Below, piece by piece: positions 1 through 49,285 of a stretch of DNA of 49,285 nt. Each line of letters begins with the position of its first letter. Position 1 is the first letter of the stretch. Under the pieces are notes generated by a model that saw nothing but the letters and a program-made list of their open reading frames with translations, had not been told where the DNA came from and did no database searches. A program made the position numbers and the translations under genes. Source of the DNA: an uncultured Fibrobacter sp. (lineage in GTDB: Bacteria > Fibrobacterota > Fibrobacteria > Fibrobacterales > Fibrobacteraceae); the NCBI RefSeq assembly GCF_947305105.1, contig NZ_CAMZCS010000025.1, positions 1 through 49,285 on the forward strand, written 5' to 3'.

Positions 1-841
1 TGGAGCACTGGCCGGACACGACCTCCCAGCGGTCGAACACGTTGTCGTTCCCGGGAATGGCGTATATCCTGGAGGTGTCGGTATCGATGACTCTGCTGTA
101 GGACTGGACCCCGGCAAACAGTATTCCCGTCCCCAGGGAGTCAACATACGCCGTTCCGTTGCCTGAATGCGTAACATCCAGGGTATAGGTACGGGCGACC
201 CTGACGGTTACGGAATCCTTCATGTTGGCGTTGGGATAGTTGCCCGCATAGATTAAGAAATAGTTCTTTGTATGGGGTTGCGTCCTGATGTAGCAATATC
301 GACTTCTGTCAAGAGTAGTTCGACAATCCCTGGTAACATTAAAGGGGGTGGATACCGAGCTGGGGGGATTTACATCGCTGAAAGTGGAGTCATAATAAAA
401 AGGCAATTGGCCTAACGTCTGTTGATATGTAAATACAATCACATACTGGCTCCCCTCGCCGGATTCGAAATACATGCGGATACCGTAAATCGAATACAGG
501 GGGATGATGGCGCTGCTTTGGTTGATGTAGAGTTTGGTGGTCGTTTCGGACAATTCGGTGACAGGCAAGTTTCGAGTCACCCTCCTGATGACGACAGGGT
601 CGGACGACGGGATGAAGCCGGTCGAGTCCTCGGTCTCGTCGACGAAGGTTCCCGTTCCGGAGACGATTTCCCACTTGACGAAGTTCTCGCCGACCTGGAG
701 GCTCTTCCGGGATGTGACGGAAAGCGTATCGCCGACATTCACGTTATAGGGATTGGGATCGCCTTCGATTGTAACACTTGCGTTCGCACTCGTAGCAAGT
801 GCTAACAAAAAGAATAAAATCTTTATAGACTTCCCCACCAC
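1..841 (-). CDS. Large secreted protein, 5' part only (cut by window edge), paralog of the 3672-8411 protein
   Basis: An open frame runs off the left edge of the window. Translation from the GTG at 841-839 gives a signal peptide (KILFFLLALATSANA) and then VTIEGDP, GDTLSV, VGENFVKWEIVSGTG and STGF. These align with no gap to the N-terminus of the 3672-8411 protein (VTIEGDT, GDTLSI, VGENFVKWELVSGAG, SSGF), and YGIR and FDRWEV are also shared. The GTG start is preferred over the ATG at 853. A GGAGAGG box lies just upstream of the GTG, and the two paralogs then start at exactly the same point of their signal peptides. The paralog carries InlB-type repeats and a VWA domain further on, so this one may too, but that part lies outside the window. 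It is probably an exported surface protein. It is transcribed divergently from ssrA. Confidence 0.85.
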   Translation of the reverse strand, partial: MVGKSIKILFFLLALATSANASVTIEGDPNPYNVNVGDTLSVTSRKSLQVGENFVKWEIVSGTGTFVDETEDSTGFIPSSDPVVIRRVTRNLPVTELSETTTKLYINQSSAIIPLYSIYGIRMYFESGEGSQYVIVFTYQQTLGQLPFYYDSTFSDVNPPSSVSTPFNVTRDCRTTLDRSRYCYIRTQPHTKNYFLIYAGNYPNANMKDSVTVRVARTYTLDVTHSGNGTAYVDSLGTGILFAGVQSYSRVIDTDTSRIYAIPGNDNVFDRWEVVSGQCS

Positions 842-969
842 AATCCTCTCCATCAATCCAACAACATCGAAAATGAAATTGCAGACAAAATATATAATTT
901 ATTTTCAACAAGAGTACATTTTTTTCTCAAATTTTAAAATGGCGAAATTCGTCAAATTTCGGCATTGTG

Positions 970-997
970 TTGCATTTTCACCATTTTTTTGTATATT
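970..997 (+). promoter_or_regulatory. Candidate sigma70-type promoter of ssrA
   Basis: TTGCAT at 970-975 and TATATT at 992-997 are separated by 16 bases, inside an AT-rich stretch. They lie 22 bases before the first base of the mature tmRNA, which would leave a short 5' leader for RNase P to remove. The match is moderate. The AT-rich region 842-969 must also hold the promoter of the divergent gene. Confidence 0.45.
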
Positions 998-1018
998 TGG
1001 ACCCAACCACTAATGACT

Positions 1019-1375
1019 GGGGGTGATCTGGTTTCGACAGGGTCGCCGAAGTGTTAGTTGCAAGCCGAGGTCTCAGACGGGGGCACTCGTTAAAAAGTCT
1101 GAAAAAAAATAAGTGCTGACGAAAACTACGCACTCGCTGCCTAATTAACGGCAACGCCGGGCCTCATTCCGCTCCCATCGGGATGTACGTCCGGACGCAA
1201 TATGGGATAGGATTCTCGCATGCCTGGGGCTAGAGTCCGAGATTCACTAGGCTGGTCAAACTCTGCGCCGACCTTCTTGGGCGTGGATAAGACGAGACCT
1301 TAAATGCGAAGGGAAAGCTTGTAGGAATGGACATGGAAGTGATTTTGGACAGGGGTTCGACTCCCCTCACCTCCA
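1019..1375 (+). ncRNA. ssrA: tmRNA (transfer-messenger RNA)
   Basis: The 5' end GGGGGTG (1019-1025) pairs with CACCTCC (1368-1374) to form the acceptor stem, and 1352-1366 is a standard T-arm with the TTCGA loop. Between them an internal frame, GCT GAC GAA AAC TAC GCA CTC GCT GCC TAA (1115-1144), encodes the proteolysis tag ADENYALAA. This tag is very close to the well-known ANDENYALAA and ends in the LAA signal used by ClpXP-type proteases. The RNA rescues stalled ribosomes with SmpB. The discriminator base is A1375 and is followed by CGA, so the 3' CCA is not encoded and must be added by a nucleotidyltransferase. A strong terminator follows 20 bases later. Confidence 0.97.
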
Positions 1376-1394
1376 CGAATACTCTCAATACAGA

Positions 1395-1425
1395 ATCCCC
1401 GGCTTATAAAGCCGGGGATATTTTT
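1395..1425 (+). terminator. Rho-independent terminator of ssrA
   Basis: ATCCCCGGCTT (1395-1405) and AAGCCGGGGAT (1409-1419) form a perfect 11-bp stem with a 3-base loop, followed by ATTTTT. The remaining bases up to 1576 are AT-rich. They hold a small inverted repeat (CGTGCT at 1466-1471, AGCACG at 1477-1482) but no gene that I can see. Confidence 0.9.
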
Positions 1426-1576
1426 GGGGGTAGGAGGAATTGAAACTCAAATAAAAAAGAACACCCGTGCTAGCGCAGCACGAAAGTTCCTCTCAAAAAA
1501 CAATCCAAATCATGGCTTAAAACGCCAGTAAAATAAAATCCCATACTAAAACAATCCTTACTACGTCTATAAATAT

Positions 1577-1606
1577 ACAAAAATCACCCGGCGGGTGGGC
1601 CGGGTG
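1577..1606 (-). terminator. Terminator of the receiver-domain gene
   Basis: Read on the minus strand, CACCCGGC and GCCGGGTG form an 8-bp GC-rich stem around a 6-base loop and are followed by ATTTTTGT. It lies about 55 bases beyond the stop codon at 1659 and fits termination of the 2123-1659 gene, and possibly of the deacetylase gene before it. Confidence 0.75.
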
Positions 1607-1658
1607 GATAATTTTCAGGGGAATGGACTACTGGTAGTGGTCCAGCTGGCGCGGGGGC

Positions 1659-2123
1659 CTAGGCGTGAAGCTGCGTACCGGAGCGTTCAATGTCGAAAAG
1701 GCGACGCAAATACTCCGTTTTGGCAGGGTCGCGTTCATCGGGGAGCGTGAGCGGGCCCATCGACAAGGCCACCAGGATAGAGCCCGGATAGTTGTTGACA
1801 CGCTTGATGAAATCGCTTTCGGACACGCCTTCGGTGTAGAAATCCACGACGAACGTATCCCAGTCGTCGGCCTCGATCTGTTCGAGAGCTTCGGCCTCGG
1901 TGGCGACGGCCTTGAGGGTCGCCCCCATGAGGAGGTCAGACAGCACCTCGAGGCAGGCGTTCCGGCGAGCCTCGTCCTCTTCCCAAATCAGGATGCGGCG
2001 GTCGCTGTAGTCACGGACCTGCGGGACAAAACCTTCTTCGGGATCCTCGTCGAATTTCTCGAGGGCAGCCTCGTCCATTTCGTCGTCGTTTTCAAATTCG
2101 TCTTCAAATTCTTCTTTCAGCAT
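1659..2123 (-). CDS. Stand-alone CheY-like receiver domain protein with acidic N-terminus
   Basis: The protein has 154 residues. The first 35 are almost all acidic (a run of E and D). A receiver-like domain follows from about residue 42: strand 1 ends in an acidic cluster (RRILIWEEDE), strand 3 carries the likely phospho-acceptor Asp in TFVVDFYTEG, and VALSMG fits the Ser/Thr position. I do not see the usual conserved Lys in a KP motif, so phosphorylation chemistry may be altered. There is no DNA-binding or enzymatic output domain. It lies 24 bases downstream of the deacetylase gene on the same strand, so the two may be co-transcribed. No histidine kinase is in the window. Its partner and output are unknown. 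Confidence 0.75.
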   Translation of the reverse strand: MLKEEFEDEFENDDEMDEAALEKFDEDPEEGFVPQVRDYSDRRILIWEEDEARRNACLEVLSDLLMGATLKAVATEAEALEQIEADDWDTFVVDFYTEGVSESDFIKRVNNYPGSILVALSMGPLTLPDERDPAKTEYLRRLFDIERSGTQLHA

Positions 2124-2147
2124 AGTGCCTTAAATATAGTAAAAATC

Positions 2148-3503
2148 TCACTTGCGGACAACTTTCACCACCGGGGCAGCGCCAGCAGCCGTCGCACGGA
2201 CAATGTACACGCCCTTGGGCATACGGTCTGGCACGACGAACCCGTTCGACGTGCCAAGGCAGTTGCCGTTCAAGTCAAAAACCGCATAGCTTGCAGAAGT
2301 AACGCCAGGCACCGACGGGGCCAGAACAATTCCCACTGTCCCCGACGAATCTCCCACGGCCGACGTGTCCGCGGCCGACGCCGTATCCGACGCAGCCGTC
2401 GAATCCGCCGTAACCGTCGAATCGGGTTTATCCCCGCCGCCAACCTCCCCCGCCCGTGCCTTCCGCACCTTGAGGCTAGTCGCCATGAAGTCTACCACAA
2501 ACGTCCCGTCGGACTCCGGAGCGATAACGACGCCGCCCTGTTCCACGACGGCGTCTTCCCCGACACCTTGCGTATCGATTTTCACGCGCAGCAGCACCTT
2601 CTCGGGCATGTGCTCGTCTGGGATTTTCCAACTGACCGTAAACCCGTCATCTGCCGCGACCGATTCTGCCGCATCGATGACGAAATGCGCCCGGTAGTAG
2701 GCCGAAACCGTACCAAAACTCGCCGTCCAGAGTTTGTTTTCAATGGCGCGTTGCATAATTTTCTTGATATCGCCAGGATTGATGGAGTAATCGTCCCCCG
2801 TATCGTCGGTGACGCCGTGGTTCAGCACCACAAGCCAGGAGCCGCCCGTCACCTGAACATCCCACGGATTTGCGCCACTAAAATCGCCGATAAAGGCCGC
2901 CGTGTCCATCGCCGAAAGCATTTCGGGCAAGGTTGCCCCGGAGCGCGTCCAAATCTTTGCCTGGATATTGAACATCTCGGGTTGCGTTTCCCACATGTTG
3001 CGCCCGTGCCAGCCACAGTTGCGATTGTTGAAGTGGCGTTTGGCAATAATTTTCTGTACAGATTCGTTTGTTTCGCAGAACGGGGCCGCAAAAGACACCA
3101 CTTTGACCTTCGCCCCGGCCGATTCGAGCGTTTTTTCGATAGTCCCTGCAAAATCCACGATTTCGCTGTTCAGTTCCGACTCGCTCTGCCCCGTCATGTG
3201 GCCATGCGACTGCGTGTGGTTCCCGATTTCGTGACCCGCGTTGGCCAGAGCCGCAAAACCGGCCGCATTCCCTTGCAGCCCATTGCTCATGTTAGTGACA
3301 AAAAAAGTCACTTTAACACTAGAAAGTTCTTCGAGGATGGGTTTCAGGTTGTCTATCTGGTTCTTGAGCGCATCGTCGAAAGTAAAACTCACCGCCCCCA
3401 CGTAGCCGTTCCAAGGCACCGTCTTGACCGGACCGGCCCAAACGAAAGCGAAACAAAGGCACACCAGCGCAAAAATCGCGGCAACCGGATTATTCTTGTA
3501 CAT
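2148..3503 (-). CDS. Secreted polysaccharide deacetylase (NodB domain) with C-terminal sorting-type tail
   Basis: The 451-residue protein has an N-terminal signal peptide (FALVCLCFAFVWA). A NodB-type carbohydrate esterase domain spans about residues 35-280: SFTFDDA carries the catalytic and metal-binding Asp pair, HEIGNHTQSH is the metal-binding H-x3-H motif, FAAPF is the third motif, and VVLNHG supplies the late His. A beta-rich region and a Ser/Thr/Asp/Ala linker follow. The tail ends in GVYIVRA and KVVRK, like the C-terminal domains of secreted enzymes in bacteria with type IX secretion; that route is inference. Family members remove acetyl groups from xylan, chitin or peptidoglycan. In a fibre-degrading organism acetylxylan is plausible but not shown. 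Confidence 0.85.
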   Translation of the reverse strand: MYKNNPVAAIFALVCLCFAFVWAGPVKTVPWNGYVGAVSFTFDDALKNQIDNLKPILEELSSVKVTFFVTNMSNGLQGNAAGFAALANAGHEIGNHTQSHGHMTGQSESELNSEIVDFAGTIEKTLESAGAKVKVVSFAAPFCETNESVQKIIAKRHFNNRNCGWHGRNMWETQPEMFNIQAKIWTRSGATLPEMLSAMDTAAFIGDFSGANPWDVQVTGGSWLVVLNHGVTDDTGDDYSINPGDIKKIMQRAIENKLWTASFGTVSAYYRAHFVIDAAESVAADDGFTVSWKIPDEHMPEKVLLRVKIDTQGVGEDAVVEQGGVVIAPESDGTFVVDFMATSLKVRKARAGEVGGGDKPDSTVTADSTAASDTASAADTSAVGDSSGTVGIVLAPSVPGVTSASYAVFDLNGNCLGTSNGFVVPDRMPKGVYIVRATAAGAAPVVKVVRK

Positions 3504-3671
3504 AAAACCATCCTTAATCTGTCGTCACATAATATAGCTATCCACGAAGGATTATTTTCTGCGAAAATTCCATGCCAAAACATATTTTAGCGACAGCACG
3601 AAAAAATAAGTTATATATTTAAAATACAACGACTTACTTGTTGATACGTTTCTTTTGAGATAGGGGGCTAT

Positions 3672-6600
3672 GTGGCGGCTTTTTTTAGAAAAATCTTGTA
3701 TTTGCTTGCTTTTATTGCGGTTACCGCCTCTGCGACGGTTACAATAGAAGGGGATACAACGCGCTACAACGCCTCCGCCGGCGATACGCTCTCCATTGCC
3801 GCCAGGAAAAAACTCAACGTAGGTGAAAACTTCGTCAAATGGGAGCTCGTCTCTGGAGCGGGAGTATTCACCGATGAAACCGCAGATTCCTCTGGATTTA
3901 TCCTGGCTTCGAACGACGCGACAATCAAGATGGTCACCCAGACCCTCCCTATTTACGAACTTACCGACCAGCCGACAAAATTCATTTTTTACAAGAACAG
4001 CGTCAAGATTACCGCAGCCTCGCTATATGGCATTCGGGTAAAATACAAAGCCAACGAAGGTGGGCTATATGCACTTGTCTACAAAACGAGCCAGCCCACT
4101 TCGGTCCTTTATTTCGCCGGGGATTCCACTTTTACCAAAAGCACCACTAAAGAAAACTGCATTTATACGAACTCAAGAGAAGTGAAGTGCATTTTCAGTG
4201 CGCAGCCCAACAGCAGCAATTACTACTGCAACGCTCTCGCCTATTACCCCAATCACGACATGAAGGATTCAAACTTCCTTTGGGTTCTTAAGGCAAACAC
4301 CGTAACAACGTCTTTCTCAGGGAACGGAGCGGCTTACGTCGATTCGTCTAGCCGAGCCGTTTTATCGAACAGCCGAATTATAGAACTCGACACGACCAGA
4401 ATTTACGCCGTCGCAGATTCGAACAATATTTTTGACCACTGGGAAGTCACTTCGGGCACATGCTCTATTTTGGACAGCAAGAAGGATACAACAAAAATTT
4501 ATGACGTAAAGACCGACTGCAAAATAAAGGCCGTATTCAATCCGGGCCCGATTTACACGATCACCAATGTTCCTGTCGGTTACAACTTTGCAGACAACTT
4601 GTACGCAAAGCGTGTCACCAGCGGGCATATCGGAGTCCGGTTCACTTTTACAGCGCCCAGCGCCGGTTCTTACACCTTTGTCGCATCGAACGATTTTTTG
4701 AGCGATTCCTTATATTACTTCCGGTACACGAGCACCGATTACAAGACGATTTCTTATTCCAAGAAATTCCGCGGGACATTAAGCGAAACTGTGACGCTCA
4801 CACAAGGGCAGGTCGTATCTATCATCGTCGGCAGACCCAATAAAAAAGAAAACCCGTTCTATATCAGCTACGCCACGCAAGCGTACAGCATCGCTCTCCG
4901 CTCTGACGGGAACGGGAAGGTGACTCCGGACAGCGGGTACGCAACAGCCTTCGCCGGAGCAAAGTACACCATCGCCGCAGAGGCAAGCGACGGTTACCGT
5001 TTTTCTGATTGGCAAATCGTAGCAGGCACCCCTGTAATCGAAGACGCCGAAGCCCCAAACACGTATATCACGACATCGGCCAATGCCGAACTGAAAGCAA
5101 GGTTCAAACAGAGCTCCGTGTACCCGCTCACCAAGGCAAAGCAGACTTTCAACTTCCAGAAAAACTACTACAGAGAATCGACTCATTCAACAATCCGTTT
5201 CAGCTGGACTCCTCCCGATACTGCCACCTACCTAGTCAGTTTTGAGCCCATCGACCCAATCGGCGGCATTTTCAGCGATTACGGAACAGACTCGACGTTT
5301 GCAAAAGCACAATCCACAAGCGCAGTCAGCGGCATCACAAGTTTCACCGTGAAAGGCGCAGCCGGCGTCCCCCTTTATTTGACACTCCGGGATAGCGCCA
5401 ACAACATCCCGAACAAGTCGTTCAAAGCCTGGATTTCGACGCCATACGTGTTGAACGTATTGACCGCCAAAGAAGGCTCCGTAAACCCGGCTGGCAAGGT
5501 GTACACCGCTCCGGGAGTCGAAACGATTCTCACCGCATGGCCCTACGGTGGATATAGGTTCAAATCCTGGGTGAACACCGAAGGCGACATGACAATTTCT
5601 TCCCCGAAGAATTCCAGAACGTCCGTGACCTTAATCGACTCGCTCTGTTCTGTAAAAGCCACCTTCACGAACGACGAATCGGCAGAACCTTTGCTAAACA
5701 TTTCCAAGCTGGACATTAGCAACTACCCCGAAGTCTGCGCACAAATCTCTATTACAGACAAGAATTCCGGCCATTCCTTTTACGGGCTTGTTTCCGAAGA
5801 TTTCACATTGACTCAAGATGGTAAAGCCATTCAGCCCCAAGTGACCAGTATAAACAACGTTACGGGCGTTTCTGTTGTGATTGTCGTCGACGAGAGCACC
5901 TCGATGCTAACGAACAACCGCATGGAAAAAGCAAAAGATGCCATTCGAGCCTTTATCAACGACATGGGCCCCTACGACAGGACATCTATTGTAGGGTTCA
6001 AGGGCGCTTTCAAGGTACAAGTGGATTCTGCCACAAAAGATTCTGTCTTAGTCGATTCCACCGTAGTCCACCAGACCATGACATCGAACAGGAGTTCATT
6101 GCTCCAGGCTGTCGATTCAATCAAGGGCGATGGCAAAATGACGAACATCATCACGGGAACCATCGTCGGTTTGGAACAAATCGTGAACGAGACCAACGCA
6201 ACCGTGGTCATTGTCTTCTCCGATGGCGACAACAACAGCGGTTCGAGAGACATAAGAGGCACAATCGAACAAGCCAATACGAAAAAGACGCCCATCTATT
6301 CCATTGCGCTCGAGAGCGACAGCAAATACCCGCTGGCGAATTTGGCCGAAGGCACAGGCGGCACATTCTCGCTTGCAAGCGACGCTAGCGAACTGGCCGG
6401 TCTCTACGCCGGTATCCGCGACAACGTTTTGTCCCAATACGTAGTCTGCTACCAGACTCCCGACACAGTCCAGAACGGCGAAACGCACGACATTATCCTC
6501 AGCACAAAATTCAACAAAATCACTACGAAAGATTCGGCCCAATGGAGCGAAAAATCCATCCCACCGTCGATTACCCTTACCGAAAAAACGTGGGAACTTA

Positions 6601-8411
6601 TCAAAAATTCCCAGGAATCCAATAACCCGCTCACCATCAGCGCCTACATAAGGACACAAGTCGGCATCAGTTACGCAAACCTGTATATGCGTACCGCCGG
6701 CACGACGGACATCTTTACGATATTTGCCCTGCAAAATGTACACGACAGCCTTTGGGAATTTACGGTTCCTGCAAACCTCGTCATTGCACCCGGCCTGGAG
6801 TTCTACATTATCGCGGGCGACAACCTCGGGCAAACCGGCAAGACCCCGAAGATTCAAAATCCATCCAAGGAGCCCTACACCATCTTTGTCGATAACGACA
6901 TCCCCACCATCGAGCCTATTTCTATAGCATGCGAAGATTCGACGACAGACATAAAGTCTTTCATTTTCAATATCAAGGATAGCGACGGAATCGACAGCGT
7001 CGTGCTCTACTTCAGGGATTCGAAGATGATTTTCTTCCAAGAAGTGGCGCTCGCCTACTCCGCCAAAAAAGACTACTGGATTGTAGAATTCCCTGCCAAC
7101 ATCCGAGATTTTGACAGGCTCGATTACTACGTTCGTGTTACCGACGCGAGGGGCACATCGGTCCGCAACCCAAGCGAAAGGACACTCTCCACAGACGCTT
7201 GCCGCATCCATTACGTGGCCAACGACACAACCATTGCAGATACGACACTCGAAGATACAATCACGCCCTCGCCCCGCGACTCCATTGTGTACTCGCTCAT
7301 TGCCGACACCGCCGAAATTTACGACAAGGATTTAGACGGCCACGCAGACTATGTGCGCATACACTTCAAAGAAGAACGCGACGACAATATCTCGAGCATC
7401 GACTCGGTGTTCTGGAATTCGAACCGTGGCGAATGGAGATTCGTCCCCGAAGGAATGATAAAGAAAAACCGCACAGACGGGAAATGGTTCGAGGGCTACA
7501 TCAACACCCCGTACAAGTATGGCTTGACCAAGGCCGACTCCGTGCGCAAGCCCTTCCTCGGCTTTACAACGATCCATTCCGACAAGATGGAATATGTCAT
7601 GCTCACCGACAAAGTCGGAGCTGTCCCCACAAAGGCAACCAAGAACCCCGGAAAGATGGGCCTTACGGAATACATGGACCCGAAAACGGATACACCGCCA
7701 GACACACTTATTGTCCGGCTCTCCGAACCGGTCACAAATATCGGCGACGAGAACGCCTGGGAAAAAATATTCCGCTACTCGACCTCTTGCAAAGACACGG
7801 CATCGCAACCTATCAGCCTCAAACATGCGCCACAAATCCGGGACAACGGGCAACAGTGGGTTCTCATCCTCGACGGTTATAACATCAATGCGGGCTTTTG
7901 CCTGTTCACCGACCCCGAAGCCCCCTACGAAGACCTTGTCGGGAACGCGCTCGGTCGCGGCGGTATCGAAATCGAAGGGAAAGACGGCATGTTCTACCTC
8001 GACGAAGTCAAGCCTGTGAAAGTGATCAGCGGCATAGGAAAAAATCAAGAATGGATACCGCCCGAAGGTTCCGATTGGGAAGCCCTCCCCGACAGCATAT
8101 CGGCCATCAGCGTCAAGGCGAAATCTCCCTACACGGCCGAAGTCTACATTTTCGACGGAATCGCAACTTACGTGACGCATTTCGAGCAGAAATTCGGCTA
8201 CAACGGCGAAATGGAAGACCCCAAGCGCGGCAATGCCAACGAAGCCGCCAAACTAGGATTCCTGCACTGGAACCAGCGTTCCGAGAAGGGGCGCAAGGTG
8301 GGTACGGGCATCTATATCTGGAAGATATTCTTCAAGTTCGAAGACGGCCACAAAGAAACAAGGACCGTCAAGACAGGCGTGTACCGGAAGAATCAAAAAA
8401 AAGGCCATTAG
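3672..8411 (+). CDS. Large VWA-domain surface protein with InlB-type repeats and FlgD-like C-terminus
   Basis: The protein has 1579 residues. The GTG start at 3672 follows an AGGGGG box; the ATG two bases earlier is in another frame. A signal peptide (residues 1-20) is followed by a region shared with the truncated paralog at 1-841. Several beta-rich repeats resemble divergent InlB B-repeats (for example GKVTPDSGYATAFAG with GYRFSDW, and GSVNPAGKVYTAPG with GYRFKSW). A von Willebrand A domain begins near residue 730; VVDESTSM is an intact DxSxS metal-site motif, and FSDGDNN fits the later metal site. Further Ig-like modules follow. The last 80 residues (GTGIYIWKIFFKF) resemble a FlgD-type domain common at the end of exported Fibrobacter proteins. 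Probably a surface or secreted adhesin-like protein; the ligand is unknown. Confidence 0.85.
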   Translation: MAAFFRKILYLLAFIAVTASATVTIEGDTTRYNASAGDTLSIAARKKLNVGENFVKWELVSGAGVFTDETADSSGFILASNDATIKMVTQTLPIYELTDQPTKFIFYKNSVKITAASLYGIRVKYKANEGGLYALVYKTSQPTSVLYFAGDSTFTKSTTKENCIYTNSREVKCIFSAQPNSSNYYCNALAYYPNHDMKDSNFLWVLKANTVTTSFSGNGAAYVDSSSRAVLSNSRIIELDTTRIYAVADSNNIFDHWEVTSGTCSILDSKKDTTKIYDVKTDCKIKAVFNPGPIYTITNVPVGYNFADNLYAKRVTSGHIGVRFTFTAPSAGSYTFVASNDFLSDSLYYFRYTSTDYKTISYSKKFRGTLSETVTLTQGQVVSIIVGRPNKKENPFYISYATQAYSIALRSDGNGKVTPDSGYATAFAGAKYTIAAEASDGYRFSDWQIVAGTPVIEDAEAPNTYITTSANAELKARFKQSSVYPLTKAKQTFNFQKNYYRESTHSTIRFSWTPPDTATYLVSFEPIDPIGGIFSDYGTDSTFAKAQSTSAVSGITSFTVKGAAGVPLYLTLRDSANNIPNKSFKAWISTPYVLNVLTAKEGSVNPAGKVYTAPGVETILTAWPYGGYRFKSWVNTEGDMTISSPKNSRTSVTLIDSLCSVKATFTNDESAEPLLNISKLDISNYPEVCAQISITDKNSGHSFYGLVSEDFTLTQDGKAIQPQVTSINNVTGVSVVIVVDESTSMLTNNRMEKAKDAIRAFINDMGPYDRTSIVGFKGAFKVQVDSATKDSVLVDSTVVHQTMTSNRSSLLQAVDSIKGDGKMTNIITGTIVGLEQIVNETNATVVIVFSDGDNNSGSRDIRGTIEQANTKKTPIYSIALESDSKYPLANLAEGTGGTFSLASDASELAGLYAGIRDNVLSQYVVCYQTPDTVQNGETHDIILSTKFNKITTKDSAQWSEKSIPPSITLTEKTWELIKNSQESNNPLTISAYIRTQVGISYANLYMRTAGTTDIFTIFALQNVHDSLWEFTVPANLVIAPGLEFYIIAGDNLGQTGKTPKIQNPSKEPYTIFVDNDIPTIEPISIACEDSTTDIKSFIFNIKDSDGIDSVVLYFRDSKMIFFQEVALAYSAKKDYWIVEFPANIRDFDRLDYYVRVTDARGTSVRNPSERTLSTDACRIHYVANDTTIADTTLEDTITPSPRDSIVYSLIADTAEIYDKDLDGHADYVRIHFKEERDDNISSIDSVFWNSNRGEWRFVPEGMIKKNRTDGKWFEGYINTPYKYGLTKADSVRKPFLGFTTIHSDKMEYVMLTDKVGAVPTKATKNPGKMGLTEYMDPKTDTPPDTLIVRLSEPVTNIGDENAWEKIFRYSTSCKDTASQPISLKHAPQIRDNGQQWVLILDGYNINAGFCLFTDPEAPYEDLVGNALGRGGIEIEGKDGMFYLDEVKPVKVISGIGKNQEWIPPEGSDWEALPDSISAISVKAKSPYTAEVYIFDGIATYVTHFEQKFGYNGEMEDPKRGNANEAAKLGFLHWNQRSEKGRKVGTGIYIWKIFFKFEDGHKETRTVKTGVYRKNQKKGH

Positions 8412-8426
8412 GGCAAACCTAATGGC
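8395..8426 (-). terminator. Terminator for the 9066-8452 gene, lying inside the end of the VWA gene
   Basis: On the minus strand GCCATTAGG and CCTAATGGC form a perfect 9-bp stem with a 5-base loop, followed by CTTTTTTTT. The same bases read on the plus strand are the last five codons and the stop of the VWA gene (Q K K G H stop). Confidence 0.85.
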
Positions 8427-8451
8427 ACTCAAAAAAGCGATTTAATAGAAA

Positions 8452-9066
8452 TTATTCAGAGGTCTGCTTGTAAATCTTGTCGCGAGAAACTTCGATATTC
8501 AGCGCAAGCATAAGCCCTATACGGAGCGAAGAAACCCTGAACTTGATGTCGTCATCCGTAAAGGATTTTTGCATCGAAGAATAATCGACACTGGCTTCCA
8601 CCGTAAAGCCCATCGGCAAGACAACGCCCACGCCGCAATTGGCGAAGTAATTCAAGGGGCGTTCCCACCAGTTGCCGTCGAGCGTGACAGGAGCAAGATA
8701 GCCGCCCCTCACCGACAAGTAAGGCGAAACAATACTTTCCCTCACGATTCGGCCAAACGAGAGCACCGCCCACAGAGGGATAGACGCCGGAGCCGCCTCG
8801 GAACCATCACTTTGCTGCGCACTGCGGAAGCCAATACCGGCACCGTAACGCATCGGGCTGAATTCGGCCGAGAAAAGGGCCTCGATACCCGCCTCGATCA
8901 CAAAATTTGTTTCCCATTCCTGTTCCGCAGCAATATCCATTGAATCCCTAGAAATGGTCGCATCGGTCGGGAAATAGAACTGACCAAAAGGTTTCAAGTC
9001 AAACGAGTGAGAAAAGCCGAACAAACAAAGGCTAATCAAAAGAAAAATTTTTTTATTCCAGGACAA
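8452..9066 (-). CDS. Small outer-membrane beta-barrel protein
   Basis: The protein has 204 residues. The start is TTG at 9066 with a GGAGG box 7 bases upstream. A signal peptide (IFLLISLCLFGFSHS) is followed by alternating hydrophobic/polar strands rich in Gly and aromatic residues (for example YGAGIGF, SPYLSVRGGYLAP, YFANCGVGVVLP, FTVEASVDYSS, SSLRIGLMLAL). This is the pattern of an 8-10-strand barrel of the OmpA/OmpW size class. The last residues extend past the final strand, which is unusual for a barrel with a terminal aromatic signal. No substrate can be named. It converges with the VWA gene and ends in a terminator embedded in it. Confidence 0.7.
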   Translation of the reverse strand: MSWNKKIFLLISLCLFGFSHSFDLKPFGQFYFPTDATISRDSMDIAAEQEWETNFVIEAGIEALFSAEFSPMRYGAGIGFRSAQQSDGSEAAPASIPLWAVLSFGRIVRESIVSPYLSVRGGYLAPVTLDGNWWERPLNYFANCGVGVVLPMGFTVEASVDYSSMQKSFTDDDIKFRVSSLRIGLMLALNIEVSRDKIYKQTSE

Positions 9067-9165
9067 ATCTAAACCTCCAGTTCTTGTATAAGATAAGAAA
9101 AAAAATCCAATAAAAACAAACTCATCGAAAAAATTTACTGATTTTCCGCTTGTTCGAAAAATTTT

Positions 9166-9789
9166 TCACAACGGATTGTTCCCACAGGTCCGGTTCAACT
9201 TGACAAAAGCGTTTACCGGGTCGGCATAATTCCAGATTCCCCCGAGACTCGCGACCCCGGCGGGAGCCAGTTTTTTGAAGTCGTCCATCGAATCCACATC
9301 GACTCCGCCACTAAGAATCAACGCGGGCCGACGGTCAAGATTTTCGGAATCGAAGAATTTTCCAGCCAGTTCCAGGCCGAGCGTTTCGACAGCTTCAATT
9401 GCCGAAAAAGGCTGAAATACCGGCCCCACCAACGCCCCCGAAACCCATCCGGGCAAATGGAGATACTCGTCGACACTCGAGACACGGGCAACGCAATTTA
9501 CGCGTTTCCAGCTTTCCGGGACATCCCCCGCCAACAGCCGCGCATCGCAAATGCAACCGCGCACATCAAGCCGTTCGGCCGTGTCTGGCGTACCCGCCAA
9601 CCAAATACGGTCACGGCATTCCATCGGGAGCCCGAGCAGCCAACGTTCGTATTCATCGGTACCGGCACACCTGCCCGACCTAGAGCGTTTATCTAAAATC
9701 AGCCGCGTGAGCCCACGGCGGAACATTTCCTCGATATCGTCGTATTCCGAGGCAAAATCATCTGGAGATGTAATGACCCATAACCGCAT
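9166..9789 (-). CDS. Thiamine-phosphate synthase-like protein (ThiE/TenI TIM-barrel superfamily)
   Basis: About 207 residues from the ATG at 9789, where the protein begins MRLWVITSP as ThiE/TenI proteins do; an in-frame ATG at 9813 is less likely. LILDKR fits strand 2 of the barrel and ALVGPVFQ a middle strand. LILSGGVDVDSM, followed by GVASLGGIWN, resembles the C-terminal phosphate-binding loop (usually GGI) of the family. The thiamine pathway Asp and Lys residues are not clear to me, and there are no other thi genes nearby. It could be a true ThiE, a TenI-type thiazole tautomerase, or a relative with another role. It is divergently arranged with the acyltransferase fusion. Confidence 0.7.
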   Translation of the reverse strand: MRLWVITSPDDFASEYDDIEEMFRRGLTRLILDKRSRSGRCAGTDEYERWLLGLPMECRDRIWLAGTPDTAERLDVRGCICDARLLAGDVPESWKRVNCVARVSSVDEYLHLPGWVSGALVGPVFQPFSAIEAVETLGLELAGKFFDSENLDRRPALILSGGVDVDSMDDFKKLAPAGVASLGGIWNYADPVNAFVKLNRTCGNNPL

Positions 9790-9911
9790 ACGCAAAATAT
9801 AACAAAGATGCAAGTTTCACCCAATAAGTCCCCAAAACAACGCTAAGTGACCATTAAGCGCAAATTCTCAAATAAATTTAAACGAGGCTGAATACAGGAA
9901 GAATAGAGGGA

Positions 9912-12900
9912 ATGTTACAAAATACTATTTTTGGGTTCGCTTATAGAGGTTTTATGAAGCTGAGCAAATACCCGAACGTTATTGCCTTCCTGATATTCGT
10001 CTTTTGCAGTATTTTTGTGCAAATGGGGTTGTTCGTCCACTTCCAGCGCTGGCTGTCGTTCTCGTTCGAGGGCTCCGCATTCTGGTGGCGCAGCATGCTT
10101 CTTCAGGTCGCCATCTTCTCGCCAAGCATTTTCATGATGCCGGCAGCAAGCTATTTCGCCGGACACTTCCGCAAGGGCCGTGTCATGGCCTGGTCGTCGG
10201 TGGGGATGGTTGCGGCCGTTATCGCCATCGTTGTTTGTTATGTGGCAGGCGCCGAATGGGTGGCCTACGGCCTGCTTGGTCTTTACGGCGTTTTCCTCGC
10301 CATCCTCACTCCGGCAAAGCTCGGTATCATGAAGGAGATGGTCGAAAGCGAAGATCTGGTGAAAATCAATGCCTGGTACATGGCCCTTTCTGTGCTCGGT
10401 ACGGCAGGCGCAGCATTCTTTGCGATGGGCCTTTCCGGCAGGCCGGACTCCCCCGTCAGCATCGATCTCACCCTCTGGATTTACCTCGGACTGAGCGTTC
10501 TTGCTAGCATCTGCTGTTTCTGCATCAAGGTGGGAAAGATGCAGACGAAGCTCCGGATGCGCTCCTCCCGCCGTAACTTCGCGGCCACCTGGAGGCACCC
10601 CATCGTCCGTCTTTCCATCCTGGGCCTTTCCGCATTCTGGGGCGTAACGCAGATCTTCCTCATCCTCATCCAGAACATGACGGACATGCTCAACACGGCG
10701 GTCATCCCCATCTCGATGTTCATCGTCACCATGGGCTACGTGTTCGGATCGCTCTCCGCCAGTTGGGCATCCAAGGGCTTTGTCGAAACAGGCCTCATCC
10801 CGTTCTCGGCTGTAGCATCCTCCATCACCATGTTCGCGCTCCCCTTTGTACACAACGGCTGGCTGCAGGCGGCACTCTACGGCATCATCGGCTTCTGTGC
10901 CGGTTCCGCATTTGTCATCTTGCGCACGGTCATCCAGAACTTCACCCGGCCCGACACGGCAGGGCGCATCCACGCCGTTGCGAACATGATCCAGATGGCG
11001 TTCCTCGTGCTCGTCATGGGCGGACAGACACTGCTCCTGATATTCACGCCGGTGACGCTGGATTACTGCTTCATGATTCTGGCAGTCATCCTCGCCCTCA
11101 GCTTCATCATGAACCTCCGGCACACCCCGATGCCGCTTTTGCGCGCCGCGCTCCGTTTCGCATTCGCCTTCGTATTCCGCTACCGCGTCAAGGTCGTTGG
11201 CGTCCAGAACATTCCGGAATCGGGCCCGGTCATTCTCGTGGGCCCGCATTTCAGCTTTATCGACTGGGCCGTGCTGCAGATGACATCGCCCAGGCCGCTC
11301 CGCATTGCAAGCAACCGCAACACGTTCGCCGACTGGTACCAGCGCTGGTTCTCGCACGGAAAGTTCTTCATCAACATCAACCGTCGCGACCCCGCCCCCG
11401 CAATGGAGCGCATCCACGAAGCACTGAAGAAGGGCGAAGCCGTCGTCATCTTCCCCGAAGGCGAAGTTTCCAAGAAAGCGTTCATGTCGTCGTTCTCGCT
11501 CGACTATTCGAAGGCTTTCGAAGACACGAACGCCCCGGTAGTCCCGTTCTACATCCAAGGGCTGTGGGGCAGCCGCTACAGCCACGCCTCCGAAAGCGTG
11601 AACCGCCCGCAGGCATTCAACCGCGTCATCAGCGTCGGATACGGCAAGATGCTTCCGGCAAACACGCCCGAAGAGACCATCCACAAGGAACTGGAATTCC
11701 TGGGGACCGACATCTGGAACGTCGCGATGGACCATTCACAAACGATTGTCCCGCTCTGGTTCAAGGCGATGCGCAAGCGCCGTTTCCGCCCAATCCTCAT
11801 TGACCCCGCAGGCAACCACGTGAACGGCTACGGCATGATCCGCCTTTGCCACTATTTCGGTCGCATCATCAAGTCCGCCACCAAGAGCGACAGGCACGTT
11901 GGCTTCATGTTGCCCACGAGCAGGGATGCCGCCCTCGGCATCATCTCGATTCTCGGCACAGGCAAGACTAGCGTGAACCTGAACTATTCCGCTCCGGTCG
12001 ACACCATCCTCGGCTGCATCGACAAGGCCGACGTAAAAACGGTTGTCACGACGCACGCCTTCTTCGACAAGCTCTGCGCAAAGAACATCGCCTTCTCGCA
12101 GATTGCGGGCAAGTGCGCGATGATATACCTGGACGAAGAAGAAGCAAAGATTTCTACAGTAAGCAAGATCCTTTCGACAGCGATTATCATGGCCTGTCCG
12201 GGAGGACTCCTGCGCAGGCTCTGGTTCTCGGCAGCGAAGTTGAACGACGATGCCGTCATCCTGTTCAGTTCGGGTTCCGAAGGCACGCCCAAGGGTGTCG
12301 AGCTTACGCACAAGAACGTCATCTCGAATGCGCAGCAGGGTGACTACGTCATAAAGCTCTGCCGCACGGACGTCATGACGGCGCTGCTCCCGCTGTTCCA
12401 TTCCTTCGGCTTTACGCTCACCTTCATCTTGCCGCTTTTGGACGGCGTGCCGATGGTGCTCTGCCCCGACCCGACCGACATCAAGACGCTCGCCCGCGTG
12501 TGCGCCCAGTACAAGACCACCATCATGATGGGTACGCCCACGTTCCTGCGCGCCATCGCCATCAACCGCTGGGTCCACCCGATGTGCCTTGATTCGCTGC
12601 GCTACATTATCGCCGGTGCCGAAAAGCTCCGCCCCGAAATGCGCGAAGCGTTCAAGCTCAAGTTCGGCAAGGACATTTACGAAGGTTACGGCTGCACGGA
12701 ACTTACGCCGCTTACGACAATCAATGCGCCCAACGTGTTGCTCGACGACTTCCTCACAATGGAAAAATGCAGCGACCCCACAAGTATCGGGCTCCCGACC
12801 CCGGGTGCCGTATGCGCCATCATCGACCCCGAAACGAACGAATTCTTGCCGCAAGGCGCAGAGGGCATGCTTGTCGTGACCGGCCCGCAAGTGATGAAAG

Positions 12901-13358
12901 GTTATCTGAAAGACAAAGAAAAGACCGACAATGTCATCCTCAAAATCGATGGCCGCCGCTGGTACAAGACGGGCGACAAGTGCTCCATCACGAAGGACGG
13001 ATTCGTGTTGATTCTCGGACGTTACAGCCGTTTCGCGAAACTCGGCGGAGAAATGATTTCGCTTACCGCCGTAGAACTCCGCATAGCCGAAACGAAGGTG
13101 CTCGAAGGTTCGGAATTTGCAGTGACGGCCGTTGCCGACTCGTCGAAGGGCGAACGTATCGTACTGCTGGTCAAGGGAGACCTCGATACCGAAGAAATTT
13201 CACGCAGTTTGCGCAAGTCGGGCATGCCTCCCCTGATGCTCCCCGGCTCGGTATTCTGCGTCAACGAAATTCCGAAGCTCGGTTCCGGGAAATGGGATTT
13301 CCCCGGAATGAAGAAGATGGCGACAGAACTCGAAGAGAACAAGAAAAAGACAACCTAA
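9912..13358 (+). CDS. aas: Three-domain fusion: MFS lysophospholipid flippase, PlsC acyltransferase and acyl-ACP synthetase
   Basis: The protein has 1148 residues. Residues 1-410 are a 12-helix MFS transporter of the LplT type. Residues about 425-620 are a PlsC acyltransferase with H-x4-D (HFSFID near residue 447) and FPEGE (near 514). Residues about 640-1148 are an AMP-forming acyl-ACP/acyl-CoA synthetase with the phosphate loop FSSGSEGTPKG (near 783), the YGCTE adenine motif and the YKTGD motif. LplT imports lysophosphatidylethanolamine across the inner membrane and Aas re-acylates it, so this is a one-polypeptide phospholipid repair system. The ATG at 9912 follows an AGAGGGA box; an ATG at 9954 with AGAGG is also possible. 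It is 10 bases upstream of mntP. Confidence 0.92.
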   Translation: MLQNTIFGFAYRGFMKLSKYPNVIAFLIFVFCSIFVQMGLFVHFQRWLSFSFEGSAFWWRSMLLQVAIFSPSIFMMPAASYFAGHFRKGRVMAWSSVGMVAAVIAIVVCYVAGAEWVAYGLLGLYGVFLAILTPAKLGIMKEMVESEDLVKINAWYMALSVLGTAGAAFFAMGLSGRPDSPVSIDLTLWIYLGLSVLASICCFCIKVGKMQTKLRMRSSRRNFAATWRHPIVRLSILGLSAFWGVTQIFLILIQNMTDMLNTAVIPISMFIVTMGYVFGSLSASWASKGFVETGLIPFSAVASSITMFALPFVHNGWLQAALYGIIGFCAGSAFVILRTVIQNFTRPDTAGRIHAVANMIQMAFLVLVMGGQTLLLIFTPVTLDYCFMILAVILALSFIMNLRHTPMPLLRAALRFAFAFVFRYRVKVVGVQNIPESGPVILVGPHFSFIDWAVLQMTSPRPLRIASNRNTFADWYQRWFSHGKFFININRRDPAPAMERIHEALKKGEAVVIFPEGEVSKKAFMSSFSLDYSKAFEDTNAPVVPFYIQGLWGSRYSHASESVNRPQAFNRVISVGYGKMLPANTPEETIHKELEFLGTDIWNVAMDHSQTIVPLWFKAMRKRRFRPILIDPAGNHVNGYGMIRLCHYFGRIIKSATKSDRHVGFMLPTSRDAALGIISILGTGKTSVNLNYSAPVDTILGCIDKADVKTVVTTHAFFDKLCAKNIAFSQIAGKCAMIYLDEEEAKISTVSKILSTAIIMACPGGLLRRLWFSAAKLNDDAVILFSSGSEGTPKGVELTHKNVISNAQQGDYVIKLCRTDVMTALLPLFHSFGFTLTFILPLLDGVPMVLCPDPTDIKTLARVCAQYKTTIMMGTPTFLRAIAINRWVHPMCLDSLRYIIAGAEKLRPEMREAFKLKFGKDIYEGYGCTELTPLTTINAPNVLLDDFLTMEKCSDPTSIGLPTPGAVCAIIDPETNEFLPQGAEGMLVVTGPQVMKGYLKDKEKTDNVILKIDGRRWYKTGDKCSITKDGFVLILGRYSRFAKLGGEMISLTAVELRIAETKVLEGSEFAVTAVADSSKGERIVLLVKGDLDTEEISRSLRKSGMPPLMLPGSVFCVNEIPKLGSGKWDFPGMKKMATELEENKKKTT

Positions 13359-13368
13359 TTTTTAAGAC

Positions 13369-13938
13369 ATGGGAATCGTAGAAATCATCATCATCGCAAT
13401 TGTCGAAGCGATGGACTGTTTCGCAGTCGCCATCGCCACGGGGCTTTCCAAGTCGGGCATTCCTTACAGCCGGGCCATGCTCCAAGCGGTCAGTTTCGGC
13501 GTTTTCCAAGGCGTGATGACACTCCTCGGGTATTTTCTCGGCAGCTTTGCTGAACGCTGGTTCAACGCCATCGGGACTCCCATCGCCTGCACCATCCTCT
13601 GCATTTTAGGGGCGCGCATGATCTGGGGAGCCGTCCGCGGAGATACCGGCGAAGAAGAAGGTGAAAAAATCGCTGCGAAGAACCTCTCGATTACAAATAT
13701 TCTTCTCCTTTCTGTGGCCACAAGCATCGACGCTTTTGCTGTAGGCATTTCGTTCGCCTTTGTGAATGCAAACATGGTCTTTGCCACATCGGCTATCGCG
13801 TTAGCAAGCTTTGCCATGGGAGTCATCGGTTACGAAGCTGGCCGCCATGCCGCAAAAAAATTCAAGACAAAAATCCCGGAGATTATCGCCGGGATTATTC
13901 TTATTGCAATCGGTATAAAATTGGTGGTTGCCGGTTAG
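13369..13938 (+). CDS. mntP: Manganese efflux pump MntP
   Basis: The protein has 189 residues and six hydrophobic helices in two related halves. Each half carries an Asp motif: EAMDCFAVAIATG in helix 1 and ATSIDAFAVGISFAF in helix 4, as in the YebN/MntP family. The family exports Mn2+ (and has been linked to Fe) across the inner membrane. It is translated 10 bases after the aas fusion, with no room for a Mn riboswitch of its own. Its stop codon overlaps the nadE stop on the opposite strand. Confidence 0.93.
   Translation: MGIVEIIIIAIVEAMDCFAVAIATGLSKSGIPYSRAMLQAVSFGVFQGVMTLLGYFLGSFAERWFNAIGTPIACTILCILGARMIWGAVRGDTGEEEGEKIAAKNLSITNILLLSVATSIDAFAVGISFAFVNANMVFATSAIALASFAMGVIGYEAGRHAAKKFKTKIPEIIAGIILIAIGIKLVVAG
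13868..13895 (-). terminator. Candidate terminator of nadE inside mntP
   Basis: On the minus strand ATCCCGG and CCGGGAT form a 7-bp stem around a 9-base loop, followed by TTTTG. It lies 40 bases past the nadE stop codon, within mntP coding sequence. Stem and T-run are modest. Confidence 0.5.
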
Positions 13939-15896
13939 GCTTCTATCCAGTCGCTGTAGCTCGCATCGCTGGGCATGCGCCAATCGGCGCGGGGCGAGAG
14001 CGAAATCGTACCGACCTTCGGGCCATCGGGAATGCAACTGCGCTTGAACTGCTGCGTAAAGAAACGACGCACGAAAACCTTGAGAGCTTTCTGCAATTCC
14101 TCTTCGGTGTATTTGCCCGCAAAGGCGTAATTTGCGAGGAACAAAAGTTTTTGCGGCGGCGCACCGTACTTTGCAAAATGGTATAGATAAAAATCGTGGA
14201 TTTCGTAAGCGCCCAAGATGCTTTCGGTTTTCTGGGCAATCTGCCCGTGAGAATCGGCGGGCAAAAGTTCCGGCGAAACCGGCGTATCGAGGATATCGCG
14301 CAACACCGATGCAAGTTCTGCGGCCTTTTCTTCGTCGGCAGAGAATTTCCGGGCATGGTCCGCATACCAGTTCACGGCATGGCGCACGAGCGTTTTCGGA
14401 ATATCGCAATTCACGGCATACATCGACATGTGATCGGCATTGTAAGTGCTCCAGCCGAGTGCAATTTCAGAAAGGTCGCCCGTACCAATGACGATTCCGT
14501 GTTCGCTGTTTGCAATATCCATCAAGATTTGTGTGCGTTCGCGGGCCTGTACATTCTCGTAGGTCACATCCAGTTTTTCTGGATCATGGCCGATGTCGGT
14601 AAAGTGTTGCAAGCAAGCCTTACGGATGTCGACGGTCCTGAGTTCTACGCCCAAAAGTTTCGCAAGGGAGGCCGCATTGTCATGAGTGCGTTTCGTCGTG
14701 CCAAATCCGGGCATCGTCAGTGCGAGAATTTGATTGGCGGGGCGCTTTAAAAGCTTGAACGTTTCTGCAACGACGAGCAATGCAAGCGTTGAATCGAGAC
14801 CGCCCGAAAGCCCGATGACAGCGCGGGCAGAAAGCGACTCTTCGAGTCGCTTTGCAAGTCCTGCGCACTGGATATTGAATATCTCGGTGCAGGACTTGTC
14901 GCGAGTTTCGATAGATGCAGGCACAAACGGCGTCGGCGACACAAAACGGTACTTGAGGGAATCCGTCGAACGAATCCCCTCGAAACTCGCCGCCCGCGCA
15001 TACACACTCCGGCCATCGAAATCCTGGAACGAGCCTTCGCTCAAGCGCAGCATGTTCATGCGTTCCACATCCACATCGGCGTAGATGATTGCGGATTCAC
15101 GGCAGAACGGCTTGTTTTCGGCAATCATCGTCCCGTTCTCGGCAATCATCAGGTGCCCGCTAAAGACCATGTCTGTCGTGGATTCATAGACACCGGCAGA
15201 AGCGTAAACGTAAGCGGCCATGCAACGCGCCGACTGGCTCATCACCAAGTTACGGCGGTAATCGCGTTTGCCCACCAGCGCATCGCTTGCAGACAAATTC
15301 ACAATCACGTTCGCTCCCGCCAAGGCCAGTTCTCCGCTCGGAGGGACTGCCGTCCACAAATCTTCGCAGAGTTCTACGCCCACGCGGATTTCGGAACCAT
15401 TCCCCTTTACCGTAAAGAAGTTCGTCACCGGCACATAGCCAAAGCAATCCAGATGGCAACGGAGCGCACTGCCGCCTACTCCCCCACGCAGCAAGTCGCG
15501 GCCACTCGAGAAATGGCGCTTTTCGTAGAACTCGCGCTGGTTCGGCAAGTGGATCTTGGGCGTTACTGCAACGAGTTTACCCTTCTGCAAGAAGGCGCCG
15601 CAGTTGTAAAGGCCACCGAACATGCGGAGCGGGAGCCCCACCGCGATTACGACATCGCTATCGGCAAAGGCATTGGCAATTTTCTGCAAAGCTTCCAGAC
15701 TCTTCTGGAGCAGCAGTTCCTGGTGGAAAAGGTCACTACAAGTGTAACCCGTGATGCATAGTTCCGGGAACACCACAAAACAGGCACTATTCTTGACAGC
15801 CTCGGTGGCGCATCGGATAATTTCGTCCGTATTATAGGCGATATTGGCGATTTTTAACGTCGGGCAAACCGACGCAAAGCGATAAAAACCAAACAC
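13935..15896 (-). CDS. nadE: Glutamine-dependent NAD+ synthetase
   Basis: The 653-residue protein joins an N-terminal nitrilase-type glutaminase to a C-terminal NAD synthetase. The glutaminase triad is visible: Glu45 in FPELCITGYTC, Lys in KIHLPNQREFYEKRHF, and the nucleophile Cys in VGVELCEDLW. The synthetase carries the ATP loop GLSGGLDST near residue 362. It amidates nicotinic acid adenine dinucleotide using glutamine. The GTG start at 15896 overlaps the stop of the upstream activator gene (TAGTG), so translation is probably coupled. nadK and nadD are also in this window. Confidence 0.95.
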   Translation of the reverse strand: MFGFYRFASVCPTLKIANIAYNTDEIIRCATEAVKNSACFVVFPELCITGYTCSDLFHQELLLQKSLEALQKIANAFADSDVVIAVGLPLRMFGGLYNCGAFLQKGKLVAVTPKIHLPNQREFYEKRHFSSGRDLLRGGVGGSALRCHLDCFGYVPVTNFFTVKGNGSEIRVGVELCEDLWTAVPPSGELALAGANVIVNLSASDALVGKRDYRRNLVMSQSARCMAAYVYASAGVYESTTDMVFSGHLMIAENGTMIAENKPFCRESAIIYADVDVERMNMLRLSEGSFQDFDGRSVYARAASFEGIRSTDSLKYRFVSPTPFVPASIETRDKSCTEIFNIQCAGLAKRLEESLSARAVIGLSGGLDSTLALLVVAETFKLLKRPANQILALTMPGFGTTKRTHDNAASLAKLLGVELRTVDIRKACLQHFTDIGHDPEKLDVTYENVQARERTQILMDIANSEHGIVIGTGDLSEIALGWSTYNADHMSMYAVNCDIPKTLVRHAVNWYADHARKFSADEEKAAELASVLRDILDTPVSPELLPADSHGQIAQKTESILGAYEIHDFYLYHFAKYGAPPQKLLFLANYAFAGKYTEEELQKALKVFVRRFFTQQFKRSCIPDGPKVGTISLSPRADWRMPSDASYSDWIEA

Positions 15897-17422
15897 TAGT
15901 GGCCTGACTTGATTCCGAGCTTGTTCATGCGGTAGTTCATCATGCGCGGGGACACGCCCAAATCGCGGCCTGCGGCAGAAAGGTTACCGTTATTGCGTTT
16001 GATGGCTTCGGTGATGATTTCACGTTCGTAATTGTTCAACATCACCTCAAGCGGAGCCACCTTCGTATTGTGCGAACCCGCCTGGCCCGTACTCAAGCTA
16101 GTCTGCAACGACGGAGGCAAGTTATAACTGTGAACACAGTCGTCGGTTGCCGTGAGCACCGCACGTTCCATGCAGTTTTCAAGTTCGCGCACGTTGCCCG
16201 GCCAATGGTAGCTCATGAGCAAGTTGATGGCCGTCGTCGAAAGGCGTTGCACCTTCTTGTTGTAACGCAAATTCATCTTTTCGATGAAGTGTTCCGCAAG
16301 CAAGATGATGTCGGATTTGCGCTTCGCCAAGTCGGGCATGGCAATCGGGAAAATGTTCAAGCGGTAGAAAAGGTCTTCGCGGAACTTGCCCTGCGCAATC
16401 AATTCTTCCAAGTTGCGGCTTGTGGCCGCCAAAAAACGCACGTCGGAATGCAATTCCTCGTTGCTGCCCACGCGACTGAAAGTGCGTTCTTGCAAGAAGC
16501 GCAACAACTTGACCTGCGTTTGCATCGTCAGGTCGCCAATTTCGTCGAGGAAGAGCGTGCCCCCGTTGGCCGCTTCGGCACGGCCGATACGGCGGTTCAC
16601 CGCACCCGTAAAGGCGCCCTTCTCATGGCCGAAAAGCTCGCTTTCCACCAAGTTTTCGGGGAGAGCCGCACAGTTGAGCGTAATGAACGGCTTGTCCTTC
16701 CTTGCCGACAAATTCACAATGGCGCGGGCAATCATCTCTTTACCCGTACCGCTACCGCCGCGAATGAGGACGGTCGCATCGCTCGGGGCCACCTGGCGCA
16801 CCTGTTCGTAAACAATCTGCATCTCGCGGCAGTTGCCCACAAGTTCGCCCGGGTTGTTCGAAAGCATATCGCGGAGTTTGCGGTTCTCTTCGAGCATAGC
16901 CTCGCGTTCGTTATGCAGTTCAATACATTCGTTCGCTGCATCGCCCGTGATATTGGCGATGATTTCGAGCAAGGCGACATCGCGGTCCAAATCCGTCGTC
17001 CCGTCTACGGGGCGGTCAATCGAGAGCGTACCGATCACCTGGCCGTCGTGAATCAACGGCACACAAATAAAAGCGACTTGAGATTCGTAATGGCGGCTCC
17101 CCGTGCGGTTCAGGAACCTGGAATCTTTGCGCAAATCAGGAATCACATGGCTAATGCCACGTTCGGCCACATGCCCCGTAATGCCTTCGCCCATGCGATA
17201 GGAACCACGCTGTTTTTCAGATTCGTCAAGCCCGCGTGACGCCTCGATTTTAAGAGTATCGCCAAAGAGCAGCGCAAAAGTGCCGCGCAACATGCCAAGT
17301 TCGGATTCCAGAATGCCCAATACGTTTTCAAGCAATTTCTCCACATTACGTTCGTGGATAATCGCGACGCTGATTTTCTGGACCACCGAAATTTCGGATC
17401 TTACAGGAGAAGGCATGGACAT
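15896..17422 (-). CDS. NifA-like sigma54-dependent activator (GAF, AAA+, Fis-type HTH)
   Basis: The protein has 508 residues. A GAF sensor domain spans about 20-175, followed by a short coiled linker and an AAA+ domain (about 205-440). The AAA+ domain has Walker A GGSGTGKE near residue 220 (most relatives have GESGTGKE), the sigma54-contacting loop GAFTGA near 269, and Walker B GGTLFLDEIGDL. The C-terminal Fis-type helix-turn-helix is NLSAAGRDLGVSPRMMNYRMNKLGI. This order matches NifA and NorR-like activators, but no nif genes are in the window, so NifA refers only to architecture. It sits between dapL and nadE on the same strand, downstream of a predicted sigma54 promoter in front of dapF. 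There is no clear Shine-Dalgarno; the leader is made of repeats. Confidence 0.93.
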   Translation of the reverse strand: MSMPSPVRSEISVVQKISVAIIHERNVEKLLENVLGILESELGMLRGTFALLFGDTLKIEASRGLDESEKQRGSYRMGEGITGHVAERGISHVIPDLRKDSRFLNRTGSRHYESQVAFICVPLIHDGQVIGTLSIDRPVDGTTDLDRDVALLEIIANITGDAANECIELHNEREAMLEENRKLRDMLSNNPGELVGNCREMQIVYEQVRQVAPSDATVLIRGGSGTGKEMIARAIVNLSARKDKPFITLNCAALPENLVESELFGHEKGAFTGAVNRRIGRAEAANGGTLFLDEIGDLTMQTQVKLLRFLQERTFSRVGSNEELHSDVRFLAATSRNLEELIAQGKFREDLFYRLNIFPIAMPDLAKRKSDIILLAEHFIEKMNLRYNKKVQRLSTTAINLLMSYHWPGNVRELENCMERAVLTATDDCVHSYNLPPSLQTSLSTGQAGSHNTKVAPLEVMLNNYEREIITEAIKRNNGNLSAAGRDLGVSPRMMNYRMNKLGIKSGH

Positions 17423-17440
17423 AAGATAGTAAATAGGAGA

Positions 17441-17647
17441 TAGGGGTTGGGATTTAGGGGTTAGGATCTAAAGGTTAGAATCTAGGGGCTAGGATCTAGG
17501 GGCTAGGATCTAGGGGCTAGGATCTAGAGGCTAGAATCTAGGGACTAGGGGTTAGGGAGAAATTTCACGGCTCCGCCGTCTGTTACTAACGCACGAAGTG
17601 CGTGAATCTTATTCACTAGCCTCAAGTCTCTATTCTCTAGCCTCTTT
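17441..17647. repeat. Composite intergenic repeat, copy A
   Basis: The part at 17464-17547 is six head-to-tail 14-base units with consensus GGATCTAGGGGCTA, flanked by GGGGTTAG variants. Next come two small hairpins, ACGGC-TCC-GCCGT (17567-17579) and ACGCAC-GAA-GTGCGT (17589-17603), then CTAGCCTC-type sequence up to the dapL stop codon. Copy B at 18861-19106 has the same parts in the same order. The element fills the whole dapL-activator gap and so lies in the transcript leader of the activator gene. Confidence 0.85.
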
Positions 17648-18856
17648 TTACAATTTCTCCTTGATTCGCTGGAGTGCATTTTTCGTGCGTTCATAGTCAC
17701 CGAAGGCGGTCAGGCGGAAATATCCTTCGCCACAGGGGCCAAATCCACTGCCCGGGGTGCCCACCACCTCGCACGTGGAGAGCAAGCGGTCGAAGAAGTC
17801 GAAGGACTTTTCGCCATCAGCGATTTTCCACCAGATGTACGGGGCATGTTCGCCGCCGAACACCGTGTAGCCCGCAGCCGTGAGTTCCTGGCGAATGACT
17901 TTCGCGGTGCGCATGTAACCGGCAATGACGTCCTTGGTTTGCTGCCAACCGATCGGAGAATAAATCGCTTCGGCGGCTCGCTGCGTCACGTAGTTCACGC
18001 CATTGAACTTGGTACACTGGCGGCGGTTCCACATGGCATGGAGCTTCGAAAGTTCGTGCGGGATGACCGTATAGGCGCAGCGCACGCCTGTGAAGCCGGC
18101 CGTCTTGCTGAAGCTGCGGAATTCGATGGCGCAAGTACGCGCTCCCGGAATCTCGAAAATGGAATGCGGCAGCGTTTCGTCCTGGATATAGCAGTTGTAG
18201 GCGCCGTCAAACAGAATCAACGCACCCGTCTCGTTCGCAAAGTCGACAAATTTCTGTAAAGTCTCGCGACTGAGAACCGTACCCGTCGGGTTGTTCGGGC
18301 TGCACAGGTAAATGAGCTGCACCGGATTCTTGGGCAAGTCCGGCTGGAAATTGTTCTCGGCAGTTGAAGCAAGGTAGGTCACCTCGGAGAAATGGCCGTC
18401 GGCCTGGAGCGTTCCGGTACGGCCTGCCATCACGTTGGAATCCAAATAGACCGGATAAACCGGGTCCGGAATGGCAATCTTTACATTTTCTGAAAAGAGC
18501 TCCTGGATGTTGGCCACATCGCACTTGGAACCATCACTCACGAAGATGTCGTTCGGGTCCATTTCGATACCGCGGGCGGTATATTCCCCACGGACGATGG
18601 CCTCGCGCAAAAAGTCATAGCCCTGTTCGGGGCCATAGCCGCGGAAGGTGTCCTTGACGGCCATCTCGTCGACAGCCTTGTGCATGGCGCTGATGACTTC
18701 GGGGATAAGCGGAGTCGTCACGTCACCGATACCCAGGCGGATGATGTCGGCCTCGGGATGCACGCCCTGGTATTCCTTGATTTTATGGGCGATGGTGGAG
18801 AAAAGGTAGCTGCCAGGCAGGCGGTCGTAGAAGGAGTTGATGTAGGATTCGTTCAT
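17648..18856 (-). CDS. dapL: LL-diaminopimelate aminotransferase
   Basis: This 402-residue fold-type I PLP aminotransferase has the sequence style of the DapL family: RLGIGDVTTPL near the N-terminus, FRGYGPEQGY, SDGSKCDVANIQELF, PDPVYPVY, CSPNNPTGT, and the PLP lysine in FRSFSKTAGFTGVRC near residue 249. It converts tetrahydrodipicolinate and glutamate directly to LL-diaminopimelate in one step, bypassing the succinylase/acetylase route. DapF, encoded just upstream, makes the meso form for peptidoglycan and lysine. The ATG at 18856 has no Shine-Dalgarno box; it directly follows repeat copy B. Confidence 0.95.
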   Translation of the reverse strand: MNESYINSFYDRLPGSYLFSTIAHKIKEYQGVHPEADIIRLGIGDVTTPLIPEVISAMHKAVDEMAVKDTFRGYGPEQGYDFLREAIVRGEYTARGIEMDPNDIFVSDGSKCDVANIQELFSENVKIAIPDPVYPVYLDSNVMAGRTGTLQADGHFSEVTYLASTAENNFQPDLPKNPVQLIYLCSPNNPTGTVLSRETLQKFVDFANETGALILFDGAYNCYIQDETLPHSIFEIPGARTCAIEFRSFSKTAGFTGVRCAYTVIPHELSKLHAMWNRRQCTKFNGVNYVTQRAAEAIYSPIGWQQTKDVIAGYMRTAKVIRQELTAAGYTVFGGEHAPYIWWKIADGEKSFDFFDRLLSTCEVVGTPGSGFGPCGEGYFRLTAFGDYERTKNALQRIKEKL

Positions 18857-18860
18857 AAGT

Positions 18861-19106
18861 TAGGGGATAGGATCTAGAGACTAGAATCTAGGGGGTTAAT
18901 GGTTGGTGGTTAGGGGTTAGGGGTTAGAATCTAGGGGCTAGGATCTAGGGGATAGGATCTAGGGAGAAATATCACGGCTTCGCCGTCTTTTATTGACGCA
19001 CAAAGTGCGTGATTCTTATTCTCTAGTCTCCCACCTAAAGGTGGCCATGCCCACATAAGTGCTAAAGCACTAAGTGGTCAAAGGTAGCCTCTATTCTCTA
19101 GCCTCT
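18861..19106. repeat. Composite intergenic repeat, copy B
   Basis: Same parts as copy A: 14-base units of the GGATCTAGGGGCTA type mixed with GGGGTTAG and GGTTGG variants (about 18865-18966). Then come hairpins ACGGC-TTC-GCCGT (18974-18986) and ACGCAC-AAA-GTGCGT (18996-19010), and the CTCTATTCTCTAGCCTCT end. Relative to copy A it has an extra stretch with two more hairpins, CCACC-TAAA-GGTGG (19031-19044) and AGTGC-TAAA-GCACT near 19059. Stems are kept while loops differ between copies. The last bases overlap the dapF stop codon. Confidence 0.85.
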
Positions 19107-19970
19107 CATTACAATTTCTCCTTTGAAAACTTCTTGTGCGGGGCCGGTCATGAGGACGGGGCCGTCTTCTTCGTGCTTGATGTGGAGCGTTCCTCCGTCC
19201 AGTACGATGTCGGCCTCGGCGCCCACGCGGCCCGTGCGCTGGGCCGCAACGAGGGTTGCGCAGCTACCAGTGCCGCAGGCCATGGTGACGCCGCAACCCC
19301 GTTCCCAGACCCGCATGCGGATCTGGGTGGGCGCCACCACCTGCGCAAATTCAATATTGCACCTGTCGGGGAACTGCTTGTCGACCTCCAGGATGCTCCC
19401 CCACTTTTCCAGCTGGATCTTCTCGATGTCGTCGACGAAGATGACCGCATGCGGGTTGCCCATCGAGACCGTCTCGGCGGTAAAGTCGTAGCTGTCGGCG
19501 GTGAGCTTGATGGAGCCCAAGAAATTCCTCGGTTCTCCCATGTTGACGCACACGCGCCCATCGTCCAAAAGTGCAGGCTTCACCAGCCCGCTCTTGGTGT
19601 GCAAGTGAAATTCTTTTGTATCGCTTGATTTCGCAAGCCCGCGGCTGACAATGAACTTGGCTACGCAGCGAGTCGCATTCCCGCACATGGCCGCTTCTGA
19701 ACCATCCGCATTGAAGATGCGCATCTCGAAATCGATGCCGTTCGCAACCGTCTTAGACGCGGGACCCACACCAGCCTTGTCAATGACTAAGCAGCCCTCG
19801 CCATCCATCGGAGTCACGATGACGACTCCATCGGCGCCGATGCCGAAACGGCGGTCACAGAGCCGAATGACGTTTTCTGTAAAACCTTTGCCGAAATCAG
19901 GAGTTTGCCCCGGTTCCAGGAGCACGAAATCGTTACCTAACCCGGTCCATTTTGAAAATTTCATAGGCAT
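19098..19970 (-). CDS. dapF: Diaminopimelate epimerase
   Basis: The 290-residue protein has the two-domain DapF fold with both catalytic cysteines: MCGNATRC near residue 96 and ACGTGSCA near 231. GLGNDFV at the N-terminus and GNPHAV are further family motifs. It interconverts LL- and meso-diaminopimelate, completing the DapL route. The start may be the ATG at 19970 or the one at 19964 (MKFSKWTGLGNDF, closer to the usual DapF start). The last codons and the stop lie in sequence shared with repeat copy A, so the C-terminal residues may come from the repeat. It is the first gene of a minus-strand run dapF-dapL-activator-nadE. Confidence 0.95.
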   Translation of the reverse strand: MPMKFSKWTGLGNDFVLLEPGQTPDFGKGFTENVIRLCDRRFGIGADGVVIVTPMDGEGCLVIDKAGVGPASKTVANGIDFEMRIFNADGSEAAMCGNATRCVAKFIVSRGLAKSSDTKEFHLHTKSGLVKPALLDDGRVCVNMGEPRNFLGSIKLTADSYDFTAETVSMGNPHAVIFVDDIEKIQLEKWGSILEVDKQFPDRCNIEFAQVVAPTQIRMRVWERGCGVTMACGTGSCATLVAAQRTGRVGAEADIVLDGGTLHIKHEEDGPVLMTGPAQEVFKGEIVMRG

Positions 19971-20004
19971 TTTTTCTCGCTACGCTTAATTTTGTTAGGC
20001 AATT

Positions 20005-20021
20005 AGCAAAGAACATGCCAA
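20005..20021 (-). promoter_or_regulatory. Predicted sigma54 (-24/-12) promoter of dapF
   Basis: The minus strand reads TTGGCATGTTCTTTGCT. It matches the sigma54 consensus YTGGCACG-N4-TTGCW at all positions but one (T for C), with the required GG-N10-GC spacing. Predicted transcription start is about 19994, giving a leader of roughly 24 bases before the dapF ATG. Confidence 0.75.
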
Positions 20022-20022
20022 C

Positions 20023-20039
20023 TTTACAAAAAATGTTAA
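20023..20039. promoter_or_regulatory. Imperfect palindrome next to the -24 box
   Basis: TTTACA-N5-TGTTAA has one mismatch from the two perfect palindromes further upstream. It begins 2 bases from the sigma54 -24 element, centred near -37. Confidence 0.5.
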
Positions 20040-20093
20040 ACCAGCTAAATAGCGCTAAAAACGGCCATTTTGTAAAAATAGAGGCCGCTATCA

Positions 20094-20110
20094 TTTACAA
20101 TTTATGTAAA
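20094..20110. promoter_or_regulatory. Palindromic operator or enhancer site 1
   Basis: TTTACA-ATTTA-TGTAAA is a perfect 6-bp inverted repeat with a 5-base spacer. It is centred about 108 bases upstream of the predicted sigma54 start of dapF, a normal distance for activator sites. Confidence 0.7.
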
Positions 20111-20124
20111 ACAATATCCTTTCT

Positions 20125-20141
20125 TTTACATAAACTGTAAA
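20125..20141. promoter_or_regulatory. Palindromic operator or enhancer site 2
   Basis: TTTACA-TAAAC-TGTAAA has the same arms and spacing as site 1. It is centred 31 bases from site 1, close to three helical turns, so both lie on the same face of DNA. Single TTTACA half-sites also occur at 20204-20209 and 20220-20225. Confidence 0.7.
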
Positions 20142-20220
20142 ACAAATCACCCTGGACATGGACCTTTATAACAAATCGATTTCCGTAAATTGGAAAAGCA
20201 GTATTTACAAGAATCCGCTT

Positions 20221-23103
20221 TTACAAACCTTTACTAAAGTCAAGCGTTTTCAACAACGAATCGAGCCGCCGGGTCAACTTGTTCGCTCCGGCCTTGCTTA
20301 AATGGTCCCGGTTGGCGGCCTCCTTGTCGGAATAGTCATGCGCCCCCATCTTGTTCTCGTCCATCAGATGGAAATAGGGGTTTACCAGCGCAAGGGAATC
20401 AAATCTTTGAATTATCGTTTCGGCCACGGAACGCTGAATTCCATACAGACCGAAACTCCCCGTCTTGCGGTATTGCGGAGACTGCGGGAATATAATCCCG
20501 ATAAAGTGAATTTGTCTCTGCGCGCATTCATCTGCCAGGCGGATGATATCGTCTATCGCCGTATTGATATAAGCCATGCGCTCCGGGGTAACCATGGAAT
20601 CCCCCAGCACCTCGACGCCGTCCTTTTTCCAGGACCCGGACGCAACGAGCGCCGCTCCACTCTTGGAGAACAAGTTCCTTATCTCGGCACTCGGGGCATA
20701 GGAGTATTCCACCCTCTCCGGCAAGTCGGGAGGGATACCGGTCTTCCAGAAATCATGATTTCTATCGTAGGTATAGCCGGGATAGATGATTACATTGTCC
20801 AAGTTATTCACTTCCGGGCGCCAATTATCAAAATCCAACGACAAAGCCATCGCCTTCAAATTACCCGAATGGTTCATCCCGTAATTCCTGGCAAAATACA
20901 GTTCGCGGTTCACGTCAACGCCCATGACACCCAAGTTAAGCATGTTCCATTCAGGGCTGACATCGGGATCCACACCCTGTTCCACGCGGGAACTTCCATA
21001 GACGATCACCTGCGACGTACCGATGTACTTCCAGAAGATTTCCATTTTCAGCCTGTATATCTCCCCCTCCCTAGAATAGAACGGAAGCAGATAGACTCCG
21101 GCACTGTCCAAGGACATCAGCGACGGGTCCGGAAGCGATACCGGACGAACCCACAAGTTGGGGTGCCAAAGTTCATCGCCATCGACAAGTTCCGTCAGAT
21201 GGCCGTCCGCAAGGCTGACCAGCACCAGCTTCTCATGCGCTCCATCGGCATTGACCAAGGATGCAGCCACAAGACCCGAAGACGTGATTGAGGAATGAGG
21301 GATGTACGTCCACTCGGTATGGTCAAAGGAAAAGCCTATCGGAGCCGGAAGCATTTGTATGATATTCCCCGAGGCGTCGGCCACAAGGAGCTGCTCATGC
21401 GACCCGTAGCGATGCCCCACGATTCCCTGCCCCGTTTTCCCGCCAAAGTCAAGGAAGAGCGTGCGCTTTGTCCCGTCCTTGGAAAGGCTCACGTTGCAAG
21501 CCTGCTCCCCATTGTACCACACGAAATCGGCAGCCGCCTCCGCTCCGACCACATGCGCCCGGAGAAGCTGAGAACCCGTCACGGCAAGCAGGCCGTCCTC
21601 GCTCACCCCGCCATGGAAATTTCCGTCGTAAAGCTTGACCGGGATCCCGAACTGACCGTTCGTGAACGGGACCTGCCACGTACTGCGGGCCAGGAACTCA
21701 GCGTCATTCCTGTTGTTTCCGGCATCGGTCACGTAGACGATTACAGTATCGCCTTCCGGAGTGACCCTCCAGCGCGGGATAGCCGCCGACTCGACGTTCA
21801 ACTTGACAAGGTTGCTCCCGGATGCGCTCAGGTTGCGGACGTACAGTTCGGACTTTCCTCCAACGCCCTCCGGCCGAGTACAAAAGGCGACCTTTTTCCC
21901 GTCGGGCGAAATTTCAGGATGGTAGGAGTCGATGGTATCGAGGATTTCAACGACTTCCACTTTAGACCCATCAAAATAGTCGATAAAGGCCAAATTTCCC
22001 GTCAGGTCATTCCGGAATACGAGCTTCACCTCGTAAGCGCCAGTAAGATTCTGTACCGCGAACGAATTCGCGATCACGGAAACATTCTTCGTGCTGTTTT
22101 TCTCATTCTTGTTCATCCGGACTGCATTCGGAATGGCTCCAAGAGCAAGGCGGAACCCCACATAGTCCGCACGCGTCGACGAAGTCACCGTATAGACATC
22201 GCCACGGCTGTACAAGGACATGGACTCAGCCGCATTGCGGAAACTGCCCCCCTTCAGGACTCTCTCGGCAAGGCCGCCCCCGTCAGACCCGCCGACATAG
22301 TTCACGAGCACCGTATCGCAGAAAGACCCGAGCCAATCGTTCGTCCACTCCATGACATTCCCGGCCATATCGCACAGGGACATCGACGGGATCTCTCCGG
22401 CAACATCTTGCGCCGTGCAGACGTTGTGCACACCGTATTCCGAATTGCCAGAATTCCACCCCTTGCCGGAATCCCAATTATTCTGGGCGGCGAACACCCA
22501 TTCCGCCTCGGTCGGCAAGCGGTATCCCACCACCTCCGGGCGAAACGCCAGTTTTTCCAGGCCAACGCAATGTCCACCATTATCGTAGACGGCCCCCTTG
22601 TAGGTATAAGCCGTGTCGAAACCTTCCAGGCGGCTCCGGGCATTGGCAAACAAGACCACGTCATAATAGGTCACATTGTTGGCAGGGATCGAGTCGTTTT
22701 CGCAAGGCAGCCTGGCAATCCGGCCATTTCCAACATCCATGAAATCGACAAACGAGTTGTATTCCCCGCAGGTCACCTCGTGCCGGCCCATCGAAAAATC
22801 GTACGAGAAACCAACGCTCATTTGAGGCTGTTCCGATTTCTTCGCCGCAGGCAGATTCGTCCCCAGCACGACCACCGCGCCATTCGACGCCATTTTTACC
22901 ATCTCCGAACGCAGCACGTTCACGGCCTCGACCGCCGAAGAAGAAGGCTGGCCCCATTCAATAGAGGACGAAGAAAAAACAAAATCCAGGCTGGATGAAC
23001 TTGATTCGACGAATTCCACGGGAACAGCCGTGCCGCTCTCATCCTCGGAAGAACAAGAAGCTATCGCCATAGCGATCAGCAATATGAAAAGGCGACCTAC
23101 CAT
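20221..23103 (-). CDS. Large lipoprotein with SUMF1/FGE domain, beta-propeller and C-terminal GDSL-like region (TIGR02171-like)
   Basis: The protein has 960 residues. The lipobox AIASC17 marks a lipoprotein, followed by poly-Ser linkers (ESSSSS, FSSSSIEW). Residues about 70-330 are a formylglycine-generating-enzyme-like domain: MGRHEVTCGEYNSF, GYRLPTEAEWVFAA, MAGNVMEWTNDW, LKGGSFRN and VGFRLA. Residues about 350-640 contain TolB-like propeller strands (HPEISPDGKKVAFCT, AIPRWRV). The C-terminal third has an SGNH/GDSL flavour (IVYGSSRVEQGVDP, with HDYSDKEAANRDHLSKAG near the end). Domain order and style match the F. succinogenes family TIGR02171 as I remember it; the name is not verified. SUMF1-type domains in such proteins usually have no proven enzyme activity. 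It follows nadK after 67 bases but has a palindrome of its own. Confidence 0.85.
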   Translation of the reverse strand: MVGRLFILLIAMAIASCSSEDESGTAVPVEFVESSSSSLDFVFSSSSIEWGQPSSSAVEAVNVLRSEMVKMASNGAVVVLGTNLPAAKKSEQPQMSVGFSYDFSMGRHEVTCGEYNSFVDFMDVGNGRIARLPCENDSIPANNVTYYDVVLFANARSRLEGFDTAYTYKGAVYDNGGHCVGLEKLAFRPEVVGYRLPTEAEWVFAAQNNWDSGKGWNSGNSEYGVHNVCTAQDVAGEIPSMSLCDMAGNVMEWTNDWLGSFCDTVLVNYVGGSDGGGLAERVLKGGSFRNAAESMSLYSRGDVYTVTSSTRADYVGFRLALGAIPNAVRMNKNEKNSTKNVSVIANSFAVQNLTGAYEVKLVFRNDLTGNLAFIDYFDGSKVEVVEILDTIDSYHPEISPDGKKVAFCTRPEGVGGKSELYVRNLSASGSNLVKLNVESAAIPRWRVTPEGDTVIVYVTDAGNNRNDAEFLARSTWQVPFTNGQFGIPVKLYDGNFHGGVSEDGLLAVTGSQLLRAHVVGAEAAADFVWYNGEQACNVSLSKDGTKRTLFLDFGGKTGQGIVGHRYGSHEQLLVADASGNIIQMLPAPIGFSFDHTEWTYIPHSSITSSGLVAASLVNADGAHEKLVLVSLADGHLTELVDGDELWHPNLWVRPVSLPDPSLMSLDSAGVYLLPFYSREGEIYRLKMEIFWKYIGTSQVIVYGSSRVEQGVDPDVSPEWNMLNLGVMGVDVNRELYFARNYGMNHSGNLKAMALSLDFDNWRPEVNNLDNVIIYPGYTYDRNHDFWKTGIPPDLPERVEYSYAPSAEIRNLFSKSGAALVASGSWKKDGVEVLGDSMVTPERMAYINTAIDDIIRLADECAQRQIHFIGIIFPQSPQYRKTGSFGLYGIQRSVAETIIQRFDSLALVNPYFHLMDENKMGAHDYSDKEAANRDHLSKAGANKLTRRLDSLLKTLDFSKGL

Positions 23104-23144
23104 CTACCCCCGGCTGGGCCCCAAAACTTTTGAAATATATTTTT

Positions 23145-23162
23145 TTTACAATATAGTGTAAA
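23145..23162. promoter_or_regulatory. Palindrome upstream of the SUMF1-type lipoprotein gene
   Basis: TTTACA-ATATAG-TGTAAA has the same arms as the dapF sites but a 6-base spacer. It lies 42 bases upstream of the ATG at 23103, between nadK and this gene. It could be an operator; in a T-rich context chance is possible. Confidence 0.4.
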
Positions 23163-23170
23163 TAGGGGGA

Positions 23171-24055
23171 TTAGGCAAGTCTCGGTTTACCTGTCCATCC
23201 GAGTTTTTCGCGGAGAGCACCCACGAATCCCGTATGGCGCATGCGGATGAACGTCGTCACAGAGGCACTCTCGCTCAAAGTCACATGTTCACCTTGTTTC
23301 ATCTCGACAAAGCTACGCCCATCAAAGACGAGGTCCAGCGAGCCGTCTACGGCCGACTTGATTTGCATCTTCTTATCGGTCAGCGAAAGCACGAGGGGGC
23401 GCACCGAAAGACTGCTCGGGGCAACAGGGGTCAGCACCACGGCAGGAGTATTCGGATGGATAATCGGTCCGCCCGCAGCCAGATTATAGGCCGTCGAGCC
23501 GGTCGGAGTCGAAATCAGCAGGGAATCGGCCCAGTACTCGGTAAGTTGGGTGCCGTTGTAAGCCACGTTCACGTTCACCATGCGTTCGGGCATGTGCGGG
23601 CGGATGTGGAGTTCGTTCAAAACCGTCTGCCGGGCAATGCACTTCTTGCCGCGATAGACAGCGACATCGATCATCATGCGTTCGCGGGTCGAAAAATCCC
23701 CGGCCAGCAAATCGTCAAGCGTTTTCGTGAGGCCTTCCACGCGGGATTCAGCCAAGAACCCGACGCGACCTACGTTCACGCCGAGAATGGGCGTATTGTG
23801 GCCGAGCGCGATATGCGCCGCCGAAAGCACCGTGCCGTCGCCGCCAATGGCAAGGAGCATGTCCATCTTGTGGAGCTCGGCCTGCTTGACCGCGACAATC
23901 GGCTTCTTGATGAGGGCCCCAAGCGTATTGATGGCGCAGAATTTTATTTCAGGATGCTCCTTCGCCCAGGCACAAACCTGTTCCAGAGCAAGGACAAGAT
24001 CCGCACTCTTGTCTTTGAATCCGACAATGCCTATCCTTTTGAACGGAGTTTTCAT
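23171..24055 (-). CDS. nadK: NAD kinase
   Basis: The 294-residue protein has the GGDGT motif (71-75), NVGRVGFLAE, the NELHIRPH region and the Gly-rich STPTGSTAYNLAAGGPIIHP motif of NAD kinases. It phosphorylates NAD to NADP. Its ATG overlaps the stop of the upstream EPSP-synthase-like gene (ATGA), so translation is coupled. It is the last of four genes aroQ-tyrA-aroA-like-nadK; TyrA uses NAD(P), a loose functional link. Confidence 0.95.
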   Translation of the reverse strand: MKTPFKRIGIVGFKDKSADLVLALEQVCAWAKEHPEIKFCAINTLGALIKKPIVAVKQAELHKMDMLLAIGGDGTVLSAAHIALGHNTPILGVNVGRVGFLAESRVEGLTKTLDDLLAGDFSTRERMMIDVAVYRGKKCIARQTVLNELHIRPHMPERMVNVNVAYNGTQLTEYWADSLLISTPTGSTAYNLAAGGPIIHPNTPAVVLTPVAPSSLSVRPLVLSLTDKKMQIKSAVDGSLDLVFDGRSFVEMKQGEHVTLSESASVTTFIRMRHTGFVGALREKLGWTGKPRLA

Positions 24056-25422
24056 GCGCCCTCCTTTTCAGAATTTTCCTGGACCAGCACACTCTTGAGT
24101 TTGTCGACAATTCCCGGGAAGCACTGTTCCACAACCTCGACATGACCGACAGGTTCATCGTTCTGGATAGCCAGCGAAAGCACCGTAAGCGCGAGGCCGA
24201 CCTGCGGCCACTCGCCGCCATCGAAATCGCTACCGTTGACGATATTTTCCATGCCGCGAATGACAATGCCGTCGTCGTAAACACCAACTTCGACGCCTGT
24301 CTTGCGCAGGTTCTCGGCCAAGAACTCGTTTACCGGCCGGATTTGCTCGCGCACTTCCTTGGGCAAACGGAGAATCGTCTCGCCACCCGCAAAACAGGCC
24401 GCCACCGAGAGCAACGCGTACTCCTCAAGCGATGTCGAAATAATTTCTTCGGAAAAGCGGCGGCCTTGCAAGCGTTTGCCTGCAGCGAGCGGGCGGATTT
24501 CCAAATCCCCGAACACGTCACCGAACTTTTCGCGGCGAGAGACCGTCTCGATATTGGCTCCCATGCGCTTGAGGCAACCGAACGCCCCTGCACGTCCGCC
24601 GTTCAGGTCGACATTCTTGACCTTCACGACCGTATCTTTATGGACGCCGCCGACCGTCACGAGCAAGGCAATCGCAAATGCTTCTGTCGAATCGCCGGGA
24701 ATGTAATAATCGCGGGCGGTAATCACCTTCGTCTCCGAAAGTTCCGTTGCCTGAGTGCGTTCAATCTTTTTCCCTTGGGCCATCATCAAACGGCGTTCAA
24801 ATTCGCTCAGCTGTTCCATGCCACGGCCTTCGTACTTGAGCGCTACGCCGAAGTACTGGAGCATACGTGTCAACTGGTCGCGCACCACGGAAGCTTCTTC
24901 GAATGCGAGGTATTCGCTACGGACAAGCGTGCGCAAAAGCAGGCGGTTTCGCATGATGTAAGGAACGTTGCCCAAAGAATCCTTGCGGATAGGCGGTTCC
25001 GCCATGTCGAAACAAAAGGCGAACCTGGCCGGTTCGTCGGCCTGCACATTCACCTTGAAATATTTCAGGAGCAAAGCCTTGGCGGCATTCACGGACGCAA
25101 TGCCCGCTTCGTCACCATCGGCAGCGAAAGTATAAACCGTATCGCAGGACTTGCTTGCAAGCGTCCACAGAAGCACGCTTTCGTATTCCGGGAAATCAAT
25201 CGGGAGCAGCGTCGGCACGGAATACTGGAACCCCTTTCCCGACACAACCAATTGGTGCCCCTGCTGTTCGTACTCGAGACCGAATTCCTTCAATGTAGCG
25301 GCAAAGCGCTCGGCACCCGTTGCCCAGGCGAAATCCTCGAAGACGGTGCGCCCATTCACGAGCAGCGCCATGAGGAGAGCTAGTTTTGTGCGTTCGCGGT
25401 CCGGGTTAATCAACAAATCCAT
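24052..25422 (-). CDS. EPSP-synthase-fold protein lacking the catalytic residues
   Basis: About 456 residues from the ATG at 25422; a TTG at 25431 is also in frame. Overall it aligns with 3-phosphoshikimate 1-carboxyvinyltransferase: RTKLALLMALLVNGRTV fits the start of domain 1, YYIPGDSTEAFAIALL fits the GDxSSA strand, and FLAENLRKTGVEV fits ELRKVGAEVE. The active-site motifs are changed. GSKSVSNRA is replaced by PDRERTKLA (loss of the Lys, Ser and Arg that bind shikimate phosphate and PEP), the NAGT loop is missing, DHR near the end becomes EWPQ, and the last catalytic Lys region is CFPGIVDKL. It may be a pseudo-enzyme, a regulator, or an enzyme with another substrate. It lies between tyrA and nadK. 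Confidence 0.75.
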   Translation of the reverse strand: MDLLINPDRERTKLALLMALLVNGRTVFEDFAWATGAERFAATLKEFGLEYEQQGHQLVVSGKGFQYSVPTLLPIDFPEYESVLLWTLASKSCDTVYTFAADGDEAGIASVNAAKALLLKYFKVNVQADEPARFAFCFDMAEPPIRKDSLGNVPYIMRNRLLLRTLVRSEYLAFEEASVVRDQLTRMLQYFGVALKYEGRGMEQLSEFERRLMMAQGKKIERTQATELSETKVITARDYYIPGDSTEAFAIALLVTVGGVHKDTVVKVKNVDLNGGRAGAFGCLKRMGANIETVSRREKFGDVFGDLEIRPLAAGKRLQGRRFSEEIISTSLEEYALLSVAACFAGGETILRLPKEVREQIRPVNEFLAENLRKTGVEVGVYDDGIVIRGMENIVNGSDFDGGEWPQVGLALTVLSLAIQNDEPVGHVEVVEQCFPGIVDKLKSVLVQENSEKEGA

Positions 25423-25454
25423 TTCAAACAATCTCTTTACAAATAAATTGAAAA

Positions 25455-26639
25455 CTAACGTTCCTTGACTTCGTACTCGAGGTAGCGGAGCACGTTAACG
25501 GCACGGGCAGCCTCTTCGGGAGTCTTGAACGCGAGCAACAAAGTCCCAGCCACATTTTCGCGCACCTTCATCAGTTCGATGTCGCGGATATTCAAACCTT
25601 CTTGGGCGAGCGGCTGCATTACGCTGAGGAGCGCACCCGGCTTGTCCTTGAGCTGCACGGTAATTTCGGAAAAAGACGCGGCGGCGTTCCTGCCCGGGAC
25701 AAACAAGCTCGCCCTCCCGTCGTTGCCGGCCTTGAAAATACGGGCCAACGCCTCAGAATGGTCGTTCTCGCCCTCGGCAAGCGGCTTTGCGCCGTCCACC
25801 ACAGCAAGCGAATTCATCGCCTCGATAGTCTTGTCCAAGCCTTCGCGGACTTCGCGCAGGGCAAGCACGGTCTCATCGCGGTTCGTGACAGCAATGTCGT
25901 GCCACATTCCCCAACCGCTCGCGGCAATGCGGGTCATGTCGCGGAAGGCACGCCCCGCATAGTGCTGGTAATTATGCTTAAGCAGGCGCTCCGGCAGCCC
26001 CGCAGCAAGCGTAGAACTCAGCATCTGCGGCATGTGGCTTACCCAGGCCATGGTCCGGTCGTGATGTTCCGGAGGGAACACGACCGCGTTGGCTCCCAAA
26101 AAGCGCACCAACTCCAAGAGCGGAGCATAAACCGATTCGTCCGTCCCTTCTGGCGGGCAGACGAACCAATAAGCATTCTCGTAAATCGCCGGGTCACTGA
26201 ACTCGCAAGTCCTCTTCTCGGAACCGGCCATCGGGTGGCTACCCACAAAGCGGAATGGCCGCGGGAGCCTTGCACCGGCCTTGCAAATCTGTACCTTGGT
26301 GCTGCCAATGTCGCTCACCAGGCACGGCTTCGCGCTCTCGTTACCGGCCCACGAAACATGGCCCAGCGCATCAAGCGTCTTGAGGATATGGAGAATCGGA
26401 GCACAGAGCAAAATCAGGTCGCAATCCTTGGCCCACTCCTCTACCTGGCCGTATTCGAAACATTCGTCCACCAAGCCGAGATCCTGGGCGCACTTCAAAG
26501 TCGAAGGAGAACTCACCGCACGAATCTTCGTGGGCAAACCGGCCTGCTTGATAGCCGATGCGATGGAACCGGCCAACAGGCCGAAACCGACCAGGGCAAT
26601 GCGCCCCGACGAAAGCCGAGTAGCAAGACCTTCTGCCAT
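25455..26639 (-). CDS. tyrA: Prephenate dehydrogenase with C-terminal ACT domain
   Basis: The protein has 394 residues. An N-terminal Rossmann fold (IALVGFGLLAGSIASAI) is followed by the prephenate dehydrogenase core (VSDIGSTKVQICKAG, FVGSHPMAGSEKRTCEFS, with the active-site His-containing HHDRTMAWVSHMPQML). Residues about 318-394 are an ACT domain (EITVQLKDKPGALLSVM, LNIRDIELMKV), probably for feedback by an aromatic amino acid. It converts prephenate to 4-hydroxyphenylpyruvate in tyrosine synthesis. Its ATG immediately follows the stop of the chorismate mutase gene, with the GGAGG box inside that gene. Confidence 0.92.
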   Translation of the reverse strand: MAEGLATRLSSGRIALVGFGLLAGSIASAIKQAGLPTKIRAVSSPSTLKCAQDLGLVDECFEYGQVEEWAKDCDLILLCAPILHILKTLDALGHVSWAGNESAKPCLVSDIGSTKVQICKAGARLPRPFRFVGSHPMAGSEKRTCEFSDPAIYENAYWFVCPPEGTDESVYAPLLELVRFLGANAVVFPPEHHDRTMAWVSHMPQMLSSTLAAGLPERLLKHNYQHYAGRAFRDMTRIAASGWGMWHDIAVTNRDETVLALREVREGLDKTIEAMNSLAVVDGAKPLAEGENDHSEALARIFKAGNDGRASLFVPGRNAAASFSEITVQLKDKPGALLSVMQPLAQEGLNIRDIELMKVRENVAGTLLLAFKTPEEAARAVNVLRYLEYEVKER

Positions 26640-26912
26640 CTATTCCTCCACCTTGCGGGTTTCTTCCATGATGACTCCGAAAATTCTCTTTATCGAGTCC
26701 GGAGTGAGCGGAGCACCCGACTCATGAGCCAGGCGGGCCTTTTCTGCCACAGCATCCAATACGCCCTGTTCCCTCGAAGCATCGAAAACCGGGAGCCCCT
26801 GCCGCTTTTTTATTTTACCAATCTCTTCGGCATAGGACGCCCGCTTGTTCAGGAGGGCAATCAGTTCGTCGGTCAACCCGTCAATCTTCGCGCGCCAGTC
26901 ATTAATATCCAT
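26640..26912 (-). CDS. Chorismate mutase (AroQ class)
   Basis: The 90-residue all-helical protein has the AroQ pattern: WRAKIDGLTDELIALLNKRASYAEEIGKIK holds the Arg and Lys of the active site, VFDASREQGVLD the second conserved Arg and the Asp/Glu positions, and IKRIFGVIMEETRKVE the last helix. It turns chorismate into prephenate, the substrate of the TyrA encoded directly downstream. A GGGGG box precedes the ATG at 26912. First gene of the aroQ-tyrA-aroA-like-nadK operon. Confidence 0.9.
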   Translation of the reverse strand: MDINDWRAKIDGLTDELIALLNKRASYAEEIGKIKKRQGLPVFDASREQGVLDAVAEKARLAHESGAPLTPDSIKRIFGVIMEETRKVEE

Positions 26913-26973
26913 ACCCCCGAATGTAGAAAAAAACAGAAAATGCTTTTATAAAGCATAAGGAAAATTTTTTAAA

Positions 26974-27264
26974 ATGCGGGAGGGGACCGTGCGGCCTTCG
27001 CTAAAGTGAGCAAGTGAGCGTCGCAGCGGCAAGCAAAACAGCCTAGCTTAACCTTATACATCGTGAGATATCTGATTAGGTATAATGATAACGGGATAGC
27101 GTCTTGAGAATGGAGCGTCGGCCACAACCTTTTAAGGTGAGCGCCGCAGCCATACTTGTATGGCTATGGCCGAACCGTAAGGTTGGCGTTTGCGCCAGGA
27201 AGGGGAGGGTGCAGGGAGGGGACCGTGCGGCCTTCGCAACTCCGAGCTGGGTCCCCTCCCGCAT
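26974..27264. repeat. 291-bp non-coding element with 15-bp terminal inverted repeats
   Basis: The left end ATGCGGGAGGGGACC (26974-26988) is the exact inverse of the right end GGTCCCCTCCCGCAT (27250-27264). A 24-base block starting GGGAGGGGACCGTGCGG occurs as a direct repeat at 26978-27001 and 27214-27237; the second copy can also fold with the right end. Inside is a perfect palindrome, AGCCATAC-TT-GTATGGCT, near 27147-27164. No protein is supported in it. It fills most of the 482-base gap between the divergent aroQ and cobW-type genes. The rest of the gap (26913-26973, 27265-27347) is AT-rich and must hold both promoters. Confidence 0.7.
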
Positions 27265-27347
27265 AATCTTCATAATTACACATTAGAAAAAATAGCCCTG
27301 AATACTCAATACCCACCCACGTTCTCTCAAAACAAACAAATCAAGCC

Positions 27348-27394
27348 CTCGCAAAAAAGTTAAATTTCCTCGCAAAAAAGTTAAATTTCCTCGC
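27348..27394 (+). repeat. 21-bp tandem repeat running into the cobW-type start codon
   Basis: Two identical 21-base units beginning CTCGCAAAAAAGTTAAATTT (27348-27368 and 27369-27389) are followed by CTCGC, the start of a third unit, directly before the ATG at 27395. There is no Shine-Dalgarno sequence in them. Confidence 0.85.
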
Positions 27395-28708
27395 ATGAAA
27401 AAGTCAGTACCTATTACACTGCTCACCGGTTACCTCGGAGCCGGTAAAACCACCCTCCTCAATTTCGTCCTCAACAACCAGCAAGGCTACCACGTCGCCG
27501 TCATCGTGAACGATATCGGCGAAGTGAACATCGACCAGACGCTCATCGAAAAGGGCGGAAACATCACCAAGGAAGATTCCGGCAAGGTCGTCCCGCTCTC
27601 CAACGGCTGCATCTGCTGTTCCCTCAAGACCGACCTCCTGGAACAGATTGCCGAACTCCTCGAAATGAACAAGTTCGACTACATCCTCATCGAAGCGAGC
27701 GGCATCTGCGAGCCCATCCCTATCGCCCAGACCATCTGCATGGCCGGAAGCCAGCTGCGGAGCCGCGACGGGCGCCCCCTCCCCTGCCACCTGGACAACA
27801 TCGTCTCCGTGGTGGACGTCGCCCGCCTCGCCGACGAATTCGCCGGCGGCCAGAAACTCCTGGACAAGGACCTCGAAGAAGAAGACATCGCGAACCTCCT
27901 CATCCAGCAAATCGAATTCTGCAACACCATCGTGATGAACAAGGTCGATAGTTTGTCCAAAACCGACCTCGAACACGTGAAGGCCGTGGTGCGCGCATTG
28001 CAGCCCGAAGCCAAGATGATCGAGACGAACTACGGCAAGGTCGAGATGAAGGATATCCTCGACACCAAGCAGTTCGACTTCGAAAAGGTCGGGAATTCTG
28101 CCGCCTGGGCCAAGGAACTCATGAAGGAAACGGCTCCCGAAGACATCGATGACGACGACGATGACCACGACGAGCACGAGCATCACCATCATCATGACCA
28201 CGACGACCCTTCGACAAGCTCAGGGACCGAAGGACATCATCATCACCATGACCATGATCACGAGGACCACAGCCATTGCGACCATGAACACGGCGTGTGC
28301 CACTGCGGCCACCACCACGACAAGGACCATCCGCATGGCGACGAATATGGCATCAGCACGTTCGTTTACGAACGCCGCCGCCCGCTCATCCGCGAACGTT
28401 TCGAAGTTTTGCTGGACGACTACCCCACAAGCATCATACGCACCAAAGGACTTGTGTGGTTCGAAGACGACCGCGACAACAGTTTCTTGTTCGAACAGGC
28501 CGGCAAGCAGGCTTCTGCCCAGAATTTCGGCCCCTGGTTCGCTTCCGAAAACGAAGAAATGCAAAAGCGCATTCTCCGCGAAAACCCGGACCTCGTAAAA
28601 GTGTGGGACGATAAGTACGGCGACCGCATCATCCGCCTCGTATTCATCGGCCAGCACATGGACAAGAAGAAGATTATCGCCGCGATGGATTCCTGCCTCG
28701 GCGAATAA
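27395..28708 (+). CDS. CobW/COG0523-family metal-chaperone GTPase with His-rich loop
   Basis: The protein has 437 residues. It shows the P-loop GYLGAGKTT (12-20), the family CxCC metal site as GCICCSL (72-75), the E-x-SG-x-EP motif (EASGICEPIP) and NKVD for guanine recognition. Residues about 250-320 are a His/Asp-rich segment with many HHHH and HxH runs plus a few Cys, suited to storing or binding Zn, Ni or Co. The C-terminal CobW domain (GLVWFEDD) follows. COG0523 proteins deliver metal, mostly zinc, to client enzymes using GTP. Client and metal cannot be told here: there is no zur box or B12 gene nearby. Inside the His-rich loop nine residues (PSTSSGTEG) come from a palindromic repeat insertion. 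Confidence 0.9.
   Translation: MKKSVPITLLTGYLGAGKTTLLNFVLNNQQGYHVAVIVNDIGEVNIDQTLIEKGGNITKEDSGKVVPLSNGCICCSLKTDLLEQIAELLEMNKFDYILIEASGICEPIPIAQTICMAGSQLRSRDGRPLPCHLDNIVSVVDVARLADEFAGGQKLLDKDLEEEDIANLLIQQIEFCNTIVMNKVDSLSKTDLEHVKAVVRALQPEAKMIETNYGKVEMKDILDTKQFDFEKVGNSAAWAKELMKETAPEDIDDDDDDHDEHEHHHHHDHDDPSTSSGTEGHHHHHDHDHEDHSHCDHEHGVCHCGHHHDKDHPHGDEYGISTFVYERRRPLIRERFEVLLDDYPTSIIRTKGLVWFEDDRDNSFLFEQAGKQASAQNFGPWFASENEEMQKRILRENPDLVKVWDDKYGDRIIRLVFIGQHMDKKKIIAAMDSCLGE
28208..28233 (+). repeat. 26-bp palindromic repeat inserted in the His-rich loop
   Basis: The element has CCTTCG at the left and CGAAGG at the right, with ACAAGCTCAGGGAC between. It is read in frame as PSTSSGTEG between DD and HHHHH. 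The sequence type resembles short palindromic repeats dispersed in many bacterial genomes, often between genes; that comparison is from memory. Confidence 0.65.
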
Positions 28709-28740
28709 TTTTCGAAAAAACTTCAAAAACTACATCGACG

Positions 28741-28761
28741 CGCCCCGACCCAGTCGGGGCG
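28741..28761 (+). terminator. Candidate terminator after the cobW-type gene
   Basis: CGCCCCGAC (28741-28749) and GTCGGGGCG (28753-28761) form a perfect 9-bp stem with a 3-base loop, 33 bases after the stop. The following TTGTT is a poor T-run, so termination may be weak. Confidence 0.6.
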
Positions 28762-28762
28762 T

Positions 28763-28861
28763 TGTTGCATATACGCCCCAAGTGTTGCATATAGAAAATA
28801 TTTTCACAGACAAGGCTAAAAAATTGTGATTTTTCTCAAATTTCTAAATTTTTGTTGCATA
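28763..28861 (+). promoter_or_regulatory. Three direct repeats TGTTGCATA upstream of the TIGR02147 gene
   Basis: TGTTGCATA occurs at 28763-28771, 28783-28791 and 28853-28861, that is, at offsets of 20 and 70 bases, close to whole helical turns. The last copy ends 40 bases before the ATG at 28902. A TTGACT-like box follows at 28869. Probably binding sites for a regulator, perhaps the TIGR02147 protein itself. Confidence 0.5.
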
Positions 28862-28901
28862 AACATATTGACTTTTTGAAAATATCTATGTACATTTTTG
28901 A

Positions 28902-29741
28902 ATGATGAAACCGATTATTGAATATTCTGATTTTCGCCAGTTCATGCTGGACTACTACGAGGACCGCAAGCATCGCTCCGCGTTCTCGTGGCGTGAATTC
29001 TCGAAAATAGCGGGGTTCTCCTCGTCGTCGTACATGAAGGTGGTCTGCGAAGGCAAAAGCAAGCTGAGCCGCATCGGGGTGGAACGCACGGGCAGCGCCA
29101 TGGGTCTCGTGGGCTTCGAAATGGAATATTTCCGCGCCATGGTCGAATTTGGCCAGGCCCCCACCGAAGAAAAGAAGAAGGCCGCCTACGAACGCATGCT
29201 TTCCATCGCCAAGGTCCACAAGGTGCGCGTGATGGAAGGAGACCTGTTCGAATTCTATGATTCCTGGCAAAACCCGGTGGTGCGCGAACTCGCCCCGCTG
29301 ATGCCGGGAGCCACCCCCGGTGAAATCGCCAAGCAATGCTACCCCGACATTTCGGCAGCCGAGGTACAGCAAAGCCTGAATTTCCTTACGAAAGCAGGGC
29401 TCCTGAAAAAATCCGGCAACAACGCCTTTGTGTTGGCCGAAACATCCATCAAGGGAACACCCGATGCCACGCGCCTTGCGCTCCGCGGAATGCACCGGAT
29501 GATGTCCAAGCTCGCGACCCCCGCAATCGACCTCCCTGTGAACGAGCGCAACTTCAGCGGAGTCACGATGGGCCTTTCTCGCGAATCCTACAACAAAATC
29601 GAGACCGTTCTGGACGAATGCCGCCAAAAAATCATCTCCATCGCCGCCGAAGACAAGAACATCGAGCAAGTTTACCGCTTAAATTTACAACTGTTCCCGC
29701 TGACCAAAAACGTAAAGGAGTGCGAAAATGAAAATGCTTAA
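28902..29741 (+). CDS. TIGR02147-family protein (putative regulator)
   Basis: The protein has 279 residues. The N-terminus IIEYSDFRQFMLDYYEDRK followed by FSWREFSKIAGFSSSSYMKVVCEGKSKLS is the hallmark of TIGR02147, a family with many paralogs in Fibrobacter; the latter segment looks like a helix-turn-helix. A middle helical part contains FRAMVEFGQAPTEEKK. The C-terminal half (VQQSLNFLTKAGLLKK) resembles a second winged-helix. Function is not established; a DNA-binding regulator is likely. Its last 14 bases overlap the start of a lipoprotein gene, and three further lipoprotein genes follow, so it probably belongs with them. Confidence 0.88.
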   Translation: MMKPIIEYSDFRQFMLDYYEDRKHRSAFSWREFSKIAGFSSSSYMKVVCEGKSKLSRIGVERTGSAMGLVGFEMEYFRAMVEFGQAPTEEKKKAAYERMLSIAKVHKVRVMEGDLFEFYDSWQNPVVRELAPLMPGATPGEIAKQCYPDISAAEVQQSLNFLTKAGLLKKSGNNAFVLAETSIKGTPDATRLALRGMHRMMSKLATPAIDLPVNERNFSGVTMGLSRESYNKIETVLDECRQKIISIAAEDKNIEQVYRLNLQLFPLTKNVKECENENA

Positions 29742-30672
29742 GTCTTCCGTTCCTTTCGCTTTTGCAATCATGGTTGCGGCCTGTTTTTACACGGGCTGTT
29801 CCGACACCTCGAGCCTTGCAGGCACGGCCGAAGAGCCGAACGAACTCGCCAAAAACGACATCGATCTGAGATCGTCCAGTTCCAGCGAATCCAGTTCGTC
29901 TGTTCCAGAATCGTCGTCTTCCATCAAGACTCCAGCTTCCAGCGCAACTTCTTCGGACGCGAAATCCAGCAGTTCCGTAATCCCGTCCAGTTCTTCGATT
30001 TCCTCCAGCAGTTCCAAACCAGAACCGCAATCAAGTTCATCGAAAGATCCTGACGATTTCGCATTCAATTCCAGCGCATCGGAAGATCCTCAAAAGACCC
30101 CCGCCATGGACACCACCTCGCTTGAATACTACATCGCCCAATTCGGATTAGTGGACCCGGAACTGAACAACAGCGTTCTTGCGAGCCGAATCGCCTACGA
30201 GAAATCAGTCCCGCCCCCACAAGGCAATGATTCGAACACGCAGAGCACTCCTCCGACCGCCCAGACGACAGAATTCGACGTCCCGTGGCCAGCCGTATTC
30301 GTCAAGCAGAACATATACGCCTTGGAGTATTACTTCCCCGCCTTCGCCAAGGAAAATGCCGCTTTAATAGATTCCATCGCAAAAGGCACCGCAAGCGACA
30401 GCTGCAAACTCTACATGCAGAACACATGGGGCAATTCGCATTCTATCGGGCATTTCCTTGGGGCTGTTACCCGCGATACCGTCATTGTGTACGACATCGC
30501 CGCAGGCAACTGCACCGAAACAACACAGGACAAGAGAATCCGGTTCCTGTTCCGCTACTGCGGCGAATTCAAGTCCCATCCTGAAATCGTACACATCACT
30601 CTCGACGCCCATATTCCCGAAGACAAATGCCCGGTCCAGAAACAGGATGCGGAATGGTATAACGAAAGATAA
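29728..30672 (+). CDS. Lipoprotein 1 of the TIGR02147 cassette, with poly-Ser linker
   Basis: The 314-residue protein has a lipobox MVAAC19. Then come about 75 residues dominated by serine (runs such as SSSSSESSSS and SSSSISSSSS), a typical Fibrobacter surface linker, and a C-terminal domain of about 190 residues rich in Tyr, Phe and acidic residues with four to five Cys. I do not recognise that domain. The ATG at 29728 has an AAGGAG box inside the end of the upstream TIGR02147 gene and overlaps it by 14 bases, so the two are translated together. Unlike the next three lipoproteins it does not carry the Cys/Trp repeat module. Confidence 0.85.
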   Translation: MKMLKSSVPFAFAIMVAACFYTGCSDTSSLAGTAEEPNELAKNDIDLRSSSSSESSSSVPESSSSIKTPASSATSSDAKSSSSVIPSSSSISSSSSKPEPQSSSSKDPDDFAFNSSASEDPQKTPAMDTTSLEYYIAQFGLVDPELNNSVLASRIAYEKSVPPPQGNDSNTQSTPPTAQTTEFDVPWPAVFVKQNIYALEYYFPAFAKENAALIDSIAKGTASDSCKLYMQNTWGNSHSIGHFLGAVTRDTVIVYDIAAGNCTETTQDKRIRFLFRYCGEFKSHPEIVHITLDAHIPEDKCPVQKQDAEWYNER

Positions 30673-30686
30673 CGAGGAGAAACAAC

Positions 30687-31775
30687 ATGAAATCCGTTTT
30701 CGCTATCCTTAGCCTTTCAACCCTTGTCTTTTTTGCAGCCTGCGACAGCGATTGCTCCTGCGAACCGGTCAACGCCTCTTGCCAGGAGGGGGCATCCAAC
30801 AATATACCCGAAGCAAAATCGTCTAGCGACTTTACGCCTGTCGATACAGTCCCTTCGTCTTCGTCCGTGATTGAAAGCTCTTCTGCCGGAATAGAGAGCA
30901 GTTCCTCGACACTGCCCGAAAGTTCCTCCGACGACACCAAAAGTTCTTCTTCGCTGGTCAGAAGTTCCTCATCCATCAACGAGTCCAGTTCCGCTTCGGT
31001 AAGTTCAAGTTCTGCAGGATTCTTGGAAAAATGTATGGATTTCTCAAGCATGTGCAGAAATTGCGAAGGGCCATTTTGCCCACTCCCCTATAGGCCCTGC
31101 AACGAATGCCGTGAAGAAGGAATGATGGCAGAAGACTGTGTGACTGGTGGCGTGTACAAGTGTGAAAACGAGTCCTGGTATCTGACACAAGAAACCCAGT
31201 GCATGAATGTCGCACAGATTCCATGCAAGAACGATTCCACGAAATGCGGACGCAAGATTTGCAACTCGAACGCCCCCTGGACAATGACAGACTGCGAAAG
31301 CGGCGACGAGTACGTGTGCGCCGGATCCTACTGGACGCTCATGAAAAAAACGGAATCCTGTACCGTTATTATCGGTGCCGGGGATAGATATGAATCCATT
31401 CGCTGTAATAGAAGTGAAGCGGGAACAAGAACCATCGATTGCGCAAGAAACATCGAATACGAATGCCAGCTCGGAGGGTATTGGCAAGAAATCAACCCCA
31501 CCATAGGAGATACTTGCCTGGTCGAAGGCAGCATCGTGGAAGGTTACATAGAAAAATCCGACAGCACGAGAGACTTTACAATATTCATGTGCTACGAAGG
31601 CAAATGGGAAAAATACCGTGGCAGTTTCCAATCATTCAGTTGTGTAGACGTATCCATCGTCCGTACGCCATGCGACGTAAACGATGCGGCGAACGAATGG
31701 ATACACCAAGGCGACTGCGATTACCAATGCCGCAATGGCGTGTACGAGTTTGTGCCAAAATTGGCCGACGAATAA
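30687..31775 (+). CDS. Cys-rich lipoprotein 2 of the cassette
   Basis: The 362-residue protein has lipobox FFAAC19, a poly-Ser region (about 50-115), and a Cys-rich part. A module of roughly 40 residues is repeated, with the pattern D-C-x4-Y-x-C-x3-x-W and a further Cys: DCVTGGVYKCENESW, DCESGDEYVCAGSYW, DCARNIEYECQLGGYW. The protein ends like lipoproteins 3 and 4 (TPCDVNDAANEWIHQGDCDY, then NGVYEFVP). Disulphide-stabilised surface domain is likely. It is 14 bases after lipoprotein 1 with a GAGGAG box. Confidence 0.87.
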   Translation: MKSVFAILSLSTLVFFAACDSDCSCEPVNASCQEGASNNIPEAKSSSDFTPVDTVPSSSSVIESSSAGIESSSSTLPESSSDDTKSSSSLVRSSSSINESSSASVSSSSAGFLEKCMDFSSMCRNCEGPFCPLPYRPCNECREEGMMAEDCVTGGVYKCENESWYLTQETQCMNVAQIPCKNDSTKCGRKICNSNAPWTMTDCESGDEYVCAGSYWTLMKKTESCTVIIGAGDRYESIRCNRSEAGTRTIDCARNIEYECQLGGYWQEINPTIGDTCLVEGSIVEGYIEKSDSTRDFTIFMCYEGKWEKYRGSFQSFSCVDVSIVRTPCDVNDAANEWIHQGDCDYQCRNGVYEFVPKLADE

Positions 31776-31799
31776 AAGAGTAAAAAAAGGAGTTCCACA

Positions 31800-32873
31800 A
31801 TGAAAAACAAAATGCTTTTATCGCGGTTCGGAGCCGCGACATTAATTGCTGCGTTCGGATTGGTCGCTTGTGGCGACGACAGTTCCAGCGGGCCGATTGT
31901 TTCCAATGAAATAAATACTTCGGAGACCACTCCTGCATCGTCCGAAACGATACACTCTTCCGATTCGAAAACGACGAGTTCCGAAAGCACACAACCGGCT
32001 TCATCTGGGAATGAGCAACCGGCATCCAGTGGCACCGTTAACGAAAATTCTAGCTCCGCTGGAGTGCAATGCGATGCCTTGGCACCGGAATGTGGCTATA
32101 CGCTCGAAGAACTATGCGCAATGGGCCATACGAGCTATTGCACGGGGAGTTCCTCTTCGACAGCGAATTCAAGTTCGTCGCGATCCAAAGAACAGTGCGT
32201 GCCTATGCCGCACCTTGGAGATGCCGAAGGAATCGCCTACCAGATTCCGATATGCACCCCAGAACAAGAAGGCACGACACAGCCCGACTGCGAAACCGAC
32301 GATGTGTATGTTTGCCTAGATAGCCGCTGGACCAATATCCAGACCGAAACCTGTCGCCACATTACCGACGTTGGCGACACGAAAAAGCCGCACCCCTGCG
32401 AAACCGCATTCGACGTCGCGATGGATTGCACCAAGAACTTCTACATGATGTGCGCAGGCGGAATCTGGCTCAATGCGACGGGATGCGATACAACCAAGGA
32501 AAAATGCGGGTTCACAGACTACAAGCTCTGCAACGATTTTAACCTCAGGGAATACTGCAAAGACGACTGGCTCAACGAGCCCTGCCAAGGCGGCGATTCT
32601 CGCGCTTTGAGGGTATATGACAACGAGAATTCCACGAGCTATAGCAACATCGACTACATGTGTGTAGACGGAAGATGGGAGAACCGCATGAACTATTACT
32701 GCTCCGAAGGCAGGGGTTGCGGTTCGGGCGGTTTCCAGCATTGCTATGAAAGCGACATTATCGGTACAGCCTGCGATGACAAGAACAAGGACACCACGTG
32801 GATTCACAAGGACGACTGTGACTTTATGTGCGTGAACGGCAAGTACGAATTTATGGCACCCCCGACAATGTAA
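31800..32873 (+). CDS. Cys-rich lipoprotein 3 of the cassette
   Basis: The 357-residue protein has lipobox GLVAC24 followed by GDDSSS, then a Ser/Thr linker to about residue 125. The C-terminal domain aligns with lipoprotein 4 over its full length, with 16 matching Cys positions and shared motifs CDTTKEKCGF, DYKLC, WLNEPC, CVDGRW, DIIGTACD and NGKYEF. An additional copy of the DC-YxC-W module (DCETDDVYVCLDSRW) precedes it. An AAAGGAG box precedes the ATG. The protein is probably lipid-anchored and exposed in the outer membrane (no Asp at position +2). Confidence 0.88.
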   Translation: MKNKMLLSRFGAATLIAAFGLVACGDDSSSGPIVSNEINTSETTPASSETIHSSDSKTTSSESTQPASSGNEQPASSGTVNENSSSAGVQCDALAPECGYTLEELCAMGHTSYCTGSSSSTANSSSSRSKEQCVPMPHLGDAEGIAYQIPICTPEQEGTTQPDCETDDVYVCLDSRWTNIQTETCRHITDVGDTKKPHPCETAFDVAMDCTKNFYMMCAGGIWLNATGCDTTKEKCGFTDYKLCNDFNLREYCKDDWLNEPCQGGDSRALRVYDNENSTSYSNIDYMCVDGRWENRMNYYCSEGRGCGSGGFQHCYESDIIGTACDDKNKDTTWIHKDDCDFMCVNGKYEFMAPPTM

Positions 32874-32893
32874 TACGAATGGAGGATAAAAAC

Positions 32894-33739
32894 ATGAAAA
32901 AGAATATTTTGTTCAAGACATTCGATTGCGTAACCCTAATCGTCTCATTCGGGCTGATTGCCTGCGGCGATGACTCGAGTTCCAACCCCATTTCTAACAC
33001 ACCCTCATGTACCGCACTTACTCCTGAATGTGGCGTGCCTTACGAAAGCAGTTCTTCTCCGGTAGTAGATAATTCTTCCGATGCAGGAATTACATCGTCT
33101 GATGCCGCAAGTTCCTCGTCCATCGTGTTGTCCAGTTCCAGCATCGAAAACGTCGAAAGTTCGTCATCGGTAGTAAAGCCCAATTCGTCAAACTCCGGCG
33201 AAACGTGCATCCACATGAGCGACATTCCTGCCGACAGCGATTCTGACCCTTGGTGTTTCAACCAAGAAGGCCAACACGCCGTGGACTGCTTCACGCACGA
33301 GGCCTACCTCTGCGCAAAGGGTTTCTGGGAGCCGGCCCAAGACTGCGACACCACCAAAGAAAGGTGCGGGTTTGACGACTACAAGCTCTGCACGAAATTC
33401 GGCATCGATGAGTTCTGCAACGACAAGTGGCTTAACGAGCCTTGCTCCGAAGAAGACGGAAGTCGAGATCTCCACAGACGGGACTCCACCGGTGCAGAAA
33501 CCAATGGATTCATCAACTATATCTGCGTCGACGGCAAATGGGTGGACCGTTTCAGCCTTTACGAGTGCAGCACAGGCAAAAATTGCGGTGGGACAAGCAA
33601 AGCCGAGTGCAGAACGAATGATATCATCGGTACCGCCTGCGATGAAAAAGACAGAGAGAACTCATGGATTACCAAGGACGGTTGTGAATTCCAATGCAGA
33701 GACGGCAAGTACGAATTCGTTCCGCCACCCGTCTACTAA
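32894..33739 (+). CDS. Cys-rich lipoprotein 4 of the cassette
   Basis: About 281 residues from the ATG at 32894, which has a GGAGG box 8 bases upstream; the frame is open further 5' but a signal peptide begins only here. Lipobox GLIAC24 is followed by GDDSSS, a Ser linker, and the 16-Cys domain shared with lipoprotein 3 (CDTTKERCGF, DYKLC, WLNEPC, CVDGKW, DIIGTACDEKD, DGKYEFVPPP). Last gene of the cassette; a good terminator follows. Confidence 0.88.
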   Translation: MKKNILFKTFDCVTLIVSFGLIACGDDSSSNPISNTPSCTALTPECGVPYESSSSPVVDNSSDAGITSSDAASSSSIVLSSSSIENVESSSSVVKPNSSNSGETCIHMSDIPADSDSDPWCFNQEGQHAVDCFTHEAYLCAKGFWEPAQDCDTTKERCGFDDYKLCTKFGIDEFCNDKWLNEPCSEEDGSRDLHRRDSTGAETNGFINYICVDGKWVDRFSLYECSTGKNCGGTSKAECRTNDIIGTACDEKDRENSWITKDGCEFQCRDGKYEFVPPPVY

Positions 33740-33757
33740 ATCAATCCATTAATCTTC

Positions 33758-33785
33758 AAAGGCCCTGCACAGGGGCTTTTTTTTA
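33758..33785 (+). terminator. Terminator of the lipoprotein cassette
   Basis: AAAGGCCCTG and CAGGGGCTTT form a stem with one mismatch, followed by a run of nine T. It lies 18 bases past the last lipoprotein stop. It may also act weakly for the converging rluA-type gene. Confidence 0.85.
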
Positions 33786-33802
33786 ATGCTTTGCACTTGC
33801 TG

Positions 33803-34840
33803 TTAGCTCAGCTTTGTTCCTAATAATTTTGCCATGTCTGGCGGGAAGTCGTGATTTTCAAATTCACGGGGTTCGTCCCAATACGGGAGCAAAATCTGCA
33901 CTTTGTACGCATAAAGCATCTGGTGGTGCGCCCCCAAAACCCGGTAATCTTCTTCAGTCAGCTCTCCGCGGGTCATCTTGTCGTAATAGACGCCCCCATG
34001 GCTATAAAGGCGGTCGCCCACGATGGGGAAACCCAATTCCAGTAGATGCGCACGAATCTGGTGTTTGCGCCCGGTCAAAAGTTCAGCCTCGACCACGTCA
34101 AGCATTCCCAAGTCCGGGTGTTCTACCGAGAATAGCTTGCGGAAGCGCGTATGGCAAGGCTTGCCGTCATAAAAATGGTGCATGCGCAGCCGAATCGGGT
34201 CGGTAGGGTCTTCGCGCAGCGGCATTTCGCAATCCACGACGCCATCCTTATCCACCGAAACACGCCGACCGAGTTTCGCAAAAAAATGTTCTTCAGGAAC
34301 AGGCCCGTCGGGGAAGCCCGCAGGCACGACGGCCAAGTAGAACTTGCGCAACAAAATCCGGTCTAGATTCTTTTGGAAACGGGACGCCGTAGAGGCATCC
34401 TTCGCAAATAGCATGAGCCCGCCGGTATCGCGGTCGAGCCGGTGCATCGGGGTGGCCGACTCGCAGTCAAAGGCCCTGCGGATAATCGCAGCAAAGGTAT
34501 TGTAGAAAATACGGCCCGTATGGTGAACCGGAACGCCCGCCGGTTTTGCCACCAGCAAAAACTCGTCATCCTCGAAAACCGTCGTGAAGTGGGTCGGGAC
34601 CTCAGGTTCGGTATAATTCTCCACGTGGTAGACCACTTTGTCGCCGCGATGCGCGATGGACTCTACTGTGGCCACCTCGCCGTTCAGCGTCACGAGCCCG
34701 CGTGTCAGGCGGTCAAACCAGTCTTCGCGACTATGATAGGTAAAACGCTCGCACAGGGAATCCAGCAAAAAACGTCCGTCCTGTTCAGGGCGAATTTCGC
34801 TTTCGAAGAACATATCCGATGGGGCTTTCTCGTACTGCAT
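33803..34840 (-). CDS. RluA-family pseudouridine synthase
   Basis: The 345-residue protein has an N-terminal S4-like RNA-binding part (DWFDRLTRGLVTLNGEV, then HRGDKVVYHV) and the RluA catalytic core. The core carries VAKPAGVPVH, the catalytic Asp motif MHRLDRDTGGLMLFAK, RKFYLAVV, and LLTGRKHQIRAHLLELGFPIVGDRLYS. It isomerises uridine in rRNA or tRNA; RluA, RluC, RluD and TruC cannot be told apart here. Last gene of a minus-strand run of five. Confidence 0.9.
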   Translation of the reverse strand: MQYEKAPSDMFFESEIRPEQDGRFLLDSLCERFTYHSREDWFDRLTRGLVTLNGEVATVESIAHRGDKVVYHVENYTEPEVPTHFTTVFEDDEFLLVAKPAGVPVHHTGRIFYNTFAAIIRRAFDCESATPMHRLDRDTGGLMLFAKDASTASRFQKNLDRILLRKFYLAVVPAGFPDGPVPEEHFFAKLGRRVSVDKDGVVDCEMPLREDPTDPIRLRMHHFYDGKPCHTRFRKLFSVEHPDLGMLDVVEAELLTGRKHQIRAHLLELGFPIVGDRLYSHGGVYYDKMTRGELTEEDYRVLGAHHQMLYAYKVQILLPYWDEPREFENHDFPPDMAKLLGTKLS

Positions 34841-34866
34841 AATCCTATCGTCCTAAAGCAACCCAA

Positions 34867-36357
34867 TCATTCAAGCTTGGTTCGAACGTATCCCGAAGAA
34901 TCGCGGGCTCCTTCTTTGACTTCAAAGGCAAGCGCACCGATCACGGCGCCATCCTTGAACGCCGTTTCCACGCGGTACTTGCCTGCCGGGGCGTTCGTCT
35001 TTTTGCTGTAGCTGCGGTAGCCCATCTCGCGACCACCATTGATACGCATACGCCCAGAAGACACCCTGTCCGTCAACTTGTATGTCGCATCGTTTGGGCC
35101 CTTGTAATACCAGCGGTACTCGATTTCGGCCTTCAAATCGGCCGGGGCGTACACAGAACTCAAGTAGTAAAGCGGCATGTCGGCATCGCGGTGTACCGAC
35201 GATGACTTCAAACCGAGTTTCTGCAAAAAGCTCGGCGCATCGACATCGCAACTGTAATCCGTCTTGTCGAAGTTGATGCAGGCCACCTGTTGCTTGAGCA
35301 CGAGCGGCACCGGGGGAACCCAGTTCATCACATAAGCCGTAATCAATGCAGCACTGATGGCAATAGGCGCAATCAGCACCTTCTTGCTACGGCGGGACAC
35401 CTTCTGGATAAACACGCATATCCCTAGCGAAAGGAGCGTGCTGAACACGAACAGAATAAGCCCGATTCTATGGACAAGGTAAGGGATGGTGAAGTTCAGA
35501 AACATGGTGCCGAGCAAACAGAGGAACGCAAGGCTCACGCCGAAACTTTCGTACTTCTTCTGCAAGAATTCGTTACCCACAAGGAGGATCGCAAGCAAAA
35601 TCACCAAGATAAGCGAAGCGATGGAACCGCTACTCTTGAAATAGCATACCACAAGCGCACTGAACAAGCTACCGAAGCAGAATTGCACCGCCCAACTGAA
35701 GCGGTTCTTCCAAGTTTCACTCCATTCACGGTCCAAAAAACGGTGTTCCACGACAATGGCGTTTTCGGGTATCGCCGTAGATTCGTAACCAACGTCGTTC
35801 GCAATTTTCTGGGCAACATTTTTCGCCTGGCTAGAGGCCGTTTTCAATTTTTCGGAGGCGGCATCCGTGACCGTCTTGAGCTTTTCAGAAGCAATCCCGG
35901 TCGCCGGCTTCGCGAGGTTCGACACCTTGGAAACGGCGGACTTTACCTGCCCAGGAATGATTGGACGGCTATCCCCGTCCTTCCTTGTAAAGGGATTCAG
36001 ACGGGAAACAAAGCCTGTACGAGACGGGGCCTTCGCAACTGCCGCAGGTGCCGACTTGGGCGGAACAGGAGCGGGTTTGGGAGCCGCCTTCGCTTGCGGG
36101 CGCGGCGCGGCCGCACGGGCCGCCATGATACGATCCCTGGTCCAGCCTTCGGGGTGTTCCATGTGCGCCGACAGGAGAATCACAAGGATGAGCGCACCCG
36201 AATAGTATGCAAGCAAGAAGATAAGGTCACTGTTCTCGACCATCTGCCCGAGCGTCACGGAATCCCAGAAGAATCCGCCCAGGAAAGCGATTGCCGGGAA
36301 GAACTTTTCCGCCTTCTGTACAAAAGGTTTCTGTCGCAGGTTATCAACGAATTGCAT
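34867..36357 (-). CDS. DUF2914-type membrane protein
   Basis: The protein has 496 residues. Two hydrophobic helices near the N-terminus are followed by an Ala/Pro/Lys-rich cytoplasmic stretch (about 85-190) and six to seven transmembrane helices (about 225-340). The soluble C-terminal domain has YRWYYKG, SSGRMRINGGREMGYRSYS and GKYRVETAFKDGAVIGALAF, which I recognise as DUF2914. The function is unknown. It stands 16 bases after nadD and 26 bases before the rluA-type gene. Confidence 0.75.
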   Translation of the reverse strand: MQFVDNLRQKPFVQKAEKFFPAIAFLGGFFWDSVTLGQMVENSDLIFLLAYYSGALILVILLSAHMEHPEGWTRDRIMAARAAAPRPQAKAAPKPAPVPPKSAPAAVAKAPSRTGFVSRLNPFTRKDGDSRPIIPGQVKSAVSKVSNLAKPATGIASEKLKTVTDAASEKLKTASSQAKNVAQKIANDVGYESTAIPENAIVVEHRFLDREWSETWKNRFSWAVQFCFGSLFSALVVCYFKSSGSIASLILVILLAILLVGNEFLQKKYESFGVSLAFLCLLGTMFLNFTIPYLVHRIGLILFVFSTLLSLGICVFIQKVSRRSKKVLIAPIAISAALITAYVMNWVPPVPLVLKQQVACINFDKTDYSCDVDAPSFLQKLGLKSSSVHRDADMPLYYLSSVYAPADLKAEIEYRWYYKGPNDATYKLTDRVSSGRMRINGGREMGYRSYSKKTNAPAGKYRVETAFKDGAVIGALAFEVKEGARDSSGYVRTKLE

Positions 36358-36373
36358 GATTACCCCTTAAAAA

Positions 36374-37000
36374 TCAAACCCTATATAAGTCGTGTTCACG
36401 AATATAGTCGTACACACACTGTTCCAGACCTTCCGGCTTGTCGCTGCTGCAAAGCAACGCCTTCCGGATAGCCGTGCTAGAATAGATGCCGTCAAAACCG
36501 TTTTCCGGGCCGAGCCAGTAGAGCGGCGCATAACCGTTCGCCTCGTGTACCGCAAGATCGGGCTTGGGGTAACCTCGACGCGAAAAAACAATCAGTTCGA
36601 AATCGCGCAAGAGCAAATGGCCGTTGTAGTTCGTGCCGTAAAAATTCAGCGGGTCACGCCAATGAGGGATGCCCTGGTAGCTGTCGGCCCCCACAAGCAA
36701 ACGGAAATTCACATCGGGGAACTTAGCCTGAAGCCCCTGCAAAAAGACATACGTCCCGCGAAAATCCCCCTGCTGGATTTCTTCGTCCGACAAAACAAGG
36801 CGCGGGTCATCTCCTGTTACCAACTCAAGCATCGCAAAACGGTCTTCCGGGGAAGCACAGAGCGTCTTGTCCCAGCGATCGGGACTCGGGATAAACCAGA
36901 CTTCGTCGCAAAGGCCCCGACGGAGGCAATGGCGCGCCACAGAAACATGATCCTTATGTACCGGGTCGAACGCACCACCCATAACAGCCACATTCTTCAT
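36374..37000 (-). CDS. nadD: Nicotinate-nucleotide adenylyltransferase
   Basis: About 208 residues from the ATG at 37000 (MKNVAVMGGAFDPVHKDH); an in-frame ATG at 37021 adds seven non-family residues. GGAFDPVHKDH is the nucleotidyltransferase HxGH motif, with Asp where Gly is usual. RLLVGADSYQGIPHWRDP and YSSTAIRKAL (the ISSTxIR motif) confirm the family. It adenylates nicotinate mononucleotide to give the substrate of NadE. No good Shine-Dalgarno is visible. Confidence 0.9.
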   Translation of the reverse strand: MKNVAVMGGAFDPVHKDHVSVARHCLRRGLCDEVWFIPSPDRWDKTLCASPEDRFAMLELVTGDDPRLVLSDEEIQQGDFRGTYVFLQGLQAKFPDVNFRLLVGADSYQGIPHWRDPLNFYGTNYNGHLLLRDFELIVFSRRGYPKPDLAVHEANGYAPLYWLGPENGFDGIYSSTAIRKALLCSSDKPEGLEQCVYDYIREHDLYRV

Positions 37001-37027
37001 GACATGTTCAATCACAAACACAACCGC

Positions 37028-37606
37028 CTAGTAAACATACGTGGCAAAGCCAATATTGAACTGCAGACGAGTCCCTTCGACAGACTCGTTCAGGAACGGA
37101 TCGTAATGATCCGACACCCAGCGGTAACTGATTTCCGCAAAAAGCATCGCCTTGCCGAAAAGAGACAGGATAGAACCTACACCGGCAGCCCATTCGTTCC
37201 ACGCCACGTCACCGAGGTCGCTCAATTCCTTAGACCGGGAATAGCCACCCATCATATAAAGTTGACTCAAAAGGTGAACACCGAGTTCGATATCGAAGTC
37301 GGAATGCTCGATATCCGTTTCCTTGCCATTGTCCGGTTTTTCGGAATAGTCAAAGAACCCGTAACCGGCGCGCAAGAAACCGAAACCGGGATACCAGAAA
37401 CCAATCATCGGTTCAATCTGGCGAAGTCCAAGACCGCGCTCCTTCCCCACGCCCGTACCGCTACCAAAGCCGAGGGCGCCCCCCACGAATATGGGCACAT
37501 GGATATTGACGGTCGTCGTAGACGAGGACCCCAAATCCGTTGACGGGGCCGTCTGCCCAAAGGCCACGGCCGCGCAAACAGCTATAATCGCAAGAAATCG
37601 TTTCAT
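37028..37606 (-). CDS. Putative outer-membrane beta-barrel protein
   Basis: The 192-residue protein has a clear signal peptide (FLAIIAVCAAVAFG). The rest shows short amphipathic strands with many Gly and aromatic residues (VPIFVGGALGFGSG, PMIGFWYPGFGFLRAGYGFF, FDIELGVHLLSQLYMMGGYS, LFAEISYRW), and it ends in an aromatic-rich strand FNIGFATYVY, the usual signal for barrel assembly. Function unknown. Its ATG follows the stop of the upstream gene by one base (TGACATG), so they are coupled. Confidence 0.7.
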   Translation of the reverse strand: MKRFLAIIAVCAAVAFGQTAPSTDLGSSSTTTVNIHVPIFVGGALGFGSGTGVGKERGLGLRQIEPMIGFWYPGFGFLRAGYGFFDYSEKPDNGKETDIEHSDFDIELGVHLLSQLYMMGGYSRSKELSDLGDVAWNEWAAGVGSILSLFGKAMLFAEISYRWVSDHYDPFLNESVEGTRLQFNIGFATYVY

Positions 37607-37607
37607 G

Positions 37608-38015
37608 TCACATTACCAAGATAATGGCGAACGCAAGGCCAACAACCACGTTAAAAACAGAGTCCACCCTGGCCAAGATAAAGAAATTCTTTGATATTCT
37701 CCCTTCGCGGATAATCCGCGTCACCATGGCGTCGCTACAGAAAAGCGAAACCGCCGCCTTGCACGCGACAATCAGCGTTATCCACCAGACAAGGCCCGAG
37801 AAAAAGGAGAGAAGCACGACAGCAACAGAAATGGCTAACGAGAGCCCGAAATTGGAATAGCGGATCGATGCGCCCGAAGACTCGCTCTGCGCCATCAGGT
37901 GGCGGAATTCGTCCACTTTGTCGCAAATGGAGGCGTATGCGGTGATAGCCTGGGACATATTGTACCCCACCAGAATAACGGCAGCGACGATTGCGATTTT
38001 GATGACGATATCCAT
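37608..38015 (-). CDS. Small membrane protein of unknown function
   Basis: The 135-residue protein has three or four hydrophobic helices: residues 4-24, about 58-75 (LSLAISVAVVLLSFFSGL), 76-92 and 115-134. A soluble loop lies between the first two. I recognise no family. It opens the run of five minus-strand genes ending in the rluA-type gene and is divergent from rsgA. Confidence 0.65.
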   Translation of the reverse strand: MDIVIKIAIVAAVILVGYNMSQAITAYASICDKVDEFRHLMAQSESSGASIRYSNFGLSLAISVAVVLLSFFSGLVWWITLIVACKAAVSLFCSDAMVTRIIREGRISKNFFILARVDSVFNVVVGLAFAIILVM

Positions 38016-38044
38016 TTATTGCACCTGAATACACCCAATATAAT
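38016..38044 (+). promoter_or_regulatory. Candidate rsgA promoter
   Basis: TATAAT at 38039-38044 lies 17 bases after TTATTG (38016-38021). The predicted start of transcription is about 38051, at the first in-frame ATG (38052), which argues that translation begins later. Confidence 0.5.
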
Positions 38045-38081
38045 TTTTTAGATGGCGGCAAATTACATCGGAGCATTAAAA

Positions 38082-39248
38082 ATGCTACATTGTAGCCGAA
38101 TGTTAGAAGACGACGAATTCGAAGGAGCCCAGGCAAAGCACACGTCAAAGCCATCCAGACGTGACCACCGGTCCCGTCGCATTGACGCTATGCGCGAATG
38201 GAACACCGGAGTCGTCGACGAGCGCCCGGTCAAGGAGCGTTTCAGCAGAGAATTCAAGAAACCCAAAATCAAGCGGATCAAGAATCCCATCGAAAACATC
38301 GGCGAAGAAAACTGCGAAAAGGGCCTCGTGGTGGAAGTCCACCGCCGCACCTGCGAAGTCCGCCTAGAAAACGACCCCTACACGGTCGTCACGGCCATGT
38401 ACCGTGCGACAACGACCAAGGAACTGGGCGAATTCCCCACCGTCGGGGACCGCATCCTTTTGGGCCAGGTCAACGACGGCGAAGACGACGGTTCGGGAGT
38501 CGGCTCCCAGAAATACTGTGTCGTCCGCGTTTTCCCCCGCAAAAGCGAACTCCGCCGCCCCGGCCCGCGCGACAGCTTTTACAAGCAACAGACTCTCGCT
38601 GCAAACATTGACCAAGTCATCATCGTCGCAAGCGTCGTCCAACCCGAATTCAACTACGGATTTGCCGACAGGTTCCTGCTTGCCGCAAACCTGAACAACC
38701 TCCCCTTCGTCATGGTGCTGACCAAGATGGACCTGCTGGGGGACGCGCCGATGCCCGAAGCCATCCAGGACTTCATCAGCATCGTGGACAAGTTTATCCC
38801 GGTGAGCGTCAAGACCGGCGAAGGCCTCGACGATTTGCGCAAAGTCCTCGAAGGGAAATCCTCCGTTTTCAGCGGGCAGAGCGGAGTCGGCAAGTCGACA
38901 CTCATCAACGCGCTCGTCCCAGATGCAGAACTCCGCACAGGTGACGTACGCGAACGCGACGGCAAGGGCCGCCACACAACTACATCGTCGAGCCTGCTGG
39001 ATTTCCCCGGCGGAGGCTACGTCATCGACACCCCGGGCATACGCAGCATCGGCCTCATGGACATGGAAGCAGAGACCCTCGCAAAGATTTTCCCCGGATT
39101 TTTCGAAGGCGACCTTTTCACATGCAAGTACAGCAACTGCATGCACCTCAAGGAACCCGGATGCGCCGTAAAAGAAGCCGTCGAGAACGGGACACTCAGC
39201 CGCGCCCGCTACGAAAGCTACCTTAGAATTTTAAATTCAGGGAAATAG
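38082..39248 (+). CDS. rsgA: Ribosome small-subunit GTPase RsgA
   Basis: About 388 residues. The ATG at 38082 has GGAG 8 bases upstream and is preferred to 38052. The order of motifs is that of the circularly permuted RsgA GTPases: an OB-like domain, then TKMDL (G4), SGQSGVGKSTLINAL (G1), TTTSSS (G2), DTPGIRS (G3), and a C-terminal zinc knuckle CKYSNCMHLKEPGC. It helps late maturation of the 30S subunit. The N-terminal 70 residues are basic and longer than usual. UbiA-type gene follows after 3 bases. Confidence 0.93.
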   Translation: MLHCSRMLEDDEFEGAQAKHTSKPSRRDHRSRRIDAMREWNTGVVDERPVKERFSREFKKPKIKRIKNPIENIGEENCEKGLVVEVHRRTCEVRLENDPYTVVTAMYRATTTKELGEFPTVGDRILLGQVNDGEDDGSGVGSQKYCVVRVFPRKSELRRPGPRDSFYKQQTLAANIDQVIIVASVVQPEFNYGFADRFLLAANLNNLPFVMVLTKMDLLGDAPMPEAIQDFISIVDKFIPVSVKTGEGLDDLRKVLEGKSSVFSGQSGVGKSTLINALVPDAELRTGDVRERDGKGRHTTTSSSLLDFPGGGYVIDTPGIRSIGLMDMEAETLAKIFPGFFEGDLFTCKYSNCMHLKEPGCAVKEAVENGTLSRARYESYLRILNSGK

Positions 39249-39251
39249 AAG

Positions 39252-40181
39252 ATGCTCGCCGCCCTTTTCAAGATGACCCGCCCCAAGAACATCGTGATTG
39301 CCGTAATCACGCTTGTAGTTGGGTATGCTTTGCTAAAAAATTATCCGTCTATATTTAGCCTCGTATTGCAATCGCTCGGATTTGCATTCGCCATCGGGTT
39401 TGCAAACATCCAGAACGACATTTTGGACCTAGAAAGCGACAAGATGAACCGCCCCGAACGCCCGCTCGTGACCGGAAAGGTTTCGGTGAAGGCCGCTCGC
39501 AGGGCGTGGATTGTCTTGTTCGTCCTGATGCTCCTTTGCGGCGGCGGAGACAGCCTCATCCAAGCCTTCAGCGACAACGGGCTTTTCTTTTGGAAGCGTC
39601 CGACCGCAATATGCTACCTTTCTTTCCCGCTATGGTTTTTCCTGTTTCTCGGCTTACTCCTCATCGCCTACAATAAGTGGCTCAAGCATATTCCTCTTTT
39701 GAAAAACATGATAGTCGCCTTCCTGTGTACGACTCCCCTGCTTTTTGCCGTACAGCATTTTTTCCAGTTCAATACAAGTTGCGTCCATACAGAATTCCTT
39801 TGGGCGATCATCCCCGCGATTCCATTCGCATTCCTACTCACGACCGCTCGCGAAATCTACAAGGACCTGGAAGACGAAACGGGCGATTTGAAGGCGGGCA
39901 TCATGACCTTCCCGCTTATCGCGGGCTCGGCGACGGCGCGGAAGCTTGCCGGCGCGATTATCGTTTTCACATGGATTTCGTTACCGATTCCGGTATTCTA
40001 CATGGACAAGGTGTTCGGGCACAACTACCCACCGCTGTTCCTGATTATTACGGGCATAGCGCTCACACCGATATTTGCCTATGTGCTTGTGCAGGCGCAC
40101 AAAGCACAATACAGAAAATCGCAATCCGCTGTGAAGATTGCGATGTTTGCCGGGCTCATCGCCCTTATTGTGTGCTGCTAG
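39252..40181 (+). CDS. UbiA-family prenyltransferase
   Basis: This 309-residue membrane protein has eight to nine helices and both Asp-rich motifs of the UbiA superfamily: NIQNDILDLESDKMNRPERPLV (NDxxD, with the conserved NRPxRPL) and AREIYKDLEDETGD. The family transfers prenyl groups to aromatic or other acceptors in quinone, haem or lipid synthesis. The TRPKN start and the sequence style resemble geranylgeranylglycerol-phosphate-type members, but the acceptor cannot be told. Probably co-transcribed with rsgA. Confidence 0.85.
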   Translation: MLAALFKMTRPKNIVIAVITLVVGYALLKNYPSIFSLVLQSLGFAFAIGFANIQNDILDLESDKMNRPERPLVTGKVSVKAARRAWIVLFVLMLLCGGGDSLIQAFSDNGLFFWKRPTAICYLSFPLWFFLFLGLLLIAYNKWLKHIPLLKNMIVAFLCTTPLLFAVQHFFQFNTSCVHTEFLWAIIPAIPFAFLLTTAREIYKDLEDETGDLKAGIMTFPLIAGSATARKLAGAIIVFTWISLPIPVFYMDKVFGHNYPPLFLIITGIALTPIFAYVLVQAHKAQYRKSQSAVKIAMFAGLIALIVCC

Positions 40182-40182
40182 A

Positions 40183-43100
40183 TTATTCAGCGAGTTTCAT
40201 CCGGCCACAGTAGGCGCCACGGGCCGTGGGCTTACCCTGCAACTTGCGGCCCTTCAGGTCGAAGTCGCGAGCCATCTTGTATTGCTCGGCAGGCAGCCTC
40301 GTGCGAGCAAGCGCCGATTTATATTCGTTGAACCTTACAATCACGTATGCCTCTTCGACATCGCTGTAATTCTTGTTCCCTTTTACTTTGTAAAAGACCT
40401 TGTATTCACCCGATTTCCTGACAGTCGGGAGTTCCGATGAATATGTACCATTCACGCCCACCTTATAGAGCAACGTACCATTTTCAGCCTTTCCCTCCCA
40501 AACAAGCTGCATTTCCCGGTCCGGATCATAGAGTTCTTTGTTGGGAGTTGGCGCCACCAAGAGTTTCGCAGGAGCCTTCTTGATTTCTACAGTAAAGCTC
40601 TTCTCGCCTATGCCATAATAATTTTCGTCACCCTTTACTTGGTAATAAACCGTATATTCACCAGCATCCGTAGCCGCCGGGAGTACATTCATGTATTGGC
40701 CATTCTTTCCGAGTTTATAAAGAATCTTGCCATGTTCAACCCTGCCTGCAACAACAAGATCCTGCTCCTGGCCCGTATAGACAAGATTTTTGACAGGGGA
40801 CGGTGCCGCCACGAGTTTTGACTCAAGCCTGTTAATTTTCACAGACAAGCTATCTACACCGAGATCTTCGTAATTCTCGTCGCCTTTCACCTTGTAATAA
40901 ATCGTGTACACGCCCGCCTTTGTCGCCTTTGGCAGTTGTTCAGTAAATTTGCCCTCTTTATCTAGCTTGTACATAATTTTGCCATGCTCGGCATCGCCTG
41001 CCACAATGAGCGTCTGAGCCTTACCCGTATAGGCGAGATCTTTGATTGCGCTGGGAGCCGTCACAAGTTTTGCTGGTTGTTTGACAATAACAGCCCACTG
41101 CGCATAAAGCGTCACAATATCACCAGCGACATCTGTGAGGTTCTTGACAGAAGTTTTATCATCGTAAGCAAGCCCTGTACCATCAACTTCAGTATTCCAC
41201 CCATCAAACACATAACCACTACGAGTAAACTTATTTTCCGTAAGAACAAAATATCTTCCATAAATTAAGCGTTGCCCATCCATAGAACCAGCGCCACCAT
41301 TAGAATTGAACACCACATCGTAAGTCTCGAAAATAAAGAGCGTATCTGAAACACCATCGGGATATTCAATATCAGCAACCCTTATTGTACCGCAACTACC
41401 TTCACTGGTGCCAATAGTGCGCGACGTTTTATTAGATATTTTTGCGATTACCTTAGTCACACCATCCGTAATCAAGATATATCCAGCACTCCCCCTATAG
41501 CCACCACCAATAGCGCCTCCGCCATTACCGTTCTCGCTACCAACAGCAGTTACCGTACCACCACTGATTGTGATATTACCGACACTGCCCTGAAGACCCC
41601 CTCCAATACCCGCACTAGATGTACCAGCCTTAACAGAAACGATTCCGCCGCTAATCGTAATATCCTGGCAAGAAGCCGATTGACCGGAACCAATACCGGC
41701 AGACGTATAACGGCTCGATGCCGTAATAATGCCACTTTCGATTACGATATTGCCACAATCTATTTCTAGACCGCCACCAATTCCAGCACCCGCAATGCCG
41801 CTGGCATCAAGCGAACCAGTTCCCTTGATGGTCAACGTATCATTAATCGGCACATGAATGCCAGGATAAGATTGATAGAAGCCCTTCACTCTGTTCGCAC
41901 CCATGAGAACAATCGTGCAGTTGCCTTCACAAGAAATTCCCGCCCATTTATAAGCATCGTTATTCACACCCTCGATAATTACGCTGTCAAGAGTCACCGT
42001 AGCACCATCAGCGATGGATATCTTGTAATAGCCAGCAAGCGAATCCGTCAACGTGTCACCATCATGAGCCCTGTAATCCCCCTTCAATTCTGCGAGATTT
42101 CCGCCGAACCACTGGGCATATAACGTAATTTCGCCCTCAGATGCCGCAAGATTCCGCACAGAAGCCATATCAACATAGTGAGTGCCGCTGCCATCGGCCT
42201 CTGTATTCCAACCAGCAAATAAAGAACCATTCTTGGTAAATGCGTTTTCTGTAAGCACTTGTTGAAGCTTGCAAAAAGCGCTTTGGTCTTCCATTGTCCC
42301 TTCACCACCGTTTTTATCAAAATGAATCGTATAAGTTTCAGTAAAGGGGTATTCTAACCTGTTGTCTGTAATTTCGCCCGTTTCTACACCAGCGATGAAG
42401 ACATGATTAATAATATCATTCTCAGAATAAGAATCAACAATGCCGATACTGTAAGTGGCCTGCGCCCCCGCCACAGCTTCGACATGAGTTTCATCGCCAC
42501 TAATCAAGACACGTTCAATAGAACAATAAATGCCACCGATACCCGCTGCAGCATGGGAACCCACGGCCTTCACCGTACCACCGACAATCGAAATATTACC
42601 AGCAGTCGCCAAAGCACCACAACCTATCCCCGCAGCAAACGAACTATCGCTTCGGGTTTCGATTACACCCCCACTAATCGTGATGTTGCCGACAGAGCCA
42701 CCAGGAGCACCTCCGATAGCGGCTCCTTGCCAAGCCCCCTTGGCAACAATAGAGCCCCCTTCGATTTCAATGTTTCCACAATCTATATCCTTGCCGCAAC
42801 CAATACCGGCACCTTTCCCATTACTGCCTACATCAAGTGAGCCATCGCCCTTGATAGTGAGCGTACTACCACTCGGCACATAAATGCCGGGATAAGAATT
42901 GTAGAAGCCACGTACCTTATTATCGCCATTCAGCACAATCGTGCAATTGCCCTCGCAAGTGATCCCAGCCCATGGATAGGCTTCGTCATCCTCGCCCACA
43001 ATGATTGCACCATTAAGCGTCACCGTCGCACTGTCGGCAACGGATATCTTGAAATTGCCGGTTAGCGAGTCTGTCAACGTGTCGCCATCCTGGACAACCG

Positions 43101-43203
43101 TATTAGACGTAACCAATGATAAGTCCAAGGCATTTCCCGCAAATGTCGCAGCAGCAGAGAGGGCGATTGTTGCGACAGCCATCGGCAAATTCATTAATTT
43201 CAT
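40183..43203 (-). CDS. Secreted repeat protein with two duplicated N-terminal modules, InlB-type and Ig-like repeats
   Basis: The 1006-residue protein has a signal peptide (residues 1-22). A Gly-rich beta-helix-like module (LTDSLTGNFKISVADSATVTL, CEGNCTIVL, GAGIGCG) followed by an InlB-type repeat (FDKNGGEGTMEDQ, LFAGWNTEADGSG, LYAQW) occurs twice in a row (about 27-365 and 375-705). Then come three Ig-like units of about 80 residues (LAYTGKAQTLIVAGDAEHG, MYKL, KGDENYEDLG). The last 40 residues (FDLKGRKLQGKPTARGAYCG) match the tail of the neighbouring 713-residue paralog and look like a sorting domain. Probably a cell-surface or secreted protein; ligand unknown. Confidence 0.85.
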   Translation of the reverse strand: MKLMNLPMAVATIALSAAATFAGNALDLSLVTSNTVVQDGDTLTDSLTGNFKISVADSATVTLNGAIIVGEDDEAYPWAGITCEGNCTIVLNGDNKVRGFYNSYPGIYVPSGSTLTIKGDGSLDVGSNGKGAGIGCGKDIDCGNIEIEGGSIVAKGAWQGAAIGGAPGGSVGNITISGGVIETRSDSSFAAGIGCGALATAGNISIVGGTVKAVGSHAAAGIGGIYCSIERVLISGDETHVEAVAGAQATYSIGIVDSYSENDIINHVFIAGVETGEITDNRLEYPFTETYTIHFDKNGGEGTMEDQSAFCKLQQVLTENAFTKNGSLFAGWNTEADGSGTHYVDMASVRNLAASEGEITLYAQWFGGNLAELKGDYRAHDGDTLTDSLAGYYKISIADGATVTLDSVIIEGVNNDAYKWAGISCEGNCTIVLMGANRVKGFYQSYPGIHVPINDTLTIKGTGSLDASGIAGAGIGGGLEIDCGNIVIESGIITASSRYTSAGIGSGQSASCQDITISGGIVSVKAGTSSAGIGGGLQGSVGNITISGGTVTAVGSENGNGGGAIGGGYRGSAGYILITDGVTKVIAKISNKTSRTIGTSEGSCGTIRVADIEYPDGVSDTLFIFETYDVVFNSNGGAGSMDGQRLIYGRYFVLTENKFTRSGYVFDGWNTEVDGTGLAYDDKTSVKNLTDVAGDIVTLYAQWAVIVKQPAKLVTAPSAIKDLAYTGKAQTLIVAGDAEHGKIMYKLDKEGKFTEQLPKATKAGVYTIYYKVKGDENYEDLGVDSLSVKINRLESKLVAAPSPVKNLVYTGQEQDLVVAGRVEHGKILYKLGKNGQYMNVLPAATDAGEYTVYYQVKGDENYYGIGEKSFTVEIKKAPAKLLVAPTPNKELYDPDREMQLVWEGKAENGTLLYKVGVNGTYSSELPTVRKSGEYKVFYKVKGNKNYSDVEEAYVIVRFNEYKSALARTRLPAEQYKMARDFDLKGRKLQGKPTARGAYCGRMKLAE

Positions 43204-43291
43204 AATTTAACCTTTTTTATTTTACAAGAATTTTTATAAAAAATCCCACTTCAAGTTTAATTTTTTTCAAAGGAAAAAACATGAGGGCGGA

Positions 43292-43325
43292 AAAGAACTG
43301 GGAAAGAAATTCTTTCCCGTTCTTT
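43292..43325. terminator. Hairpin terminator between the two tandem repeat-protein genes
   Basis: GAAC/GGGAAAGAA and TTCTTTCCC/GTTC form a long stem with a one-base bulge. The minus-strand side is followed by TTTTCC, so it may terminate or attenuate reading from the 713-residue gene into the 1006-residue gene. Confidence 0.55.
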
Positions 43326-43345
43326 CTTTTTACCCTTCCTTGGAA

Positions 43346-45487
43346 TTATTTTACAAGTTTCATCCTGCCGACATAAGCACCACGAGCCATAGACTGGCCT
43401 TGCAGTTTGCGGCCCTTCAAATCGAAATTGCGTTCCATTTCGTATTGTTCAGCAAACACTCTAGCCTGGCCAATCGAAGTCGGTTTCTCGGCAATTTCAA
43501 CAGTCAAGCGCATTTCCGATACATCGCTGTAATTCCTATCGCCCTGAACCATGAAGTAAACCGTGTACGTCCCCGGCTCAGTCGCTTTCGGCCGTTTTTC
43601 AGAGTACTCGCCGTCCTTACCCAGTTTATAGAGTACGGTGCCGTTTTCAGCTGCACCCGCATTCACGAGGAACTGTTCTTCACCCGTATAGACAAGATCC
43701 TTGACGGCGCTAGGCATAACTGCGAGTTTCGACGCACGCTTTTCGATTTTCACAACCAAGAAGTTTTCGCTTACATCGTTATAATTTTTGTCACCCACCA
43801 CTTTATAGTAAACAACGTACTTGCCTGCATACCTAGCAGTCGGGATATCTTCCGAATAATTGCCGTCAAGCCCAAGCTTATAGAGGACAGTTCCGTTTTT
43901 GGCCGTGCCAGCCCTCACAAGCGTCTGATCCTTACCTGTATAGACAAGGTCGTCAAAGGCTCTAGGAGCAAGCACGAGCTTTGAATCGGCCTTGGCAATT
44001 TTGAACGCCACGGTGACTTCGCCAGCATAATCATTTTTGCCCACGATGGTCGCAGTCATCACACCCGCATTCTTGTTTCTGGAATAGTTCACGCTATAGT
44101 CCTTCCCCTTGGTAAGTACCGTCTTACCATCAATCACAACCACCTCGGGGTTAAGAGGCGCGCCCGTGTAAGTCTGCAAAGAATCATAGAGAACGATAAT
44201 GTCGCTATGGCTCAACTTTTTAACCCACTGCGCATAAAGCTTCACCGTAGCATCGGCTTTATCGGTCAGATTTTTCACCTTGGCGTTGTTTTGGAATTGG
44301 TCACCTTTGCCATTTCGCATCGTATTCCATCCGTTGAACACGAAATCCTTGCGAACAAATTTATTCTTTAAGAGTTCCGCTTCTTTGTCATAAGCAACCG
44401 ACATACTGTCCATGGTACCGGTGCCACCGTTAGCATCAAAGCGAATCACATACTTATTAGCAAGCCACTGCGCATGGAGGCACACACGACCACCGGCCGA
44501 ATCCGTGAGATTCTGGACAGAATCTCTATCGGCATAAGCATCGCCTTTGCCATTTTCCTTCGTATTCCACCCGTTAAACGTGTATCCGTTACGGAAGTAA
44601 GGATTCGGCAAAAGCTCTACCTTGGGCGCATCGTAAAAGAAATACTGGGGACCAATCTGGCTACCCGCTAGGCGAAAACCGCCGTTGGCATCAAAATACA
44701 CCAGATATGTCTGGAATAAATAAACGCTATCGGCAACACCTTTTTCGAACTCGACCCCCGCTAGATTTACAAGACTGACTTCATTAGTATCTTCGGGAGC
44801 ATTTGCGCCGAGTCCAATACTGTACGGGGCATTTTCCCCAGCTTTCGCTGTAACTTTGGGCACATTTTTGCCAAAAGAGATCAATCCGACTGATCCACCT
44901 AAACCACCACCGATACCGGCAGCTGAATCACCACCTGTAGCCATGACGGTGCCGCCGACAATTTCGATGGAGCTTATTGCTCCCTCGTAACCGCCGCCTA
45001 TGCCAGCGCCACCGAAGCCACCCAAAGCAGTGATCATCCCGTCCTCTATCACAATATTACCACCATTTATATTGTGACCGCCACCGATACCGGCCGCGTA
45101 ACCGTTACTGCGAGCTTCCAACGAACCCTCACCCTCAATATAGAGGCTATCATCCTCAGGCACAAAGATTCCAGGGAACCCTTCATAGAACCCCGTAACC
45201 TTGTTTTCGCCTTCTAGGATGATCGTGCAGGATCCCTCGCAAGTGATTCCGGCCCACGAATAAACACTATCATTCACCCCATTGATGGTCACACCATTAA
45301 GCGTCACTGTGGCGCTGTCGGCAATCGATATTTTAAAATTGCCGCTCAAAGTGTCCGTCAGCGTATCGCCACTCAGGGCTACCGTATCTGACGTAACCAA
45401 CGATAAGTTAATGGTTGTCCCCCCAAATGCCGCAGCCGTAGACAGAACAGTCGCAATGGCTGCAATTGACATATATGTCATTTTCAT
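43346..45487 (-). CDS. Secreted repeat protein, tandem paralog
   Basis: The 713-residue protein has a signal peptide and one copy of the beta-helix-like module (LTDTLSGNFKISIADSATVTL, WAGITCEGSCTIIL, GGGHNINGGNIVI). Two InlB-type repeats follow (FDANGGFRLAG with GYTFNGWNT; FDANGGTGTMDS with FVFNGWNT and LYAQW), then an MBG-like module (YTGAPLNPEVVV, SVNYSRNKNAG), two Ig-like units, and the same C-terminal tail FDLKGRKLQGQSMARGAYVG. It lies upstream of the 1006-residue paralog on the same strand. A candidate sigma70 promoter (TTGACT, 18 bases, TAAACT) lies in the AT-rich region before it. Confidence 0.85.
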   Translation of the reverse strand: MKMTYMSIAAIATVLSTAAAFGGTTINLSLVTSDTVALSGDTLTDTLSGNFKISIADSATVTLNGVTINGVNDSVYSWAGITCEGSCTIILEGENKVTGFYEGFPGIFVPEDDSLYIEGEGSLEARSNGYAAGIGGGHNINGGNIVIEDGMITALGGFGGAGIGGGYEGAISSIEIVGGTVMATGGDSAAGIGGGLGGSVGLISFGKNVPKVTAKAGENAPYSIGLGANAPEDTNEVSLVNLAGVEFEKGVADSVYLFQTYLVYFDANGGFRLAGSQIGPQYFFYDAPKVELLPNPYFRNGYTFNGWNTKENGKGDAYADRDSVQNLTDSAGGRVCLHAQWLANKYVIRFDANGGTGTMDSMSVAYDKEAELLKNKFVRKDFVFNGWNTMRNGKGDQFQNNAKVKNLTDKADATVKLYAQWVKKLSHSDIIVLYDSLQTYTGAPLNPEVVVIDGKTVLTKGKDYSVNYSRNKNAGVMTATIVGKNDYAGEVTVAFKIAKADSKLVLAPRAFDDLVYTGKDQTLVRAGTAKNGTVLYKLGLDGNYSEDIPTARYAGKYVVYYKVVGDKNYNDVSENFLVVKIEKRASKLAVMPSAVKDLVYTGEEQFLVNAGAAENGTVLYKLGKDGEYSEKRPKATEPGTYTVYFMVQGDRNYSDVSEMRLTVEIAEKPTSIGQARVFAEQYEMERNFDLKGRKLQGQSMARGAYVGRMKLVK

Positions 45488-45676
45488 TGTACATCCCCCT
45501 ATTGTGAATTCTGCAAAGACAAGTTATTGCAAAATTTCAGTATAAGTTTACCTCTTTTTTTTAAACAAAGTCAACGTCTCCAAAAAAATGAAGGAATCCG
45601 TGATTTTTTTCTCATGTTTTCGACTTTTTACATTCGAACGGTCAAAAAAGAGACCCTGCCATGGGACAATATGGAC

Positions 45677-45697
45677 GTATTACATATTTTGTAATAC
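45677..45697. promoter_or_regulatory. 21-bp perfect palindrome upstream of purF
   Basis: GTATTACA-TATTT-TGTAATAC has 8-bp arms around a 5-base spacer. The core TTACA-N5-TGTAA equals that of the dapF sites. It is 302 bases upstream of the purF ATG and 190 bases upstream of the divergent gene. Confidence 0.6.
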
Positions 45698-45792
45698 ACC
45701 TTTCGGGGCAAAATGAGCGTTTCCAGAGCCCAATATTTACCGAACAAGAGCCCAAACGGAGCCAAAAAAGCCAAGCGGGAATACAGGCTCCC

Positions 45793-45807
45793 TTACATTT
45801 ATTGTAA
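45793..45807. promoter_or_regulatory. Second TTACA-N5-TGTAA palindrome upstream of purF
   Basis: TTACA-TTTAT-TGTAA has perfect 5-bp arms with the same spacing, centred 113 bases from the first palindrome and about 192 bases upstream of the purF ATG. Confidence 0.5.
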
Positions 45808-45998
45808 TACCAAAATCGCCTCAAACCCGCATAAATAAAGGGATCCAGCGGTTCCAGTCCAAGAAAAAAGTATAAGGAACCCACGAGCCGAGCCCATGCC
45901 CAATTCCTATATTTTCGCGCGACCGCTTCCCTGCTTGCACCCGTCCGGGTGGGCTGTGACCTTCGAGGTAGGGGGAGCAAACATTTCAAAGAGGCGTT

Positions 45999-47384
45999 AT
46001 GCTCGACGAATTGCACGAAGAATGCGGCGTTATCGGCATTTACAATGGCGACAACGTTGTACGGAATATCACCATGGGGCTTTATGCCCTGCAGCACCGC
46101 GGCCAGGAAAGTGCCGGATTCGCAGTCACCGATGGAGACAAGGTACGCGTCCGCAAGTCCATGGGGCTTGTATCCACCCTGCTCCGCGAACACAATGTCG
46201 ATGAACTGCAAGGTTTTGCAGGCATTGGCCACGTACGCTACAGCACCACCGGGGCATCGACGCTCGCCAATGCGCAGCCGATTCTCGTGAGTTGCAAATG
46301 GGGGCAGATCGCTGTCGCCCACAACGGCAATATCACGAACGCGAACGAGCTCCGCGCCGAGATGGAAGCCGAGGGGCACATCTTCCAGACGACATCCGAT
46401 TCCGAAATTCTCCTGCACGAAATCGCACGCACCGAGGCCGACACCTTGGGAGATGCCATCAAGAAGGCCATTTCCAAATTTACCGGCAGTTTCTGCCTCG
46501 TTTTCATCTGCAAAGACACGATGTTTGTGGCCCGCGACGGCTTCGGGTTCCGCCCGCTCTCCATCGCCCGCATGGGGAAAGCCTGGTGCGTAGCCAGCGA
46601 GACTTGCGCCTTCGATTTGCTGGGCGCCCACTACATTCGCGATATCCAGCCGGGCGAATTTTTGACCATATCAAACAACGGTCTCCATTCCGAGCGGTTC
46701 ACCCACAAAGACCGCCTCGCCCACTGCATTTTTGAATATATCTACTTCAGCCGCCCCGATTCCAAGATTTTTGAACAAAGTTGCGATAAAATCCGCCGCA
46801 AGATGGGCAAGCAGCTCGCCAAGGAATGCCCTGTAGACGCAGACATCGTGATTTCCGTGCCCGACAGCGCCACAACCGCAGCACTCGGATACTCGCAGGC
46901 CAGCGGAATCCGTTTTGAAATCGGGCTCCTCCGCAACCACTATGTGGGCCGCACCTTCATCGACCCCACACAGAACGTGCGCGAACAAAAAGTGAAGCTC
47001 AAATTCAACCCCATCGAAGGGGTGCTCAAGAACAAGCGCGTGTGCGTTGTCGAAGACTCCATTGTGCGCGGCACCACTCTCAAGATTTTGTCGAGGATGC
47101 TCCGCGACGCAGGCGCCCTCGAAGTCCATATCCGCATCGCATCGCCTCCTGTTGCGCATCCGTGCTTTTTCGGGATGGATTTCCCGAGCCAGGGCGAGCT
47201 TGCCGCCAGTTCCATGACACCCCCCGAAATTGCGAAAATGCTGGGAGTCGAAAGCCTCGGCTACCTGAGCGTGGAAGGGATGAAGGAATGTACCGGCGAA
47301 GGCGAGAACTACTGCGCCGCCTGCTTCGACAACGACTACCCCGACTACATCGGGACAGACACGAACAAAACTCGCTGTGGGTAA
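45999..47384 (+). CDS. purF: Amidophosphoribosyltransferase
   Basis: The protein has 461 residues. The start MLDELHEE is a short propeptide; cleavage would expose Cys9 (CGVIGIY) as the N-terminal nucleophile of the glutaminase domain. LQHRGQESAGF, GHVRYSTTG and AHNGNITNA are glutaminase motifs, and CVVEDSIVRGTT is the PRPP loop of the transferase domain. Cys residues in AHCIFEY, AHPCFFG and NYCAACFD match in number and position the four iron-sulphur ligands of the Bacillus-type enzyme, so this is probably the [4Fe-4S] form. It catalyses the first step of purine synthesis. An AGAGG box precedes the ATG. Confidence 0.96.
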   Translation: MLDELHEECGVIGIYNGDNVVRNITMGLYALQHRGQESAGFAVTDGDKVRVRKSMGLVSTLLREHNVDELQGFAGIGHVRYSTTGASTLANAQPILVSCKWGQIAVAHNGNITNANELRAEMEAEGHIFQTTSDSEILLHEIARTEADTLGDAIKKAISKFTGSFCLVFICKDTMFVARDGFGFRPLSIARMGKAWCVASETCAFDLLGAHYIRDIQPGEFLTISNNGLHSERFTHKDRLAHCIFEYIYFSRPDSKIFEQSCDKIRRKMGKQLAKECPVDADIVISVPDSATTAALGYSQASGIRFEIGLLRNHYVGRTFIDPTQNVREQKVKLKFNPIEGVLKNKRVCVVEDSIVRGTTLKILSRMLRDAGALEVHIRIASPPVAHPCFFGMDFPSQGELAASSMTPPEIAKMLGVESLGYLSVEGMKECTGEGENYCAACFDNDYPDYIGTDTNKTRCG

Positions 47385-47387
47385 AAG

Positions 47388-47412
47388 AAACGAAGGCTAA
47401 ATCCTTCGTTTT
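47388..47412. terminator. Bidirectional terminator between purF and the SDR gene
   Basis: AAACGAAGG and CCTTCGTTT form a 9-bp stem with a 6-base loop. The plus side runs into TTTTGATT and the minus side into TTTCTTTT, so it can serve both converging genes. Confidence 0.8.
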
Positions 47413-47414
47413 GA

Positions 47415-48335
47415 TTAAACTTGATCAAAGGTCCACTTGACGTGGTCCATCATGAAGTCATGCGCATCAAAGGCCAAGCCAAACTGGTCCTTGATTTTGC
47501 TGACATCAAAGAGCATCGGGTCGTCGGACCAGCCGAGATCCGTTTCCACGATTTTGGACTTGCAGCCAGGCTTCAGGGAAATCATCATCTCGGCAATTTC
47601 CTTCCAGCTAATCCATACTTCGCCGAGCCCGAGGAAAATTTCCTCGTTCTTGTCGGATTCCAGAACCTTCATGTAGAGTTCGGCTTGCTGGCTCGCATGG
47701 ATGAACTGCGTTCCATCGTTCTTGATGATATTGATGTCCTGATTGTCCTTGACGGCACGCGCCATGTCGAAAAAGCGCCTGTCGGGCTGGGAACAACCAT
47801 CAATGTACGCCGGATTGCCGAACGTGTACCCCGGACGGATGATATTGCGTTTCATCTTGACATCGGGGAAATAGCGGCCATAGCCATGCGTAAAGCCAAT
47901 CACGAAAGCCTCGCCCGCCGCCTTGGTCGCCCCGTAGAGGTCCATCGGCAAGTTGCTGGTCATTTCGCGCATCACAGGGCGCATGCGGCCCATTGCCGCC
48001 GTACTGCTCGTGAAGATAAATTTTTCGCAACCCGCGCTGGCAGCCATTTCGAGGAGGGCCACCGTAGCACGCGTATCGTTCATGAGGATGGCGCCCGGGG
48101 TATCGCCCCAGCCAAGCGCAATATGGATGCAGGCGTCGCACCCTGCCAAGCCCTCGCCGAGCTTGTCAAAATCCGTAAGGGACGACTCTACAAAAGAGAC
48201 CTTTTCATTGGAGCGCAGCGAAGGCATCTTGTTGGGGTGACGAGTCGCAATGACGACATCGTGGCCTTTTTCAAGCAACGCCTTGACTACATAGTGTCCA
48301 ATGAATCCTGTACCGCCCGTAACGAATACACGCAT
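47415..48335 (-). CDS. NAD-dependent epimerase/dehydratase (extended SDR family)
   Basis: The 306-residue protein has the nucleotide motif VTGGTGFIGHYVV at its start, FTSSTAAMG with the catalytic Ser, and YGATKAAGE with the Y-x3-K pair. RPGYTFGNP is the usual substrate-side motif of extended SDRs. The substrate is probably a nucleotide sugar or similar, but cannot be named. GAGG lies 8 bases before the ATG. The gene stands alone between purF and hisC. Confidence 0.87.
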   Translation of the reverse strand: MRVFVTGGTGFIGHYVVKALLEKGHDVVIATRHPNKMPSLRSNEKVSFVESSLTDFDKLGEGLAGCDACIHIALGWGDTPGAILMNDTRATVALLEMAASAGCEKFIFTSSTAAMGRMRPVMREMTSNLPMDLYGATKAAGEAFVIGFTHGYGRYFPDVKMKRNIIRPGYTFGNPAYIDGCSQPDRRFFDMARAVKDNQDINIIKNDGTQFIHASQQAELYMKVLESDKNEEIFLGLGEVWISWKEIAEMMISLKPGCKSKIVETDLGWSDDPMLFDVSKIKDQFGLAFDAHDFMMDHVKWTFDQV

Positions 48336-48565
48336 GCCAATATCCTCACATTTGGTTTATAAATATAATCTCTTTGAACCCCAATAGACAATGTAAACCA
48401 TTTTTTCCAACATAAATAATCCTTATTTCAACGAATTATATGAATCATCGATGCTCAATATCACAACGCAGCGAATTTCCTACGGAATTTTTCTAAGTTT
48501 TCAGCGTATCAGTGGGATTCTTCAATCCCTAACCACTATTTACCAACCACTAACCACTTTTTATC
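48336..48565. other. Divergent intergenic region before hisC with an ACCACTA-type leader
   Basis: The region is AT-rich. The last 45 bases before the hisC ATG contain CCTAACCACT, ACCAACCACT and AACCACTT repeats with no Shine-Dalgarno box. They resemble, as the complement, the GGTTGGTGGTTAGGGG part of repeat copy B. Confidence 0.5.
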
Positions 48566-49285
48566 ATGGATATTAACGAACTCGCTCAAAAGCACATCTT
48601 GAACCAGCCGCTCTACGTGACCGGCAAGCCCATCGCCTACACCGCCCGCGAATTCGGCCTCGACCCGAAAGAAATCGACAAGCTCGCGAGCAACGAGAAC
48701 CCGTTCGGCCCGAGCCCGAAGGGCATGGAAGAGGCCCGCAAGGCTTTGGAAGAAGTGAACCTCTACCCGGATGGCGGCAGCTACGACCTCATCGGAAAGA
48801 TTGCTGAGTTCCGTGGCGTGAAGCGCGAACAGATTGCTGTGGGTAACGGCAGCAACGAGCTCCTGGACATGATTGCCCAGGTGTTCCTCGGCCCCGGCAC
48901 CGAAGCCGTGATGGGCAAGCACAGTTTTGCCGTCTACAAGCTCGCCACCATGGCGATGAACGCGAAGATTATCGAAGTCGACATGCCGGCCCCGGCCTAC
49001 AACTACGACCTCAAGGCCATGCGCGCCGCCGTGAACGAGAAGACCCGCATCGTGTTCCTCGCGAACCCGAACAACCCGACCGGTTCCGACCTCACCGCCA
49101 AGGAAATCATCGACTTCGCCGACAGCCTCCCGGAAACCTGCGTGCTCGTGATGGACGAAGCCTATACCGAATTCATCGAAGACACGCCGGAACTCGTCCC
49201 GGATTTCAACAGCCGTATCGCCGAAGGCAGGAACATCATCTGCTGCCGTACGTTCAGCAAGATCTACGGTCTCGCAGGCCTCCGC
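48566..49285 (+). CDS. hisC: Histidinol-phosphate aminotransferase, N-terminal 240 residues (cut by window edge)
   Basis: An open frame runs from the ATG at 48566 to the right edge. SNENPFGPSPKG, NLYPDGGSYDL, VGNGSNELLDMI, FLANPNNPTGS, MDEAYTEF and CRTFSKIYGLAGLR (with the PLP lysine) are HisC motifs in the expected order. It transfers the amino group in the histidine pathway; HisC enzymes often also accept aromatic substrates. The C-terminal third is outside the window. Confidence 0.93.
   Translation, partial: MDINELAQKHILNQPLYVTGKPIAYTAREFGLDPKEIDKLASNENPFGPSPKGMEEARKALEEVNLYPDGGSYDLIGKIAEFRGVKREQIAVGNGSNELLDMIAQVFLGPGTEAVMGKHSFAVYKLATMAMNAKIIEVDMPAPAYNYDLKAMRAAVNEKTRIVFLANPNNPTGSDLTAKEIIDFADSLPETCVLVMDEAYTEFIEDTPELVPDFNSRIAEGRNIICCRTFSKIYGLAGLR

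Follow-up and report, generated by a model that had tools for sequence, protein, structure and literature searches.

The dapF operon and its upstream region

The stretch of DNA analysed here (the window, 49,285 nucleotides from an uncultured Fibrobacter sp.) carries on its minus strand dapF (19098..19970), encoding diaminopimelate epimerase (NCBIfam TIGR00652, 274.9 bits, above the cut-off), followed by dapL (17648..18856), encoding LL-diaminopimelate aminotransferase (NCBIfam TIGR03542, 636 bits, above the cut-off), by the gene of a GAF-AAA(sigma54)-Fis activator and candidate nitrogen regulator (15896..17422; Pfam GAF, Sigma54_activat and HTH_8), and by nadE (13935..15896), encoding a glutamine-dependent NAD synthetase (NCBIfam NF002730). 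The first-pass annotation had described these genes as a single run, and all four gene calls were confirmed. However, whereas dapF, dapL and the activator gene follow one another directly in the relatives' loci wherever the contig allows, nadE adjoins the activator gene in only part of them. Since this adjacency varies between species, nadE was rejected as a core member of the operon and is regarded here as optional. In several relatives the dapF-dapL gap amounts to a few bases, which argues for one transcript. The dapF-dapL and dapL-activator gaps of the window, of roughly 230 bp, contain copies of an interspersed repeat made of a CCCTAGATCCTAG-type array and a small hairpin (17576-17614 and 18983-19021), while the gaps of relatives are much shorter.

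The sigma54 promoter elements noted before dapF were confirmed by direct reading of the sequence. The -24/-12 box TGGCATGTTCTTTGCT (20005..20020, minus strand) has the GG-N10-GC form of sigma54-dependent promoters, is close to TGGCAC-N5-TTGCW and differs from TGGCACG-N4-TTGCW by one mismatch. Its position places the predicted transcript start at about 19994 on the minus strand, giving a predicted dapF leader of 24 bases. Taken alone, a box of this type is weak evidence, with nine matches at up to two mismatches in the window against 8.2 expected. Upstream of it lie two exact TTTACA-N5-TGTAAA palindromes, both putative enhancers and without assigned strand, the proximal one at 20094..20110 (centre at about -108) and the distal one at 20125..20141 (centre at about -139), so that the positions and the 31-bp spacing (three helical turns) given by the earlier annotation hold. 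No exact palindrome was expected by chance in the window and none was found in 100 shuffles, and a pair of them appeared in 0 of 10,000 shuffled upstream regions. A third, weaker palindrome, TTTACAAAAAATGTTAA (20023..20039, no strand assigned, centre at about -37), had been overlooked; it adjoins the -24 element and reads TTAACA-N5-TGTAAA on the minus strand, with one mismatch.

Conservation of the sites and their recurrence at nitrogen genes

A DapF scan of genome contigs yielded 51 loci, mostly from Fibrobacter, and the scan and genome loci together provided 52 distinct dapF upstream sequences, most of them from metagenome assemblies of one genus (two genomes, G063 and G071, are not independent of the AD312 and UBA1765 loci). 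The sigma54 box was found in 50 of the 52, the exceptions being AD312 and one Selenomonadales contig. Within the set of 50 distinct Fibrobacter-group sequences having dapF as the first gene, both the box and the palindrome pair are kept in every case, with a spacing of 31 bp in 46 loci and 30 bp in four, and the third palindrome lies upstream of the box at a distance of 19 bp in 49 sequences and of 20 bp in the remaining one. Across these loci the arms of the two enhancer palindromes, twelve positions each, show about 90% conservation or higher, whereas spacers and flanks are variable. The distance from the proximal palindrome to the box falls into clusters (81, 90-94, 100-104 and 111 bp) separated by about one helical turn, with a resultant length of 0.69 at 10.5 bp for unique distances; since nearby periods score about alike and the loci are related, this phasing is supporting evidence only. 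AD312 was considered as a counter-example and rejected, because the lack of sites directly before its dapF is explained by the location of the gene inside a gltBD operon with its own promoter, which has a box and a single palindrome, mismatched at one position. Conservation among relatives and the presence of rpoN, two points on which the first-pass annotation could have been refuted, both speak for it: an rpoN gene was found here as well as in 40 of the 41 genus genomes.

The same sites occur elsewhere. Upstream of both gltB and glnN in this genome lie a sigma54 box and a palindrome having no more than one mismatch, the gltB palindrome being 30 bp from a second, weaker one; such palindromes also precede carA, carB and lysA, there without a clear box. 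Across the genus, the pattern palindrome-N73-103-box gave 46 matches in 61 genomes against none for the reversed control, and the 31 promoters read among the fetched loci lie upstream of dapF, gltB, glnN, purF and a pyrG-type (CTP-synthase) gene; glnN, purF, pyrG, carA, carB and lysA were named by eye from the sequence, not by profile search. All 26 gltB upstream regions have the box and 25 have palindromes at up to two mismatches, while box and palindromes were each found before 12 glnN orthologues, before seven of seven purF orthologues and before three pyrG-type genes. At glnK-amtB the box is strong and present in 22 upstream regions, but only 14 have palindromes; the sites there are weak or unrecognisable, this genome included. 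Thus, boxes precede the genes for glutamine synthetase (GS), GOGAT and GlnK-AmtB, and the palindromes are clear for the first two and weak for the third.

A genome-wide count of TGGCAYN5TTGCW boxes gave 20, against four for the reversed control. Palindromes accompany three of the four boxes before nitrogen genes (gltB, glnN and dapF; not glnK) and none of the 16 others. As these other boxes, including those of chaperone genes, lack palindromes, the palindromes mark the nitrogen subset. The initial idea of a regulon confined to DAP and NAD synthesis was consequently rejected: sigma54 control of the dapF operon is strongly supported, yet it is not specific to these pathways, since the sites mark gltBD, glnN, purF and pyrG-type genes and, more weakly, glnK-amtB, and therefore point to a nitrogen-assimilation regulon. 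Since the sites are shared with the main nitrogen-assimilation genes, the dapF promoter region would seem to form the self-controlled centre of a circuit for nitrogen regulation.

Several further observations were made. The strong boxes without palindromes in this genome (G000; L259, L263, L264, L265, L269, L274) precede chaperone-type genes; the genes behind palindrome-free boxes were read as groES, clpB-like, dnaK, grpE, hsp20 and htpG, as well as secA, spoVG and a gene for a sigma factor, and another activator may place the chaperone genes under sigma54 control. The purF gene of the window has no recognisable sigma54 box, unlike that of relatives, and two-mismatch palindromes lie at 45679 and 45792; the Fibro-purF RNA (RF02974) is located at 45921-45995, before purF. 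The conserved carA leader (L194:1600-1900 in this genome; also in relatives) contains stems and a terminator-like hairpin, GGCAAAAGC-TTC-TGGCTTTTGCC, followed by a T run; it had no match in Rfam up to E = 1 and is a possible undescribed attenuator or riboswitch. Finally, the T-loop of GlnK (L177:2886-3224) reads RGVVTEVNL and seemingly lacks the usual uridylylated tyrosine, and PII signalling may differ from that of enteric bacteria.

The activator, its paralogues and alternative readings

The AAA domain of the operon-encoded activator has the Walker A motif and the GAFTGA loop of sigma54 enhancer-binding proteins, and among the orthologues read the loop does not vary and the recognition helix hardly does. 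Its best NCBIfam model is NifA (TIGR01817), with 458.9 bits, below the cut-off of 528.85, whereas the NtrC model (TIGR01818) gave 319 bits, far below its cut-off of 558.6. The N-terminus holds a GAF domain and no receiver domain, which separates it from NtrC, the GAF-AAA-Fis layout is that of NifA, and the closest sequence match in the PDB is 9qq6, a Nif-specific regulatory protein. By sequence the activator is NifA-like, by its apparent role NtrC-like. In AD312, glnK-amtB, gltB-gltD-dapF-dapL-activator, glnN, the pyrG-type gene and carA lie side by side in this order, and four of these genes (glnK, gltB, glnN and the pyrG-type gene) have a box upstream. A related GAF activator is encoded directly after gltB-gltD in a different genus of the family, and no sigma54 box was found at that locus.

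Autogenous control by the activator, also suggested in the first-pass annotation, is together with sigma54 control of the operon strongly supported by the conservation of the sites, the presence of rpoN, the GAFTGA loop and the operon structure. This genome encodes, however, six proteins with a strong match to the sigma54-activator domain, and the palindromes might be read mainly by another enhancer-binding protein, in the first place a GAF-less paralogue (group p76; L168, G000:C11; L219-L236), the operon activator being a bystander or a partner. In the tree this paralogue is the sister of the activator, its recognition helix is very similar (SPRMMHYKVKRL against SPRMMNYRMNKL), and it often adjoins a second GS III gene, as seen in several genomes. 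However, its sigma54-contact loop varies (GAFTGA, GAFAGA, GAFLGA, GAFIGA; GAFAGA in this genome), whereas the operon activator keeps GAFTGA throughout, and genome G095, which retains the paralogue and lacks the activator, has one exact palindrome only, before an unrelated gene. We consider this alternative unlikely, if the most serious of those weighed. G095 (assigned to the genus, with a completeness rating of 99%) gave no match for dapF, gltB or the activator, through either real loss or an assembly gap. In the 17 genomes of the family that have no close orthologue of the activator, exact palindromes numbered 10, against 10 in the reversed control; since genomes missing the activator also miss several targets, as G095 misses gltB and dapF, the joint absence of activator and palindromes is not independent evidence.

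A second GAF paralogue (L169, L237-L253), with which the gltBD-linked proteins group in the tree, has the loop GALVGV in all Fibrobacter read, and GAFTGA in sister genera, where its gene can follow gltBD. The Fibrobacter form is therefore probably unable to contact sigma54, a contact that this paralogue has apparently lost in the genus.

Alternatively, the palindromes could be operators of an ordinary repressor, unlinked to the sigma54 box. This would accommodate carA, carB and lysA, where no clear box accompanies the palindromes, and a sigma70-like match that overlaps the distal palindrome (20141-20113), but this match is no better than chance, lacks conservation in its second hexamer and was rejected as a promoter. 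The phased, enhancer-like distance that separates palindrome pairs from sigma54 boxes, with 46 matches against none in the control, makes the repressor very improbable. Chance or inherited similarity without function, which could be invoked because the loci are mostly from a single genus and of common ancestry, has a negligible probability, as it is already contradicted by the conserved arms amid variable spacers, the fixed 19-bp and 30-31-bp spacings, the repetition of the layout before unrelated nitrogen genes and the absence of such a palindrome pair from the 10,000 shuffles.

A proposed circuit and its relation to known systems

We consider it quite probable that dapF-dapL-activator forms the autogenous core operon of an Ntr-like nitrogen regulon dependent on sigma54, that the promoter described here drives this operon and that the activator binds the palindromes. 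In this model, sigma54-RNA polymerase would wait at the box (20005-20020) and the GAF-AAA-Fis activator, once bound at about -108 and -139, would form an ATPase ring, loop over and open the promoter, raising its own level. Excess activator would probably hinder the polymerase by occupying the weak third palindrome, close to the -24 element, and so cap the loop. The active protein would also switch on gltBD (GOGAT), glnN (GS III) and glnK-amtB, and in some species purF and the pyrG-type gene. The signal that we infer is a shortage of glutamine or ammonia, perhaps conveyed to the GAF domain by 2-oxoglutarate or GlnK. NadE, CarA, PurF, PyrG and GOGAT use glutamine as donor and DapL uses glutamate, and raising these enzymes when glutamine is short would be a reasonable logic.

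Fibrobacter is a main rumen cellulose degrader. Searches of an open-access library returned no account of its nitrogen control, nor of sigma54 control of its dap genes, although absence there is not proof of novelty. The S85 genome paper has one mention of sigma54, for a response regulator near a cellulase, and a comparative study tied sigma54 in general terms to the synthesis of cell-wall precursors, without naming Fibrobacter or dapF. The circuit thus appears not to have been described in this phylum. The present results name a regulator, a predicted binding site and a list of targets for Fibrobacter nitrogen control, and they make testable the question of why sigma54 should control an essential cell-wall operon: with no promoter for dapF other than this one, loss of rpoN or of the activator should be lethal or lead to a DAP requirement.

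On balance, we favour, with somewhat less assurance than the core operon itself, the view that Fibrobacter has an Ntr system of its own, in which a one-component, NifA-like GAF activator would replace NtrB/NtrC, its gene being tied to a DAP operon with a self-activating, self-limiting, glnALG-like promoter and its regulon including glutamine-using enzymes of nucleotide synthesis. Enzymes of wall, nucleotide and ammonia assimilation pathways would then be set together by nitrogen status.

The NtrC box is a 17-bp 6-5-6 palindrome, and the NtrC enhancer sites at glnAp2 lie near -140 and -108. At this promoter of the E. coli glnALG operon, weaker promoter-near sites have been proposed to act as a governor beside the strong enhancer sites (PMC3870243). 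The predicted dapF arrangement shares with the enteric system the use of sigma54, two strong enhancer sites and a weaker promoter-near one, an operon encoding its own activator, and putative targets that include glutamine synthetase and glnK-amtB. The Fibrobacter site is also a 17-bp 6-5-6 palindrome, but of another sequence (TTTACA-N5-TGTAAA); the activator has a GAF domain and no receiver, DAP genes take the place of glnA in the core operon, the GS is of type III, and the set extends to purF and pyrG-type genes. Such a glnALG-like layout with a different type of activator would represent a convergent circuit design. The catalogued Fibro-purF motif (RF02974), found before Fibrobacter purF, a regulon member in several relatives, is an RNA leader and hence a layer of control separate from the sigma54 promoter. 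NifA sites have the form TGT-N10-ACA. With NifA the activator shares the GAF-AAA-Fis layout, the best NCBIfam model and the best PDB match (9qq6); it scores, however, below the NifA cut-off, and its putative sites are TTTACA-N5-TGTAAA and lie, among the targets found, before assimilation genes.
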